Source: Desulfurococcales archaeon
GTDB taxonomy: Archaea; Thermoproteota; Thermoprotei_A; Sulfolobales; Acidilobaceae
Assembly (NCBI GenBank): GCA_015521115.1
Contig: WAOT01000021.1
Span: 1-59,390 of the forward strand
Direction of reading: 5' to 3'
Length of the DNA: 59,390 bases
Shown in pieces: positions 1 through 59,390 of the stretch. The translations under genes were made by a program, and so were the position numbers. Each line of letters begins with the position of its first letter. Position 1 is the stretch's first letter. A model generated the notes under the pieces. It did not search any database. It was not told where the DNA came from and saw only the letters and a list, made by a program, of their open reading frames with translations.

Positions 1-342
1 GAGATAACCGGCTATATCAATCCCCTAGTGATTGACGAGGTCATCTACGGGTATCTACGCCTGGCCTCTGGACTAAGCGCTAGGAGGATAAGGAAGCTAC
101 TAGCAAAAAGGGATGAAAGGCTCATGGGAATGATTAAAGATGAAGTCCAGCACGTGCTGAAACTATTCACAACACTACCACTAACTGCAGAACCCGGGGA
201 AGTAACTGGGCTTATAGAGGAGTACGGCTTAATGCCAGCAGACGCACTAATAGCATTGACGTGTAGGCAACACGAGATAAGCGTTATCGCAACCCTAGAC
301 GAAGACTTCAAACGGATACCATGGCTGAAAGTAATCCCCTAG
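1..342 (+). CDS. PIN-domain (VapC-like) toxin, 5'-truncated
   Basis: The frame is open to the window edge (it begins E-I-T-G-Y-I-N-P before the GTG at 28), so the N-terminus lies outside and 28 is not necessarily a start. The 113 visible residues end in the typical PIN C-terminal block: an acidic DAL near residue 81, then an IATLDEDF motif and a hydrophobic LKVIP end. PIN proteins of this kind are Mg-dependent ribonucleases, commonly the toxin of VapBC pairs. The first catalytic Asp would be upstream of the window, and no antitoxin is visible here. Another PIN ribonuclease class is possible. Confidence 0.72.
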   Translation, partial: EITGYINPLVIDEVIYGYLRLASGLSARRIRKLLAKRDERLMGMIKDEVQHVLKLFTTLPLTAEPGEVTGLIEEYGLMPADALIALTCRQHEISVIATLDEDFKRIPWLKVIP

Positions 343-397
343 TACCCCATGATATCCACCTAGGGACACATGCCTGCCAAGCAGATGCCGTAAGATT

Positions 398-423
398 ACC
401 TAGGCGTAATGACGCGTCTAGGT
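398..423 (+). promoter_or_regulatory. Hairpin overlapping the ribosome site of the nucleotidyltransferase gene
   Basis: A 9-bp inverted repeat with one G-U pair: 398-406 (acctaggcg) pairs with 415-423 (cgtctaggt) around an 8-nt loop. The right arm contains most of the likely Shine-Dalgarno (aggtga) of the TTG-started gene at 432, so folding would hide it. It could also be a DNA dyad bound by a repressor. Confidence 0.35.
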
Positions 424-431
424 GACGTGTA

Positions 432-956
432 TTGGATGAGCTGATCTCTGCAGCTCTGAAGTTAAAGAGGATCCTCGACGAGCATGGGATTGGTTTCATA
501 GTCGTTGGTAGCCTCGCTGATTACCTCCTAGGGCTAGACTCTGTACGGCCCCGTGACGTAGACTTACTAGTGAGCCGCAGTGACGCCGAGAGAATTAGTG
601 GAGTGGCCCGGGAGGAGAGCGGCGTCAGGATCGTAAGCCCGATGGAGTACCGTGGAGGTGATAATATCCGGGGACTTTACGGGAGGATCCTAGTTGACAC
701 GGTTAGTGTCGATATTCTGGCAAATGTAGAATTAAGGTATCGGGGCGAGTGGCTATACATCACATATGAGAACCTAATCCCGTGCACAGTAGAGGTAACG
801 CTAACCGGTGAAATATCCGTTAGAGTCCCCTGCCCAGAGATACAAGCAGTAGCAGATGAAGCACTAGGACGTGCAGAGAGGGCGCGAGTCCTTAAGAAAC
901 TAGCTGCGAGACCCGCCTGTGGGAAAGAGTTATGTCAACTCATTATAACAAGTTAA
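432..956 (+). CDS. Nucleotidyltransferase-fold protein (MNT/AbiEii-like)
   Basis: A 174-residue protein. Near residues 24-47 it has the minimal nucleotidyltransferase signature: a hydrophobic strand, GS followed about 16 residues later by DVDLL, which would hold the two metal-binding Asp residues. Short standalone proteins of this fold often act as antitoxins or AMP-transferases next to HEPN or toxin genes, or as abortive-infection proteins. The only start in frame is TTG at 432, preceded by aggtga. It follows the PIN gene on the same strand by 89 nt. The substrate is unknown, and an inactive fold member is possible. Confidence 0.6.
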   Translation: MDELISAALKLKRILDEHGIGFIVVGSLADYLLGLDSVRPRDVDLLVSRSDAERISGVAREESGVRIVSPMEYRGGDNIRGLYGRILVDTVSVDILANVELRYRGEWLYITYENLIPCTVEVTLTGEISVRVPCPEIQAVADEALGRAERARVLKKLAARPACGKELCQLIITS

Positions 957-983
957 TTCACCATTCATCATAAAAATAATGAT

Positions 984-999
984 ATATTTCCAGAAATAT
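984..999. repeat. 16-bp perfect inverted repeat (7-2-7)
   Basis: ATATTTC, two bases, GAAATAT, a perfect dyad 28 nt after the nucleotidyltransferase stop in an AT-rich stretch. It may be an operator or a transcript-end hairpin. A second hairpin, ACCGC-T5-GCGGT, lies at 1044-1058. Confidence 0.3.
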
Positions 1000-1111
1000 G
1001 CTGAAATGATTATCAGCTCTGAAAAGAACCTGGAGACACCTTAACCGCTTTTTGCGGTCTCGGTTACCGATACATTTAACGACGAGATTAACAATGATTT
1101 AGAGGGGTTTG

Positions 1112-1189
1112 TGGCGGGCCCGCCGGGATTTGAACCCGGGACCTCCGGCTCCGGAGGCCGGCGCCCTGTCCTGGCTAGGCTACGGGCCC
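1112..1189 (-). tRNA. tRNA-Arg (anticodon CCG)
   Basis: On the minus strand the 78 nt fold as a full cloverleaf: acceptor GGGCCCG/CGGGCCC, D-arm GCCU/GGGC, anticodon stem CCGGC/GCCGG with a 7-base loop CUCCGGA (anticodon CCG, reading CGG), T-arm CCGGG-UUCAAAU-CCCGG, discriminator G, and encoded CCA at 1112-1114. The loop is canonical and no intron is needed. Confidence 0.95.
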
Positions 1190-1254
1190 TTCCCCCGGGT
1201 TTCCCTCTAGGGTTGTGTTTGTGATTTGGTGTTTTTGTTGGTTTCCGGTTAGGG

Positions 1255-1262
1255 TTTATAAG
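1255..1262 (+). promoter_or_regulatory. TATA box for the subtilase gene
   Basis: TTTATAAG. Transcription would begin about 25 nt downstream (around 1281-1285), close before the candidate starts at 1301 and 1313. Confidence 0.5.
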
Positions 1263-1300
1263 GGGGTTCTTTGCCGTAAACGTTATCATGAGGGTTTCTG

Positions 1301-4300
1301 GTGGGGTGTTCGGTGTTGGACGTGGTCAGGGCGTTTATGGCTACCCTGCTGGTACTGTTGATGGTCGCCGGCTCTGCCGGTCTCGGTGTTGCCGCGCTGG
1401 CAGCGGGATCCCAGCAGGTCTCGTATAGCTCTGTGGCGCCCTCTGGCAATAGCCAGTTGGGGGCTGAGAACTGGAAGAGCAAGGTTGACCCCTCCCTCCT
1501 CAACCCGGAGATCTATGTTAAGAGCGGTCACCTACCAGTTGGTGTTAAGCTGAGCACGGTGCTTGAGCAGGTTAAGAGCGAGTTCGCTAAGAGGCTCGAC
1601 ACGTGGAAGGAGGGTAAGGTCAGGGTTATAGTATACTTCACCGGCGGAGACGAGGCGGTCAGGGCCATTAAGCAGGTAGCAACGGTCGCGAGCGGCGCCA
1701 GGCTCCAGGGGGCCAGCAGCGGGTACCTGATAGTGTGGGCCAGTATGGACGAGGTCGAGCAGCTCGCTAAGCTACCATACGTGGTGAGCATAGTCCCAGA
1801 CATGCCACATCAAGTCCCCGAGCCGAGGAGCGACGCCCTATACGAGCAGGCCGGCGGCAACCTGACAGCTGACATCTACGGTGCCACAGACATAATGGGG
1901 GCACAGTACGCCTGGTCTCTAGGGTATAAGGGTGACGGTGTAAAGGTAGCGGTAGTCGACACCGGAGTTGACATGGGTGAGAGCGACCTAGGGGAGGACG
2001 CCCTAGCTAGGGACGCATACGGCGCCCCCCTCCTCTTTGACGCCGACGAGATGGGCCTAGTCCTCACACTAAACTCGGCAACATACGTTGGGAACGGTAG
2101 CGTGCTAATAGACCCTCACCCGTTCATAGCCCCGAACCTGACCGGCATAGTATTCTACGACGGCTATGACGGCGGCCTGTACATAACAAACTACACGCTC
2201 ATGTTTGTATACGACCGAAGCACGGGCAACTACAGCTACCTGGCAGTACCCGTAGCCGGGAGCCTCTACGGAGTACCCCCGGAGATCGGCAACAACACGG
2301 TAGCCCACTTCGGCCTCGCAAGCCAGAATATCTGGGTTGGCAACTTCTTCGTCTGGTACCTCGCCCCTGTCCTAAGCGTTGACCTTGACGGTGACGGCAG
2401 CTTCGACGGCGCCTACGCTGACCTGAGCACGATGTACTACCTCTTCATGTACTCCCTCTACAGCCTCGGCTACGCCCCGGAGCCAGACCCTGCTTTCTTT
2501 GACCTGAGCTTCGCGGACGAGCAGCTCCTCAACTTTAACAACCCGATAGCGGCTAGGGACTTCACAGGCGACGGTGTAAACGACTTCAGCCTCGGGGCGA
2601 TAGCCGGTGCGTTCAACGATGTGAACGCAGTATTCGGTGACAACACGACCTTCGACTGGTGGGCGGACTTCGAGACCCTAGGCTATATACTACCGGGATA
2701 CGACAGCTACTACGGCCTATTCCTAGACTTCGAGTTTGACTTCGAAAGCCACGGAACCTTCTGTGCCCACGTCATTGCGAGCAGGGGAGTAGTCCCCAGG
2801 CCCCTAGGCTATGGCGACATATACTATAACCTCACAGGGGTCGCTCCAGGGGCTAAGGTGGGAGGCGCGACAGCGCTCTGGAACGGTAACGTGATAATTG
2901 CAGAGCTCTACTTCTCAGGGTTCACATTAGTAGACCCACAGAACTTCACCTGGGCCTACACAGGCTGGACTCAGGCCGACGTGATAAGCAACAGCTGGGG
3001 CAGCAGCTACCTCATCATAAACGGTTACGCCAGCGACGCAGACCCCGTAAGCCTCTGGGAGGACTTCCTGACCCTAGCGACCGGCACAGTAATAGTGCAC
3101 GCGGCAGGCAACGGAGGCCCAGGCTACGGCACAGTAACAATGGCGGGCACAGCCACGAGCGTCATAACAGCGGGTGCTAGCACAGAGTTCCTTTACAGGC
3201 CAGTCTACGGCTACCTGCCTGGAGCATACTACCAGGTGGTGAGCTGGAGCGACAGGGGCCCGACACAGTTCGCATACCCCAAGCCTGACGTAGTAAACGT
3301 GGGCAGCTTCGCATGGGCTGTAGGCAGGGTCATAGACGGGCTAGGAGACGGTGTCTGGGCCTTCGACCTCTTCGGAGGCACGAGCGAGGCCACACCGATG
3401 ACCGCAGGCGCTGTCGCAATACTCATACAGGCCCTCAAGGACAACGGCTATAACGTGACACCACAGCTAGTCAAGACCCTCTTGAAGAGCAGTGCACGCC
3501 ACCTCGGATACGACGCCTTCGTAGAGGGGACAGGACACGTAGACCTGAGGGACGCTATAGACAGGATAACTAGTGGAGGATTCATAGCCTATAGTAGCGC
3601 TCCATCAGAGGTGGGCAAGTACTTCGACGACACCATGGCGGCAATGCTAGGCCTCCCCAAGAGCACAGTTGACGCACTACTGGCACAGGACGAGGACACA
3701 GCACTATACTTCGACGTAGTAAAGCCCGGCACAAGCGCCTCCAGGACTCTAGACATAGAGCCCGTAGGCCCAGCAGGGGCCCCAGCCCTCGAGGCTAAGG
3801 CACTCTACCTAGAGAGAACAGCCTCAATACCAGTGAGCAAGGCAGTAGACCTGGCCCACGCAGTGCTCCTACTGAGGACGAGCAGCGGCTACCAGCTCCT
3901 ACCAGTACCCAACGGCTACGTAGTAGTCCTCGGAGACTACATATTCATGAGACTCGACAAGATCCCCGCTGGCAGCAGGCTACTCATACCGATGAACGAG
4001 GCCCTACTCAGCAGTGCTGACTTCGCACAGATAGACGCATACTACCCCTACAAGCTCTACGACCCGTACGGTAGGAACGGCACATACAACTTCTACTTCA
4101 TAATGGGCGTTGAGACGAGCTACTGGATAGACTATAACAACGACGGCCTCCTACTCCCACAGGAGACCGCCAGGATACAGTATGACATACGCTATGGCAA
4201 CGCATTCCACGTGCCAATAGGGAAGCCCGCACAGGCCTTCCAGCTCGCCAAGAAGGAGGCACTAGAGTACCTCCAGGACTACTACGGCATAAACGCCAGC

Positions 4301-5446
4301 AACAGCATGATGAGCCCCGTCCTAGACATCAGGATCTTCTACAACCTCCACACGAGCAGCCAGTCCCCAGTAATAATGCCGCTAAAGGTCAGGATAAACC
4401 TCTACAACTGGACAGGGTGGGACTGGGTCACACCCCAGCCCGTGCCCGGAGGGTTCAACGTAACAGTCACAGTCCCAGAAGGCACTAAACCAGGCGTGTA
4501 CGAGGGCTTCCTCAAAGTATACAATGAGACAGCGGGCCTAGAGACATATGTGCCGATAAGCGTGAGCGTGCCATTCATCGTCAAGCCAGGAGTGCCTGCG
4601 GTAGCCACAGGCGGCGACGACACCATCTACAAGAACTACGTCTTCACGGGAGCACTAGACCAGGGATGGAGGCCTGAGACAGGAGACTGGAGAGTCTACC
4701 CAATACTAGTCGAGGACTACACCGGCCAGATAGTAGCACTAAAAGCAAGGGTAATGTGGAGTGACCCCTCAAGCAGCTTCGACATAGCGATCAACGGGCC
4801 AGGAGTGAACTACTGGGGAGTAGCAAACTGGAGCAACGCCACATGGATCGACGCCGCAACCGTAGCGGCTAAGATAAGCGCCGTCTCAAGATATGTCGGA
4901 GCCAGCGGAGTATACACCTACTTCGACTGGCCATCGAACAGGGCCTCCGAGATAATAGCACCAATAGGCAACAGGCTATTCGACCCCGACAGCAGGGTGT
5001 ACTGGCTCGTAGTACACCAGATCTTCCAGGGCAGAGACCCAGACCGCGTACTACTACAAGTCATACCGCTAGGCCTAAACAAGAACACTCTCAACGTAAA
5101 GCAGGGAGGCACGAACGCGCTAATAGCAACATTCTACAGCCAGAACCTAGGATCCGCATACCTACTAGGAGCACCAATAGTCATACCACTCACAGGCGGC
5201 AGCCCAACAGACATATCAGTGACACTCCTCCCAGGCAACCTCACATACACGCCCATAAAGACTGTAATGCTCATAGCGCAGGCCTCACCCACAGCCTCCG
5301 GCTCATACCTGGTAATGGTACCATACTACAGCCTCTACCCAAGCGTCATATGGGGCGGCAACGTAAACGGCACGATAACAATACTCTACGCGCAGCCAAC
5401 AATATTCTACATGAGCTTCCTAGTAAACGTCACCACGAACAGCTAA
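1301..5446 (+). CDS. Large secreted subtilisin-like serine protease (S8)
   Basis: A 1381-residue S8 protease with a signal peptide in about residues 13-36 (hydrophobic MATLLVLLMVAG then Ala-rich). The catalytic residues are readable: Asp220 in VVDTGVD, His484 in SHGTFCAHV, oxyanion Asn604 in AAGNGG, Ser695 in GGTSEATPM. About 264 residues separate Asp from His, against a few dozen in ordinary subtilisin, and they contain two DxDGDG-like segments (DLDGDGS, DFTGDGVND) that may bind Ca2+. This layout recalls pyrolysin and tripeptidyl-peptidase II. Some 680 residues follow the Ser as extracellular beta-rich domains, without an obvious C-terminal anchor. The start could be GTG 1301 or GTG 1313, the latter with ggtgggg 7 nt upstream; an ATG at 1288 is out of frame. 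The likely role is extracellular protein digestion or S-layer-associated proteolysis. Confidence 0.93.
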   Translation: MGCSVLDVVRAFMATLLVLLMVAGSAGLGVAALAAGSQQVSYSSVAPSGNSQLGAENWKSKVDPSLLNPEIYVKSGHLPVGVKLSTVLEQVKSEFAKRLDTWKEGKVRVIVYFTGGDEAVRAIKQVATVASGARLQGASSGYLIVWASMDEVEQLAKLPYVVSIVPDMPHQVPEPRSDALYEQAGGNLTADIYGATDIMGAQYAWSLGYKGDGVKVAVVDTGVDMGESDLGEDALARDAYGAPLLFDADEMGLVLTLNSATYVGNGSVLIDPHPFIAPNLTGIVFYDGYDGGLYITNYTLMFVYDRSTGNYSYLAVPVAGSLYGVPPEIGNNTVAHFGLASQNIWVGNFFVWYLAPVLSVDLDGDGSFDGAYADLSTMYYLFMYSLYSLGYAPEPDPAFFDLSFADEQLLNFNNPIAARDFTGDGVNDFSLGAIAGAFNDVNAVFGDNTTFDWWADFETLGYILPGYDSYYGLFLDFEFDFESHGTFCAHVIASRGVVPRPLGYGDIYYNLTGVAPGAKVGGATALWNGNVIIAELYFSGFTLVDPQNFTWAYTGWTQADVISNSWGSSYLIINGYASDADPVSLWEDFLTLATGTVIVHAAGNGGPGYGTVTMAGTATSVITAGASTEFLYRPVYGYLPGAYYQVVSWSDRGPTQFAYPKPDVVNVGSFAWAVGRVIDGLGDGVWAFDLFGGTSEATPMTAGAVAILIQALKDNGYNVTPQLVKTLLKSSARHLGYDAFVEGTGHVDLRDAIDRITSGGFIAYSSAPSEVGKYFDDTMAAMLGLPKSTVDALLAQDEDTALYFDVVKPGTSASRTLDIEPVGPAGAPALEAKALYLERTASIPVSKAVDLAHAVLLLRTSSGYQLLPVPNGYVVVLGDYIFMRLDKIPAGSRLLIPMNEALLSSADFAQIDAYYPYKLYDPYGRNGTYNFYFIMGVETSYWIDYNNDGLLLPQETARIQYDIRYGNAFHVPIGKPAQAFQLAKKEALEYLQDYYGINASNSMMSPVLDIRIFYNLHTSSQSPVIMPLKVRINLYNWTGWDWVTPQPVPGGFNVTVTVPEGTKPGVYEGFLKVYNETAGLETYVPISVSVPFIVKPGVPAVATGGDDTIYKNYVFTGALDQGWRPETGDWRVYPILVEDYTGQIVALKARVMWSDPSSSFDIAINGPGVNYWGVANWSNATWIDAATVAAKISAVSRYVGASGVYTYFDWPSNRASEIIAPIGNRLFDPDSRVYWLVVHQIFQGRDPDRVLLQVIPLGLNKNTLNVKQGGTNALIATFYSQNLGSAYLLGAPIVIPLTGGSPTDISVTLLPGNLTYTPIKTVMLIAQASPTASGSYLVMVPYYSLYPSVIWGGNVNGTITILYAQPTIFYMSFLVNVTTNS

Positions 5447-5484
5447 CGGGTAGAATTTATCCCCGCTCGACATCAAAAACATAC

Positions 5485-5489
5485 TTTTT
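5485..5489 (+). terminator. T-tract after the subtilase gene
   Basis: A TTTTT run followed by C's about 40 nt after the stop, of the type crenarchaeal RNA polymerase uses for termination. No strong hairpin precedes it. Confidence 0.35.
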
Positions 5490-5629
5490 CCCCCAACTTT
5501 GACGCTCCAGACATTCTCCACACCCTACTAGGAGACGGCATATCTAGCCTCCGGGAACATTGTTAGTGCCAGGATAAAATCCAAACACATTATCCCATCA
5601 AGCACACGATAAAGTGTGGGTGGAACGAG

Positions 5630-6835
5630 TTGAAGGAGAAGGCCCACGTTCTCAGGGAGCCGGTCTACATTATTGACGGTCTCAGAACCCCTATCGGTAA
5701 GTTCGGGAGAAGCCTCCGAGACGTGCCCGCAGTAGATCTCGCATCATACACTATACCCCCACTACTCGAGAGGACGGGCATAGAGCCTTCAATGATAGAC
5801 TTTGTAGTCTATGGCCACGTGATCAGGGCAGGAACAGGTATGAACACCGCCCGCCAGGCAGCCCTCAAAGCAGGCATACCGGAACATATTGATGCAATGA
5901 CCGTCGACATGGTCTGCGCCAGCGGTATGGCAGCAATCATAACTGGAGCAATGTACATACACACCGGGGCATACGACATTGTCCTCGCAGGCGGAATGGA
6001 GTCCATGAGCCAAGCACCATTCACGGTAACACCGAAAATAAGGTGGGGGGTTAAGCTTGTCTACAAGGGCTACCTACCCGTAAGGGATGCGATGGTAAAC
6101 GAGGGCCTATACGACCCACTAAACGACAAGGTAATGGGTGAGGAGGCGGACGAGACAGCGATCGAACACGGGGCAACAAGGGAGATCCTAGACTGGATAG
6201 GAGTAGAGAGCCACATGCGAGCCGCCAAAGCATGGGACAGCGGGCTAATGAGGGACTACGTAATCCCATACGAGAGCGGGGGGAGAACACTACTAGAACA
6301 GGACGAGGGCATAAGGAGGAACACGAGCATAGAGAAGGTGAGCCAGCTGAAGCCGGCATTCCTCCCCAACGGCCTCCATACGGCGGCCACTAGTAGCCAG
6401 ATAAGCGACGGAGCAGCAAGTGTCATAATAGCGGGCAGGAAGGCAGTAGAAGAGGTGGGGCTCAAGCCCAAGGCAGTGATAAAAGGCTGGTCATACGCAG
6501 CCGTCAGACCTGACAGGTTCCCCTATGCCCCCGTCGTTGCGATCAAAGCCCTCCTAAAGGAGCTGGGCTGGAGGCCTGAGGACGTGGACTACTGGGAGAA
6601 CAATGAGGCCTTCGCAGTCAACAGCTTCCTAGTCAACAAGTACATCGGAGTACCCTACGAGAGGCTAAACGTCCACGGAGGTGCAATAGCTATAGGGCAC
6701 CCCCTAGGCATGAGCGGGGCCAGGATAACGCTGGAGCTCATAAACGTCCTAGAGAAACACGATGGGAGGAGGGGGGTGGCGGCGATCTGCCACGGACTGG
6801 GAGGCGCTGCCGCCCTCGCGATAGAGAGGGTATAA
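5630..6835 (+). CDS. Thiolase (acetyl-CoA C-acetyltransferase type)
   Basis: A 401-residue thiolase that condenses or cleaves acetoacetyl-CoA or a longer 3-ketoacyl-CoA with CoA. The nucleophilic Cys96 lies in MVCASGM, the NEAF motif is present (NNEAFAV), His357 lies in GHPLGMSGAR, and Cys387 in CHGLGG supplies the second active-site Cys. Length and motifs match bacterial-type ketothiolases rather than SCP2-type archaeal ones. The start is TTG with gggtgg upstream; no ATG is available at the N-terminus. It stands alone. It could serve fatty- or amino-acid breakdown, or the final acetoacetyl-CoA cleavage of the dicarboxylate/4-hydroxybutyrate cycle, which is inference. Confidence 0.9.
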   Translation: MKEKAHVLREPVYIIDGLRTPIGKFGRSLRDVPAVDLASYTIPPLLERTGIEPSMIDFVVYGHVIRAGTGMNTARQAALKAGIPEHIDAMTVDMVCASGMAAIITGAMYIHTGAYDIVLAGGMESMSQAPFTVTPKIRWGVKLVYKGYLPVRDAMVNEGLYDPLNDKVMGEEADETAIEHGATREILDWIGVESHMRAAKAWDSGLMRDYVIPYESGGRTLLEQDEGIRRNTSIEKVSQLKPAFLPNGLHTAATSSQISDGAASVIIAGRKAVEEVGLKPKAVIKGWSYAAVRPDRFPYAPVVAIKALLKELGWRPEDVDYWENNEAFAVNSFLVNKYIGVPYERLNVHGGAIAIGHPLGMSGARITLELINVLEKHDGRRGVAAICHGLGGAAALAIERV

Positions 6836-6838
6836 CCC

Positions 6839-7684
6839 TTACCTAGACTCCATCCACCTCACACTCAACCACGCGCTCAGGACTAGCAATACCGCGACCA
6901 GTGCCACTAGTAGGCCTATACTTTTCCAGTAGTCGTTAACCGCCCTACCGATCAGGTAGTGCCGCACGAGGTCAGCAGCATAAGTCACGGGGTTCGCCTT
7001 AGCGATCTTCTGCATCCAGCTCGGCATTTGCTCAACCGGGAAGAGGGCGCTGCTGGCGAACATGAGTGGGAGGTTTAGCAGGTTACCTAAGGTGAATACG
7101 ACCTCCTGGTGGCTCGCGTAGAAGCTTATCATAGCGTAGAGGCTGCTTATCCCCGCGGCTACTAGTACTATTACGAGCCACGCTCCCAAGAGGTCTACGA
7201 GTCCTATACCCTCCTTTAGCTGCATCCCCATGGCGATAGCCACTACGAGTAGTATGGTTGAGAGGACTGTCACCCTCACTATCACCGCTAGGATCTTGCT
7301 CGCCCATATGCTTATCCTGGGTATAGGGGTCACGAGGAGCCTGTCCAGGTAGCCGAGCCTCTTATCGAATATTATGCTAACACCGCTGAAGAGGCCCTGG
7401 AACAGGCTGAATGCGACCAGCATACCACTGCTCATATAGGTGAAATAGTCTGTAGTCCCGAATAGCTCTAGCATCCTCTTCTCGACCATACTCTTATAAA
7501 CGCTTGCGAACGCGGGGTTCTGGGCTACGCCTGGCGGTGGCTGGAAGAGGCTCTGTAGGTTGAGGCTTTTTCCGAAGAGGGCTATCCATATTATGGGAGT
7601 TATCAGGCTAACGACAAATACGGGCTTCCTGTTCACCCACTTCTTAATCTCCCTGTAGAGGAGCGTTAGGGTGGCACCTATCAT
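6839..7684 (-). CDS. ABC-2 type transporter permease
   Basis: A 281-residue membrane protein with an N-terminal helix after a basic REIKKWVNRKP segment, a large outer loop near residues 50-85, and about five further helices. It ends in a basic WMESR tail. The pattern fits DrrB/ABC-2 permeases that export drugs or lipids. The ATP-binding partner is immediately upstream, 6 nt away, with the permease ribosome site ggaggtgagg between them. It converges on the thiolase gene with 3 nt between the ends. The substrate is unknown. Confidence 0.85.
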   Translation of the reverse strand: MIGATLTLLYREIKKWVNRKPVFVVSLITPIIWIALFGKSLNLQSLFQPPPGVAQNPAFASVYKSMVEKRMLELFGTTDYFTYMSSGMLVAFSLFQGLFSGVSIIFDKRLGYLDRLLVTPIPRISIWASKILAVIVRVTVLSTILLVVAIAMGMQLKEGIGLVDLLGAWLVIVLVAAGISSLYAMISFYASHQEVVFTLGNLLNLPLMFASSALFPVEQMPSWMQKIAKANPVTYAADLVRHYLIGRAVNDYWKSIGLLVALVAVLLVLSAWLSVRWMESR

Positions 7685-7690
7685 CTCTCC

Positions 7691-8674
7691 TCACCTCCTA
7701 GTGGGGATCCGGGCCGTGGTGGAGGGCTCCTCCTCGATGAGCCTCCTACCCGTGAGGAGGAGGAATACCTCCTCCAGGTTGGGCTTTACAACTCCGACCT
7801 CGAGTACTTCAACGTCTTCGACGAGTTTTATTATCTCGGTAATCCTCCTACTAGCGTCGTCAACCTTCACCACAACAATCCTCCCAGCTTTCCTGACATC
7901 ATATCCATGGGACTTGAGGCGCTCAATTATCTTGTCAGCGTCTTGGGGATCCATGGGAGCGATATGTATTGCCTCCCCTCCGACCTTCTTCTTTAACTCT
8001 TCAGGGGTGCCCACCGCTATAATCCTGCCCTCATTTATTATGGCGACCCTGTCGGAGAGCCTGTCAGCCTCTTCCATGTAGTGTGTTGTCAAGAGGATTG
8101 TCACACCCCTCCTCTTGAGGTCTAGGATGAGCTTCCAGAGCTCCCTCCTACTCTCAACATCCAACCCTAGGGTTGGCTCGTCGAGGAATAGTACCTGAGG
8201 GGTGTGGACTAGGCTCATAGCTATCTCAAGCCTCCTCTTCATGCCCCCACTATATGTCGAGACCTTCCTGTTAGCAGCGTTTTCGAGCCCCATAAAGCGG
8301 AGGGCCTCCCATGCAGCCCTCCTAGCCTCCTCCCCACTGAGGCCGTACAAGCGGGCCTGGATGTAGACGTTGTCGAAACCCGTCATCTCATCATCACTAG
8401 TAGACTCCTGGCTAACGACCCCAATAACCCTTCTGACCTTACCGCTCTCCCTCACAACATCATAGCCGAGAACCCTTGCAACTCCCCCTGTAGGCTTGTA
8501 TAGGGTTGACAGGATTCTCACTGTAGTAGTCTTACCCGCACCATTGGGGCCGAGGAGGGAGAAGATCTCGCCCTTCCTAACCCTGAATGACACCCCCCTG
8601 AGAGCCTCCACGCCACCCGGGTACACTTTCCTCAGATCCTCGACTTCTATCGCGTACTCGCTCAACTCTGGCAC
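7691..8674 (-). CDS. ABC transporter ATP-binding protein (DrrA-like)
   Basis: A 327-residue cytoplasmic ATPase of an exporter. The Walker A is GPNGAGKTT at about residues 39-47, the signature is YSGGMKRR near 142, and the Walker B is VLFLDEPTLGLD near 160-171. An H-loop TTHYMEEAD follows, and an extra C-terminal domain of about 90 residues (DUF4162-like) is typical of drug-resistance ATPases. The GTG start at 8674 lies about 32 nt downstream of a TATA-like element on the minus strand (8700-8708). It forms an operon with the ABC-2 permease and probably energises export of a small molecule or lipid. Confidence 0.9.
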   Translation of the reverse strand: MPELSEYAIEVEDLRKVYPGGVEALRGVSFRVRKGEIFSLLGPNGAGKTTTVRILSTLYKPTGGVARVLGYDVVRESGKVRRVIGVVSQESTSDDEMTGFDNVYIQARLYGLSGEEARRAAWEALRFMGLENAANRKVSTYSGGMKRRLEIAMSLVHTPQVLFLDEPTLGLDVESRRELWKLILDLKRRGVTILLTTHYMEEADRLSDRVAIINEGRIIAVGTPEELKKKVGGEAIHIAPMDPQDADKIIERLKSHGYDVRKAGRIVVVKVDDASRRITEIIKLVEDVEVLEVGVVKPNLEEVFLLLTGRRLIEEEPSTTARIPTRR

Positions 8675-8830
8675 CGCGACCGATATATATCGCCCACCAA
8701 TATAAAGGTTAGTATCAAGCTAAAAGGCCCTTTGGTATCGACAAAATCCCTGGGCGGATGAGGAGGAACCCGGAACCTACCGGTGAGGGCCCCACAAGCT
8801 CCCGAGGGGCCCGAGGGATGAGGAGGGTTG

Positions 8831-8843
8831 GCGTCACTGACGC
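8831..8843. repeat. Inverted repeat after the AsnRS stop
   Basis: GCGTCA-C-TGACGC, a perfect 6-bp dyad 11 nt beyond the asnS stop. It may form a transcript-end hairpin. Confidence 0.25.
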
Positions 8844-8853
8844 TCCCAAAAGG

Positions 8854-10140
8854 TTACGGGTAGATCCTGTCCCTGAAGCGTGGGAAGGGTATAGTATCTC
8901 TAATGTGATCCCTGCCCCCGACCCACATCAAGAACCTCTCCACACCCAGCCCGAACCCGCTGTGTGGCACGCTACCATAACGGCGGAGGTCTAGGTACCA
9001 CTGGTAGTCGTCAACGTTGTACCCTCTCTCCTCTATCCTCTTCCTTAGCACCTCGTAGTTGTCTTCCCTCTCACTCCCTCCAACAATCTCCCCGACACCC
9101 TCAGGTGCTAGGAGGTCGAACGCCAGCGCATGGCCTGGGCGCTGGGGGTCTTCCTTCATGTAGAATGATTTGAGCTCTAGTGGGAAGTGGGTTATGAAGA
9201 AGGGTGTCTCAAACTCCTCAGTGAGTATCCTCTCCTCGTCCGCTCCAAGGTCGTCACCGTATTCTACTTTGACCCCTTTCCTCTTCAAGATGTTGATTGC
9301 CTCCTCATACGTTATCCGTGGGTACGGGGTCTTCCTTGAGGGCTCGAGGGCCTCAACATTCCTACCCAGTACCTCCAGCTCCTCGTGGGCAGTCTCTACT
9401 AGGCGGCCGACCGTGTACGCCACCAGATCCTCGACGAGCCTCATCATCCCGTCCATCCTCTCCCATGCGGCCTCAGCCTCCAGATGCCAGTACTCGTATA
9501 GGTGCCTTCTCGTCCTGCTCCTCTCTGCCCTGAAGCTTGGCGCCAGCGTCCACACCCTCTCAAGGCTGAATATTAGGGCCTCAAGGTAGAACTGGGCGCT
9601 CTGGGTGAGGTATGCCTTCTTGCCGAAGAAGTTGACCTCAAACAGTGTCGCTCCCCCCTCGACTGCCGCCTGTGTGAGCATTGGAGGGCTGACCTCCCAG
9701 TAACCCCTCTTCTTAAAGAACTCCCGGAAGATCTCGAACGCCTTGTGCCTCAGCCTCCACATCGCTGTCAGCTTCCTGCTCCTGATCCACAAATGCCTGA
9801 TGTCTAAGAGATAGTCTATGCCTTCACCACCTTTAATGGGGAAGTCCTCAGCGTGACCCACGATCTCTAGGTTAGTCAGCCTCAGCTCAACACCTCCCGG
9901 AGCCCTCCTATCCCTCCTCACGACCCCCTCAGCTATAATGCTAGACTCTATCGAGGCCCTCCTAGCCTTCTCTATTACATCCTCAGGCGTGAACCCCTTA
10001 GACGCTACAAGCTGTAGGATACCCTCCGAGTCACGGACTACGATGAACACCCTCTTCCCTAGATCCCTCCACCTATAGACCCATCCCCTAACAGTAGCCT
10101 TCGAACCCTCCTCGAGCCTTTTAACGTCCCGTGTACTCAT
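8854..10140 (-). CDS. asnS: Asparaginyl-tRNA synthetase
   Basis: A 428-residue class IIb synthetase charging tRNA-Asn. The N-terminal OB-fold anticodon domain spans residues 15-105 (VRGWVYRWRDLGK, FIVVRDSEG). The catalytic core follows, with motif 2 SFRAERSRTRRHLYEYWHLE near 210-230 and motif 3 GFGLGVERFLMW near the C-terminus. Archaeal AspRS is close in sequence; the SRTRRHL and EAEAAW segments favour AsnRS. The frame runs open to 10365, but ATG 10140 fits family length and leaves room for a divergent promoter; ATG 10185 is an alternative. Confidence 0.87.
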   Translation of the reverse strand: MSTRDVKRLEEGSKATVRGWVYRWRDLGKRVFIVVRDSEGILQLVASKGFTPEDVIEKARRASIESSIIAEGVVRRDRRAPGGVELRLTNLEIVGHAEDFPIKGGEGIDYLLDIRHLWIRSRKLTAMWRLRHKAFEIFREFFKKRGYWEVSPPMLTQAAVEGGATLFEVNFFGKKAYLTQSAQFYLEALIFSLERVWTLAPSFRAERSRTRRHLYEYWHLEAEAAWERMDGMMRLVEDLVAYTVGRLVETAHEELEVLGRNVEALEPSRKTPYPRITYEEAINILKRKGVKVEYGDDLGADEERILTEEFETPFFITHFPLELKSFYMKEDPQRPGHALAFDLLAPEGVGEIVGGSEREDNYEVLRKRIEERGYNVDDYQWYLDLRRYGSVPHSGFGLGVERFLMWVGGRDHIRDTIPFPRFRDRIYP

Positions 10141-10264
10141 GTACTCGGCCAAACTAGTGACCCCCGCACCAGACGTGTATTCCATGGAGGTAAGAATGGA
10201 TACCAAGGAGGGGAATAATATCCTCCCCCACTCCCACGGCTTAGTGCATCGGGGGAGAAGGAGA

Positions 10265-12340
10265 GTGGAAGAGCTGGACGTGTTTTTCAACCCTAAGAGT
10301 ATTGCTGTAGTAGGGGCTAGCCCGCGTGTGGGTAGTGTTGGGAGAGCTATACTTGAGAACCTCATCTCCTCCTATCGAGGAGAAATATACCCGGTCAACC
10401 CAAAATACGATGAGATACTCGGGCTCAAATCGTATCCCTCTATCTCAAGCATCCCCGAGCCCCCCGACCTCGCGGTTATCACAGTAAGAGCTGATAGGGT
10501 GCCACCGATAGCCGAGGACGCTGGCAAGGCAGGTGTTAGGGGCCTTATTGTAGTCTCAGGGGGCTTCGCCGAGAGCGGCCCGGGGGGTAGGGAGCTCGAA
10601 GAGAGGCTAGTATCTATAGTCAGACGCTATGGTATGAGGCTTGTGGGCCCCAACTGTATAGGGGTCTACGATGCTAGCACGGGAGTAGACACATTCTTCA
10701 TCCCTAAGACCAGGATGAGGAGGCCCCCCTTAGGGCGCATTGCGGTCGTAAGCCAGAGTGGCGCCTTCCTGACGACGTTCATGGACTATATAGCAACTGA
10801 GAACGTAGGCATAGTGAGGGCTATCAACATAGGCAACAAGGCCGACGTCGACGAGGTCGACCTGATAGACTACCTCGCTGGAAAGAACGATGTAGACGTG
10901 ATAATGCTATACCTCGAAGACGTATCACCAGGCAGGGGCCAGGATCTAATCAGGGCAGCTCTAGACGCGAGAGCCAACGGGAAACACATTGTCGCCCTAA
11001 AAGGGGGGAGAACTGAGAGCGGGACAAGGGCGGCTAGCAGCCACACGGCAGCCCTATCAGGGGACTACGAGGTATTTAAGAACGCTCTGAAACAGGCAGG
11101 CATAATAGAAACCGATGGCCCCGTAGAGTTCCTTGACGCTGCAAAGGCCCTCGCCCAGCCACGAAGACCTAAAGGGAGAACTGTGGCCGTACTGACCCAT
11201 GCAGGGGGGCCAGGGGTCATATCAGTCGATCTCCTCTCGAAAGCGGGCCTAGAGGTTCCCGAGACGCCCAAACCCCTCAGAGTGGAGCTGCGGTCCATGT
11301 TCCCCGAGAGAGTTGCAGTAGGAAACCCAATAGACCTCACGGGCGACGCAACGGAGGAGGACTATAGGAAGGCCCTAGACGCCATTATGAGACATGGCTT
11401 CGGAGACCTCATATACATCATAGCATACATCCAGCCGCCCACAATATCCGGCAGGGTAGCAGACGTGATAGTAGAGGCATACAACTCCACGGATAAGCCG
11501 TTCGTAGTCCTCACAGGGGGCAGCATTGAGGGAGAGGAGATGGGGCTACGGCTTTACAAGGATCACAACATACCCACATACAACATCATAGAGAGGGCGG
11601 TTAACGCCGCGAAAGCGCTCTACCTAGACAGCATACCCCCTTGCTATGAGAAATGGGAGCCGGTACGCATACCATACACTTGCAGAGAAAAGGTGAAGCT
11701 ATCCGAGACAGAGGCTCTAGAAGTGGCTAAGAAGTACGGCCTCAAAGTGCCAAAATACTGTCTCGCAACGGATCCCCAGGAGGCAGTAGAGTGCTTCAAG
11801 TCCATAGGCTCCCAGAAGGTTGTGGCCAAAGTCGTCAGCCCGCGTGTAGTGCATAAGAGCGACATAGGAGGCGTGATAACCGGGATCACGTCGCCGGAGG
11901 AAGCTGAGAGGGCCTACAACGATATATTGGAGAACTACCTCCGCCACGAACTGCCACGTGAAGACTTCACGGGCATACTATACCAGGAACAAGTTAAAGG
12001 TATCGAACTAATAGTTGGAGGCCGGGTAGACCCGTTCTTCGGCCCAGTCGAGATCTTCGGGGGCGGGGGAGTGCTAGTAGAGCTAATACGCGACGTTTCA
12101 ATAAGAGTGGCCCCCCTCAACAGGTGCGAGGCCGAGAGGATGATACGGGAGACGAGAGCGTATAGCCTCATTAAGGGGTTCAGGGGCATGCGAGCAGATT
12201 ATACTTCAATCCTAGAGGCGCTCCTGGCTGTCTCAAGAATGCTAACAAGCGGGGAGGTTGTCGAGATCGATGTTAACCCATTGATAGCTAACGAGTCGGG
12301 AGCCTATGCCGCAGACGTTAGAGTATACGTTTGTAAGTAA
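10265..12340 (+). CDS. Acyl-CoA synthetase (ADP-forming), fused alpha-beta
   Basis: A 691-residue enzyme making ATP from ADP, phosphate and acyl-CoA, the main energy-conserving step of archaeal peptide and pyruvate fermentation. In order: CoA-binding Rossmann domain (NPKSIAVVGASP at residues 9-20), ligase-CoA domains with GPNCIG and VSQSGAF, the phosphohistidine site His260 in SSHTAALSG, then from about residue 470 an ATP-grasp beta domain (VHKSDIGGV, IDVNPLI near the end). The frame is open to 10139. GTG 10265 is chosen because homologues begin just before FNPKSIAV and gggggagaaggaga precedes it; ATG 10196 with ggaggt upstream is the alternative. Neighbouring iorAB would supply aryl-acetyl-CoA. 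Confidence 0.9.
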   Translation: MEELDVFFNPKSIAVVGASPRVGSVGRAILENLISSYRGEIYPVNPKYDEILGLKSYPSISSIPEPPDLAVITVRADRVPPIAEDAGKAGVRGLIVVSGGFAESGPGGRELEERLVSIVRRYGMRLVGPNCIGVYDASTGVDTFFIPKTRMRRPPLGRIAVVSQSGAFLTTFMDYIATENVGIVRAINIGNKADVDEVDLIDYLAGKNDVDVIMLYLEDVSPGRGQDLIRAALDARANGKHIVALKGGRTESGTRAASSHTAALSGDYEVFKNALKQAGIIETDGPVEFLDAAKALAQPRRPKGRTVAVLTHAGGPGVISVDLLSKAGLEVPETPKPLRVELRSMFPERVAVGNPIDLTGDATEEDYRKALDAIMRHGFGDLIYIIAYIQPPTISGRVADVIVEAYNSTDKPFVVLTGGSIEGEEMGLRLYKDHNIPTYNIIERAVNAAKALYLDSIPPCYEKWEPVRIPYTCREKVKLSETEALEVAKKYGLKVPKYCLATDPQEAVECFKSIGSQKVVAKVVSPRVVHKSDIGGVITGITSPEEAERAYNDILENYLRHELPREDFTGILYQEQVKGIELIVGGRVDPFFGPVEIFGGGGVLVELIRDVSIRVAPLNRCEAERMIRETRAYSLIKGFRGMRADYTSILEALLAVSRMLTSGEVVEIDVNPLIANESGAYAADVRVYVCK

Positions 12341-12357
12341 GGCTGGGGAAAAGATCG

Positions 12358-12948
12358 TTACCTACTGGAGACGGCCTTGAGCGCGGCATGGAGGAGCATA
12401 ATGTTCTTCTCGGGTTTCTTCAAAACCCTTCTGATCGCCCTCTCAACACTTTCAACTGTGAGGAACCCATCGAATATGCCGCTGCTCATGGCTGCGCCCA
12501 GCATGTAGACATTAGCCCCTAGGGGGTTACCTAGCCTTGATGCTTCGCTTATTGCTGGGATAACGTTGACCTTGAAACCCGCCCTTTCGAGGGCATTCTT
12601 CACCTCCTCCATGGCGGGCACCTTAATGCCGGGTAGTGGGGGTGGCGTGACCTTTCTCTCCATGAATATCCAGGCTCCTAAGCGTAGGTAGTGAGCGTAT
12701 CGTGCAGCCTCTAATGGGTCTAGAGCTATCATGATGTCGCCCTCCCCCTCGGGTATTAGGGGGGCTTCGGCTTCGCCAAGCCTTACGTGGACTATAACGC
12801 TCCCACCCCTCTGGCTTAGGCCGTGTGTCTCTGCGACAAGCACGTTCGTCCCGTTCTCTAGGGCAGCGTTGGCTATCACGTTAGCAAGTGAAACAATCCC
12901 CTGTCCCCCGACACCGACTAAGACGAGGTTTAGGACTCTCCTCTCCAT
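12358..12948 (-). CDS. iorB: Indolepyruvate:ferredoxin oxidoreductase beta subunit
   Basis: A 196-residue subunit of the enzyme that oxidatively decarboxylates aryl pyruvates (from Trp, Phe, Tyr) to aryl-acetyl-CoA, reducing ferredoxin. It carries GVGGQG at residues 12-17 and the THGLSQRGG and HVRLGEAEAP segments of the 2-oxoacid oxidoreductase gamma fold. Translation is coupled to iorA: the iorA stop overlaps an ATG at 12963 (TAATG). ATG 12948, behind ggggtgaggg, is the better start; 12963 would add five residues. Confidence 0.92.
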   Translation of the reverse strand: MERRVLNLVLVGVGGQGIVSLANVIANAALENGTNVLVAETHGLSQRGGSVIVHVRLGEAEAPLIPEGEGDIMIALDPLEAARYAHYLRLGAWIFMERKVTPPPLPGIKVPAMEEVKNALERAGFKVNVIPAISEASRLGNPLGANVYMLGAAMSSGIFDGFLTVESVERAIRRVLKKPEKNIMLLHAALKAVSSR

Positions 12949-12962
12949 ATCCCTCACCCCCA

Positions 12963-14900
12963 TTAGATCGGTTTCGCTGTTCTCATGATCTTGAGCCACT
13001 CTTCGCTCACCTCATCAACGGGCTCGAAGGCGTCGAACGGGCATATCTGGGCACACTCACCACAGCCGGTACAGAGTATCGGGTCGATCCTTGCCTTGCC
13101 ATCGTCGCCGGCATAGATGGCGGGGCAGTTGAAGGCCCTGTAGCATAGGCCGCAGGCGGTACACTTGTCGAGGTTGACCCTGTAGACAGTGTACTTCACA
13201 CCCTGCCTTCTAGCGTTGGCTATAGCTAGTAGGATGCATGCTCCTCTAGCGACTACGAGGGCGGGCCGCCTCTTCTCCTTGACATAGCGTAGTGCCTCGT
13301 AGAACTCCTTCTCTCCCTCCTTAATGTTGAACGCGTCAATGACCTTTACATAGTCTACACCCAGTCCGCGGGCCGCCTGGGCGATATCAAGTTCTACGCC
13401 AGGCTGACCCGATGCTGTGACACCCACGCCGGGATGGGGCTGATGGCCGGTCATCGCGGTCGTCCTATTATCGAGGACAACTATAAGCATAGGGCTCCTG
13501 TTGTAGACAGCATTAGCTAGCCCTGGAAGGCCTGCGTGGAAGAATGTCGAGTCGCCTATGATCGCTATCGGCACCTGATCCCCGTCGACCACATGGCTTA
13601 TACCGTTTGCCAGCCCAATGCTGCCGCCCATCTCCACTATAGTGTCTTGCATCTGGAACGGTGGGTTGACTCCTAGGCTGTAACAGCCTATATCACCGTT
13701 ATAGACGGGCCTTACCCTAGCCTTACCGGCAGCCCTGCGGAGGGCATAGAACACTGCCCTATACGGGCACCCGGCACAGAGTACTGGGGGTCGCGGTGGG
13801 AGGGAGATCTCCACTTTAGCGGCAGGCGGCCTAGCATAGTCGAGCCCTACTACCCTGGCTAGCGCCTCTGTAACGTTCGCGAGGTTGAGCTCTCCAGTCC
13901 TCTTTATGGGGCCCCTCTCCTTGCCGTAGACCCTCACGTGTAGGCCCTCGTCATAGAACAATGATTTGGAGAGCGTCTCGACCACCGGGTCGCCCTCTTC
14001 TACGAAGAGGATCTTAGATGCCCTCTCAGCATGTTTTAGGAGTAGTTTCTTAGGGAGTGGTACTGGTGTGGAGATCTTGAGGATCTTAACCTCCCCCTCA
14101 AGGCCTAGCCTCTTGACCGCCTCCTTTGCGTACCTGTAGCCTAGGCCGACTCCGACTACTAGCACGTCGCCATCTCCTTCAACCCAGTTGAGGGGGTGCT
14201 CTGACAGGTGCTCGGAGATCTTCTCCCACTTATCGACAAGCTCCTCCCTTAGCTTCCTCGCGTGAGCTGGGACGAGGGTGTAGCGGTCGATGTTCTTCTT
14301 GAACTTGCCCCTCCTCCTAATACCCTCCATGTTTATTTCTCCAACCTCGACTGGGACTCTCGTGTGGCCGATCCTTGTAGTGCTCCTGAATATTACAGGG
14401 TGCTCCCACTTCTCGCTGAGCTTGAAGGCCTCTATTATCGCCTCTTTAGCCTCTTGGGCTCCAGCGGGCTCCACGACTGGGATGTAGGCATGTACACCAT
14501 ACCACCTGTTATCCTGCTCGTTCTGGCTGCTCCACATTCCAGGGTCATCGGCGCTGACTACAACAAGGGCTCCAGGGACGCCCATATAGCCTACGCTAAA
14601 CAATGGGTCAGCCGCGACGTTAACCCCCACATGCTTCATCGAGGCCATTGCTGGGATACCGGTGAGGGCGGCACCGATAGCGCCCTCGAGGGCTACCTTC
14701 TCATTACTACTCCACTCAACGTAGGGGGCCCCCAGCATGCGGGCAGCATATGAGAGGGCCTCCGTGATCTCAGTGCTAGGAGTACCGGGGTAGGCGCTAG
14801 CGTATGAGACACCATACTCCAAAGCTCCACGGGCTATGGCGACGTTCCCCAGCATTATCACCTTAGAGCCCGGCTCGGCCAGAACCTCCTTCCACGCCAA
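12963..14900 (-). CDS. iorA: Indolepyruvate:ferredoxin oxidoreductase alpha subunit
   Basis: A catalytic subunit of about 645 residues. It opens with an alpha-type domain (MLGNVAIARGALEYGV, YPGTPSTE). The thiamine-diphosphate domain carries GDIGCYSLGV and IIGDSTFFHAGLPGL, with VVLDNRTTAMTGHQPHPG near the cofactor. Two [4Fe-4S] ferredoxin motifs (CTACGLCYRAFNCP, CTGCGECAQICP) lie in the last 75 residues. The frame is open upstream to 15053. TTG 14900, with ggtg upstream and a TATA-like gatatttag at about 14940, is the longest plausible start; ATG 14855 (MLGN) matches where homologues begin. Confidence 0.93.
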   Translation of the reverse strand: MAWKEVLAEPGSKVIMLGNVAIARGALEYGVSYASAYPGTPSTEITEALSYAARMLGAPYVEWSSNEKVALEGAIGAALTGIPAMASMKHVGVNVAADPLFSVGYMGVPGALVVVSADDPGMWSSQNEQDNRWYGVHAYIPVVEPAGAQEAKEAIIEAFKLSEKWEHPVIFRSTTRIGHTRVPVEVGEINMEGIRRRGKFKKNIDRYTLVPAHARKLREELVDKWEKISEHLSEHPLNWVEGDGDVLVVGVGLGYRYAKEAVKRLGLEGEVKILKISTPVPLPKKLLLKHAERASKILFVEEGDPVVETLSKSLFYDEGLHVRVYGKERGPIKRTGELNLANVTEALARVVGLDYARPPAAKVEISLPPRPPVLCAGCPYRAVFYALRRAAGKARVRPVYNGDIGCYSLGVNPPFQMQDTIVEMGGSIGLANGISHVVDGDQVPIAIIGDSTFFHAGLPGLANAVYNRSPMLIVVLDNRTTAMTGHQPHPGVGVTASGQPGVELDIAQAARGLGVDYVKVIDAFNIKEGEKEFYEALRYVKEKRRPALVVARGACILLAIANARRQGVKYTVYRVNLDKCTACGLCYRAFNCPAIYAGDDGKARIDPILCTGCGECAQICPFDAFEPVDEVSEEWLKIMRTAKPI

Positions 14901-15016
14901 GAGATAACACCAACAGTATACTGTGCCTGTAGGGCGAGCTAAATATCTAGGCCTGTAGAAGGGTAACAATAAAAGCTCCAACACGGACTCAGTAGTATTT
15001 AGAAGGGTGTGCAATC

Positions 15017-15466
15017 GTGAGGAGGAACCTAGTTCTAATCTCGATCTTAGCATTTCTATTAATAACTGCCCTACCAGTCACAGCGGAGAACACTACAACC
15101 AACACGACGAGCGCAGGATCAGCAGAGGCCCCCACACTATCCCAAATGGTATCCGCTGCAATGTCCAACCCGGAAACGGCTGTTGTAATGCTCATAGAGT
15201 TCGCCCTAGGATTCGCCCTAGGCTACACAGCGATCAAGGCGCTCAAGTACATATTGTCATTCATAGGGATACTCGTACTAGGGTCGGCGCTGTCTGTTTG
15301 GAGCATTGGCAAGAACAGTGAGGACATACTTCAGACTGTAAAGGGACAGCTACAGGAGATACTACCACTAGTAAAGAACTTGATGGCAACCTTCAGCTTC
15401 GTCGTCGTAGGCCCTACATCTGTAGGATTAATACTTGGAATAATATTTGCGTTAATGAGGAAGTAA
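15017..15466 (+). CDS. Small membrane protein, FUN14-like
   Basis: A 149-residue protein with a signal peptide (residues 1-23, ending PVTAE), a Thr/Asn-rich outer segment to about residue 55, then two or three membrane segments. The stretch FALGFALGYTAIKALKY near residues 64-80 and the terminal GLILGIIFALMRK resemble the GF-GYAxKK and closing glycine helix of the FUN14 family. The start is GTG with gggtg upstream. It diverges from iorA and converges on the USP gene 3 nt away. The family is tentative and no function can be given. Confidence 0.5.
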   Translation: MRRNLVLISILAFLLITALPVTAENTTTNTTSAGSAEAPTLSQMVSAAMSNPETAVVMLIEFALGFALGYTAIKALKYILSFIGILVLGSALSVWSIGKNSEDILQTVKGQLQEILPLVKNLMATFSFVVVGPTSVGLILGIIFALMRK

Positions 15467-15469
15467 ACC

Positions 15470-16381
15470 CTACTCTTCCGCCTCCAGAGGGTATACTAGG
15501 AGAGGTAGGTGCGATTCAGCTAGCAGGCGGGTCAGCGTTGTTCCCGCGACGAACTCCCAAATACCCTTCTTTTTAATTGTCCTCCCCACAGCTATCAGGG
15601 TGACCCCCAACTGTTTTGCGATCGAGAGTATCTCCCTGTGGGGCTTATGGCTTTCTAGTACAATCACCCTTGCATGGAGGCCGTGGCTCTCGAGCTTTTT
15701 TACAACATTGTTTACAAGCCTCCTGGAGGACACCTCGTCCTCATCCGGTTCTATGATGTGCACGACATAGACTCCCTGGAGGGCGCTGCCCGCCCTATGG
15801 GCGAGGGTTGCAAAGTATTCTATGAAATCCTGTGTCACGTGGGAGTCGACTGCTAGCAACGGTTTAGATAGGAGCCCCTCTGCCTCAACACCCTCTGACG
15901 GCCGGATGACCAGTTTCCCCTTGAGATCGCTTATCTTAACAATAAGCACTGGAAGAGGCGACCTATTCACTAAGCTCATGGCAGTGCTACCTATGGGTAT
16001 TATTTTGAAGAGTTTATGGCCCTTGTAGGTAACCAGGATCTCAGAGGCACCCTCCCTCTCAGCAACCTCGGTAAGTCCCACGGCAGGTTCGGTGGGGGTA
16101 TCAACTATCACGAACCTCGCATTCACGCCCCTATGAGAGGCTTTTTCTACGTACTCTTTGAGCTTCTCCTCGGCCTCCCGCGTGAGGGCTTCAATTAGCT
16201 TGTTAGGGTCAAAACCCGCTGCTACATGGTCTACTATGGACTCGTCGACAACATATGTGAACACTAGTTGGGAGCCATACTTCGCTGCTACAGCTATGGC
16301 GAAGTCGGCTAGCGGGTCTGATGCCTTAGAGAGGTCTATGCCCACAACGATCTTCTCAAGCACTCTGATACGGTCTGCCAA
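15470..16381 (-). CDS. Tandem universal stress protein
   Basis: About 303 residues forming two USP domains (about 1-150 and 165-303). Each has the opening strand-Asp pattern (KIVVGIDLSKASDP; KPLLAVDSH) and a late glycine-rich nucleotide loop (PIGSTAMSLVNRSPLPVLIV; FVAGTTLTRLLAESHLPLLVY). Both loops depart from the classic G-2x-G-9x-G-S/T, so ATP binding is uncertain. TTG 16381 is favoured because ggaggtg lies 9-10 nt upstream; GTG 16393 would touch the ribosome site. It follows the DUF1646 transporter gene by 4 nt, suggesting that it senses or regulates that transporter. Confidence 0.82.
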   Translation of the reverse strand: MADRIRVLEKIVVGIDLSKASDPLADFAIAVAAKYGSQLVFTYVVDESIVDHVAAGFDPNKLIEALTREAEEKLKEYVEKASHRGVNARFVIVDTPTEPAVGLTEVAEREGASEILVTYKGHKLFKIIPIGSTAMSLVNRSPLPVLIVKISDLKGKLVIRPSEGVEAEGLLSKPLLAVDSHVTQDFIEYFATLAHRAGSALQGVYVVHIIEPDEDEVSSRRLVNNVVKKLESHGLHARVIVLESHKPHREILSIAKQLGVTLIAVGRTIKKKGIWEFVAGTTLTRLLAESHLPLLVYPLEAEE

Positions 16382-16397
16382 GACTGTGCACACCTCC

Positions 16398-17531
16398 TCA
16401 TTTTAGCAGTCCTACGAGATCATATAATGACACGTGGACTCCTAAAACCTCGACTATGACGAAATATACGAACAGTAGTGCTAAGCCGAAGGGTACACCG
16501 ACCCTGGCCCACTCCCTGCTCGTTATTTTCAACCTCCCTGCAGCGACAATGTTAGGGATATTCCCGGGTATGAGCATACCCCCGCTTATGAGTAGAGCTA
16601 GGAGGGCACTACGGATCTGCTCGGCCGTTAGAACAGGGCTTATCTCAGCTGCTGTGAGTGTAGCGTTATCGACAACTGCTGATATGGTGTTGAGCCAGAA
16701 GAGCTGCCATGCCTCGAGCTTACTGAAGTACCAGTATACGAGTGGGGTAAAGCTGTGGCCCAGTAGTTCTAGGGCAGCTATGAAGACGTATACCCTGATT
16801 GTGCGCTCTATGATCCTTGAGAACGACTCGGTATATGTCGCCTCCACCTCCCTAGGGTCGACACCAGATCTCTTCATCCTCCACGCTGTATAGCCAGCTA
16901 TGAATATGACCCCCGGAATGATGTAGGCACCAAGCAGATTTAGGAGGTAGTCGAAGCTTTCTTGGAGCTTAGAGATCGCAATCGTAGATAGCGGCTCCCC
17001 CACGGGGGTGAGAGCGGCTCCGAGGCCTACAGCGAATGAGGCTAGGACTACGAACTCGATCCTCTTAGACCTCTCCATTTTGATTGCAGCTGCAATCTCT
17101 GATAGTATGACCGCGGTTACTATCACGGAGATGAGGCTGGAGATTAGTCCGAGTATTGTTATGAAGATGAAGGTGAAGGCTATGAAGCCCGTCCTCTTAA
17201 GTATAGAGGAGAGCCCGCCATATATCTGGGGGTGGAAGTAGTAGAATATGAGTCCGAAGATAAGCACGACCTGAGTTATCCCTATTGGGACTCCTGAGAT
17301 CATAACTGGTGTTGTTAGTGCTTTCTTGCCTAGCTCGATGAGCCCCTCGTGGTTAAGAGTTTGGTAGTAGTAGTTGAGGGCGACTCCCAGGAGGCCCATA
17401 AGGAGGAAGAACGGTTCTAGGTTTTCCTCGACCTTTTTACTGATAAAGGGGAGTACAAGGACTAGCACGAGTATTGCGAAAAGCCCAAGGCTTAGGCCCA
17501 GTATTGGCGTCTCCGGCAGCCCTGCCTCCAC
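16398..17531 (-). CDS. DUF1646 family membrane transporter (predicted cation antiporter)
   Basis: 377 residues with about 10-11 membrane helices. The conserved polar motifs in membrane segments are ALTPVGEPLSTIA near residue 180, VVDNATLTAAEISP near 290 and GGMLIPGNIPNIVAAGRLKI near 320, shared by DUF1646 and the ion-transporter (NhaD/ArsB-like) superfamily. Paired polar motifs in half-helices suggest a Na+/H+ or similar cation exchanger. First gene of a two-gene unit with the tandem USP. The substrate is not established. Confidence 0.78.
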   Translation of the reverse strand: MEAGLPETPILGLSLGLFAILVLVLVLPFISKKVEENLEPFFLLMGLLGVALNYYYQTLNHEGLIELGKKALTTPVMISGVPIGITQVVLIFGLIFYYFHPQIYGGLSSILKRTGFIAFTFIFITILGLISSLISVIVTAVILSEIAAAIKMERSKRIEFVVLASFAVGLGAALTPVGEPLSTIAISKLQESFDYLLNLLGAYIIPGVIFIAGYTAWRMKRSGVDPREVEATYTESFSRIIERTIRVYVFIAALELLGHSFTPLVYWYFSKLEAWQLFWLNTISAVVDNATLTAAEISPVLTAEQIRSALLALLISGGMLIPGNIPNIVAAGRLKITSREWARVGVPFGLALLFVYFVIVEVLGVHVSLYDLVGLLK

Positions 17532-17584
17532 GTCAATGGCACCAGGGAAAAGAGGATTGGAGGCTGTTTGGGGTTAAAAGAGGG

Positions 17585-18502
17585 CTACTGTCCTTTCCTC
17601 TCCTTGAGCTTCTTGATCAACACTGGTAAGAACTGGTAGAGATCCGCTACAACACCGTAGTCTGCAAACTTGAATATGGGGGCGCTCTTATCCTTGTTAA
17701 CGGCTACTATAATCTTAGCGTTGTTCACTCCCGCCATGTGCTGTGGTGCACCGCTTATTCCGACGGCTATGTAGAGCTTTGGAGCGACCCTCTTCCCGCT
17801 TATACCGATCCATGCGTCCTCAGGCAGCCACTTGTAGTCGGCGGCGATTGGCCTCGTAGCACCTACTTGGGCTCCTAGGAGCTCAGCTAGTTCGAAGGCT
17901 AGCTTCAAGTCCTCTTTCTTCTTGAACCCTCTACCTACTCCTACTATGATCTCGGCCTCCTCAAGGTTTATTCCACTCAGCTGCTTCTCCAGCCTGCCCA
18001 CTAGTTTAACCTGCCCCTCCTCTACAGGCAGCTCTACGACCTCAGAGGCCCCAGCAGGGGATGCTGGTTCAAACACTTTAGCGTTTACCAGCAGCACCGC
18101 GGGGAGCGGAACCTTCTCCTGGGCTACAGCCCTCTCGCTCAGGAAGCCCCTCTCATATACTACGTAGCTGTCTGATGCCTCGACGACCTTCGTGATGTCC
18201 GTTCCCATTGGGAGGTCGTAGAGGCCCGCAAGCCTTGAGAGTACGTCCCTATTGTTCTTCGAGCCGTGCCCGACTACCACTATAGGCTTGATCTCCTCGT
18301 ATAGTTTCTTAACAGCGTTGAATATGGGGTCTGGGTGTATTGCGTCGAGCTTGTACACTCTGGCACCTATCGAGCCGAGGTCTCCACTCTTGGCAGCGCT
18401 ACCGTAGGCTAGTACAACAGGCTCTCCTCCAACTAGTTTAGCTACTGTGATGGACTCGAGTATCTCCCCGATTGAACCCTCAACTATTAACACTGACGCC
18501 AT
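17585..18502 (-). CDS. etfA: Electron transfer flavoprotein alpha subunit
   Basis: A 305-residue FAD-binding subunit. The C-terminal domain (about 180-300) has the ETF-alpha FAD site: GVGRGF, GATRPIAADYKWLP, AVGISGAPQHMAGV and VNKDKSAPIFKFADYGVVAD. ATG 18502 is chosen because ggggtgg is 6 nt upstream of it and abuts the ATG at 18508. It lies directly downstream of etfB. The heterodimer passes electrons between acyl-CoA dehydrogenase-type enzymes and quinone or ferredoxin. No FixC/FixX partner is in the window. Confidence 0.94.
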   Translation of the reverse strand: MASVLIVEGSIGEILESITVAKLVGGEPVVLAYGSAAKSGDLGSIGARVYKLDAIHPDPIFNAVKKLYEEIKPIVVVGHGSKNNRDVLSRLAGLYDLPMGTDITKVVEASDSYVVYERGFLSERAVAQEKVPLPAVLLVNAKVFEPASPAGASEVVELPVEEGQVKLVGRLEKQLSGINLEEAEIIVGVGRGFKKKEDLKLAFELAELLGAQVGATRPIAADYKWLPEDAWIGISGKRVAPKLYIAVGISGAPQHMAGVNNAKIIVAVNKDKSAPIFKFADYGVVADLYQFLPVLIKKLKERKGQ

Positions 18503-18515
18503 GGCCATCCACCCC

Positions 18516-19310
18516 CTAGATCACGCCCTCCTTCTCAAGGGCCTGGATCAGCTTCTCAGCGATCTCCTCGAGCGTATCACCTTCAATTATGATCTGCTTG
18601 CGTGTGACCGTCAGGATCCTGTACTGGACGACCTCCTTCTTCGGCTGAGGCGTTATACCTAGGTCTGAGGCAGTGAGCTTCTTCTGGGGCTTCTTAGCGG
18701 CCCTCCTAATCTGGATGAGAGTTGGTGGTCTGGGCTCGTTGATCTCCTGTGTCACACTTATGACTGCAGGGAGAGGGGCTTCAAGCACCTGAATGTGATC
18801 CTCAACGTCCCTTTCCACTTTAACCTTGCCATCCGCGACCTCAACTTTACGGGCATAGCTTATGAAGGGGACACCTAGTTTAGCGGCGATCCTCCCAGCT
18901 ATCTGCCCTGTTGTCTGGTCTATGCTAGCCTCCGCCACCAGCACTAGGCTATACTCCGGTACGTACTTTTTAATGACCTCCGCGAGAACCTGGGAGGTCA
19001 CAATCTGATCCCCGTCCGCAAGTTTCTCGTCGCTAACTAGGATTGCCTCGTCAGCGCCCCTGGCTAGGGCCTCCTGAGTGACCATCCTAAGGTCTCTATT
19101 CCTCCTCGCAGGTGAGCCCCACTTGTGTAGGAGTACGGCAACCACCTTCCCCCCTAGTGCACTCTTAAGCTGCTTAGCAAGTTCTAGAGCGTTGGCGTCG
19201 ATGTCGTCGAGTTTTAGGGGTATAGCGTCTATATCTATACTCCCGTCGGGCTTCGTCCTAACCATGTCCGGGTTCAGGGCGGGTTTCACTAGAACTACTA
19301 TGTCTCCCAT
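18516..19310 (-). CDS. etfB: Electron transfer flavoprotein beta subunit
   Basis: 264 residues: an N-terminal VLVKPALNPD, DIDANALELAKQLK, then an AMP/FAD-binding stretch with SDEKLADGDQIVTSQVLAEVIKK and DQTTGQIAGRIAAKLGVPF, as in ETF-beta. The ATG start has ggtgag 5 nt upstream. First gene of etfBA. Its long upstream region holds a perfect inverted repeat beside a TATA-like element (19414-19438). Bifurcating ETFs bind a second FAD here; whether this one does cannot be told by eye. Confidence 0.92.
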   Translation of the reverse strand: MGDIVVLVKPALNPDMVRTKPDGSIDIDAIPLKLDDIDANALELAKQLKSALGGKVVAVLLHKWGSPARRNRDLRMVTQEALARGADEAILVSDEKLADGDQIVTSQVLAEVIKKYVPEYSLVLVAEASIDQTTGQIAGRIAAKLGVPFISYARKVEVADGKVKVERDVEDHIQVLEAPLPAVISVTQEINEPRPPTLIQIRRAAKKPQKKLTASDLGITPQPKKEVVQYRILTVTRKQIIIEGDTLEEIAEKLIQALEKEGVI

Positions 19311-19423
19311 ACTCGCTCACCTACTACATCCCCACGAGATACCCCATCTAGGCGCTGCTCGTTGGAGACGCCAATCTAAACCCTTAGTACGGGTGTCGGG
19401 AATCTAAGGACACACTATAAGAA

Positions 19424-19438
19424 TGTCCTGTGAGGACA
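19424..19438. promoter_or_regulatory. Candidate operator upstream of etfBA
   Basis: TGTCCT-GTG-AGGACA, a perfect 6-bp dyad directly upstream (minus sense) of a TATA-like cttatagtg at 19413-19421. A further TGTCCT half-site lies just downstream at 19407-19412. A protein bound here would cover the TBP/TFB site. Confidence 0.4.
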
Positions 19439-19460
19439 ATGTGTTCCAGTTTAAATACTC

Positions 19461-19793
19461 TCATAATCGCCCTTGAGAGGGAATTTTGTATATGTGGGCG
19501 TGGGGGACACCTCCTACACGTAGAATGCTAGCCGGGTGCAGGTATCCTTCCCTTACTGCCAGGTTCACGCTCCTCTCTCCGGTGACAACTATTATCGAAG
19601 CCGATTTCATGGCCTCTACCGCTTCCTCCTCGCCGACCAGGTCACCTCCATGGATGTTCTCCGGTATCATCAGTGCTAGCCTCCTCTCCTGGTCATAGTA
19701 TGACTTGCCGACGAGCTCTTCATCTGTTATCAGCACCATCCGGCCATACGGAGAGTCATAGGCTGCGAGCATGAGCATAGGCAAACCACACAC
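19461..19793 (-). CDS. DUF424 family protein
   Basis: About 105-110 residues of a small archaeal family of unknown function. The recognisable pattern is ITDEELVGKSY near residue 22, a middle GGDLVGEEEAVEAMKSA, and the conserved GERSVNLAVREGYLHPASILRVGGVPHA near the C-terminus. The GTG at 19793 follows ggaggggg too closely; TTG 19784 or ATG 19778 (MLMLAAYDS) may be the true start. It comes 6 nt after the coiled-coil gene and likely shares its transcript. Confidence 0.72.
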   Translation of the reverse strand: MCGLPMLMLAAYDSPYGRMVLITDEELVGKSYYDQERRLALMIPENIHGGDLVGEEEAVEAMKSASIIVVTGERSVNLAVREGYLHPASILRVGGVPHAHIYKIPSQGRL

Positions 19794-19799
19794 CCCCTC

Positions 19800-20435
19800 C
19801 TATAACCTCCTCCACGACCTGCTGGATGAGTCGTAATATACTAGCCCGTTCCTGAGCATTTTCAGGAAGAGCTTCTCATACTCACCAAGCTTAGACGCCG
19901 CCTCTCCGGGGTCGGGCGTGGACACTAGCTCTAGTAAGGCCTCAAACTCCTCTAAAGTCTCCGGCAGCATAATCGCTAGATCACCTTCAAGGTTCAAGGT
20001 AACAGCCCCCACCTCCTCCGCCACCTCTAATAGCCTGGAAGGGGGGATCCCGAGCTTGGAGCGGGCTTCGCTTGCTAGGATGTACTTGTTTTTCTCAAGA
20101 TAGTCCTTTAAGCGGCGGGCATAAGCCCTAGTGCGTCCGGAGGGAGATGGGGTTTTCGAACTTTGACTTGGAGGCTTACTAGTTAGAAGCCGTGTTATAT
20201 CGTCTATTTTCCTCTCAAGGGTGGAGAGCCTTTCCTGGAGCTCTGCTAACTTCCTGTCACACTTCTCTAACCCCTCAATAACGCGTGGGGTGAACATTGC
20301 TAAGACCTTCTCCGCTGCGAGTTTAGCGATCTTCTCGGCGTCCTCCTCGCTAACACTACTAGCCCTGCTCTGTGGGAGTGGCATGGTCGGCTCTGGGTTT
20401 TCGAAGAAGTCGTTGATCTTCCTCCTCCTCGGCAA
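19800..20435 (-). CDS. Coiled-coil protein of unknown function
   Basis: 211 residues. A basic N-terminus (MPRRRK) is followed by a predicted coiled coil at about 28-90 (EEDAEKIAKLAAEK, KLAELQERLSTLERKIDDI), a Ser/Pro linker, then a compact domain from about 103 with helix-turn-helix-like spacing (LKDYLEKNKYILASEARSKLG, PSRLLEVAEEVGA). That would fit a winged-helix DNA-binding protein, but this is only a pattern match. Start TTG with ggggtg 6 nt upstream. It sits between the 2-oxoacid oxidoreductase and DUF424 genes on the same strand. Confidence 0.55.
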   Translation of the reverse strand: MPRRRKINDFFENPEPTMPLPQSRASSVSEEDAEKIAKLAAEKVLAMFTPRVIEGLEKCDRKLAELQERLSTLERKIDDITRLLTSKPPSQSSKTPSPSGRTRAYARRLKDYLEKNKYILASEARSKLGIPPSRLLEVAEEVGAVTLNLEGDLAIMLPETLEEFEALLELVSTPDPGEAASKLGEYEKLFLKMLRNGLVYYDSSSRSWRRL

Positions 20436-20489
20436 TAGTGCACCCCAGGAAATAATGGTTTGGGGAGGGTGATAGGTGTTTGGGGGATG

Positions 20490-21425
20490 CTAGGCCGTCC
20501 TGATCACTTTATCCCTGAACATCTCCCAGGGGTCTATTAGCGGCTTACCGTTAGCGCTTACAGGCCTCTTGGCGGGGGGTAGTTCTCGGTAGTTTGCTAT
20601 CACCTTCTCAAGCCTCTGCTCGAACGTGTCCTTTGAGATGTTCACATAGAATACTCCTAGTGGGATCCTGTCGCCCCACTCGACCATTTTACCCATGATC
20701 AGTCCTATCTTCTGCTTGAACTCGTCCATAGAGCTTATGATGGGATCCCAGTTGGGGTCTTCCTCATCCAGATAGTATATTCTCTCCTCGTACCACTGCT
20801 TGGTCATGATATTGTTATATGTGGGGCACGGCTGGAGTATCTGGACGAGGCTTGTCCCCTTGTGCTCTATGGCCTTCTTGATGAGCTCCTTCGTCTGGCT
20901 AACATGGTATGCGTATCCCCTCGCTATGAAGGTGTACCCGCTCGCTAGTGCGAGGAGGAGTGGGTTCAGGTTGTCGTGTAGGTTGGGGCCGGGTAGGGCC
21001 TTAGTCCTCCACCAGCTTGGTAGTGTAGGCCCTGCCTGTCCCTTTGTGAGGCCGTAGACAGAGTTGTCATGGACTATGACCGTTATGTCTATGTTCCTCC
21101 TACCCACGGAGACGAAGTGCTCTACACCTATGCCGAGCATGTCACCGTCTCCGCCTTCAGCTATCACGACGAGATCCGGGTTAGCGATCTTTATCCCCGT
21201 GGCGGCAGGAATCGCTCTCCCGTGTAGGGAGTGCATGGTGTTTCCTTTAACGTAGTAGCATATCCTACCGCTGCACCCAATGCCGCTGACCAGTGCTAGC
21301 CTCTCTGGAGGTATGTCAAGTTCTGCTAGCGCCCTTTGGAGGGCGTTCAGTATTCCGAAGTTACCACACCCGGGACACCACTGAACCCAGGCGTCCGTCT
21401 TGTACTCGAGCCAGTTACGCGCCAC
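20490..21425 (-). CDS. 2-oxoacid:ferredoxin oxidoreductase beta subunit
   Basis: 311 residues. The cluster-binding motif WCPGCGNFG is at residues 16-24 and a further Cys pair (SGIGCSGRICYY) follows. The thiamine-diphosphate site is GDGDMLGIG with IVHDNSVYGLTKGQAGPT. Crenarchaeal homologues oxidise pyruvate or 2-oxoglutarate to the acyl-CoA and reduce ferredoxin, and can run in reverse to fix CO2. The GTG start overlaps the end of the alpha gene by 11 nt, so the two are translationally coupled. Confidence 0.93.
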   Translation of the reverse strand: MARNWLEYKTDAWVQWCPGCGNFGILNALQRALAELDIPPERLALVSGIGCSGRICYYVKGNTMHSLHGRAIPAATGIKIANPDLVVIAEGGDGDMLGIGVEHFVSVGRRNIDITVIVHDNSVYGLTKGQAGPTLPSWWRTKALPGPNLHDNLNPLLLALASGYTFIARGYAYHVSQTKELIKKAIEHKGTSLVQILQPCPTYNNIMTKQWYEERIYYLDEEDPNWDPIISSMDEFKQKIGLIMGKMVEWGDRIPLGVFYVNISKDTFEQRLEKVIANYRELPPAKRPVSANGKPLIDPWEMFRDKVIRTA

Positions 21426-23355
21426 CGTTCACCACCACCTCTCTCTCGCCTGTCTCAAGGATCCTCTTCACCGCATGGGCGACCTCCGTGTCCCAGAGGG
21501 CCCTGCCGGTGAGCTTCTTCACGAAATGCTTTATCTCGAAGCCCGTGAAACCTCTTATGAGGAAGGCGGCCTGGAGGAGGTCGTTCTGCTCAACATCTAT
21601 AACTGTCTCAGCCCTGGTCAGCACGTCTAGCACCTCCTCTCTGGGGAACGGGTAGAAGACCCTTATCTGGAGGAAGTTGGCTTTGATACCCTCGGCCTCA
21701 AGCAGTTTCAGTGCCTCCAGTATTATTGGCTTAGTGCTGCCCCACGACACTATCGTGATCTTAGCATCGGGGTCTCCGTGCAAGACTACCTTCTCCTCGC
21801 TCGGGATCTCATTGGCTATTGTCTCGAACTTCCTCCTCCTCTTCGCCATCATCTCCTCTCTCACTACAGGATCCTCTGTGGGCATCCCGTCCTCGGTGTG
21901 CTCCAAGCCGGTAACAGTCATTATAGTCTTACCCATTGGGGCCCTGGGGCTTATCCCGTCCTCTGTTATCTTATAGCGGAGGTAGCCGGGGCCTGGGTTT
22001 TCGACGAGCTTGCCCCTCTCTATCCTGATCTTAAGCGGGTCTATGTCCTCCCTATGTAGGCTTGTAACTGTCGATGCGAGGTACTTGTCGAGCACGTGGA
22101 TTACAGGGGTCTGATACTTCTCAGCCCAGTTGAGGGCCTTTATAGCGTCGTAGAACGCCTCGACGTGGTCTCCACTCGCCAAGACTATCTTCGGGTTGTC
22201 ACCGTGTCCGCTGAACATAGCGTGGAGGAGATCCTGCTGGCCCTCCCTCGTCGGGAGGCCAGTGCTGGGCCCTCCCCTCATCCATAGTGTTATGACTACA
22301 GGGATCTCTGCCATTATGCCGAGGCTGATTGCCTCATTCATGAGGGCGAAGCCGGGGCCGCTCGTGCTGGTAGCGACGCGTGCACCCGCTGCTCCGGCGC
22401 CGAGGGCCCCTATGATAGCGCTCAGCTCGTCCTCAGTCTGGAGGACAACGGCCCCAAGCTTTTTGAGGTTTAGAACCTCCTCAGCCCAGGGAGCTAGCTC
22501 TAGGTTCCTATGGCCCTCGAGGAATAGTGCCTCGTCGCTAGCGGGAGTTATGGGGTAGTAGGTCTGCATTGTGAGGCCTCCAGTTGCCTTACCCATGGCG
22601 ACAATCTCGTTTCCGGTGGCGAGCATGACGTCCTTGCCTAGATGTGGGCCTTCCGGTATGAAGCAGCAGGGGCCGCCGTAGACCTCATCAATGTACTCCG
22701 CTGCGAGCTTGGCGGCGTAGACGTTCATGTCAGCGACTTTCTTCTTGGCGGCGAAGTGGACGTTTATCGCCTTCTCTATCCATGCTAGCTCGACTCCCGA
22801 GAGGTAGAGCATGGCTGTCAGGCCCATCGTGTTTATTGTTTTCGAGGCACGGCTTAGAGGGGCTCCCGTCTCATGGGCGACCTTCCTAATGAGCTCCTTC
22901 ATGGGGAGGCCTATCAGCTTTACACCGTTCTCCTCAGCGACCTTAAGGGCGCTTCCCGCAACGGGCTCCAGGCCCTTCTCCTGGAAGAACTTGTTAAGCC
23001 TCTGCTTTAGGGGTTTAGGCATTGGGGCTATGAGCCTCAGCTTCTGGTTCACAGCCCCAGTATCATATACTATGAACCCCCCGCTCTTAATGTCTGTGAA
23101 ATGTGTGAATATGCTCTCAGCATCAAGTAGCGTTGCAGCGTCGACCGGGAAGTGTATTGCACCCGGCCGATTGGCTCGTACCCTGACGGTGAAGTAGCTG
23201 TGTGCCCCTATGATGTTGCTCTGGTACTCTCGTGTCCCTATGACGTGATAGCCTTTTAGGACGAAGCTCTTGAGGACTATCTGGCCAGCAGATTCTATTC
23301 CTCCCCCCTGGGGGCCGCCTATGAGCAGTTTCAGGTCAACGTTATCTACACTCAA
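21415..23355 (-). CDS. 2-oxoacid:ferredoxin oxidoreductase, fused gamma-alpha subunit
   Basis: 646 residues. The gamma domain comes first (LLIGGPQGGGIESAG at 10-24, to about 190), then the alpha pyrophosphate-binding domain with YYPITPASDE near 270, VATSTSGPGFALMNEAI near 325 and a C-terminal transketolase-like domain. This is the two-subunit architecture of Sulfolobus and Aeropyrum enzymes, which accept several 2-oxoacids. The start is TTG with ggggtg 7 nt upstream. It heads a run that may continue through beta, the coiled-coil gene and DUF424. Which 2-oxoacid is preferred cannot be read reliably. Confidence 0.93.
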   Translation of the reverse strand: MSVDNVDLKLLIGGPQGGGIESAGQIVLKSFVLKGYHVIGTREYQSNIIGAHSYFTVRVRANRPGAIHFPVDAATLLDAESIFTHFTDIKSGGFIVYDTGAVNQKLRLIAPMPKPLKQRLNKFFQEKGLEPVAGSALKVAEENGVKLIGLPMKELIRKVAHETGAPLSRASKTINTMGLTAMLYLSGVELAWIEKAINVHFAAKKKVADMNVYAAKLAAEYIDEVYGGPCCFIPEGPHLGKDVMLATGNEIVAMGKATGGLTMQTYYPITPASDEALFLEGHRNLELAPWAEEVLNLKKLGAVVLQTEDELSAIIGALGAGAAGARVATSTSGPGFALMNEAISLGIMAEIPVVITLWMRGGPSTGLPTREGQQDLLHAMFSGHGDNPKIVLASGDHVEAFYDAIKALNWAEKYQTPVIHVLDKYLASTVTSLHREDIDPLKIRIERGKLVENPGPGYLRYKITEDGISPRAPMGKTIMTVTGLEHTEDGMPTEDPVVREEMMAKRRRKFETIANEIPSEEKVVLHGDPDAKITIVSWGSTKPIILEALKLLEAEGIKANFLQIRVFYPFPREEVLDVLTRAETVIDVEQNDLLQAAFLIRGFTGFEIKHFVKKLTGRALWDTEVAHAVKRILETGEREVVVNGGA

Positions 23356-23381
23356 ACTATTAGCACCCCATACCTTGTCTG

Positions 23382-24017
23382 CTAGAAAACGCTGTATAAC
23401 TCCTCCTTTATATCTGGTTCAACGAATGCCCCTCTATGCACGCGATAACCCAACCGCACATATTTTCTAGCCTCAACACCTGTTATCCTCGTCTTGCAAG
23501 TGGAGCACCAGTAGAACTCGTCATCCTTTATCTCCAGCGGCTCATATTGTGGGCAAGTGTCGTCATCAAATGTTATAATGCCATGCTTATCACAGAACCC
23601 TATCCAATTGTAAACGACATGGGGCCTCCAGTACTTACAGGTGGCACACTTACCCCTGAGGGCCTGGAGCCTCTTCCCAGCCTCCTCTTCCCCCACATTT
23701 ACCCCAAAGGTATCCTCTCCTCCAAGAGGTAAATCCTCTGAGTCCATGCACGTGCTGGGGCCTCTATTGTTCCACGTATTATATAGGAGGCCGCCGGAGA
23801 ACTGGCCGAAGAAGAATGCTGCCACAAACAAGGGGATGAGGGATGTGCCCGCCCCCGCGAGTCTTCTAAGGATGAAGACTAGTGGAACGGGGGCGTGTAT
23901 GGCGAGGAACCACATGATCCTGTTACCCTGCAACTTATACTTCGCCCTCATGTAACCGAACGGGATGTTTATAGCTAGAGTTGAGGCGAGTGCAAGTATT
24001 AGATGGAGCCCCTGCAC
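23382..24017 (-). CDS. Membrane protein with a cysteine-rich metal-binding domain
   Basis: 211 residues, not recognised as a named family. Residues 1-75 hold two or three membrane helices (LHLILALASTLAINIPFG; WFLAIHAPVPLVFI; LIPLFVAAFFFGQF). The soluble part carries CATCKYW, FCDKHG, DTCPQY and WCSTCKT: six cysteines and a histidine spaced as for zinc or an Fe-S cluster. The GTG start sits very close to gaagg. It precedes the oxidoreductase alpha gene by 26 nt on the same strand, so a link to that enzyme is possible but unproven. Confidence 0.6.
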   Translation of the reverse strand: MQGLHLILALASTLAINIPFGYMRAKYKLQGNRIMWFLAIHAPVPLVFILRRLAGAGTSLIPLFVAAFFFGQFSGGLLYNTWNNRGPSTCMDSEDLPLGGEDTFGVNVGEEEAGKRLQALRGKCATCKYWRPHVVYNWIGFCDKHGIITFDDDTCPQYEPLEIKDDEFYWCSTCKTRITGVEARKYVRLGYRVHRGAFVEPDIKEELYSVF

Positions 24018-24072
24018 CCTTCAGCCCCAAGCTCTTCTCGGGGTAGGGGGAGGAAAAGGATTTGTGCCGGGA

Positions 24073-26571
24073 TCACATTTCGTTAAGGTACATGTCTTCG
24101 AGCCTTCTCAGCCTCTCCAGCATTAGCTTCCTCTCTATGCTCGCCACCCTTCTCCTCACACTGATGACAGCATCTGGGTTCACGCTTATGGAGTCTATCC
24201 CCACCCTAACGAGGAACTCGACCAGCTCGGGGTAGACGCTTGGAGCCTGACCGCATATGCTTGCCGTGATGCCGTTCCTGTGTGCTGCGTCTATTATCAT
24301 CTTTATCGCTTTTAGGACTGCAGGGTCTCTCTCGTCGAAGTATCCCATCTTCGCCAGTAGGGCACTGTCCCTGTCAACGCCTAGCACTAGCTGTGTTAGG
24401 TCGTTGCTCCCGATGCTGAAGCCGTCTACGAGCTTTGCGAACTCATCGGCTAGGAGTACTGTGCTTGGGACTTCGACCATTATCCATACCTTGAAGTCCT
24501 TCCCCCTGGTTAGGCCTTCCTCTTCCAGGATCTTGAGTGCCTTCTCAAGCTCCCATGTCGTTCTCACGAAGGGGAACATCACCCACACGTTCTTCAGGCC
24601 CCACTCCTCTCTCACCTTCTTTATAGCCCTGACCTCTAGCCTGAAGGCCGGCTCGTACTTGGGTGATATGTACCTTGACACTCCCCTCCAGCCGAGCATC
24701 GGGTTCCTCTCCTCGATGTCCTCATACTTTTCGCCGCCCTTAAGCCTCCTGTACTCGTTGCTCTTGAAGTCGCTGAACCTCACGACCACAGGCCTGGGGT
24801 AGATTGCGCTGGCAACCTTAGCTATGCCCTCGGCTAGCTTGTCGACGAAGTAGACTCCCCTGCCCTGGTCTACTAGGTATAGCGGGTGGTAGCCTATCCA
24901 GCTGCTTATTATGAACTCGATCCTCATGAGTCCTATACCGTCGAACGGGAGGTGCTTGTACTTATCGATCTCCTCCGGCGCCCCTAGGTTCATGTAGATC
25001 TTAGTTGCCGTTACAGGGTAGAGGTTGACGAGGATTTCTGGTGCTAGGCCGACCTCTGCGGCGGGTTTTGCTTCCTTCTCCTTCTCGACCTCTATCCTAC
25101 CACTTAGAACGAGCCCTCTAGTGCCATCGACTGTGACTACCATGCCATCCTTAAGCACCTTCGTAGCGTTGCCAGTACCCACTACTGCGGGAATGCCGAG
25201 CTCTCTAGCGACAATAGCTGCGTGGGCCGTCATACCTCCTTCGTCAGTTACAATGGCGGCTGCAAGCTTCATGTAAGGCACCCAGTCGGGATCCGTCATC
25301 TTTGTGACTAGGATGTCGCCTCTCTCCATCTTCTTCGCTGCCTCCTCGGGGGTGAGGGCTACCTTCACGACACCGCTGGCAACACCTGGGCTCGCGGGAA
25401 CACCTCTCACGAGGACTTTGCCCTTCTCCTCCTCAACTACTTCCTCTAGCTTTGCCTGCTCTTTAGCCCTCTTGACGCTCCAAACAGTCTCAGGCCTCGC
25501 CTGGACTAGGAAGATGTTGTTGCCCTCCTGTATCTCATAGTCTATGGCCCACTCAATGTCCATGTGCCTCCCGAAGTGCTCCTGGACTTTAAGGGCTAGC
25601 GTGGCGAGCCTCTTGATCTCATCGTCGCTCAGTGATGGCGCATCCGGCCTAATGTTGTGTTTCACTATTACCTCAGCGATCTCAGGGTACTTCTTTCTAA
25701 GCTCCTCCAGCTCCTCCTCCGTCTCTGGGAGCTTTATCTCAACATTAGTCCTACTCCTAGGGTCGAAGAAGAGTGCCTTCTCCTTCCTGCTAATCCTCCT
25801 CTCAATAATCTCCATAGTGTTCTTGTCGACTACGAAGTGGTCTGGCGTCACAACGCCAGCGACCACAAACTCCCCCAGCCCCCATGCCGACTCAATAGTT
25901 ATCTTGCTCTCATCGCCCGTCACGGGGTGAAGGGTGAACATCACCCCTGCACTCCTACTTGAGACCATCTTCTGCACAACAACCGCCATCAGAGCGTACT
26001 CGTGTGGTATGTTTAGGCTGTCCCTGTAGCTTAGTGCCCTAGCAGTCCATAGGCTTGCCCATGCCCGTTTTACGTGTTCGACTACCTCCTCCTCCCCGAT
26101 AACGTTAAGGTATGTCTCCTGCTGGCCTGCAAAGCTAGCCTCCGGGAGATCCTCCACAGTAGCGCTGCTCCTCACAGCGACTCTGGGACTCTCAATCCCT
26201 GTCCTCTTAGCAAGCTCCCTGTAGGCCTCTATGATTGCCTCCCTAATCTTCCTAGGCATTGGCGTTCTCATGAACTTCGTCCTTATGAGCTCAGAGACCT
26301 TTTCGTACTCCTCCGGCCTCCCGCTCTTAAGGTACTCCTCGAGGACATGCTTAATGTAACCGGCTATACCTGTCTCCACGATAAACTGCTTGTAAGCGTT
26401 TGAGGTAACGACGAATCCCGGTGGGACGGGGATGCCGGCTCTAATCATCTCGCCGAGTCCAGCGGCCTTTCCTCCCACGATCTCATGGTGCTCCTTGCCT
26501 ATCTCGTCTAGCCAGAGGATGTAAGCCTTTCTCTTCAGCTCCTCCCTAGGAGCCTCCATGTGCTCCACCAT
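24073..26571 (-). CDS. ppsA: Phosphoenolpyruvate synthase
   Basis: About 832 residues, converting pyruvate + ATP to PEP + AMP + phosphate, the entry to gluconeogenesis. In order: nucleotide-binding domain ([36 protein letters not shown]), the swivelling phosphohistidine domain ([18 protein letters not shown]), and the PEP-binding barrel with [17 protein letters not shown] and [11 protein letters not shown] 26571 is 26 nt after the start of a TTTATAAG box, so the message may be leaderless; ATG 26559 with ggtgg upstream is an alternative. The frame is open to 26664 but that would run past the promoter. Confidence 0.95.
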
Positions 26572-26589
26572 GATAATATGTGCTGTACA

Positions 26590-26597
26590 CTTATAAA
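26590..26597 (-). promoter_or_regulatory. TATA box of ppsA
   Basis: TTTATAAG on the minus strand. Its 5' end is 26 nt from the ATG at 26571, the spacing expected for a leaderless crenarchaeal transcript. Confidence 0.6.
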
Positions 26598-26610
26598 AAC
26601 CCTTATGGTA

Positions 26611-26632
26611 TCTTCCAAGAAAACATGGAAGA
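26611..26632. promoter_or_regulatory. Candidate operator upstream of ppsA
   Basis: TCTTCCA, 8 bases, TGGAAGA: a perfect 7-bp dyad between the hisS stop and the ppsA TATA box. It could alternatively be a hisS transcript-end hairpin. Confidence 0.35.
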
Positions 26633-26645
26633 GAATTGAAATATT

Positions 26646-27989
26646 CTACGAGTTGCGCCCGCATTCCTCAATGAGGAGTTCAATACTCTTAGCCGCTTCA
26701 TCCAGGCCCACTACAAGCCTCTTACCACACCCAGTATGATAAAGGGTAAGACTCCCACTCTCAGCTTCCTTCTTGCCAGCAAAAGCTAGGACGGGTATCC
26801 CCAGTCTTTGCGCTTTCCTCCTCTGAACTCTATGCCCTGTCCTGGCAAGGTTTATCCTGGTGGGTATGCCATTATCTCTCAGCAGGTTAGCAGCCTGCCA
26901 TGCGTAGCTGTAGACTTCTCTACTCTTATCCAGGACTATCACTTGGACTAGTGTTACAGTCTTCTTCTCCAGAGTGTATATGCCCAGTTCTAGTCCGGCG
27001 TCGATAATCCTCTCAATACCAATGCTCACACCGGTCGCTGGAACTCTCTCTCCCAGGAAGAGCCCTATAAGGTCGTCGTATCTTCCCCCTCCAGCCACAC
27101 TCCCAATCCTCGGCTTGTCGAGGACTACTTCCAGGATGGGGCCGGTATAGTAGTCCAGGCCCCTGACAAGGCTTAGGTCGAGCTTAACAGTTTCAGGCCT
27201 CTTTATGAGGGGGATCATCTCCTCGAGATGTGCAGCGGCGTTTTTGACATTCTCATTACCACCGTACTTCCCCCTTATCCATTGGAGAATCTCCTCTGGC
27301 TCCCCGGATAATGATATAATATCTATGATTTTATTAATAATATTATCGGATAAACCTATCTTCTCCAGCTCCCCCCTAACACCCTCTATGCCTATCTTGT
27401 CCAGCTTGTCTATAGCCCTGTAAACAGGTAATACATTAGTCAGACCCAGCTCTTCCTCGAACACGCCTCTCAGAAGCCGCCTATCGTTCAGTCTAACAGT
27501 AAAGCCGGACTCGAATCCGAGGGCTTTCAAGCTGTCGATTGTGAGGTTCACGATTTCAGCGTCGGCCTCCGGGTAGGGGCTGCCGACAATGTCGGCGTCG
27601 CACTGGTAGAACTCCCTATACCTACCCTTCTGGGGCTCCTCATGCCTCCAGACGGGGCCTATATGATACCTTTTGAAGGGTAGTGGGAGCCCCTTGTGGG
27701 TCGCCATAAACCTTGCCAGGGGGACTGTCAGGTCATATCGTAGAGCGTACTCCCTCCCACTCCAGGGATCCTTAAACCTCCAGATAAGCCTGCTCTCCGC
27801 CTCCTCACCGTACTTCCCTGCTAGCACCTCCCAGTATTCGAGGGCTGGCGTGTCTATGGGGTCGAAACCGTATAGTTGGAAGACTTTCTCAAGCCTCTGG
27901 AAGAGGTCTTTGCGCAGCAACATTATCTCCGGAGGGAAGTCCCTGAACCCCCTTGGCGGTCTCACAGGCCTAGTCAATCCCCACAGCAC
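26646..27989 (-). CDS. hisS: Histidyl-tRNA synthetase
   Basis: 447 residues at most. The class II core has motif 1 ([19 protein letters not shown]), motif 2 ([29 protein letters not shown]), the HisA signature [12 protein letters not shown], and GGRYDDL with GVSIGIERI as motif 3. The anticodon domain follows (about 350-447). The GTG at 27989 has little ribosome site; TTG four codons later has ggggtg about 9 nt upstream, and either fits. It sits upstream of ppsA on the same strand. Confidence 0.94.
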
Positions 27990-28032
27990 CCCGAGGGTCT
28001 CGATGCACCATATAGCGACATTAAAGTGTGTC

Positions 28033-28995
28033 CTACCCGCAGCTCTCCTCCCCTATGACAGGTTTCCTCGAGCGGGTAGGGTAGGCCTCGACTATCCTGC
28101 CACCGGGAAGACACGTTGAAGGCGGGAGGCATCTGTCCTCGACAACAGCCCACCTCAACGTTCCCCTGCCCGGCCTCTCACACCAGCGGGCGTCTAATCG
28201 GGCCAATCTTGTGAGCCTGTTCCTAGTCTGTATATTGTCCTTGAAGGGGGCTGGGCAGAAGTGGACTGGTATTGAAACGTTCCGGGAGGCCCACTCTAAA
28301 ACGTCCAAAGCCGCCTCTAGGCTCCCCTCAACTGTGAACGGTCTTTTAGTGCTCTCGCGCAGCCCCCTGGCTAGGAGGTTCGCTGCGTTGGGCTCGACGA
28401 ACTCTAGCTCGTTTAGGTTCACGAACCCGGCCCCTATCTCTTCGGCTTTTCTGATGACTCGCTTAGCCCACTCTACAAGTCCTGGCCCGATGGGGATCTC
28501 GATCCCTACATCCATTGAAGTGTACATCCTGGCCGTTCTCACCCGCTCGAGGAATTCGGGCCTTGTGGGGTGGAACCTAATCTCGTCGAGCCCAGCCCGG
28601 TCAAGTGCTACTAGTAGAGACCTGGTAGCGTATCTTCCACTCGTGTAGAGGTGTATGTGGAATGAGGGGCCGAACTCCTCTTTCAAGGCCCTAATGACCT
28701 CCAACGTCCTCGCTGGCCTAGCGAGTGGGTCTCCGCCGGTAATGCTGGCACCCTGCGCCCCTGAACGGGCGATCTCGACTACGACCTCATTAACACTATA
28801 GACTCTTTCCTCATTGACAAAGAACACGTCATGCCCGAGCTTCTCCCTGCTAACAGGACAGTAGTAGCAGCCGTCGTCGCATAGACCTGTTACGAATATC
28901 ACTGCCTTCACTCCAGGGAAGCAGAGCCTGCAGCCCTTCGCCAGGTGCGGTTTAGTCATTAATGCCTTGTTAGCGTCCCCGATAAGCCTTAGCAT
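28033..28995 (-). CDS. Radical SAM protein (COG2108-like)
   Basis: 320 residues. The radical SAM cluster motif is CDDGCYYCP (CxxxCxxC) near residues 39-47, preceded by an extra pair, CRLCFPG, near 22. A SITGGDPL segment matches the SAM-binding GGE/GGD loop. Later cysteines (HFCPAPF, DARWCERPG, EDRCLPPSTCLPGG, EESCG) could hold an auxiliary cluster. Related archaeal proteins are annotated only as pyruvate formate-lyase-activating-enzyme-like, and the substrate is unknown. ATG 28995 has gtgtgggg 7 nt upstream; GTG 29007 would be a leaderless alternative behind a TATA-like gtttaagag. Confidence 0.82.
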   Translation of the reverse strand: MLRLIGDANKALMTKPHLAKGCRLCFPGVKAVIFVTGLCDDGCYYCPVSREKLGHDVFFVNEERVYSVNEVVVEIARSGAQGASITGGDPLARPARTLEVIRALKEEFGPSFHIHLYTSGRYATRSLLVALDRAGLDEIRFHPTRPEFLERVRTARMYTSMDVGIEIPIGPGLVEWAKRVIRKAEEIGAGFVNLNELEFVEPNAANLLARGLRESTKRPFTVEGSLEAALDVLEWASRNVSIPVHFCPAPFKDNIQTRNRLTRLARLDARWCERPGRGTLRWAVVEDRCLPPSTCLPGGRIVEAYPTRSRKPVIGEESCG

Positions 28996-29087
28996 GACTA
29001 GCCCCACACTCAGGCCGGCGGTGCGGTACTCTTAAACCTATCGTACGAGCTAGGAGGTGGAGAGGGAAATAGGGAAAACAATGTATT

Positions 29088-30710
29088 TTATTTACGGATA
29101 TATCTAGCGATGAGGAGCTTGTACGCTAGGATAATGATTACTGCCACGGTGACCGCTGTGAGGGTTATGAAGGCTATCTCCGGATAATGCCCGTAGCCCA
29201 GCTCAGGCCACGGCATCCTCCTCACAGTCGGCCCGTGGCAGTTGAAGCAGGATAATGCCTCATCTGCCGGCTTGACCCCGTGGTCTACCTGCATGTACCT
29301 AACCAGTGTGACCCAGCCACCGTCCCATTTGAGGCCTGCTATGCTTGCACCTGCTTGCACGGCTTTTGTCACATTGCCTGTTGCAAAGACTATTCCGACC
29401 TTGATAGGTACGATTGTCTTGTTCGTCTTACTGTAGGGTACCACTGCGTAGTGGAGCTTGAATGGGTATATCTTGCTGTTGGGGTCGTCCTTGCTTCCTA
29501 GTGGTTTTACATAGATTATCTCATTGTTCTCGTCTGGCGTCACTGGCTCGGGGTATATGTAGACTTGCCTCGTACCATTGTACCACATGTATACTGGGGT
29601 CACGTTCTTCTCGAGGTCTAGCTTAGGCTCGTATTTAGCACCCTCAGGTATGAACTCTGCCTGACTCCAGTCTCTGTACATGTCGGTCGGGTACTTTCCA
29701 TCTGCTATGACTGGTATGTGGCATACCTGGCATGCTACCTTGTCCAGGTGGAACGTGTTTAGGAACCACCCCTTCAGGCCCTTATGTGGCTTTTCTCCGT
29801 GGCAGTCAGTGCAGTGAGGTACATTGTCCCCCTCCCTGTTCCACGTGTCAGCGGCCTTAGTGGGGAATTTATGATCCTCCACCTTGTGGCAGTCGATGCA
29901 CTGCATCCCGCTGCCCATGTGGACGTCGAACTCTTTACTGACGTTCCCTATCAGGTCGGGGCTCAGGTTGGGCCTCTTATAGTGTGGGCCCCCGCCGCTG
30001 AATGCGTGGCAGGCTAGGCAGTTCTCCTTCAAGGGCTTATTTCTAATGCTCTTCGCTATAGTATCTATTGAGATGTTGGGGTTTATCATGTACCTCCACG
30101 TCCCGTTCTCGTCCTGGTAGACGACCTTGAACCCCTTCTTAACACCCGGTGCACCGGCCATGTAGACCTTAGGATCAGCGTGGCAGGCAAGGCAGTCAAT
30201 GTTGCCTAGCTGCTCCTCGGTGGGGTTGGGCTGGGGTATGAGGCCCATGCTGACCCCGTGGCACATGCTACAGCCGCTTGCTATGAATGTGCCTTTAAGG
30301 TTCTCATAGCCCTTGGGTGGCGCCTTCAAGACGGCCTTACCTATGTAGTTGACGCTCTTGTTCCCGAGCCAGAATATTGCACCGCAGAAGTCGTTATAGG
30401 CGTATTTCCCTCCCCATAAGATTGTTCCCTTGCCTGCAATGTCGCTGACCTTGTTGGCCTCCTGGTAATGATAGCTGTGGAAGAACTCGTACACCTCATC
30501 CCTATGGCATTTGATACATGTCTTAGAGCCCTCATACTTTGTAATGTTCGCCTCTTTGAACATCTCCGTGTGGTCGACGATCTGAGATTTCACAGGCGTA
30601 TACTCAACCTCGGTCTCTTCCTCGTCAGAGTTTGCATAGGCGGCAGCCGCTCCTATTAGTATAAACGCTAGTATAAGTACAAGTAGAACCCTCTTATGGC
30701 GAGCAGACAT
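29088..30710 (-). CDS. Octaheme cytochrome c, tetrathionate-reductase (OTR)-like, membrane-anchored
   Basis: 540 residues, acting outside the membrane. A signal peptide (8-26) is followed by eight CxxCH haem sites at Cys 65, 147, 173, 231, 271, 300, 327 and 488, then a C-terminal helix at about 510-535. The order of motifs and the segment DKVACQVCHIP with a following MYRDWS resemble octaheme tetrathionate reductase-family cytochromes, which can also reduce nitrite and hydroxylamine in vitro. ATG 30710 is chosen because the signal peptide begins there; the open frame to 30782 overlaps the promoter (TATA-like ttttaacg near 30745). It is the first cytochrome of the island and needs the nearby ccm genes. 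Confidence 0.82.
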   Translation of the reverse strand: MSARHKRVLLVLILAFILIGAAAAYANSDEEETEVEYTPVKSQIVDHTEMFKEANITKYEGSKTCIKCHRDEVYEFFHSYHYQEANKVSDIAGKGTILWGGKYAYNDFCGAIFWLGNKSVNYIGKAVLKAPPKGYENLKGTFIASGCSMCHGVSMGLIPQPNPTEEQLGNIDCLACHADPKVYMAGAPGVKKGFKVVYQDENGTWRYMINPNISIDTIAKSIRNKPLKENCLACHAFSGGGPHYKRPNLSPDLIGNVSKEFDVHMGSGMQCIDCHKVEDHKFPTKAADTWNREGDNVPHCTDCHGEKPHKGLKGWFLNTFHLDKVACQVCHIPVIADGKYPTDMYRDWSQAEFIPEGAKYEPKLDLEKNVTPVYMWYNGTRQVYIYPEPVTPDENNEIIYVKPLGSKDDPNSKIYPFKLHYAVVPYSKTNKTIVPIKVGIVFATGNVTKAVQAGASIAGLKWDGGWVTLVRYMQVDHGVKPADEALSCFNCHGPTVRRMPWPELGYGHYPEIAFITLTAVTVAVIIILAYKLLIARYIRK

Positions 30711-30810
30711 CCCTAGGGGTGCCACCACGGGGTAACACCCGTTAAAAGAGTTAGCTTTATCGGAACTATGAGGATGATTCAAACCGCACAGGTAAAACCC
30801 GCTTTAAGGT

Positions 30811-30819
30811 ATTTTATAA
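30811..30819 (+). promoter_or_regulatory. TATA box for the thioredoxin-fold-like gene
   Basis: A ttttataag element about 45-55 nt before the candidate starts at 30862 and 30874, which gives a leader of some 25-35 nt. Confidence 0.45.
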
Positions 30820-30861
30820 GCTAGTGTCAGTACATTAATGGGGTAAAACGTTATCTATGTC

Positions 30862-31638
30862 GTGGTGGCCGAGATGAGGTACAAGCACAAGCTCATAGTG
30901 CATCCGTCTTGCCCCTCTAGTAAGTCGATCCTGGAGAGGCTAGTGGTAAGTAGCCTTTTCGAGAAGGTTGAGGTCATAATAATTGACACTCCCTCCAAGA
31001 TCCCCACCGGAATATTCCCATGGGCGATCCCATTTTTGCTATCCCCGGAGGGGACACCACTCGCTATGGATCCCTTAGACTGGAGGGAGCTCGAATCTAT
31101 AGTTGAGAGTAACTGGGAGTGGGACGGGCGTAGTGATGAGGAGCAGTTTGTTACCTCCGTGCTATATAGTGCCTATGCGAGCGCGACCGCTCTAGTCCAC
31201 GGGGGGTTTGATCCGCTTTTAACGAGCTACTCCTTCATTGCACCAGCACTCCGCACCAGCCTCCGCGGGATAGAGGTCTCCGAGATATCGGATAAGTTGA
31301 GGAGGGACTCGACGAGACTTTATCTGGCTGCTAGAGATAAGATAGCGAGGGCGCTCTCGATAGCTCTTGTAAGATTCCTCTTCTATGGGGGGCTCCGCGA
31401 GCCCGAAAAGCTGAAAGCTATCGACGTTGAGCAAGTCTCAGCGTTAGTCTTAGCTATGGCAAGCATTGGGAGGGGAATGCTACCTCTTAAGCCCCGAAGA
31501 CCCGATATGGTCGAGCAGATGGTGGCCTTCATACGGAGAGGCGCTGTTGGCCTGCTCCGGCGTGTAGAGATGGAGCACAAGAGAGTCTATACGCCCGAGT
31601 ATGTTGAACTGATTGAGAGGTTAGCCAGGAAAGGGTAG
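30862..31638 (+). CDS. Unknown protein with an N-terminal thioredoxin-fold-like segment
   Basis: 258 residues. The first 75 look like a thioredoxin or glutaredoxin fold: strand KLIVHPSC, a CPSS motif at residues 17-20 in place of CxxC, a strand VEVIIIDTPSKIP, then an IPFLLSPEGTPL strand. The remainder is helical with no family I recognise. The single Cys of CPSS could make a mixed disulfide. ATG 30874 (ggtgg 6 nt upstream) is as likely a start as GTG 30862. It diverges from the octaheme gene and may share redox regulation; that is inference. Confidence 0.55.
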   Translation: MVAEMRYKHKLIVHPSCPSSKSILERLVVSSLFEKVEVIIIDTPSKIPTGIFPWAIPFLLSPEGTPLAMDPLDWRELESIVESNWEWDGRSDEEQFVTSVLYSAYASATALVHGGFDPLLTSYSFIAPALRTSLRGIEVSEISDKLRRDSTRLYLAARDKIARALSIALVRFLFYGGLREPEKLKAIDVEQVSALVLAMASIGRGMLPLKPRRPDMVEQMVAFIRRGAVGLLRRVEMEHKRVYTPEYVELIERLARKG

Positions 31639-31644
31639 GAACCT

Positions 31645-32532
31645 TTATCGTGTCGGGGGTCTCGTGTGTGGGTGTGTAGGCTGTGGTAGGAACTCTACTC
31701 CAGGCCTGTTCTGGGGTGACTGGGGGTAGAGCTCCATGAGCTCGTAGACTTCCTCTGGGATCTTATCCTTGACAGGCAGGCCCAGCTCTTTCGCTTTCTC
31801 ATACGTTATAGGGTAGTCGTGGGTCCACCTGCCCTCCGTCAATAGTTTAGCCAGCTCCTTCGCCTTCTCCTCACCCATCCGGTCTCTAAGAAGCTCTACA
31901 ATAGTCTCTTGCATCTCATCTATAGCCTTACGGGCCACATCGGCGAGCATCAGGGTCTGATCGCTAGCATCCTTACCCTTCAGTTCCGCAACCCGCACAA
32001 TACTCGGGGCAGGTACGACAGGCCCTTGTGGCGACATAGCGAGTTGGGGGTCGAGGGGGCCTAGGACTGCGTTGGGATCCATTAGGATCTCGTCTGCAGC
32101 CAATGCTATTAGCGTGCCACCGCTCATGGCGTAGTGCGGTACTACCACGACCTTCCGTGCGGGATGTTTGTGGAGGGCCCGCGCTATCTGGCTCGCCGCT
32201 AGCACTAAGCCTCCAGGGGTATGTAGGATTAGGGCTATGGGCTTGTCTGGAGGGGTCGTCCTTATAGCCCTGAGTACAGCCTCGGAGTCATCTATATCTA
32301 TGAACCTCCTGATAGGTATGCCTAGGAAGCTTATCCTCTCCTCCCTGTGGATCAATGTTATCACACGCCACCCATACTTTCTCTCCATAAGCCTGATCAG
32401 CTCCAGCCTAGCCGCTTGAAGTCTTCTCATGTTCAGTACAGGGGCGATGAGCGTGAAGAGGAATAGGAGCCAGAATAGGAACCACGTGAGGCTGCTTATG
32501 TAGTCGCTTGGGGGAGGGTTGGACTGCACCAC
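31645..32532 (-). CDS. Membrane-anchored serine protease of the SDH/ClpP-fold family
   Basis: 295 residues. One membrane helix (13-35) is followed by a ClpP/crotonase-fold protease domain like SDH_sah and SppA. The likely nucleophile is Ser in HYAMSGGTLIAL (about residue 134), with LHTPGG forming the oxyanion loop near 105 and LGPLDPQLA near 157. A Lys or an Asp/His partner is less certain. The tail is Pro/Gln-rich. Related proteins cleave membrane or secreted peptides. Start GTG 32532 or GTG 32529. It is transcribed after the TrkA_C gene on the same strand. Confidence 0.8.
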   Translation of the reverse strand: MVQSNPPPSDYISSLTWFLFWLLFLFTLIAPVLNMRRLQAARLELIRLMERKYGWRVITLIHREERISFLGIPIRRFIDIDDSEAVLRAIRTTPPDKPIALILHTPGGLVLAASQIARALHKHPARKVVVVPHYAMSGGTLIALAADEILMDPNAVLGPLDPQLAMSPQGPVVPAPSIVRVAELKGKDASDQTLMLADVARKAIDEMQETIVELLRDRMGEEKAKELAKLLTEGRWTHDYPITYEKAKELGLPVKDKIPEEVYELMELYPQSPQNRPGVEFLPQPTHPHTRPPTR

Positions 32533-32574
32533 CTAGGGCCACCGCTAGTAGGGAGGGGCTCATTGTTTGATTAA

Positions 32575-33351
32575 TTAGTATTGCGCACCCATAGCCTCTT
32601 CAGCCTTCTTCCTGGCATGGTGCCTCCTCACCATCCTCTCATGCTCTAGGTCACCGGCTGTGCCGCGGAGCCGTTTCGAGAGGCTTGCTATCGCCTCCTC
32701 GTGTCCATATACTATTAACTCGTCGCCTGGGAGGACTATTGTATCAGGCCCGGGGGCTCCTATGTAGACGACCTCCCCGTCCTTAGTCCTCCTGTAGATC
32801 CCCAGTACAAGTATCCCCTCATCTTTGAGCCTTAGGCTCCTGAGGGTCTTTCCAGCAACCCAACTCTCCGGGGACACAGTGAATGAGGCGACAGTGTAAC
32901 CGTGTCCTACGCCCAATAGTGATTCGTAGTCTACGACCCTTATGCTCGTGAACCTGTCAAGACCCCACTCTATGACTTTCCCCAGTATATGGTCAATCCT
33001 CTTCGAGGATGCAAACAAGTACAGCAATAGAAGGCCTGCGAGCAGGATTAAGAGCCTTATACCCGCCTCATGTGCACTCTTATTTATAAATGTGAGTATG
33101 AGTGTTGCCACCACACCGCTAAAGCCTGCGCTCCCAAGGAGTATCAGGAGCCTTATTATCCTCCTCCTAACGGGGTGGTTGACTACATACTCGGACTCGC
33201 TCGTTGTGAACCCTACACCTGAGAAGGCGCTCTGGGCTTGAAAGCTCGCTACATCTTTTGGCAGCCCTGTCCTCTGGAGGGCTGCAGTCGCTATTTTGTT
33301 TATGACTATGCTTATAAATATTATAGTGAGTAGAGTGATTAGTGCTTCCAT
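32575..33351 (-). CDS. Membrane protein with a TrkA-C domain
   Basis: 258 residues. The N-terminal half has three membrane helices and an SGVGFTTSE segment recalling the selectivity-filter-like loops of Trk/Ktr potassium transporters. The C-terminal half (about 145-225) is a TrkA_C/RCK_C regulatory domain (ASFTVSPESWVAGKTLRSLRLKDEGILVLGIYR, PGDELIVYGHEEAI). Together this suggests a channel-like or ion-regulating protein, but it is shorter than a normal Trk subunit. ATG 33351 is 5 nt from ggtgg; GTG 33360 adds three residues. Downstream of tatA by 48 nt. Confidence 0.7.
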   Translation of the reverse strand: MEALITLLTIIFISIVINKIATAALQRTGLPKDVASFQAQSAFSGVGFTTSESEYVVNHPVRRRIIRLLILLGSAGFSGVVATLILTFINKSAHEAGIRLLILLAGLLLLYLFASSKRIDHILGKVIEWGLDRFTSIRVVDYESLLGVGHGYTVASFTVSPESWVAGKTLRSLRLKDEGILVLGIYRRTKDGEVVYIGAPGPDTIVLPGDELIVYGHEEAIASLSKRLRGTAGDLEHERMVRRHHARKKAEEAMGAQY

Positions 33352-33407
33352 ATCCTCCACCAGAATAATTGGTTATGGGTGAGGTAGGGGAGATATAGAT
33401 TGTCTCC

Positions 33408-33779
33408 TTATATGAGGCCCTCCTTCTTAGCCTTCTCTAAAACCTCCCGCCTAACCTCCTCCTTAGTCTTGCCCTCGGTATTCACATTCAACTTCTCGGC
33501 TAACTTGTAGAGGAGATCGTCATCCGATGTGTTAACGCTAGAGTGTGTAACGGTGCGGCCCTCCCTTACCACGGGTGCTACGCTCCTCACAGGTTCCGTT
33601 TTTGCCTTTACGGGGGGTGTAGTGGGTGTTTCGTCATAGGATCCCTCTGCGGCCTTCTTAAACTCCCTTATCGCCTGGCCAATGCTCCTAGCTAGTTGCG
33701 GGAGCCTCTTCGGCCCGAACAATAGGAGTATTATAACTAGGAGGAGCCAGGGTTCAATGCCTTGAAAGAATGAGCCCAT
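33408..33779 (-). CDS. tatA: Sec-independent translocase TatA
   Basis: 123 residues. A short N-terminal membrane helix (EPWLLLVIILLLFGPKRLPQL, residues 9-29) with the FGPKRLP hinge, an amphipathic helix to about 45, then an acidic-basic disordered tail ending KEEVRREVLEKAKKEGLI, which is longer than usual. TatA forms the pore that exports folded proteins, such as Fe-S and molybdenum subunits. The ATG has ggggtg 9 nt upstream. Third in ccmAB-tatCA, so export and cytochrome maturation seem co-expressed. Confidence 0.93.
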   Translation of the reverse strand: MGSFFQGIEPWLLLVIILLLFGPKRLPQLARSIGQAIREFKKAAEGSYDETPTTPPVKAKTEPVRSVAPVVREGRTVTHSSVNTSDDDLLYKLAEKLNVNTEGKTKEEVRREVLEKAKKEGLI

Positions 33780-33824
33780 AACAGTTACACCCCCACTAGT
33801 AGACTATCCCTTCTCCTCCACCTC

Positions 33825-34718
33825 TTATCTTTCCTGGGCGGGGGTAATTAGTGGTGCAGGTCGGATAGCCTCTTGCTCCGCCTCTTCCTCCTCTTTTACA
33901 GCCCTACCTGCTAGCCGGGCGGCGGCCATTATCGAGGCGAACATTATTGTCCCTATAATTAGCATTCCTAGCCCACTAGGGTCGGGGCTTATAAATGCAC
34001 CAATGATGTAGCTGAAGAGGGCAACATACCTCCTGTTCTCGCCCGTTACAGCTTCGGGGCTGAGGAAGCCTAGCCTCACGAGGAGGTAGACTATTAGGGG
34101 GGACTCGAAGGCTATGCCTGTAGCTATTGCTATGAGCATGATTGTGTCGAATAGTTGTTCGATGTCTGAGAAGGCTACTAGTGTGTCCTGGCCAGCAATT
34201 ACTGCTGAGGTTATGATCATGAACTTGAAGGCTACCGGGAGAACGAGTAGGAAGGCGGCGAGGACTCCTAGTCCGAACAGTACACCGCCGACGATGACGA
34301 GCCTCTTGAGGAGCCTCCTCTCATGGGGGTAGAGGCCGGGTGCCAGCCACCCGTAGATCTCCCTTGCTATGATAGGGCTTGCCCCTACAAGGCCGAGGAG
34401 GAGGGCCGTCTTAGCTAGGACATTGAACCCTCCCAGGGGGCTGTACTGGGCGATCTTTACAGTGTAAGTGTGACCCCTCCACGATACCTGTTGGGGGAGG
34501 ACATGTTTAATCACCGTCTGGGGGAGCCAGCTTATCACGGGAACATACGTCTCGAAGTCTGTTGGGATAAAGGAGAGGACGGCGCCTATCACCACGACAG
34601 CGATGAGGGCCCTCCTGAGTCTCTCAGCTAGCTCTATGAAGTGCTCATGAATTTCCTTCGGCTCATCACCCGGTGGCCCCTCATAGATGTCTGAGTCCTT
34701 GCTGTCATGCCCTGTCAA
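33825..34718 (-). CDS. tatC: Sec-independent translocase TatC
   Basis: 297 residues with six membrane helices. The N-terminal HEHFIELAERLRRALI block (about residues 19-34) is the TatC region that binds twin-arginine signals, and there is a conserved ASPIIAREIYGWLAPGLYPHERR loop. An acidic C-terminal tail is present. Start TTG with gggggtt upstream. It sits 24 nt after ccmB and 45 nt before tatA. Confidence 0.95.
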   Translation of the reverse strand: MTGHDSKDSDIYEGPPGDEPKEIHEHFIELAERLRRALIAVVVIGAVLSFIPTDFETYVPVISWLPQTVIKHVLPQQVSWRGHTYTVKIAQYSPLGGFNVLAKTALLLGLVGASPIIAREIYGWLAPGLYPHERRLLKRLVIVGGVLFGLGVLAAFLLVLPVAFKFMIITSAVIAGQDTLVAFSDIEQLFDTIMLIAIATGIAFESPLIVYLLVRLGFLSPEAVTGENRRYVALFSYIIGAFISPDPSGLGMLIIGTIMFASIMAAARLAGRAVKEEEEAEQEAIRPAPLITPAQER

Positions 34719-34742
34719 GCGAACCCCCCGAGGTTATGGAAA

Positions 34743-35396
34743 CTACTCCAAGGTTAACCCTCCCAAGACAACAGTAAAAGCCGTGAACCCTAAAGCTGCA
34801 ATGCTCATCGACGCCAATCCGCCCGGAGAGGGGTAGGTGCCTGACAGCGATACAATAAGGGGGTCTACTGACACCCTTAGAAAAGGTATCGATAGTGACA
34901 GAACAAGGAGCGCCACACCCCCTGCCCTGGCCTCACCGTAAGATAGGGAGGCCGATACAAACGATGATATGCCACCCATAAAGACCGCTTCTCCTACAGT
35001 CCAGGCCAGAAGGGGCGGCCATGATGGGTTGAGGCCTAATGTGAAGATCGCCGCTGTGGCGGCGAATATGATTAGCTCGAGCCACACCCATAGGGAGGAC
35101 ACGAGTGCCTTGCTTGCAAGGAGAAGCCAGCCCTCCACGGGTGCTGCCCTGAGCCCGTCTAGAGTCCCAGTTAGGGCCTCTCGGATAAAGCTGGAGTACG
35201 CCTCGAAGAGGCCCGTCATTACAGTAAATATTATCAAGGCTCCAGCAACTGCCATCGCAGGCTCCTCAGCATAAGCGGCAGCGGCAGAGGCGACGACACC
35301 AGCAGCGACTGCGAAGGAGAGCTTCACTATAAGGTCACCCTTATCCCTAAGCTCTGTCGTCAGATCTTTTCGCAGTAACGCCTTCAACTCCCTCAC
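34743..35396 (-). CDS. ccmB: Haem exporter membrane subunit CcmB
   Basis: 217 residues, six membrane helices, CcmB-like: N-terminal ELKALLRKDLTTELRDK, a central SSFIREALTGTLDGLRAAPVEG cytoplasmic loop, and closing helices. CcmB with CcmA and CcmC forms the ABC complex that releases haem-loaded CcmE in System I cytochrome c maturation. The GTG start overlaps the ccmA stop (TAGTG). Confidence 0.9.
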   Translation of the reverse strand: MRELKALLRKDLTTELRDKGDLIVKLSFAVAAGVVASAAAAYAEEPAMAVAGALIIFTVMTGLFEAYSSFIREALTGTLDGLRAAPVEGWLLLASKALVSSLWVWLELIIFAATAAIFTLGLNPSWPPLLAWTVGEAVFMGGISSFVSASLSYGEARAGGVALLVLSLSIPFLRVSVDPLIVSLSGTYPSPGGLASMSIAALGFTAFTVVLGGLTLE

Positions 35397-36076
35397 TATT
35401 CAGCCCCCACTATCCTCCCGTTGACGAGTCTGAGCTTCCTAAAGGAGCCCCCCGGTACATCTGAGCCTCTAGGCGATGTTGCTATTACCGCGCCACCCTT
35501 TAAGGTGTGCTCCTCTAGTATGGCTAGGAGATCCTCAACCCCCCTCTCGTCAAGACCCGTAAAAGGCTCGTCCAGAAGGAGGACTTTTGGCTTATGGAGA
35601 AGGCTCCTCACCAGGTCAGCCCTCTTCCTCCAGCCGAAGCTTAAACTGTATACAGGCTGATCCAGTACTCGGGAGAGCCCGAGTGTCTCCACGACAGGGT
35701 CGCTGGAGGGGTCATAGTTCCTGACACCGTAGAGGTCTGCGTAGAGCTGTAGGTTCTCCCTCACAGTAAGGGTAGGATATAGTGTACTCGTGTGCAGTAC
35801 AAGGCCTAAGATCCTCTTCGCCTCTATAGACCCCGCATTGTGACCGTCTATTAGGACTCGGCCTCTGCTGGGTCGGATGAGGCCGGCGAGGATCTTGATG
35901 AGAGTAGTCTTACCCGAGCCGTTGCTCCCCACCACGGCTATCATATCGCCAGGAGACGCTTCGATCGATACCCCCTGGAGCACCCATGGGCCGTCTATGG
36001 TGTACCTCTTCCACACGTCCTCAGCTTTGACCAGCATCTCGCAACGCCCATAAGACCTCAGATAGCCGATGGACAC
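35396..36076 (-). CDS. ccmA: Cytochrome c maturation ATPase CcmA
   Basis: Up to 226 residues. Walker A GSNGSGKTTLIK, a degenerate signature YSLSFGWRKR, and Walker B VLLLDEPFTGLD are all visible. The ATPase drives release of haem-CcmE. GTG 36076 lies 24 nt after the minus-strand TATA box (leaderless type) and adds 13 residues before ATG 36037 (MLVKAEDVWKRY), where homologues begin. First gene of ccmA-ccmB-tatC-tatA. Confidence 0.9.
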   Translation of the reverse strand: MSIGYLRSYGRCEMLVKAEDVWKRYTIDGPWVLQGVSIEASPGDMIAVVGSNGSGKTTLIKILAGLIRPSRGRVLIDGHNAGSIEAKRILGLVLHTSTLYPTLTVRENLQLYADLYGVRNYDPSSDPVVETLGLSRVLDQPVYSLSFGWRKRADLVRSLLHKPKVLLLDEPFTGLDERGVEDLLAILEEHTLKGGAVIATSPRGSDVPGGSFRKLRLVNGRIVGAE

Positions 36077-36091
36077 TGGTGTTTTGCAGCT

Positions 36092-36102
36092 AAATTTATA
36101 GT
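36092..36102. promoter_or_regulatory. Shared divergent TATA element, ccmA (-) and ccmC (+)
   Basis: AAATTTATAGT reads as TTTATA towards ccmC and as TATAAATTT towards ccmA. For ccmA the start GTG 36076 is about 24 nt away. For ccmC the predicted RNA start is about 36122-36126, followed by ggggtga and ATG 36142. One TBP site could therefore serve both directions. Confidence 0.5.
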
Positions 36103-36141
36103 GAGGCGGGGCGAGGGATTAGAGTGGGGTGACCCGCCAGT

Positions 36142-37179
36142 ATGAGCAAGGGATCTTCTAATAAAATATTATCAGTCTTATTATTAATAGTAGTGGTAGA
36201 CATACTACTAGCGATTATCGCAGTCCTAAAAGCGCCCTTCCCCCTACACGTGGATGTGGGAGCCCCGACGGCATACCTTTCAATATACATCCATGTACCC
36301 TTAGCCTGGTCGTCATACCTACTATTCACGCTCGCCCTTATAGGCGGAATCCTTTATCTCGTGAAAGGGGATGAGAAATACGATAGACTAACTCGGGTAT
36401 CAGCCTTCCTCGGAGTAGTCTACGGTATCGGGACTATAGTTACTGGGATGGCATGGGCTAGCGAGTCCTGGGGGGCTGCCTGGAACTGGGATCCGAGGGA
36501 GACAGGCGTCCTACTCCTACTCCTCGCATACATAGGATACTTTGCACTGCGCCAGAGCATCCCGGATCCGGAGAGGAAGAGGCTGGTAGCGAGCATATAC
36601 GCCATAGTAGCTTTCGCAACCGTACCGCTCAGTTTCGCAGCTGCATATGCTACGCAAAGCCTGCACCCAAAGGCGAGCCAGGCGGGTGCGTTCTTCTCAC
36701 AGCCAGAAGTTTTGAAGTATTTCGTATCTAGAGTCATAATAGCTAGTATAACAGCAGTTCTACTTGTGGCAGCACTAATCTCCAAGCGGCCCAGCCCTCA
36801 GCTAACGAGAGCGGCACAGGTGGTCGGCGCCTTAATCGTGATTATAGGCTTATCAGCAGCCCTCTATGCAGTAAAACCCTTCCTCCTAGATAGTCCTGCT
36901 AGGGTGTTAAACGCTACCCTTAACAGCAACGGGGAGATAGTCAGGTTAACGACGAGCAACGGCAACTACACGTTCCAGCAGCCAGTAAAGTCCCCAGTGA
37001 ACCCTCCGCTATACAACGGCACACCATCAGTAATTGGCCATCTCGTAGTGGTCTCGGATAATAGTGTGGATCTCGTTATACATTGGTGCGTAGCCCTAGT
37101 CCTAGGCGTGTACGCCCTAATCGTCGGGGGCATCCTCCTCCTATACACGTGGCTACATAAACTGCTACAACGAGTTTAG
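36142..37179 (+). CDS. ccmC: Haem-handling protein CcmC
   Basis: 345 residues, about eight membrane helices. The tryptophan-rich WWD motif WGAAWNWDPRE is at residues 110-120, flanked by candidate haem-ligand histidines (His51 in IYIHVPLAW, and the SLHPKAS His near 174). CcmC loads haem onto CcmE outside the membrane. It is longer than bacterial CcmC (about 240) because of an extra outer segment near 250-305 (FLLDSPARVLNATLNSN...) between the last helices. ATG follows ggggtga by 9 nt. Confidence 0.9.
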   Translation: MSKGSSNKILSVLLLIVVVDILLAIIAVLKAPFPLHVDVGAPTAYLSIYIHVPLAWSSYLLFTLALIGGILYLVKGDEKYDRLTRVSAFLGVVYGIGTIVTGMAWASESWGAAWNWDPRETGVLLLLLAYIGYFALRQSIPDPERKRLVASIYAIVAFATVPLSFAAAYATQSLHPKASQAGAFFSQPEVLKYFVSRVIIASITAVLLVAALISKRPSPQLTRAAQVVGALIVIIGLSAALYAVKPFLLDSPARVLNATLNSNGEIVRLTTSNGNYTFQQPVKSPVNPPLYNGTPSVIGHLVVVSDNSVDLVIHWCVALVLGVYALIVGGILLLYTWLHKLLQRV

Positions 37180-37220
37180 TGGGCATCTACATCCCTCCTG
37201 AGGCCGGGTCAGGGCATAAG

Positions 37221-37242
37221 ATATACGTGGGGAGACGTATAT
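37221..37242. promoter_or_regulatory. Inverted repeat over the ccmE promoter
   Basis: ATATACGT, six bases (GGGGAG), ACGTATAT: an 8-bp perfect dyad, 22 bp overall. The right half overlaps a TATATAA at 37238-37244, and a second TATA-like element (aagatatac) overlaps the left half. A bound regulator would block TBP. Confidence 0.5.
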
Positions 37243-37260
37243 AATAAATGGGGGTGGGCT

Positions 37261-37791
37261 TTGAAGCAGCAAATAAACGCTAGGGATAAGAAGAAGCTAC
37301 TCATATCAGCACTGTTATTTGCAGTAGTACTCGTTGCGATAGGCTACATGAGCCTAAGCCAGTCAAACTACAAGAGCGTCGCAGACCTTGCTGACGTTAA
37401 GAAGAGGGTGAAAGTGACAGTCGAGGGTAACGTTACGCCCATAGGAGAGGGGGTCTACAGGTTAATTGTCGGAGGGAAAACATACATAGTGGAGGCACAC
37501 AGGAGCTACGGGGTAGCTTACACCGACGACGGCCACACGTATGGCGTGTTCCTCCTCTCAAGCGGGAACTTCACTGTACTAGCTCTCTATGATGCTGGAA
37601 GCAATCTCTCAGCATACCAAATGGGGTCGGGTCTAGCCGGGCAAGTAGTCGTGGCCGGCGTTTATGACCCAAATGTCAGGGCAAAGCTGGTTTGGAATGG
37701 TGGATCGGTAGAGCTCCCATTCCTTCAGGTAGATTCGATCCTCAAGGGATGCCACAGCAGCTATCAGCAAGGCGTAGCCAGCAGGGGATGA
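37261..37791 (+). CDS. ccmE: Haem chaperone CcmE, CxxxY type
   Basis: 176 residues. One N-terminal membrane anchor (13-30), then an OB-fold domain (RVKVTVEGNVTPIGEGVYRLIVGG at 49-72, and GQVVVAGVYD near 128). The haem-binding motif near the C-terminus is GCHSSYQQG, with Cys164 and Tyr168. Ordinary CcmE binds haem through His in HxxxY; the CxxxY variant is known from archaea and some sulfate reducers and pairs with a System I lacking CcmH. Start TTG with gggggtgg upstream. Confidence 0.88.
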   Translation: MKQQINARDKKKLLISALLFAVVLVAIGYMSLSQSNYKSVADLADVKKRVKVTVEGNVTPIGEGVYRLIVGGKTYIVEAHRSYGVAYTDDGHTYGVFLLSSGNFTVLALYDAGSNLSAYQMGSGLAGQVVVAGVYDPNVRAKLVWNGGSVELPFLQVDSILKGCHSSYQQGVASRG

Positions 37792-37845
37792 CCAGGGTAA
37801 CCTAAGCCGCCTGCCCCATCGACCGGCCTCGAGGAGGTGTAGTAG

Positions 37846-38583
37846 TTGAATGAGGTCAGGGGAGTAAAGTCTATCATAGAATATGAGAGCTGCGCCTTGA
37901 AGGACTTACTATCAATACCGTTATCCGGAAAGAACAAGAGGCCGAGGATCTTCATATTGAGAGTTGACTCGTGGGACAACAGGCTACACGTATGGCTTCG
38001 AATTGTTGGAAGTAAAAGCCAGGTGAGGGAGGTACTAAGGAGGATCTCTGGGACGAGCAACACCTACTATACAATAATTGGGAACACATGTGGCGGAACT
38101 ATTGTATACGTGACTATGCCCGCAAAGGGGTGTAATAAGAGGATCTTCTGCCCCCTTGCCACACCATCCCCCAGGATGTACCCCATATCCACTATAATAG
38201 AGAACGGAAGGATGAAGAGTCTTGTAATAGCAGCTTACAAGAAGGATCTAGAAATACTCTCAAAGCACGGCTTCCGCTTACGTATTATTGACTACTCAGA
38301 GAACAGCGAGCTAGCACTGACAGAGAGGCAGGAGCAGATCTTGTTGAAAGCCTTCCTTAACGGCTACTACTCCTACCCTAGACGCATAGACCTGAAGGCT
38401 ATAGCTGAAAAGGTGAACCTGTCCCTCTCTACAGTTGCAGAGCTGTTAAGGAAGGCCGAGATTAAACTTGTGAAAAGATATCTGCTTGAGGAGTTATTCA
38501 TTGCTTACGACTCTAACTCAATGGGTCTAACTTCTCAACAGCCTAAAGGAAGGGAGCTTTCTAAGAAGCATGGGTCTTCCTAG
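37846..38583 (+). CDS. HTH transcriptional regulator (bacterio-opsin-activator type)
   Basis: 245 residues. Residues 158-213 are an HTH_10-type DNA-binding domain (LTERQEQILLKAFLNGYY, RIDLKAIAEKVNLSLSTVAELLRKAE). The N-terminal 150 form an alpha/beta sensor with Cys16, Cys82, Cys96 and Cys102, which might bind a metal or sense redox. Start TTG with ggaggtg 6 nt upstream. The 3' end overlaps the convergent ccmF end by 23 nt. Being inside the ccm cluster it may control the cytochrome genes. Confidence 0.75.
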   Translation: MNEVRGVKSIIEYESCALKDLLSIPLSGKNKRPRIFILRVDSWDNRLHVWLRIVGSKSQVREVLRRISGTSNTYYTIIGNTCGGTIVYVTMPAKGCNKRIFCPLATPSPRMYPISTIIENGRMKSLVIAAYKKDLEILSKHGFRLRIIDYSENSELALTERQEQILLKAFLNGYYSYPRRIDLKAIAEKVNLSLSTVAELLRKAEIKLVKRYLLEELFIAYDSNSMGLTSQQPKGRELSKKHGSS

Positions 38584-41542
38584 CGGTCAGGATATACATA
38601 GCAGACGAGATCAGACCAAGCGCTCCCATGCTTATCGCACCTGCCCAGACGAGGTTTACTCCGGGAACCACTTTGACCTTAACCACTAATCCCTCAGACT
38701 TGAGGCTCGAGTTGTTCGGGTCGAAGTGGGACGCTGTTAAGTACATGTCGACTAGGGCCTGCTCGAGTACCAGGCCGAGCTGTTGTTCGGGCACGTTTCT
38801 GATCTCAGCTATGTTATACCCTATAGCCATGACGGAGGTTGCAAGCAGAGCTTTCTGCGGTGGGAGCTCCTCCTGCAGCATTTTAACATAGTAAAGGAGC
38901 GGCTCGTGGTAGACTCCAAAGAACCCCTGCTGCACGGGCTGAGTGACTACTATGTATATGTCACTTAGGCCCTTATGGACTAGGAGGACAGGGTTCACAA
39001 GGCCATGAATACCGCTGGCCTCGCCGTTTGCCTCAAACCTTATCTTTGCTATAACTTCGTGCTCGTCCCCGTCTTCTCCAACTCTCAGTTTAATCCATAG
39101 ATAGTCCCCGCTGGGTACAGACTTTGGTAAAGATAGTGTACCTACCCCGGCCCCTCCATGACCTCCCCCGCCAGCTTGTAGGTTGGAGCTGACTACCGCT
39201 TTCAGTAGTGGGCTATTGAGTGCTTCAGCCAGTATAGGGGCGTTCCCCGTCTGAACTAGGATATATAGGTAGAGCCCTCTTGTCAGGTTAAACGGCACAC
39301 TATAACTGTAGTCCCCTATCCTCAGGGTGCCCTTTGAGATTCGCATGAAGGGATTTTCAATTATTATCGTGTTATTGCCTTTAATAGTGAAGGGGGGCGT
39401 TGTCTGGTTCTGGCCCCCAACGTATATCTCGACTTGATTAACTCTTAAACTGACATTCTCTGAGAACTCGATGGTGAAGGGGTCATTTAGCGTTATCACG
39501 TAGTAATCATGGAATCCTGGAGTGTATTCTTCCCATTTTATAGGTGCATTAATAACGAGCCTGTCCGCCACCATAGCGGCCTCAACACTTGCTCCAAGCA
39601 GCCCACCACTCTGGGTCATGTTGGGCTGTGCCTGTATGCCTGCCGTTACGTTGAACAGGGCTAGGCTTACGGTTCTGTTGTCAACGATAATCCTAGATAA
39701 GCCCCTTGTCAGCTGGACATACTCTATAGAGGCGCTAGTGTTCAAAGACATGTTTCCTACACTCACTATTAATGGTCCTTGCGAGAGAGTGTCGAGGAGG
39801 GCTTTCAGGCTCTCATTGTCCTCTACTATACTCTCAGCCTGCAACACCTCTCTCATGGCAGCCCCCAGATCCGTGTAGAATATGTGAACCGTGTCGATAG
39901 CTAGAGCTTCAAACGTCGTATTCTCTAGGTATACCCGAAGATCCGTGTGGCCGGGGTTAGGCTCGAAACCGTAGTCCATGAGTGTTAACTCGACGGGCCC
40001 CGCACTCGTTGTCTGCCCCATCTTTATCTGGTAGGTCTCGAAGTACTTGTCGTTGAAGGCGAATGTCCCGCTCAGTAGTATGCCAATAAACGCTATCAGC
40101 ATTGAGAGGTGTATGAGTTTTAGAACAGTGTCCCTAATGTTTAGACCCCGCCTCCTCCTGAATAGTGTGTGCACGAGGATGCTGGTTGTGAGCGCACCAG
40201 CGACTATTGAAGATAGTGACAGGCCTACTGCCGCCTGGAGTCTTGTCGTTTCTGGGGCCTGAGGCATGAAGTCTATCCTGCGGAGGGCTACTGCTACCGC
40301 TACCGACAGGGCGGTTATGACCCCCGTGAGTGTTAGGCCATAGAACCCTTTCCTTCCCAGATCCCTGCTTAGGAAGTATCCCGGAACGAATATTATTGAC
40401 ACTATGAAGAGTGTGTAGAGCACTGGGTGGTAGAAGTGGATACCCTCTGCCATGGTTGGAACCTTCGCCTCCCTACCCGCAGCGACGAGAATGCTGGGTA
40501 TGGCGAGGCTTGCGTAAACAAATATCGCCATAGCTATCAGGGCGGTGCCTGCTACTATAACGGAGGCTTCCGACACTTCTAGCCCGCGTAGTCTCCTCTT
40601 GAGATCATTGAAGTTGAGCCTCTCAGAGTAGTTCGCGATCTCTCTCCCCGTGATTACGAGGAATCCGACTGCTCCTATGAGGAGTATGAGGCTCCCTATA
40701 TTGGCGGCGGCGAAGCTGTGGAGGGGGCTGAGCCCGCTCCTCGTCACGTAGGGTGCTAGTAGGGCTGAGCTGGCTGTTAGGGCGGCCAGGCTCCTCCTTA
40801 GCCCGTCAAGGGGGCCTATCATGTGGAGGAAGCCAGTGGCGGCGAGCCAGACGGTTAGCTCGGAGATCTCGACCGGATCCCAACCCCAGTACCCGCCCCA
40901 GCCCAGGGTCTCATAGCTCCACATAGCCCCGAAGGTTATCCCAAACGTGAGGAGGCCCCAGCCCGCTAGGAATACACTCATGGCCCTCAGCTTGTCGCCT
41001 GTGAACAGGAAGATTAGGGAGCCTCCGAGGAGTAGTGCATATCCTCCGAAGGTGGTAAGAGGGTGGGGGATGATCCAGTAGCTCTTGAGTAGAGGGTTTA
41101 TCCCGAAACCCCCGTATCCCGGCGGGAGGACGTCGAACGCCCCATTCAGAATGGCGCTGGCCAGGGCTATGAGGAGTGTTAGCCCAGATGCGATCCTATA
41201 CTTGCGGGTGTCGTTACCCGCCCTGATAATATAGAGGACTGTGAGGGCTATCATCGTAGTATACAGGTACAGGCTACCGCCTCCTCCACTCCATGAGGCA
41301 GCTATCCTTAGGGCGAGGTTGAGGTCATCGTTCTCATTCTTAGCGACCTCCGCCAGCCTGTAGTCGAGGGTTACAAAGGGTATCATGTAGATAAACCATC
41401 CGACCAGGAAGAGGATGACTGAGGCTCTCAGCAGGTTCCTACCCCTCTCCTCATCCCCCCTTGCATCCGAGATCAGCGCGAGGATAAGGCCTATGAGGCC
41501 GATGTAGGGGAGGACGACCGCATAGTGGAGTCCTAGACTCAT
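38561..41542 (-). CDS. ccmF: Cytochrome c haem lyase subunit CcmF (enlarged)
   Basis: 993 residues against about 650 for bacterial CcmF. The membrane core carries the WWD motif GWGGYWGWDPVE at residues 214-225, in about 14 helices to residue 490. A long outer domain of some 450 residues follows (FNDKYFETYQIKMG onwards), ending in one helix near 965-985. CcmF transfers haem from CcmE to the CxxCH cysteines. No separate CcmH or CcmI is seen, so the large outer domain may take over apocytochrome handling; this is inference. ATG 41542 starts at MSLGLHYAVVLPY. Confidence 0.92.
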   Translation of the reverse strand: MSLGLHYAVVLPYIGLIGLILALISDARGDEERGRNLLRASVILFLVGWFIYMIPFVTLDYRLAEVAKNENDDLNLALRIAASWSGGGGSLYLYTTMIALTVLYIIRAGNDTRKYRIASGLTLLIALASAILNGAFDVLPPGYGGFGINPLLKSYWIIPHPLTTFGGYALLLGGSLIFLFTGDKLRAMSVFLAGWGLLTFGITFGAMWSYETLGWGGYWGWDPVEISELTVWLAATGFLHMIGPLDGLRRSLAALTASSALLAPYVTRSGLSPLHSFAAANIGSLILLIGAVGFLVITGREIANYSERLNFNDLKRRLRGLEVSEASVIVAGTALIAMAIFVYASLAIPSILVAAGREAKVPTMAEGIHFYHPVLYTLFIVSIIFVPGYFLSRDLGRKGFYGLTLTGVITALSVAVAVALRRIDFMPQAPETTRLQAAVGLSLSSIVAGALTTSILVHTLFRRRRGLNIRDTVLKLIHLSMLIAFIGILLSGTFAFNDKYFETYQIKMGQTTSAGPVELTLMDYGFEPNPGHTDLRVYLENTTFEALAIDTVHIFYTDLGAAMREVLQAESIVEDNESLKALLDTLSQGPLIVSVGNMSLNTSASIEYVQLTRGLSRIIVDNRTVSLALFNVTAGIQAQPNMTQSGGLLGASVEAAMVADRLVINAPIKWEEYTPGFHDYYVITLNDPFTIEFSENVSLRVNQVEIYVGGQNQTTPPFTIKGNNTIIIENPFMRISKGTLRIGDYSYSVPFNLTRGLYLYILVQTGNAPILAEALNSPLLKAVVSSNLQAGGGGHGGAGVGTLSLPKSVPSGDYLWIKLRVGEDGDEHEVIAKIRFEANGEASGIHGLVNPVLLVHKGLSDIYIVVTQPVQQGFFGVYHEPLLYYVKMLQEELPPQKALLATSVMAIGYNIAEIRNVPEQQLGLVLEQALVDMYLTASHFDPNNSSLKSEGLVVKVKVVPGVNLVWAGAISMGALGLISSAMYILTARKTHAS

Positions 41543-41555
41543 TTAAGCGCACCTC

Positions 41556-43016
41556 TCACAACACTATCACGTTAAGGGAGTAAAGGAGTAGCACGAGCCC
41601 CATGACCCCCAGGAACAGGTAACTAAACCTCCTCGCCTCCTCACCGGATAACTTGTTGAGCAGCCCGGCCACTTCTTCCCTCTGTGATGCCCAAACAGCT
41701 ATGCCAACAGGTAGAGATATTCCTAATGTGAAGGCAGTGAGACTGGCAGCTCCGACCTTCAGCCCCCCACTCGCAACCAGGAGCAGAGCTCCAGCAACGA
41801 GCGGGAAGCTACACTGGACGGCTAGGAGTCCGTAGAGGAAGCTGAAGCCTGTAAGCCCCCTCTTGGTAGACACGCCAACATTAAGGAAGGTCGGGACGTC
41901 CATATACCCGAGGATCCCGGCTGCGAGGAGGGTCAACGACGCCACAGGCAACAGGATCCTGCTAATACTCTGGGCCGCAGCACCTAATGCTAGGAACAGT
42001 ACTCCCACAGCCAGCGTCCCGGCGGCCGTGGCAGCCGCAGCCCTAAAGGCCGCGCCAGCCCCGAGAGGTTTACGGCGCCGCTGGGTTAGTAGGGAGAGGT
42101 ATGCGAGCAGCACGGGGAACACGCATGGAGAGAACGATGCTATGAGCCCTGCTGTGAGGGCTGTGGTTATGGCCACAGCTCCGGCAACACCCCCTTGCGC
42201 GGGATGTTCTTGTCCTACTGTTTCAACACTCTCTCCGGTCTTTCCGGCGCGAAGGCTAACTGCTATGGCGTCCAGTAGGGAGGCTATCCGTGTGGCGTTC
42301 TGGTCGTCTACGCTTGAGTTCATGTTTTTCACGATGCCGACCAATACGTGGAAGCCCCCGACGGCCTGGGACGGGCTCACATTGGAGCTGATGCTAGAGT
42401 TTATTAGGGATACCATAGGGTCTGAGCTCGCATTCTTGAGCCAGTCGAGGATGTCGCTCCTGTTCACACTCTTCGGGGTCGGGTGGCAGCTTCCACAGTA
42501 TTTCTTTAAAAGCAGGAGATCCTCTCCGCCGAACTTTCCTGTCGACAGCCTTGCCCACTCGAGCATAGTCTCAGTTATGTTTGAGCCTCCAAAGGCCCCT
42601 ACATGTCTTGCAACAGGCCTTCCATCGTCGAACACTATAAATGTAGGTGTCTCTTGGACATTGTAGTCCACGAATACCTTTATGGTGTCGTCGTTGAGCT
42701 TAAGCAGGTAGAAGCCTATGTCGCCGCCCTGCTGGCGGCATAGCTCGCTCCAGTAAGGTTCCATGGCCTGGCAGACGGGGCAGGTATCGCTTGAGAACAT
42801 TATGGCGACGGGTTTAGTACTGTTGATTACCCTGTAAAAGTCCGAGCTCCTAGTAATTACATAGTCCGGCTCCTCCTCAGCCGCAAGTGTTAACGGCCCA
42901 CTCACTAGGAAGTAGAAGAGTATCAAGCCGCCTATGATCACTGATACTAGTGCTACGACTCCCGCCTCAAGCTCCTCCCTCTTCCAAGTTTTTAGTCTAA
43001 GGCGGCCCCTACCCAA
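41556..43016 (-). CDS. Thioredoxin / haem-c site / CcdA fusion
   Basis: 486 residues. A membrane helix (18-43) is followed by a thioredoxin domain with TCPVC (Cys79, Cys82) and cis-Pro124 (ETPTF), then a c-type haem site CGSCH (Cys174, Cys177, His178) in a helical segment to about 270, then a six-helix CcdA/DsbD membrane domain with SFSPCVFP (Cys298) and VQCSFP (Cys402). CcdA moves electrons across the membrane to thioredoxin-like proteins, which keep apocytochrome CxxCH cysteines reduced. TTG start with ggtggtag upstream. It is 13 nt upstream of ccmF on the same strand. Confidence 0.85.
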   Translation of the reverse strand: MGRGRLRLKTWKREELEAGVVALVSVIIGGLILFYFLVSGPLTLAAEEEPDYVITRSSDFYRVINSTKPVAIMFSSDTCPVCQAMEPYWSELCRQQGGDIGFYLLKLNDDTIKVFVDYNVQETPTFIVFDDGRPVARHVGAFGGSNITETMLEWARLSTGKFGGEDLLLLKKYCGSCHPTPKSVNRSDILDWLKNASSDPMVSLINSSISSNVSPSQAVGGFHVLVGIVKNMNSSVDDQNATRIASLLDAIAVSLRAGKTGESVETVGQEHPAQGGVAGAVAITTALTAGLIASFSPCVFPVLLAYLSLLTQRRRKPLGAGAAFRAAAATAAGTLAVGVLFLALGAAAQSISRILLPVASLTLLAAGILGYMDVPTFLNVGVSTKRGLTGFSFLYGLLAVQCSFPLVAGALLLVASGGLKVGAASLTAFTLGISLPVGIAVWASQREEVAGLLNKLSGEEARRFSYLFLGVMGLVLLLYSLNVIVL

Positions 43017-43081
43017 ACACTACCACCATAAGCCCTGATAACCAGTCCCCTCCAGCGGCCGAAATAAGTTGTTCCAGAAAG

Positions 43082-44554
43082 CTAGGGTGGTTTTGCGTCG
43101 CGCGGTAGCCCATACAATTTACACTTGGGGCACAACCACAACTGCCTGATCACCCACTCCGGCATCCCCTTCTCTCTCAGCGTCTTCTCAAGATGTCTCA
43201 TCATCTTCATGCTCCCAAGCGGTGCACCACACCTTATGCACCTGGCGACCTCATCCCTGGCCAGTACTGTCTCCTTCCCATATTTTTCACTATCATACTC
43301 GAACTCTACTTTTATAGCACCATATGGGCAAGCATCGACACACGCGAGGCATGCCTCACACTTACTATGCTCGAAAACCAGTCTGATCTCATCGCCTTCA
43401 ACCACAAGCCTGAGAGCACCATACGGGCACATGCTAGAGCAAGCCTCACATACCATACACTTCGATGTATCAACGCGCACTACTCCAATAAGGGGCCCCC
43501 TCAACTTGGCCCTACTGACTCCATAAGCGTCCATCAACGCGTGTAGTAGTGGGATCTTCTTCCCCTCCTTAACCTCGACCGGCTTAATGGGGGGCACCTT
43601 TCTGAGAGACTCCAACGCCTTGCCTAGAGACTCGGTGTAGGTGCCTGGAAGCCCCTCTACGAGTGGGCTGGGCGTGTTATCGCATTGTGCTACCGTATTG
43701 CCTGGGCAATAGACTACCGGGTGGACACCGTGCTTCAGGGCCAGAAGGTGGTGCTTCTCAGTGAACCAGCCGGGGCATTCGACGGGGACTACTACAGTAG
43801 GTCTAATATTCTCTCTTAAGAGGGCCTCCCGGAGGCTGGGCAGTGCAGTGCTACACGTTATGAGGAGGTGGTATGGGTATGACACGTCCTTGGATATCCT
43901 ATCCAGGAAGTATGAGAAACCTTCCACCTCGAGGCCTGGCATGGAGAGGAGACCGTAGGGGCAGGACCATGTACATATCCCGCAGGAAGTGCAAGCGTAT
44001 GGATCTAGGCCGGGAGGTTTACCCTCGAGAGCGTTCCTAGGACATGAATCCACACAGAGGTGGCAGTGCCTCTGGATTGCGCACGCCTGGGCGTCCAATA
44101 GGACTGGTGCGGCAACAAAGTAGCTGAGTCCTCTTACAGGGTTTAGCAGGGATCTCCTCGTAGCCGCCTTCCTCGTAGTAAATATCTTAGGGGCTCTAGG
44201 GGCCTTGGAGGTCATGGCTAAAGAGAGTTTCGCGGCAACCAGACCTATACCGCTTAACTCCGGCGGGGAAACTCTCAACTCCAACAAGTCTATGGGGGTG
44301 TACAGGAGCCAGTTATCCCCGTGAGCCTCGATAGTCTTACGTACACTCCAGTACTCGCTCCACGCCCCATCATATAATGCTACAACCTTCTCCCCCCTCG
44401 AGACATGCTCAAAAACAATGTTCCTGATGTTGTTTTTATCAGCGGAAACCACCTTTGCAGGGAGCTTCTGCAGGCTAGACCCCAACACTTCCTTAGCTAT
44501 GTTATCGACTAGTAGTAACACCCTCCCAGCCCCGCTTATCACACAGGTGGGCAA
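43082..44554 (-). CDS. Polyferredoxin-like Fe-S protein
   Basis: 490 residues, cytoplasmic. Four [4Fe-4S] sites: an irregular CAIQRHCHLCVDSCP near 156-170, CTSCGICTWSCP near 185, CMVCEACSSMCP near 360, and CEACLACVDACP near 395. Between them lies a domain with isolated cysteines (LLITCSTALPS, PVECPGWF, VVYCPGNTVAQC) reminiscent of MvhD/HdrA-associated electron-transfer domains. The C-terminus has CIRCG and CPKC, a rubredoxin- or zinc-ribbon-like pair. The TTG start lies about 25 nt behind a TATATAG on the minus strand (44570-44577). The electron donor and acceptor are unknown. Confidence 0.75.
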   Translation of the reverse strand: MPTCVISGAGRVLLLVDNIAKEVLGSSLQKLPAKVVSADKNNIRNIVFEHVSRGEKVVALYDGAWSEYWSVRKTIEAHGDNWLLYTPIDLLELRVSPPELSGIGLVAAKLSLAMTSKAPRAPKIFTTRKAATRRSLLNPVRGLSYFVAAPVLLDAQACAIQRHCHLCVDSCPRNALEGKPPGLDPYACTSCGICTWSCPYGLLSMPGLEVEGFSYFLDRISKDVSYPYHLLITCSTALPSLREALLRENIRPTVVVPVECPGWFTEKHHLLALKHGVHPVVYCPGNTVAQCDNTPSPLVEGLPGTYTESLGKALESLRKVPPIKPVEVKEGKKIPLLHALMDAYGVSRAKLRGPLIGVVRVDTSKCMVCEACSSMCPYGALRLVVEGDEIRLVFEHSKCEACLACVDACPYGAIKVEFEYDSEKYGKETVLARDEVARCIRCGAPLGSMKMMRHLEKTLREKGMPEWVIRQLWLCPKCKLYGLPRDAKPP

Positions 44555-44630
44555 AGGCCGTGGTAAATCATCACTATATACGCGACTCTACGGGGATCCA
44601 CTACGGGCTGCCACGGATCTCCACGTGGTC

Positions 44631-44646
44631 ACCGAAATTTTTCGGT
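44631..44646. promoter_or_regulatory. 16-bp inverted repeat between divergent redox genes
   Basis: ACCGAAA, two bases, TTTCGGT, roughly midway between the polyferredoxin start (44554) and the tetrahaem cytochrome start (44722). It contains a CGAAA core like an archaeal BRE on both strands. Confidence 0.4.
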
Positions 44647-44721
44647 TCTCCATACTTTTCCCGGGAGGGTGCTAGGATCTAGAACTAGGTGCACCCGTCC
44701 TGCAAGGCGGGGTTCTGAGAG

Positions 44722-45411
44722 ATGAGGAATAGTGGAAAAATACTAGCGGCCATAGTACTGATCACCATCATCACCAGCTTATCCATAACCGTTCAGCCGG
44801 TCTCTGCCTCCTCCCAGCAGAACCCCCAAAGCCTATACCCATGCTCGACATGCCATCAGAGGCTCAAGGTAAACGCGGATATAAACTACAGCTGGTACCA
44901 CGGAGTGGATCTAAGGAGTGGTGCGCATAAGGGGTTGATGTGCTCCAACTGCCATAACCCCGAGTCAGCAATGATGGAGCTACGAGGCAACATCTCCCTG
45001 GCAATTCTTGGAGTCCATAACAGGAGCCAGCTAATGGCTGACAACCTCCTCTGTGCCCAGTGCCATGCTAAGATCTACAAGGACTACCTTCTAGGTGCAC
45101 ACGGAAATAGGACTTTCGACTGCCCCAACGGCCAAGCAATAGAGGTCAAGGGGTACAAAGGGGTCAAGTGGGTCTACCATATATGTGACGACTACACAAA
45201 GCTCAAGCAGAAGCCTGCAAGGGCATGCGTAGAATGCCACAACCCCCACGACCCAACATACTATGCTATAAGCATACTACCACCCCCAGAGGGGAGGGTT
45301 CCTCCCCCCGACGAGTCCTCCATAACTTATGGTGGCATAGCAGTCCTAGTCACAGGACTAGTCCTCATCGCCGCAAGCCACTTCGTATATAAGAAGGAGC
45401 ATATGGGGTGA
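44722..45411 (+). CDS. Tetrahaem cytochrome c, membrane-anchored
   Basis: 229 residues. Signal peptide 7-30, four CxxCH sites at Cys 41, 74, 111 and 169, then a C-terminal helix near 203-222 with basic YKKEHMG tail, so the haem domain faces outward. Extra Cys134 and Cys155 could form a disulfide. It resembles NrfB/NapC-linked electron carriers by role rather than by clear sequence match. First of four tightly spaced genes: 7 nt to the Fe-S gene, which overlaps the NrfD gene, which overlaps the monohaem gene. Confidence 0.85.
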   Translation: MRNSGKILAAIVLITIITSLSITVQPVSASSQQNPQSLYPCSTCHQRLKVNADINYSWYHGVDLRSGAHKGLMCSNCHNPESAMMELRGNISLAILGVHNRSQLMADNLLCAQCHAKIYKDYLLGAHGNRTFDCPNGQAIEVKGYKGVKWVYHICDDYTKLKQKPARACVECHNPHDPTYYAISILPPPEGRVPPPDESSITYGGIAVLVTGLVLIAASHFVYKKEHMG

Positions 45412-45418
45412 GGGGCAA

Positions 45419-46471
45419 ATGGTGGAGGGCAACGGTAAGAAAATACAGGAGGGTAAGGTTGACGAGAAGAGGAGGATGGCGATAAAGATAGCGGGCCTTG
45501 CAGCACTCCTCTCCACAATCGACTTCGCAGTATTTGATAAGGAAGAGTTTAAGAAGATGCTGAAAAAGGTGGGACTAGACGATATCCTGAACGTTGCAGA
45601 AGCGAGGGAGGGGTTAGGCCATTACGAGGAGAGGGCTAAGAAGAAGGAGGAAGAGCTCAAGAATCTCTGCATGGCCGCGGCTGATAAAATATGTAGCGAG
45701 AAGGGCTTCGCCAGTGCCGACTGCCTCCTAGCGAAGAAGAAGTGCTCAAAGATAACGGTCAAGGCGACACCGCCCGACCCTAACAAGAGGTACGCCATGG
45801 CCCTAGACCTCGATAAATGCATAGGGTGCAGGAGGTGTGAGTACGCCTGTGTAATGGAGAACAACACCCTGAGAAACGCGGGCATGGACTGGATACACAT
45901 ATACGAGATGGACAGAGAGGGCCTCTCAGACCTAGAAGGTGCTAGAGACGACTACACAGTAGCGCCCAAGAAGGGGAAGGTATATGTACCAGTAGCTTGT
46001 ATGCACTGTGAGAACCCGCCCTGTACAATGGTGTGCCCAGTAAAGGCCACATGGAAAGAGAAAGACGGTATAGTGGTAGTTGACTATGACAAGTGTATAG
46101 GCTGTAAGTACTGCGTAGTAGCATGCCCATACGGTGCAAGGAGGTTCAACCTATTCCCACCAAAGCTTGACCCACTAGATCTCAACCCCAACATGCACAT
46201 CCTAGGCAACATACCAAGGCCCGTGCACGTGGTAGAGAAGTGTACATGGTGTGTCCAGAGGACTAGAGACGGTGGAGTCCCGGCGTGTGTGGAGGCATGC
46301 CCTGTCGGCGCTAGGGTCTTTGGAGACCTCAAAGACCCCAACAGCCCTATAAGGAGGGTAATAGAAGAGTATGGCGTTTTCGTGCTGAAGCCAGAGGCGG
46401 GGACGAACCCCAGGTTCTTCTACTTCTTCAGCGGAGCTAAGACGCCCCGCAAGGAGGGAGGTGGTAAGTGA
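45419..46471 (+). CDS. Four-cluster ferredoxin subunit (NrfC/PsrB/DmsB-like)
   Basis: 350 residues. Four [4Fe-4S] sites: CIGCRRCEYACVMENN near 135, CMHCENPPCTMVCP near 195, CIGCKYCVVACPYG near 222, and CTWCVQRTRDGGVPACVEACP near 275. The N-terminus has KRRMAIKIAGLAALL, a weak twin-arginine signal, compatible with the TatAC genes nearby. An unusual Cys-rich helical insert (C-x7-C-x9-C-x6-C, about 83-109) precedes the first cluster. The protein would pass electrons between the NrfD-type membrane subunit and the cytochromes. Confidence 0.9.
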   Translation: MVEGNGKKIQEGKVDEKRRMAIKIAGLAALLSTIDFAVFDKEEFKKMLKKVGLDDILNVAEAREGLGHYEERAKKKEEELKNLCMAAADKICSEKGFASADCLLAKKKCSKITVKATPPDPNKRYAMALDLDKCIGCRRCEYACVMENNTLRNAGMDWIHIYEMDREGLSDLEGARDDYTVAPKKGKVYVPVACMHCENPPCTMVCPVKATWKEKDGIVVVDYDKCIGCKYCVVACPYGARRFNLFPPKLDPLDLNPNMHILGNIPRPVHVVEKCTWCVQRTRDGGVPACVEACPVGARVFGDLKDPNSPIRRVIEEYGVFVLKPEAGTNPRFFYFFSGAKTPRKEGGGK

Positions 46472-47730
46472 TGGCGGAGAGGGGAGGAAAGGGAACCCTC
46501 TATGAGGCCGTAGAGACGTTCATCTACGTATTCAGGGAGGGGCTCAAGGGTAGTAGAGCATACAAAATGTTCCTACTAGGGCTTGGAGTAATGGCGGCCT
46601 ACGGCATCTACCTCTGGGTCTTCGTACAGCACGCGCCAATCTTCCTGGGCTCCGACAAGGGAGGCCTCTACATGACAGGCGTCAACGAGGACGTACCATG
46701 GGGGCTATACATATCGTTCTTTACACTCTGGGTCGGGATCGCAGCGTCTGCAGTAATATTCAGCTTCATAGGATACGTCTTCGGGGACAAAGACTTCAAG
46801 AAGATCATCCCCTTCGCTGAGGCACAGGCCGTTATAGCACTTATAATAACAATATGGGGCATAGTCGCAAACCTAGGCCGCCCGGAGAGAGCACTCGTAA
46901 GGCTCCCCAGGTTCGAGAACCTAAGGAGCATGCTAGACTGGGACTTCTTCGTGATCATGACCTACATGACGTTGAACGCCATAATGTACCTATACACGGT
47001 TCACAGATACAGGAAGGGGCTAGCGATACCTTGGAACGCCATCGTAGTGTACATGATTATCTCGTCACCCTTCGCCATAGGAATCCACACAGTAACAGCA
47101 TTCATTTTCCACGCGCTCACAGCAAGGCCAGCCCTCAACTCGGCACTACTAGCTCCAAGGTTCATCGCAACAGCGTTCGCCAGCGGACCAGCACTCCTAC
47201 TGCTAGTCCTCTACATACTAGAGAAGTACACTAAGGAGTTCACAGTACCTCTAAGGGTATACAGGATAACACTGAACGTGATAGCGATATCACTAACAAC
47301 AGGCCTATTCTTCACACTAGCAGAGGCCCATGAGGCGTTCTGGTACACCACTGAGCCCCTCAAAAGACACCAGCTGGAGGCGACGTTCTACGGCGGTGTG
47401 ATAAACATTGTGACATTCCTAATGTGGCTTTGGATTGCGCTCGGCACTGCGGCCGTGCTATTGAGTATGGTTCCCTCTATGAGGAGGAGTAAAGGCTCGA
47501 TTGCGTATATAGCTGCCCTCACCTTCATAGCAGTCTTTGCGGAGAAGACGCTTGCCACGGTCATACCGGGCTTCATAATAAACCCGATGAACGTCCCAGC
47601 AACCTACCACATAACCCCTATGGAGGTCTTCGTGGGGATAGGTATACACGCTACACTCCTGATTCTTTACGCGATCCTCGTGAAAGCCTATTTCTACACC
47701 CTTAGAGTGAAGGGGGGTGATGTAGTGTGA
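46471..47730 (+). CDS. NrfD/PsrC-family quinol-interacting membrane subunit
   Basis: 419 residues with about nine membrane helices, as in NrfD/PsrC. Polar residues in helices (VPWGLYISFFTLWVG near 70-85, NLGRPERA near 130, HTVTAFIFHA near 210) are those that line the quinone site in the family. ATG 46471 overlaps the Fe-S stop (TGATG) and is 6 nt after ggaggtgg, so GTG 46468 is less likely. With the Fe-S subunit it forms a membrane module oxidising or reducing quinol. Confidence 0.9.
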   Translation: MAERGGKGTLYEAVETFIYVFREGLKGSRAYKMFLLGLGVMAAYGIYLWVFVQHAPIFLGSDKGGLYMTGVNEDVPWGLYISFFTLWVGIAASAVIFSFIGYVFGDKDFKKIIPFAEAQAVIALIITIWGIVANLGRPERALVRLPRFENLRSMLDWDFFVIMTYMTLNAIMYLYTVHRYRKGLAIPWNAIVVYMIISSPFAIGIHTVTAFIFHALTARPALNSALLAPRFIATAFASGPALLLLVLYILEKYTKEFTVPLRVYRITLNVIAISLTTGLFFTLAEAHEAFWYTTEPLKRHQLEATFYGGVINIVTFLMWLWIALGTAAVLLSMVPSMRRSKGSIAYIAALTFIAVFAEKTLATVIPGFIINPMNVPATYHITPMEVFVGIGIHATLLILYAILVKAYFYTLRVKGGDVV

Positions 47731-48392
47731 GGCTCAAGGTGTTAGCTATACTCGCCCTCATAGTAGCCCTAGTCCCATACGCCCTAACCGGGCTGACACA
47801 GCCGACCGAGGAACAGGCTAGGCAAGCCTTTGACAATAGTGGGTGCAAGTCATGTCACACCTGGGATGATCTGGTTGACTGGGTGACGACCTCAGCCCAG
47901 ACCTATGGTAGTCTAGACGAGGCTGCACAAGATCTCGGGTACTCCAGCTTCGACGACCTAATGCAGACCATGAAGGGATATGCCGAGGCCTCGGGGGGCA
48001 TAACAGATGATCAGTACCAGACGATCTACCAGTACTTCCAGTACCTGTTTAACGAGACAAAGTCTCAGCAGACAACTACCACGACAACTACTACAACCAC
48101 CACCACGACAACTCAGCCTGCTACCACCACACCGCCAGCCGGAGGAAACTGCACTAGCACAGTCACCGTTACTGAGACGGTGACTACGACAGTCACTAAG
48201 ACCAAAACTGTTACCGAGACTGTCACCCACACAGAGGTTATAGTCCAGAATAACTCAAAGATCTTGGAGAGGACAGTCACAGTAACAGAGCCCCAGGCCC
48301 AGCCTCCAGCAACGCTGAAGTATTCGCCTGTTGTGGCGTTAATCCTAGTACTGGCAGGATGTGGATATTTATTATTATCAGCTAAAAAATAA
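47727..48392 (+). CDS. Monohaem cytochrome c on a Thr-rich stalk
   Basis: 221 residues. Signal peptide 1-21, one haem site CKSCH (Cys40, His44) in a small helical domain to about 110, then a run of 14 threonines and repeating TVTVTETVTTTVTKT stalk (about 113-195), and a C-terminal helix (199-216). Thr/Val stalks are typical of crenarchaeal surface proteins, probably O-glycosylated. The start is GTG, overlapping the NrfD stop by 4 nt. The stalk could let the haem domain reach from the membrane towards other cytochromes. Confidence 0.85.
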   Translation: MRLKVLAILALIVALVPYALTGLTQPTEEQARQAFDNSGCKSCHTWDDLVDWVTTSAQTYGSLDEAAQDLGYSSFDDLMQTMKGYAEASGGITDDQYQTIYQYFQYLFNETKSQQTTTTTTTTTTTTTTQPATTTPPAGGNCTSTVTVTETVTTTVTKTKTVTETVTHTEVIVQNNSKILERTVTVTEPQAQPPATLKYSPVVALILVLAGCGYLLLSAKK

Positions 48393-48393
48393 T

Positions 48394-48404
48394 ATTTTTC
48401 CTTT
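48394..48404 (+). terminator. T-rich tract ending the four-gene module
   Basis: TATTTTTCCTT begins within 2 nt of the stop of the monohaem cytochrome gene and suits archaeal T-tract termination. Confidence 0.4.
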
Positions 48405-48504
48405 AAAAACTGTTGACAGTCTTCCACTCCTAGAATTCATGATATGCTAACCAGTTATGACGTGTTAGTACGAATATTTACGGTGTCAGTAATAAATGAT
48501 GCCC

Positions 48505-48513
48505 CTATATTAT
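48505..48513 (+). promoter_or_regulatory. TATA box for the HAO-like gene
   Basis: CTATATTAT. RNA would begin near 48532, giving a leader of about 35 nt with ggggggtg (48551-48558) 8 nt before the ATG. The HAO-like gene thus probably has its own promoter. Confidence 0.45.
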
Positions 48514-48566
48514 TGTAGTAACAAGGGGGCGCGGCTCCCTCCGATGTAGAGGGGGGTGTCGTAGGC

Positions 48567-50774
48567 ATGAAGAGAGCTCTGAGCTACTTACTGCTAGCGC
48601 TTATGATACTATCACCCCTGCTAACACCCCAGCTCTTCAAGGCACACAGCACCCAGTTCACAGCTAACTCAGACATGGATAGACTCCAACAGGCCCTCCA
48701 GCTTGCAAGCCCCCAGACCCAGCAGTGTATAGAGTGTCACTTAGAGGAGACCCCCGGGATAGTATTCGACTGGCTCAACAGCAAGCACGCCTGGCACAAG
48801 CCAGCGGATGTGGCTGAGATCTATGAGGCAATAGGCTATGAGAACTACACTATAGCAGACAAGTTCCAGAACTACAACTACACGGTAGGATGCTACGAGT
48901 GTCACGGTATGTTCAAGGAGCAGAACAGGCCCGACATCGCAAGCAGTCACTTCGGCTTCCAGATAGTGGAGATAGTTACGCTCAAGGACTGTAGCCAGTG
49001 CCACATGAAGGAGGCAATGGAGATCTCATGGACAATGCACTCCTTTGCAGCACTCAACGCCCCGCTCAAGCCATGGTACGCTAAGATAGTAAAGTATGCG
49101 AAGGAGAACAACGAGACCGACACAATGCTCCCGCCAGTCTATCAGAAGACCGGCACAGGTATAGTGGACTGGCCATGGTACATGCAGTACGCTAGCAAGC
49201 TCCTCAACAACCCGAACGACCCAGAGGTACAGCAGTTCGGCACGATCTACGACTACGACTTCAAGACAATAGTGTCCCCACTATACCCTGCCAGCGGTGT
49301 GCTCAACAGTACAGGCATAATGTGGAACACCTCATATAAGAACGCTTACGTCTACCACGCATGCCTCGAGTGCCACGGTAGCCTCGTAGTCCCCTACCAG
49401 AACCAGGGCTACAGAGTACTCTACTGGGGCTGGCCTAGCAACGGTGCGGGCAGGGTAGACCCCGACGGGAGCCTTGGCACCTGTACTGCCTGCCACACAA
49501 GGCACAGCTTCAGCTTAGAGGAGGCTAGGAAGCCTGAGACCTGTGGCCAGTGCCACCTAGGCTACGACCACCCGCACATCGAGATCTACGAGCACAGCAA
49601 GCACGGTATCATATACTCAACAGAGGGTGAGAGGTGGAACTGGACAGACCTGCCATGGAGGGTTGGAGTAGACTTCAGGGCCCCAACCTGTGCGACCTGC
49701 CACATGAGCACCATAGCTGACCCCAACGGAACAATAGTCGTCTATGGCAGCCACGACCTGAGGAGCAGGATAGTATGGGACACACTCCACTTCTTCACCT
49801 TCCCCAAGCCCAAGTGGGCTGACTTCACGCAGAACGCCATAATCAAGGGAGGTAACCAGCTGAACGGTAAGGGCTTAAAGCAGAGTGGAGTCCTACCAGA
49901 AGGCTACCAGTTCAGAGTAGACCAGGCCCCACAGCCCGGCGAGCTAGCGTTCCCCAGGATTAAGAGCGTCATCTACACCGGAGAACTTAAGCAGAAGAGG
50001 GACACAATGAAGTCGGTCTGTGAGCTCTGCCACAACAGCCAGTGGGTAGACAACTACTTCACCACCTACGACCAGAACCTAATAGACTACAACGTCACCG
50101 CAAACTACGCCTTCAGCCTCCTCAAGAAAGCCTGGGATGAGGGTATTCAGGATCCGAGCAACAAGATTGACGAGTACATGGAGCTCATGTGGTACTACAT
50201 CTGGCACCACGACGGTAGGAGGTGGAGGCATGGAGCAGCAATGATGGGCCCCGACTACGCACACTGGTTCGGTATTGTTGACACCGTAATGGACAAGCTG
50301 GGAAGGATGGTGAGCTACTACCAGACGGCCCACCGTATAATAGAGCTGCAGAACGAGATCCAGCAGCTGCAGGCACAGGCAGGCAACAACACTCAGGTAC
50401 AGCAGCAGATCCAGCAGCTACAGAACCAGCTAATTCAGCTCCAGCAGAGACTACAGGCAATGGAGGCACAGATACCGCAGCTCCAGAACAACATCTCCAG
50501 CCTCAAGGCCCAGTTCGAGAACCTGGACATGAACCTATCCGAGGTGAGCCAGCAGACTGAGAACCTAAACAAGACCGTCTCAGGACTAAACGCGAACGTC
50601 ACCGCCCTACAGAACAATGTAAGCAAGATCCAGAGCACAATCGACGAGATCAGGTCAACAGCCGAGGAGGCAACGGCTAAGGCAGGAAGGGCGGGCGTGG
50701 CCCTTGGCATCGGCGTGATCGGTCTCATAATCGCCGCAATAGCCCTAGGCCTAGCGGCGAGGAAACCAGCTTAA
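48567..50774 (+). CDS. Octaheme HAO-family cytochrome with coiled coil and membrane anchor
   Basis: 735 residues, outside the membrane. Signal peptide 5-26; haem sites at Cys 54, 109, 142, 266, 306, 326, 375 and 485. The surrounding blocks match hydroxylamine oxidoreductase: ECHLEETPGIVFDW, GCYECHG, GRVDPDGSLGTCTACHTRHSF, ETCGQCHLGYDHPHIEIYEHSKHG, APTCATCHMS, and HHDGRRWRHGAAMMGPDY. Tyr564 in GPDY sits where HAO has its haem-crosslinking Tyr, as far as I recall the alignment; the usual following HWHG reads HWFG here. Then a Gln/Leu/Asn coiled coil (588-705) and one C-terminal helix (711-731). Family members either oxidise hydroxylamine/hydrazine or reduce nitrite and hydroxylamine. Confidence 0.88.
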   Translation: MKRALSYLLLALMILSPLLTPQLFKAHSTQFTANSDMDRLQQALQLASPQTQQCIECHLEETPGIVFDWLNSKHAWHKPADVAEIYEAIGYENYTIADKFQNYNYTVGCYECHGMFKEQNRPDIASSHFGFQIVEIVTLKDCSQCHMKEAMEISWTMHSFAALNAPLKPWYAKIVKYAKENNETDTMLPPVYQKTGTGIVDWPWYMQYASKLLNNPNDPEVQQFGTIYDYDFKTIVSPLYPASGVLNSTGIMWNTSYKNAYVYHACLECHGSLVVPYQNQGYRVLYWGWPSNGAGRVDPDGSLGTCTACHTRHSFSLEEARKPETCGQCHLGYDHPHIEIYEHSKHGIIYSTEGERWNWTDLPWRVGVDFRAPTCATCHMSTIADPNGTIVVYGSHDLRSRIVWDTLHFFTFPKPKWADFTQNAIIKGGNQLNGKGLKQSGVLPEGYQFRVDQAPQPGELAFPRIKSVIYTGELKQKRDTMKSVCELCHNSQWVDNYFTTYDQNLIDYNVTANYAFSLLKKAWDEGIQDPSNKIDEYMELMWYYIWHHDGRRWRHGAAMMGPDYAHWFGIVDTVMDKLGRMVSYYQTAHRIIELQNEIQQLQAQAGNNTQVQQQIQQLQNQLIQLQQRLQAMEAQIPQLQNNISSLKAQFENLDMNLSEVSQQTENLNKTVSGLNANVTALQNNVSKIQSTIDEIRSTAEEATAKAGRAGVALGIGVIGLIIAAIALGLAARKPA

Positions 50775-50790
50775 ACCCCAAACTACTAAC

Positions 50791-50795
50791 TTTTT
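50791..50795 (+). terminator. T-tract after the HAO-like gene
   Basis: TTTTT then CCCC, 17 nt after the stop. An AT-only palindrome (AATATA-T-TATATT, 50807-50819) follows, which may be the next gene's promoter region. Confidence 0.35.
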
Positions 50796-50928
50796 CCCCT
50801 GTTTAGAATATATTATATTTAAAACAGTTTTTTCTGTGGAGGTAGCCACGGGCGTCCAAGTTTTATCCTCCACTACTGTAACACTCCGTCAACAAGGGCG
50901 TCTCCCAGCATAGCGGGAGTGAGAATTC

Positions 50929-53112
50929 ATGAGCGCCAGAAAGCTGGCTCCACGGGACTCTAGGATAGTGCTGGCCCTAGGTAGAACCGCTATTGTCCTC
51001 GCCCTGGCGGTTCTAGCAGTCCCCGGCCTGAAGAGCGGTCTCGTGAGGGGGGATCCTTGGACTCCCCTCTCGTATATACTCTTAGGGGTGGGGTCTGCTC
51101 TAGCCATTATACCCTATCAGGGCTCTGACAGGAGCCGTATACGCCTAGCAGGGATCATAATCGTAGTTCTTGCAGCCTACATTGGGGTGATGCTCGGAGA
51201 GCCTGAGGTTGGTATAAGATCCTCTCTAGTGATCTCAGTCGCATCGATAGGGCTTGGCCTACTCCTTGGTGGGCCGGAGGGGCATGCACTCCTAGCCTCC
51301 CCCTCACCGGTCTTAGCCGGTTTCATCGCCTCCCGCGTATATCCAGGGCTCTCCGGGGTCGAGGGCCTCGGGTTACTAGTGGTGTCGCTAGCACCACTAA
51401 TACCAGACAGCTTGAGGGGTATGAGTGAGGGCAGGCTTACAGCTCTCTCAAGCATTATAGTATCGTTAATTAGTGCAAGCGCGTTGATAGTCTCCGGTAA
51501 ACCCTTCCTCCTCCGCCTATCACTGCTCACCATAGCACTGGGCGCGTTAGCTGCCTATAGCGAGGTCGTCGAGAATATGGCGGGTATCGGGTTCTCCGCC
51601 TTCATAGGAATGATAGCGGGCATAGCATCCTACAAGTACACTCACGACCTTACCACGATGGCGGTAGTTACGGTAGTGCTGAGTTTGGCCCTAGCCCCCA
51701 TAGCCGCACCGGCAGAGAACCGTAGTAGGAGGCTCCTCTCACTTCTAGTGCTAACGACTGTTCTACTCTCCACTCTAAGCGTCCTACCGGGTAAGACTGC
51801 GGGTGGAGGAGGCCTTGTCACTCCCGATAGTATAGATGTTAGTGTCTCAAACTCCAACCTTACCGTAAAACTCTCGGGGGCTCCGGCTGAGAGGTATGAC
51901 GAGATCCTAGCGGCAGTTGAGAACCTCTCTCAGGCAGTTGAGGGGGTTGGGGACAGGAGTGTGACTAGGCTAATACTGGAGGGCCGAGTTATAGCCCTCC
52001 CACAGCTGAACGGCATAATTGAGAACGCTACCATAATAGACTTAGAGACGGGTAGCAACGTCTCAGCACTCATAACTAACGCGAGCAACTTCCTACTGCT
52101 CAACCTGTCGAATCCGGCAATAGTCTCATATGCCGTGGGAGAGGAGAACGGGACGTACCTTCTAAGGGCCTCCATTAACGTTAAGGGCCTCCTAATACCT
52201 TGGACTCTCACAAACGGGGAGACAATCTCGCCCGTCCATAACGTGCTAATAGTGAACTTCTCGAGCCCAATGGAGTTCAAAGTGGAGACGCTAAACGGTG
52301 CATACACTATACACATATACTCTGCCGTAATAGCGTCCCCACGCCTCCTAGGTGGTAAAGGCAACATAACGAGCACGCCCTTGGGTTCACTAATGTCTGA
52401 AGCGGTCATCGGGGTGAGGAAGGGCGAGATCTGGCTACCATCGGGTTCGATCATTGGAATACCGCTAGACGTCGGTGTTGAAGGGTACAACTTATGGGTA
52501 GCGAGAGCCCAACTCCAGAAAAGCAACCCTGAAGCCTCAAAAGCAATCCAAGCGCTCCCCGAGCTAGTACTACAAAGGGGGCAACCCTCCCCTCCTACCG
52601 CTGTTGTAGCCAAGTATGTTGAGGCCGACCTTGAAGTGAATAGATCGAGGGCTTCGTGTAGAGCGAACGTTTACGCCGGTAGCGCTGAGTGCACGTGCAC
52701 GTATATGGTGAAGTCTAGGAGGATGATCTCTGCTGAGATAGCCAGCATAGACCCCCCAAGGCTAACATATAGGGAGATGGTAAACGTGAGCTACCTGAGG
52801 CTAAAGCTACTCGAGGGATCACCCCGAGACCCGTACACCCTCCTAGCTTCGGCAGCCCTGGTTGCAGGGGAAAACGGGAGTGTGGGAGAACTACTGCTGG
52901 CATACCGTTACGCGGACGTCATGGACAACGTGAGCAACATAGCAATCCCGCTCCACACAGTCCAAGACTACCCCTTCTACTCGCTAGGAGGCCTATCCCC
53001 CTGGCTAGTCCTAGCAGCCGCACTTGTATGGGTACGTGGGGAGCCTGCTATTAACCTCGGAGCCCACAGAGAGGGAGAGGCTGATAGGGGTGGAGCCGGA
53101 AATGGACAGTAA
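50929..53112 (+). CDS. Large membrane protein of unknown function
   Basis: 727 residues, no family recognised. Residues 17-285 contain eight or nine hydrophobic helices; from about 290 there is a long outer domain with many NxS/T sites, and a final hydrophobic stretch near 694-706 followed by an acidic, Gly-rich tail. Two adjacent cysteines in CTC (about residue 588) may form a disulfide. The start ATG has gagtga upstream. It follows the HAO-like gene by 154 nt and overlaps cbf5 by 11 nt. It could be a partner of the cytochromes, but only position suggests this. Confidence 0.6.
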   Translation: MSARKLAPRDSRIVLALGRTAIVLALAVLAVPGLKSGLVRGDPWTPLSYILLGVGSALAIIPYQGSDRSRIRLAGIIIVVLAAYIGVMLGEPEVGIRSSLVISVASIGLGLLLGGPEGHALLASPSPVLAGFIASRVYPGLSGVEGLGLLVVSLAPLIPDSLRGMSEGRLTALSSIIVSLISASALIVSGKPFLLRLSLLTIALGALAAYSEVVENMAGIGFSAFIGMIAGIASYKYTHDLTTMAVVTVVLSLALAPIAAPAENRSRRLLSLLVLTTVLLSTLSVLPGKTAGGGGLVTPDSIDVSVSNSNLTVKLSGAPAERYDEILAAVENLSQAVEGVGDRSVTRLILEGRVIALPQLNGIIENATIIDLETGSNVSALITNASNFLLLNLSNPAIVSYAVGEENGTYLLRASINVKGLLIPWTLTNGETISPVHNVLIVNFSSPMEFKVETLNGAYTIHIYSAVIASPRLLGGKGNITSTPLGSLMSEAVIGVRKGEIWLPSGSIIGIPLDVGVEGYNLWVARAQLQKSNPEASKAIQALPELVLQRGQPSPPTAVVAKYVEADLEVNRSRASCRANVYAGSAECTCTYMVKSRRMISAEIASIDPPRLTYREMVNVSYLRLKLLEGSPRDPYTLLASAALVAGENGSVGELLLAYRYADVMDNVSNIAIPLHTVQDYPFYSLGGLSPWLVLAAALVWVRGEPAINLGAHREGEADRGGAGNGQ

Positions 53113-54186
53113 TGATATCACAGCAAGAGGACGCAAATTCCTCGAGGAGGTCAACAGCTTCTGCGGCTATAGGGGGGAATGGCTTGTGAAACATGAGGAG
53201 CCAACACAAGAGGGCTGGGGCTGGATCCCGTGGGAGAGGCCCACGGAGAAGTACATAGAGTACGGCGTCATAAACCTGGACAAACCCCCAGGGCCAACGA
53301 GCCACGAGGTAGTCGCATGGATTAAGAGGATGTTTAACCTCCGGAGGGCGGGCCACGGGGGCACCCTAGAGCCCTACCCCCAGCCTGGGGAGGGCGGGGA
53401 GATCCTAAGGTAACCGGAGTCCTCCCCGTGGCCCTGGCCAGGATGACGAGGGTAGTCGGCTCCGTAATACACTCGAGCAAGGAGTACGTGTGTGTCATGC
53501 AGCTCCACAAGCCGGTCGAGGAGGAGAGGCTTAGGGAGGTGATAAGAGAGTTCACAGGCACCATCTACCAGAGACCCCCCGTAAGGAGTAGCGTGAAAAG
53601 GGCCCTGAGGACTAAGAGGGTGAACGAGATAGAGCTCCTAGAATACACAGGGAAATACGCCCTCCTCCGAGTGGACTGCGAAGCCGGAACATACATGAGA
53701 AAGCTCTGCTGGGACATGGGGCTAGTACTCGGCGTGGGAGCCCATATGAGAGAGCTGAGGAGGACGAGAACCGGGCCATTCCATGAGGACAAGAACCTCG
53801 TAAGAATGCACGACGTCGCATTCGCCCTCATAAGGCTCAGGGAGGAGGGCAAGGACGACCTCCTAAGACGCACAGTACTACCAGGGGAGTTCAGCATATG
53901 TCACCTCCCAAAGGTAGTAGTCAGGGATAGTGCCGTGGAGAGTATTGTCCATGGTGCAACGCTGAACATGCCGGGAATAAGCATGGTTCAAGACACCGTC
54001 AAGAAGGGAGACATGGTCGCAATGCTCACCTTGAAGGGCGAACTGATAGGCCTGGGCGTAGCTGAAGTGTCGGCGGGAGAGATGCTAGAGCTGGAGAGAG
54101 GGGTAGCGGTTAGGCCTAAGAGGATCATAATGGAGCCGGGCCTATACCCGAGAATGTGGAAGAGGAAGCCAAAGGCTGAGAGCTAG
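53102..54186 (+). CDS. cbf5: tRNA/rRNA pseudouridine synthase Cbf5, split by an archaeal intron
   Basis: The coding sequence is join(53102..53369, 53402..54186), 350 residues. Read straight through, the frame breaks just after AGHGGTL. Removing 32 nt restores the conserved [18 protein letters not shown] block, with the catalytic Asp90 codon formed across the joint (G + AT). The TruB fold (55-230; [22 protein letters not shown]) is followed by a PUA domain (about 255-340; [20 protein letters not shown]). It is the catalytic part of H/ACA RNPs. ATG 53102 has ggtggag 7 nt upstream and overlaps the preceding gene by 11 nt; the frame is open to 53024 but homologues do not need it. Confidence 0.93.
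53370..53401 (+). other. 32-nt bulge-helix-bulge intron in cbf5
   Basis: The predicted fold has two AGA bulges (53368-53370 and 53400-53402), separated by a 4-bp helix of 53364-53367 (CCCT) with 53396-53399 (GGGG, one G-U), and an inner stem 53371-53375 with 53391-53395 continuing to 53378-53382 with 53386-53390. Cutting each bulge after its second base joins ...CTAG to ATCCTAAG. An outer 10-bp helix, 53351-53360 with 53424-53433, is perfect but separated from the core. The tRNA-splicing endonuclease would remove it. Confidence 0.87.
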
Positions 54187-54208
54187 TAGAGGTATCGCCT
54201 CTCAATGG

Positions 54209-54297
54209 TGGCGCCGGGGGCGGGATTCGAACCCGCGCCCCCCGTGAGGGGGAACGGGTCTCAAGCCCGTCCCCTTGGTCCGCTCGGGCACCCCGGC
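54209..54297 (-). tRNA. tRNA-Ser (anticodon UGA)
   Basis: 89 nt on the minus strand: acceptor GCCGGGG/CCCCGGC, anticodon stem ACGGG/CCCGU with loop CUUGAGA (anticodon UGA, reading UCA), a long variable arm CCCCC-UCAC-GGGGG typical of class II Ser/Leu tRNAs, T-arm GCGGG-UUCGAAU-CCCGC, discriminator G, and encoded CCA at 54209-54211. Leu was considered because of the long arm, but the 7-base loop puts UGA at 34-36. It lies 22 nt after cbf5, antisense to it. Confidence 0.93.
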
Positions 54298-54344
54298 AGC
54301 CTACGTTCCCCCTCCACTGGTACTCTACTAGTGGTGCGGCTTTT

Positions 54345-54776
54345 TTAGTCTATCACTACAAGCACGTCGGTCTCCGCCCTCTCAAGAACCTTCCTCGTCA
54401 CGCTCCCCACGAAGAGGCGCTCCAGCCTGCTCAGCCCCCTCCTCCCGAGCACGATGAGGTCGGCGCCTTTCTCCTTCGCCAGCTCGACGATTGCCTCAGC
54501 TGGATCCCCTAGGAGAACCTCCGTCTCAGGGGTGACTCCCTTCTCCTTCTCAAGCTTCTCCTTAAGCCTCTTGATAGCTGAGCGTGCAGCGTCTGCTAGG
54601 GGTTTTGGGTCGATGACCTCGGGCGTCATGAGCTCCCCTAGGAGTGCTGTTGGCGGTGGGACTACTGAGACTATGATGAGATCGGCACCCATAGTCTGGG
54701 CCAGGTCTGCGGCTTTCATAACGGCCTTATAGCTTGCCTCGCTCCCATCGAACCCCACGAGTATCTTAGAATACAA
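54345..54776 (-). CDS. Universal stress protein, ATP-binding type
   Basis: 143 residues, a single USP domain: KILVGFDGSEASYKAV at 4-19, and the nucleotide loop GRRGLSRLERLFVGSVTRKVL near 112-132, which keeps the G-2x-G-9x-G-S pattern of ATP-binding USPs. Start TTG with ggtgtgcg upstream. It stands alone. The role is general stress signalling, not specified further by context. Confidence 0.9.
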   Translation of the reverse strand: MYSKILVGFDGSEASYKAVMKAADLAQTMGADLIIVSVVPPPTALLGELMTPEVIDPKPLADAARSAIKRLKEKLEKEKGVTPETEVLLGDPAEAIVELAKEKGADLIVLGRRGLSRLERLFVGSVTRKVLERAETDVLVVID

Positions 54777-54872
54777 CTTACACGCACACCCCTCTCCTTC
54801 TCCTGGATACGTTTGGCCTGAATGAGGTTATTAGCTTGCCCTGCACGAGATAATAGGTATGGGCCCCAATGA

Positions 54873-54941
54873 GGATCGCCACGATCCCCAAGCCCTTGCT
54901 GGGCTGTGCGGTAGGCTCGTGTTCCCGAGGGGCTCCCCTCG
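54873..54941. repeat. Three consecutive short hairpins in an intergenic region
   Basis: GGATCG-CCA-CGATCC (54873-54887), AGCCC-TTGCT-GGGCT-type at 54891-54905, and CGAGGGG-CT-CCCCTCG (54926-54941). They lie between the USP gene and the C/D sRNA. They may belong to an undetected structured RNA or act as transcript ends. The rest of 54777-54983 shows only probable promoters. Confidence 0.25.
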
Positions 54942-54983
54942 ACAATGTCTTTATCACCTTGGCAGCCCCTAGAATAAATTTTG

Positions 54984-55049
54984 TAGGGGATGATGTGATC
55001 GAGGTAAGCTGAGTATCTGAGGATGCGGAAGTTATCCCCGACTGACCCG
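54984..55049 (+). ncRNA. C/D box guide sRNA targeting the 23S peptidyl-transferase centre
   Basis: C box ATGATGT (54990-54996), 12-nt guide (54997-55008), D' CTGA (55009-55012), a degenerate C' (TGAGGA at 55018-55023 or ATGCGGA at 55023-55029), a second guide, and D CTGA (55042-55045), closed by GGG/CCC. Guide 1 (gatcgaggtaag) pairs with UACCUCGAU of 23S helix 89-90 and, by the D+5 rule, would methylate C2498 (E. coli numbering). Guide 2 (gttatccccga) pairs ten bases with CGGGGAUAAC, aiming at G2446. Both targets flank the peptidyl-transferase centre. The rRNA segments are from memory. A TATA-like TTTATCA lies at 54950-54956. Confidence 0.83.
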
Positions 55050-55062
55050 AACCGGGAAACTG

Positions 55063-55587
55063 GTGCCCCCCGGGGGATGGGGAGAGGTGAAGAGGTGTAA
55101 GATCAACGCCACACTCATAGTGTACGTGCCCCTCGCCGCTAGCATGCCCGGAGTAGTTGCTATGCTCCGCGAGAGAGGGGAGATCAAGAGTGTTAACGAG
55201 GAGATCAGGAGAGTTGTAGCCAGGCTCCCACTTGAGGCGGTCTACGCGGCGATATGGGAGCTGAAGGAGAGGTACGGTATAGGAGTAGACAGGGCAAAAG
55301 TGGAGATAGTAGCAATATGCCCGAGACCCATAGAGTGGAAGCCCCCCAACGGTTCAAGGCTCCTAAAGAGGGGGAATAGGGTGTTGTTCTCCGAGGGTGT
55401 CTGCAGGGGGAGGTACTATCAGGCCGAGGTGAAAGGGCCGGTCATAGTAGTCAAAGTAGGGAGGAGGGCACGGTTGAAACGAGTCACCTCACCTCTACCA
55501 GAGTCTCAGTTCATTCTCGACGAGGCCCCGACTATAGAGGAAGTAGTTGGGACAGTAGAGTGTGTGGTAGGAGGTGATGGAATATAG
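55063..55587 (+). CDS. Unknown protein
   Basis: 174 residues, no family recognised. It is soluble and basic, with a segment LIVYVPLAASMPGVVAMLRERGEIKSVNEEIRRVV, an ELKERYGIGVDRAKVEIVAICP segment, and a C-terminal half with strands (GRYYQAEVKGPVIVVKVGRRARL). Start GTG 55063, or GTG 55087 after ggggaga. It begins 18 nt after the sRNA D box and ends 24 nt before the MgtC-like gene, so it may share its transcript with that gene. Confidence 0.45.
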   Translation: MPPGGWGEVKRCKINATLIVYVPLAASMPGVVAMLRERGEIKSVNEEIRRVVARLPLEAVYAAIWELKERYGIGVDRAKVEIVAICPRPIEWKPPNGSRLLKRGNRVLFSEGVCRGRYYQAEVKGPVIVVKVGRRARLKRVTSPLPESQFILDEAPTIEEVVGTVECVVGGDGI

Positions 55588-55610
55588 AGGCGGTCAGCCC
55601 AGCAGACTTC

Positions 55611-56933
55611 ATGATCCGCATGCTCATAGCACTACTAGGGGGTATGCTCATAGGGCTAGAGAGGGAGAGGGCCCAGTTAAGTGCGAAGGGTAAGAGCGGT
55701 AAGACGGGCGGCAGCATACCCGGAATGAGGAGCTTCGGCCTCCTAAGCCTCTTCGGGGCCCTAAGCAGTTATACGCTCACCCTTGGAGAGTCCCTCGGAG
55801 AGATCCTATGGGGTTACATCCTACTCCTCGGCTTCATCGGGGTACTTCTTATAGTCTTGATATACGCCTATACGAGGATGGTAGTCCTGAAGATCCAGGG
55901 CGTGACGACGTACATAGTTATGCTTGTGACGTTCATCAGCGGCGCTCTGGCCGGTGCAGGGTTGATCCTTGAGAGTGCGGGCACTAGTGTTCTCGTAGCA
56001 TTAACCCTTGCAATGAAGTACCCGGCTGAGAAGGCGGCCTCTGCAATAAGCTATAATGAGCTTCTGGCCATGATCGAGGTCGGGGCCCTCGCCCTAATCC
56101 TGGGCCCGATTGTTAAGGCTGTTAGCGACTCGCTGGGAGTAAGCCTCGTCTACAAGAGCTATATATTCTTCATAGTAATATTAATTATAAGCTTCACAAC
56201 ATATATGTCAGCGAGAATGTGGGGGGGAAGGGGTCTCCTGTACGCGACAGTCCTCGGTGCACTCGTCAATAGCGAAGCAACTATCGCCTCCCTAACGAGA
56301 AGTATAGCGGCAATGGCCAGGGAAGAGGAGATAGCCAAGAGGGCCGTCAAGGGACTTACGCCACTAGTAATTGTTGTCGCACAGATCAAGCTGATAGCCC
56401 TAGGCCTCATAGGCGTTGTAATCATAACAGGGACGATACCGTACAGGTTGGTGGCATACCTATCCCTAATATCACTGTACACGGTAGCACTAGCATACAT
56501 TGTGAGCACACACATAGGGAAGGAAGTCACATCCGGGTTAACTGTCCCCGCCCTCGAGGTCACGAGCCCCCTATCATGGTCTACCGCTATAAAGAGCGCA
56601 GTGGCGTATGCCGTTATAGCGGGTGCCCTCATAGGAGTTGAGAAGATGGGCCTCTCCGGGCTCACCCTAGCGCCCGTAGCTATATCGTTTATAGGTGGCC
56701 TTGTCAGCGCGACAGCTGTAATACTCTCGCTTGGCACAGCCATGACTGCTGTGGGGGAGTGTATTGTTGGTGCTAGTATAATGGCCGTGCTCGCAGCCGT
56801 ATCGCTTAACAAGATACTCTATGTTAAGACGGCAGGGGCTAGGCCTGCACTCTCACGGGAGGTGTATAAGTGGAGCATAGTCCTCTCGATAGCCCCTCTA
56901 GCGTTCATGGCACTAATAATGCTATACTGCTAG
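55611..56933 (+). CDS. MgtC/SapB-DUF4010 membrane protein
   Basis: 440 residues. The first part is MgtC-like (IALLGGMLIGLERERAQL at 7-24, then an acidic/basic loop and RSFGLLSLFGALSSYTL), followed by about ten further helices of the DUF4010 type. MgtC proteins modulate Mg2+ homeostasis or ATP synthase; no role is shown here. The first ATG in frame is 55611, without a ribosome site. Just upstream, ggaggtga (55570-55577) stands 6 nt before an in-frame ATA at 55584 that would add nine residues. It is convergent with the AbrB-PhoU gene, 2 nt apart. Confidence 0.8.
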   Translation: MIRMLIALLGGMLIGLERERAQLSAKGKSGKTGGSIPGMRSFGLLSLFGALSSYTLTLGESLGEILWGYILLLGFIGVLLIVLIYAYTRMVVLKIQGVTTYIVMLVTFISGALAGAGLILESAGTSVLVALTLAMKYPAEKAASAISYNELLAMIEVGALALILGPIVKAVSDSLGVSLVYKSYIFFIVILIISFTTYMSARMWGGRGLLYATVLGALVNSEATIASLTRSIAAMAREEEIAKRAVKGLTPLVIVVAQIKLIALGLIGVVIITGTIPYRLVAYLSLISLYTVALAYIVSTHIGKEVTSGLTVPALEVTSPLSWSTAIKSAVAYAVIAGALIGVEKMGLSGLTLAPVAISFIGGLVSATAVILSLGTAMTAVGECIVGASIMAVLAAVSLNKILYVKTAGARPALSREVYKWSIVLSIAPLAFMALIMLYC

Positions 56934-56935
56934 CC

Positions 56936-57901
56936 CTACACCGTCTTAGCCCTCTCCAGTATCGTAAGGCAAGTAAGTATGTGAGAGGCTAGGGTCAGAA
57001 CCCTGACAACATCCATTATCCTGCCCAGCAACACACCGGCGAAGGGGGTCTCCAGAGAGGATAGAGAGTCCTCGGCCCTAGCCTTTATCTGAGCGACCAT
57101 ACCGTAAAGTGCCTCGACACGTGAAGTGCTCGGCGACGCAATCGCCTTCACGAACATCACACTAGTACCAGCGAGGCTACCGTATAGGTCGCCGAGAATC
57201 CTCCTATCACCCTCCCCTAGGCTTGAAGGGTCTGAAGTGTTTATCAGGACGAGACTCTCATATAGCAGGTCTATGACGAGCCCCAGGTAGCTCGCCACAA
57301 GTGCTGAGAGCTCTTTGGAGACTATACTCTCAGTCGTTATATGGGTTGAGAGGAGGTACCGTATAGCCATGTAGAGCTCCCGCAACAGCTCCCTCCTTAG
57401 GAGGTCAGCTTTCACCATATCGGCCTGCCCTTTCTTAATGGCATCCTCTAGTAGGCGGGTCAGATCCTCGAGGACAGTGCCCATGTTCCTTATCAGCTTT
57501 ACATGGTCTATCTTGTCATGGTCTAGGAGAACCTCCACTCTCGCTTCGCTCGGCCCCGCGGAGAAGACCTGGAGTCCGACGAAGTTCATGGCTCTACTAA
57601 TAAGCTTTAGGAGCAGCTCTCCGTCCTCCTGGGGGAGCCTGACCCTGACCTTCTTAAGCCCGGTGAGATAGGTGCATATGGGGAGGCCCTCAACAAGTCT
57701 TGGCGTTACTTTCGAGAGGTCTAGATAGGACTCCCCGGCCTGCGTCCCCTTCAAGGGGAGTATCCTTATCGAGTCGTCCTCGTCGATTAGCATAACACTA
57801 ACTCCTGGCTCCAAGCCTAGCCTGCTGGCCCAGGACTTGGGTATTGTAACAACTATGCTGCCAGAACCCAGCCTCTGCAGCTTACGGATCTCAGCCCTCA
57901 A
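56936..57901 (-). CDS. AbrB-PhoU family regulator
   Basis: 321 residues. The N-terminal SpoVT/AbrB DNA-binding segment (RKLQRLGSGSIVVTIPKSWASRLGLEPGVSVMLI, residues 6-39) is joined to helical PhoU-like repeats (about 90-315). Archaeal proteins of this architecture accompany phosphate or ion-uptake genes and probably act as transcriptional regulators. A TATA-like element on the minus strand lies at about 57950-57960. Its target here is unknown; the neighbouring MgtC-like gene is a candidate. Confidence 0.85.
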   Translation of the reverse strand: MRAEIRKLQRLGSGSIVVTIPKSWASRLGLEPGVSVMLIDEDDSIRILPLKGTQAGESYLDLSKVTPRLVEGLPICTYLTGLKKVRVRLPQEDGELLLKLISRAMNFVGLQVFSAGPSEARVEVLLDHDKIDHVKLIRNMGTVLEDLTRLLEDAIKKGQADMVKADLLRRELLRELYMAIRYLLSTHITTESIVSKELSALVASYLGLVIDLLYESLVLINTSDPSSLGEGDRRILGDLYGSLAGTSVMFVKAIASPSTSRVEALYGMVAQIKARAEDSLSSLETPFAGVLLGRIMDVVRVLTLASHILTCLTILERAKTV

Positions 57902-57985
57902 CCCCTGCTAGCCCCCGCTACCTTAACCCTGTTGTTATGGTTGCTCCAGCACTTTTAATAGCAGGTGTTACTGTAGCGTTCCACT

Positions 57986-58720
57986 CTAGGGTGGGTTGTG
58001 CTCCAACGATTCCAAGCACTCAGCGATCCCTTGAAGAGTGCTTTCGCGTGCCTCGCATGCGGGCTCGACTCCTAGACCCATTAACGTCTTACTGGTCTGC
58101 GGCCCTATACTGATAATCCTGCCGTCAAGCATGGCCATGTAGCGGGCTATTTCACTGCTGGTTGCGACCAAATAGTCTACACCACCCCTCAGCACTGCGG
58201 AGACCTTCTCTTTCCAGGCCCCGTCAATTTCAGCCCTATACACGTGTATCTCTGCATAGACGATACCGTTCCCGACAAGAGTATCGGGCAGCGTGGGGGA
58301 CGCCCTGGGCCTCCTGACTGCTAGGATGCTTGTATAACCGTGCTGTACAAGCTCCAAAGCCAAGCTCTCCGTGGTGTACCTGCTTGGTGTGAGAGCGTCT
58401 ACACCGAGCTCCTCCCTTAGAGTGCTAGCCGTTCTCGGCCCGACAGCCCACACATCTCTAGCCTCCAATGCCTCCCTTATTCCTCTTAGTATACGGTTAC
58501 GCTCAGCATCTTCCCGGAGGGCCTTCGGGCTTCGGGGGCTTGTAAACGCTATCGCCTCGAAGAGGGGGGCCATTTTGAGTAGGTAGGTGGAGCTCCCCCT
58601 CACAACATGGATCTTGAGGAGGGGGATCCACAGAGTCCTACACGGGCCGAGAAAGCGGGGAGGGGGCTCGGGCCCTGCTAGGAGCGCGACGCACCTTTGA
58701 CCCCTAGCCTCATCCTCCAC
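57986..58720 (-). CDS. hemD: Uroporphyrinogen-III synthase
   Basis: 244 residues. Fold-type HemD: AIAFTSPRSPKAL near 52, VWAVGPRTASTLRE near 92, TTESLALELV near 119, and YLVATSSEIARYM near 191, with ISIGPQTSKTLMGLG near 214. It closes hydroxymethylbilane to uroporphyrinogen III, the precursor of haem, sirohaem and cobalamin. Sequence similarity in this family is low; the call rests on these motifs and on cobA overlapping it upstream. Start GTG 58720 lies 43 nt inside cobA. Confidence 0.82.
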   Translation of the reverse strand: MEDEARGQRCVALLAGPEPPPRFLGPCRTLWIPLLKIHVVRGSSTYLLKMAPLFEAIAFTSPRSPKALREDAERNRILRGIREALEARDVWAVGPRTASTLREELGVDALTPSRYTTESLALELVQHGYTSILAVRRPRASPTLPDTLVGNGIVYAEIHVYRAEIDGAWKEKVSAVLRGGVDYLVATSSEIARYMAMLDGRIISIGPQTSKTLMGLGVEPACEARESTLQGIAECLESLEHNPP

Positions 58721-59390
58721 TCCGGGCCTCCCCCCACTATTATCACCGAAGGCGGCTCTGGCCTGTAATCCGCCTCGAGGAGCCTGGAGGCAGTGTCGAT
58801 TACAAGCCTAGAGCCCATAGTAGCCCTCTCCACCACGGCAACCGCCACATCCCTCCCCTTTGCATGGAGGGCTGCCCTCAGGATTGTAGTGTAGCTCTTT
58901 GTTGCCATTAGGAAGACGGCGTTCCCCGCTAGCTCTATCAAGCTCTTTGCCCTGTCCTCTGAAACCCTAGAGCCCCCGGCGTATGTGCCTGTTGAGACGA
59001 CGACCTCGCTAGCCACCCCCCGACCAGCCAGTGGGATAAGGTGCTCGGCAGCAGCGCCGACGAAGGACGGGACTCCCGGTACTACCTCACACTCTACTCC
59101 TCTAGAGAGGAGGTATGCACACTCCTCCTCGCCCCTACCATACAGTAGAGGGTCTCCGCCGTGGAGTCTAGCAACCGCCAGGCCCTGGCTCGCTAGGTCG
59201 TATAGGAGCTTGTTTATCTCGTCCTGGCTCTTAGCATGGCGGCCCGGAGCCTTTCCAGCATATATCAGCTGTGCGCCCGGGCGGGCTTCAGCTAGGAGGT
59301 CTGGATGGACGAGCCTGTCGTACACGACTACATCAGCACTCCTCAATGCGCGGAGGCCCCTAACTGTTATTAGGTCGGGGGCCCCAGGCC
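58678..59390 (-). CDS. cobA: Uroporphyrinogen-III C-methyltransferase, 5'-truncated
   Basis: About 237 visible residues. The frame stays open through the window end, and the first residues there read GPGAPDLITVRGLRAL, the family's opening motif; so TTG 59346 is internal. Core motifs: VVVYDRLV, KAPGRHAKSQDEIN, VARLHGGDPLLYGRG (SAM-binding), PGVPSFVGAAA, and SVIIVGGG near the end. It makes precorrin-2 with two SAM, leading to sirohaem and, in archaea, to haem by the sirohaem route. Confidence 0.92.
   Translation of the reverse strand, partial: PGAPDLITVRGLRALRSADVVVYDRLVHPDLLAEARPGAQLIYAGKAPGRHAKSQDEINKLLYDLASQGLAVARLHGGDPLLYGRGEEECAYLLSRGVECEVVPGVPSFVGAAAEHLIPLAGRGVASEVVVSTGTYAGGSRVSEDRAKSLIELAGNAVFLMATKSYTTILRAALHAKGRDVAVAVVERATMGSRLVIDTASRLLEADYRPEPPSVIIVGGGPEWRMRLGVKGASRS

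Follow-up and report, generated by a model that had tools for sequence, protein, structure and literature searches.

A stalked HAO-family octahaem cytochrome c from a Desulfurococcales archaeon carries no tyrosine at the P460 cross-link position

The HAO family of octahaem cytochromes c has both oxidative and reductive members, and one gene in a 59,390-nucleotide stretch of Desulfurococcales DNA (here called the window) raises the question of which kind its product is. The initial annotation had taken a tyrosine of this protein, Tyr564, for the residue that forms the P460 cross-link of oxidative HAO. The gene and the features of its catalytic part are as follows.

48567..50774, + strand: octahaem cytochrome c of the HAO family, 735 aa, ATG start
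Domain layout of that protein: signal peptide; catalytic domain, residues ~40-570; coiled-coil stalk, ~585-705; C-terminal transmembrane helix, ~711-731
48726..50036, + strand: eight CxxCH haem-binding motifs, at residues 54, 109, 142, 266, 306, 326, 375, and 485
49566..49571, + strand: Asp334-His335, aligned with Asp267-His268 of Nitrosomonas europaea HAO (NeHAO)
50247..50273, + strand: GPDYAHWFG motif, residues 561-569, with Tyr at 564 and HWFG at 566-569

The open reading frame at 48567-50774 is a genuine HAO-family octahaem protein. Eight CxxCH sites, the HAO blocks, the GPDY tyrosine, and HWFG had all been described for it and were all confirmed. Its membership of the HAO family and its archaeal origin likewise stood: the Pfam multihaem model PF13447 scored 96.2 bits (cut-off 21.9), and the best solved relative in the PDB came from Ignicoccus (4QO5, E=2.9e-74), with N. 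europaea HAO at E=7.5e-18. The haems follow the HAO order, the CHxRHxFS block of haem 5 is present, and the haem 4 motif (residues 266-270) aligns with the catalytic haem motif of NeHAO, C229xxC232H233. All eight motifs are CxxCH, and the CxxCK catalytic haem motif of NrfA and octahaem ONR was not found in the protein. Because orthologues with eight CxxCH, at 60-77% identity, occur across several families of the order, the reading frame lies far beyond chance.

The proposed role of Tyr564 did not survive alignment with NeHAO, for which we verified the mature numbering (in it, the Tyr in HVNPGGWTYTEGWGPM is residue 467). When 54 family members were aligned, NeHAO Tyr467 fell over His566, two residues after Tyr564. 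Across 84 repeat alignments, made from random subsets with seven MAFFT settings, Tyr467 paired with His566 in 75 and with Trp567 in nine, and never with Tyr564. The choice between His566 and Trp567 is one of placing a single-residue gap; the Trp567 pairing would be an alternative, and by neither pairing is Tyr564 rescued. As judged from these alignments, then, Tyr564 is not the P460 cross-linking residue, and the real site is two residues on. The cross-link column holds Tyr in all nine oxidative-type sequences, His, Trp, or Gln in the bacterial non-oxidative group, and His, Gln, or Phe, never Tyr, in the clade of the window octahaem. His566 fits a 2025 ancestral reconstruction, in which the key site is His in reductive HAOs and Tyr in oxidative ones (PMC12758564).

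The tyrosine of the PDY motif, which reductive relatives were supposed to lack, is in fact carried by all but one of the 13 bacterial octahaems in the non-oxidative clade; it is unfit as a marker of oxidative HAO. At the Tyr564 position our clade has Tyr in 7/15 and Phe in 8/15 sequences, with at least five Y/F changes on the tree, and the nearest orthologues (~76-78% identity) carry Phe. Since the two residues interchange among close orthologues, Tyr564 is not an essential cross-linker. In HAO the cross-linking tyrosine is supplied by the neighboring subunit (PMC12758564), so that measuring how far Tyr564 lies from haem 4 in a model of a single chain would be uninformative; in an AF2 run whose input included 15 ammonia-oxidizer HAOs, the mean pLDDT was 45.9 and the catalytic domain was unusable, so Tyr564 could not be placed. 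Profile-profile alignment of the archaeal proteins to oxidative HAO with hhalign was discarded at the C terminus, where it slipped as the coiled coils were pulled together, and that of the bacterial non-oxidative group to oxidative HAO gave the ungapped variant, with Trp at Tyr467. No reliable equivalent could be assigned to NeHAO Tyr334, in whose column even the oxidative sequences are divided between Y and N.

A maximum-likelihood tree was built from 51 proteins, a set without epsilonproteobacterial Hao. The clade of the window octahaem has support of 100/100 and its sister is the group of the Ignicoccus protein 4QO5 (IhOCC), at 95/90. These two, the bacterial non-oxidative octahaems, and a set of Pyrodictiaceae paralogues together split from oxidative HAO (100/99), with the deeper order less certain where long branches meet. 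The spacing of haems 4 and 5 follows the same division. Between them there are 10 residues in oxidative HAO (9/9), 37-42 in the bacterial non-oxidative group, and 48 in IhOCC-like proteins; the window octahaem and other members of its clade have 40, and the Ignicoccus and Pyrodictiaceae members 46-49. Between haems 3 and 4 the clade has 123-174, where HAO, IhOCC, and the non-oxidative octahaems of bacteria have 44-57; the 67-117 residues inserted at this place (here residues ~147-265) set the clade apart from HAO and IhOCC. The Asp334-His335 pair is invariant in the clade and kept in both the bacterial clade and oxidative HAO, and IhOCC-like proteins have Val at the His335 position. On this combined pattern the window octahaem appears to be a non-oxidative HAO-family member, grouped with IhOCC and the bacterial non-oxidative octahaems.

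Comparison with named systems places the protein more closely. By sequence it is an orthologue of Pyrodictium delaneyi Pyrde_0496, with which it shares its clade (about 50-55% identity), the same gene cassette, the stalk, and the C-terminal helix; unlike the window octahaem, which is directly downstream of the cassette, Pyrde_0496 lies ~10 kb from it, has a stalk of ~180 rather than ~128 residues, and has Phe in place of Tyr564. It is also very probably an orthologue of the Ignicoccus hospitalis protein that we take, from gene position, to be Igni_1359, given catalytic domains that are 63% identical, eight haems, the long haem 3-4 insertion, and GPDYAHWYG, although that protein has neither stalk, C-terminal helix, nor adjoining cassette. 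The 4QO5-like gene of I. hospitalis is, again by position, presumably Igni_0955. IhOCC matches the window octahaem by profile at E=1.9e-170 (the E-value above being from phmmer), with the same haem number and order, but at about 35% identity and without the ~67-residue haem 3-4 insertion, with Val for His335, a GQDWT motif, and no stalk. NeHAO (1FGJ/4FAS) shares the octahaem fold family, the CHTRHxFS block, Asp267/His268, and an ending in a short coil-like stretch and hydrophobic C-terminal helix, but differs in having Tyr467 where the window octahaem has His566, in its haem 4-5 spacing (10 vs 40), and in its clade. Kuenenia HAOr kuste4574, also an octahaem of the HAO family, is published as nitrite-reducing with the Tyr cross-link absent, though it is bacterial and shows no stalk in the matched region; PDB 6H5L, which we take to be this protein, has the aligned motif QQDVSWWWG, with Tyr at neither site.

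Upstream of the octahaem lies a cassette of cytochrome, Fe-S, and NrfD-type genes, and a membrane protein adjoins it downstream.

44722..45411, + strand: tetrahaem cytochrome c with hydrophobic helices at the N and C termini
45419..46471, + strand: Fe-S ferredoxin subunit of DsrO/NrfC/TtrB type, with a twin-arginine-like start (KRRMAIK)
46468..47730, + strand: NrfD/DsrP-type integral membrane quinol oxidoreductase (PF03916, 115.8 bits), with a 4-bp overlap with the preceding gene
47727..48392, + strand: monohaem cytochrome c with a Thr-rich linker and C-terminal hydrophobic helix, with a 4-bp overlap with the preceding gene
50929..53112, + strand: multi-pass membrane protein, 727 aa, adjoining the octahaem

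The cassette genes run in the order tetrahaem, Fe-S, NrfD, monohaem, with gaps of 7, -4, and -4 bp, and 174 bp separate the end of the monohaem gene from the octahaem start. Cassette and octahaem are conserved together in three further genomes of the same family. In P. delaneyi the order is monohaem, NrfD, Fe-S, tetrahaem, monohaem, octahaem, corresponding to Pyrde_0485-0496 as published (PMC8105010), and in Pyrolobus fumarii the cassette is at 1,040-1,044 kb and the octahaem orthologue at 1,242 kb. The 727-aa protein had no Pfam, NCBIfam, or PHROG match; it follows the octahaem in 5/5 other loci with downstream sequence in the families f1 and f10. Cytochrome c maturation genes stand next to the cytochrome cluster (38561-43016, - strand), namely a CcmF/NrfE-like haem lyase of 993 aa beside a thioredoxin-domain protein with one CxxCH.

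The C-terminal part of the octahaem consists of two further features.

50319..50696, + strand: coiled-coil stalk with 3.45-residue periodicity, whose PDB relatives are mostly trimeric coiled coils, including Sulfolobus SlaB (8QOX)
50697..50762, + strand: C-terminal transmembrane helix

A coiled coil and a C-terminal membrane helix had been proposed from the outset, and both were upheld. The ~128-residue region between catalytic domain and last helix has a 3.45-residue hydrophobic period above the 95% level of shuffles, with 82% of a/d positions hydrophobic in the best heptad register. AF2 returned the stalk as a long, nearly continuous helix (pLDDT about 70-95 over residues ~571-640), and the anchor after it is a strongly hydrophobic 19-mer with a mean hydropathy of 2.72. 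These parts are not, however, the unusual additions that they had been called, since they occur through most of the clade at variable length, and the end of NeHAO is similar. Complete sequences from f1 and f10 have stalks of 100-128 residues and Pyrodictiaceae (f7) of 173-196, whereas three Ignicoccus-type genomes (f6) have 25-28 residues without a membrane helix. By estimate the stalk spans about 15-20 nm in the window octahaem and 26-29 nm in those of Pyrodictiaceae; the S-layer-less Ignicoccus has none. In one Pyrodictiaceae genome the octahaem orthologue has in-frame stops and frame changes and is apparently a pseudogene.

HAO-type enzymes are trimers, which makes a symmetry match between the octahaem and a trimeric stalk a natural one. 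In SlaB (8QOX) the C-terminal part is a trimeric coiled coil, with a helix of 132 residues (PMC10903991), that leads into a membrane helix; it shows weak similarity to the octahaem stalk, but SlaB has no haem domain and the similarity may be only one of coiled-coil composition. Resemblance of the stalk to SlaB, SMC, Rad50, and others is largely of this kind, and an excess of N-glycosylation sequons in the stalk (6 vs 1.4 expected) was dropped because the sequons are absent from several orthologues. Ignicoccus lacks an S-layer, which nearly all its relatives have (PMC5744192). That the stalk is present with an S-layer and missing without one suggests placement near the S-layer, as a correlation resting on one event. 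The quasi-periplasmic space of P. fumarii measures 40 nm (PMC3156397), and the stalk of its octahaem would span about 26 nm. We offer as a speculation, with the odds against it, that the octahaem trimer is carried by a SlaB-like trimeric stalk, longer or shorter according to quasi-periplasmic width, so that cassette-fed terminal reduction would take place at the S-layer. A 2017 review knew of no archaeal S-layer-associated enzyme except a Staphylothermus stalk protease (PMC5744192), and the stalk and S-layer pattern raises the question of whether archaeal respiratory enzymes sit at a set height in the envelope.

Taken with its neighbors, the octahaem is probably a quinol-linked reductase whose substrate is nitrite or hydroxylamine. 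The NrfD-type protein (46468-47730), together with the Fe-S subunit, would oxidize quinol, and electrons would pass via the tetrahaem and monohaem cytochromes to an octahaem trimer, where nitrite or hydroxylamine would be reduced at haem 4. The octahaem would thereby act as a terminal reductase facing outward from the membrane, tethered by a presumably trimeric coiled-coil stalk and the C-terminal helix, which would hold it some 15-20 nm out. The reductive reading is favored by a tree position outside oxidative HAO, His566 at the key site, and the haem 4-5 spacing of 40, and also by the kept Asp334/His335 pair, the quinol cassette, ammonification in P. fumarii, and co-occurrence with NO reductase. 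IhOCC, reportedly described by Parey et al. in 2016, is said to lack the Tyr cross-link and to reduce both nitrite and hydroxylamine.

The rest of the genome bears on this reading in both directions. It encodes a quinol NO reductase (PDB 3AYF, E=2.6e-63) and a NiFe hydrogenase. NO reductase and octahaem co-occur, with 8/17 vs 12/81 genomes (Fisher p=0.006; within the family p=0.017), a comparison in which kinship is ignored. Searches of the same genome gave no NrfA, no cd1 NirS, and no nitrate reductase. Its single PF00384 molybdoenzyme is nearest to thiosulfate/polysulfide reductase, so that there is no obvious internal source of nitrite, which counts against a nitrogen-oxide substrate. At that locus (contig C35, 7162-14961), the quinol NO reductase adjoins the Phs/Psr-type molybdoenzyme with its Fe-S and NrfD-like subunits, and a Nitrate_red_del-type chaperone and a MobA-like protein are also encoded.

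P. fumarii reduces nitrate to ammonia and does not grow with elemental sulfur (PMC3156397). Its chromosome has eight open reading frames with at least two CxxCH (or one and a CxxCK), three of them HAO-family octahaems; over the whole chromosome CxxCK is absent from the multihaem frames, none of the frames scanned gave an NrfA-type match, and, as weak evidence, the strict siroheme pattern PS00365 found nothing in a search by that pattern alone. As ammonification thus proceeds without an NrfA-type match and without CxxCK, an HAO-family octahaem, any of the three, is likely to be the nitrite-to-ammonia enzyme of P. fumarii; with three such proteins, ammonification is not attributable to the orthologue of the window octahaem alone. 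The latter is nonetheless a testable candidate for the nitrite reduction gap in Pyrolobus, where nitrate goes to ammonia and no NrfA-type cytochrome was found.

Among alternatives, reduction of a sulfur compound (sulfite, tetrathionate, or polysulfide) in place of a nitrogen oxide survives best, though we regard it as unlikely. DsrOP-type Fe-S/NrfD cassettes serve sulfur respiration too, a point against the nitrogen-oxide reading, and the cassette subunits matched DsrO and DsrP best, both below cut-off (188.9 bits against 200 for the Fe-S subunit; 200.9 against 350 for the NrfD-type protein). The sole molybdoenzyme of the genome is, as noted, Phs/Psr-like; Ignicoccus is a sulfur reducer, and the finding of orthologues in sulfur reducers again speaks against nitrogen oxides. 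A published proposal assigns a sulfur role to the clade I HAO-family proteins found in Desulfobacterota (PMC9213671). Likeness to DsrOP/NrfCD, however, indicates a quinol module and not a substrate, and P. fumarii has both orthologue and cassette, yet ammonifies nitrate and does not grow on elemental sulfur (PMC3156397).

Somewhat less likely still, the stalked octahaem might be an electron conduit rather than a substrate-specific enzyme, with acceptors outside the cell, for example Fe(III) oxide at the S-layer. The long stalk would suit such a role, and Pyrde_0496 is made on ferrihydrite, where the monohaem protein Pyrde_0485 is more abundant and P. delaneyi requires mineral contact (PMC8105010). 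Mass spectrometry detected Pyrde_0496 on nitrate as well, however, and the 60-fold rise on ferrihydrite belongs to a paralogue, Pyrde_0784 (PMC8105010); moreover, the catalytic pair at haem 4 is conserved and would be superfluous in a pure wire. Presence on both nitrate and ferrihydrite equally means that expression is no specific pointer to nitrogen oxides, and it counts against nitrite as the substrate that P. delaneyi strain Hulk reportedly does not use it and has no obvious nitrite reductase (PMC5556600). The octahaem at the expected Pyrde_0784 position (774830-776824 of the P. delaneyi genome) adjoins a 13-haem protein and is a distant HAO-family member, at 26-34% identity to the window octahaem, with a counterpart in P. 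fumarii.

Oxidation of hydroxylamine, with Tyr564 cross-linking haem 4 of the next subunit into P460, has in its favor a tyrosine in the right loop and the conserved Asp334/His335, but is very improbable given the pairing in 0/84 alignments, Phe in close orthologues, the same tyrosine in 12/13 bacterial non-oxidative octahaems, the tree position, the haem 4-5 spacing of 40 vs 10, and, weakly, the lack of a PF02461 (AMO) match in the genome, a search that gave none in control genomes either. Archaeal P460-type hydroxylamine oxidation is thereby removed as a false lead.

Two further observations concern the window itself. A second octahaem, at 29088-30782 on the - strand, belongs to the tetrathionate reductase (OTR) family (PF11783, 92 bits; TIGR04315, 231.6 bits, under its cut-off of 375). 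At 53024-54186 on the + strand, cbf5 (tRNA/rRNA pseudouridine synthase), for which a folding calculation showed no excess folding, is apparently split after GHGGTLEP by ~35 nt and continues in another frame, presumably resembling the known crenarchaeal cbf5 intron.
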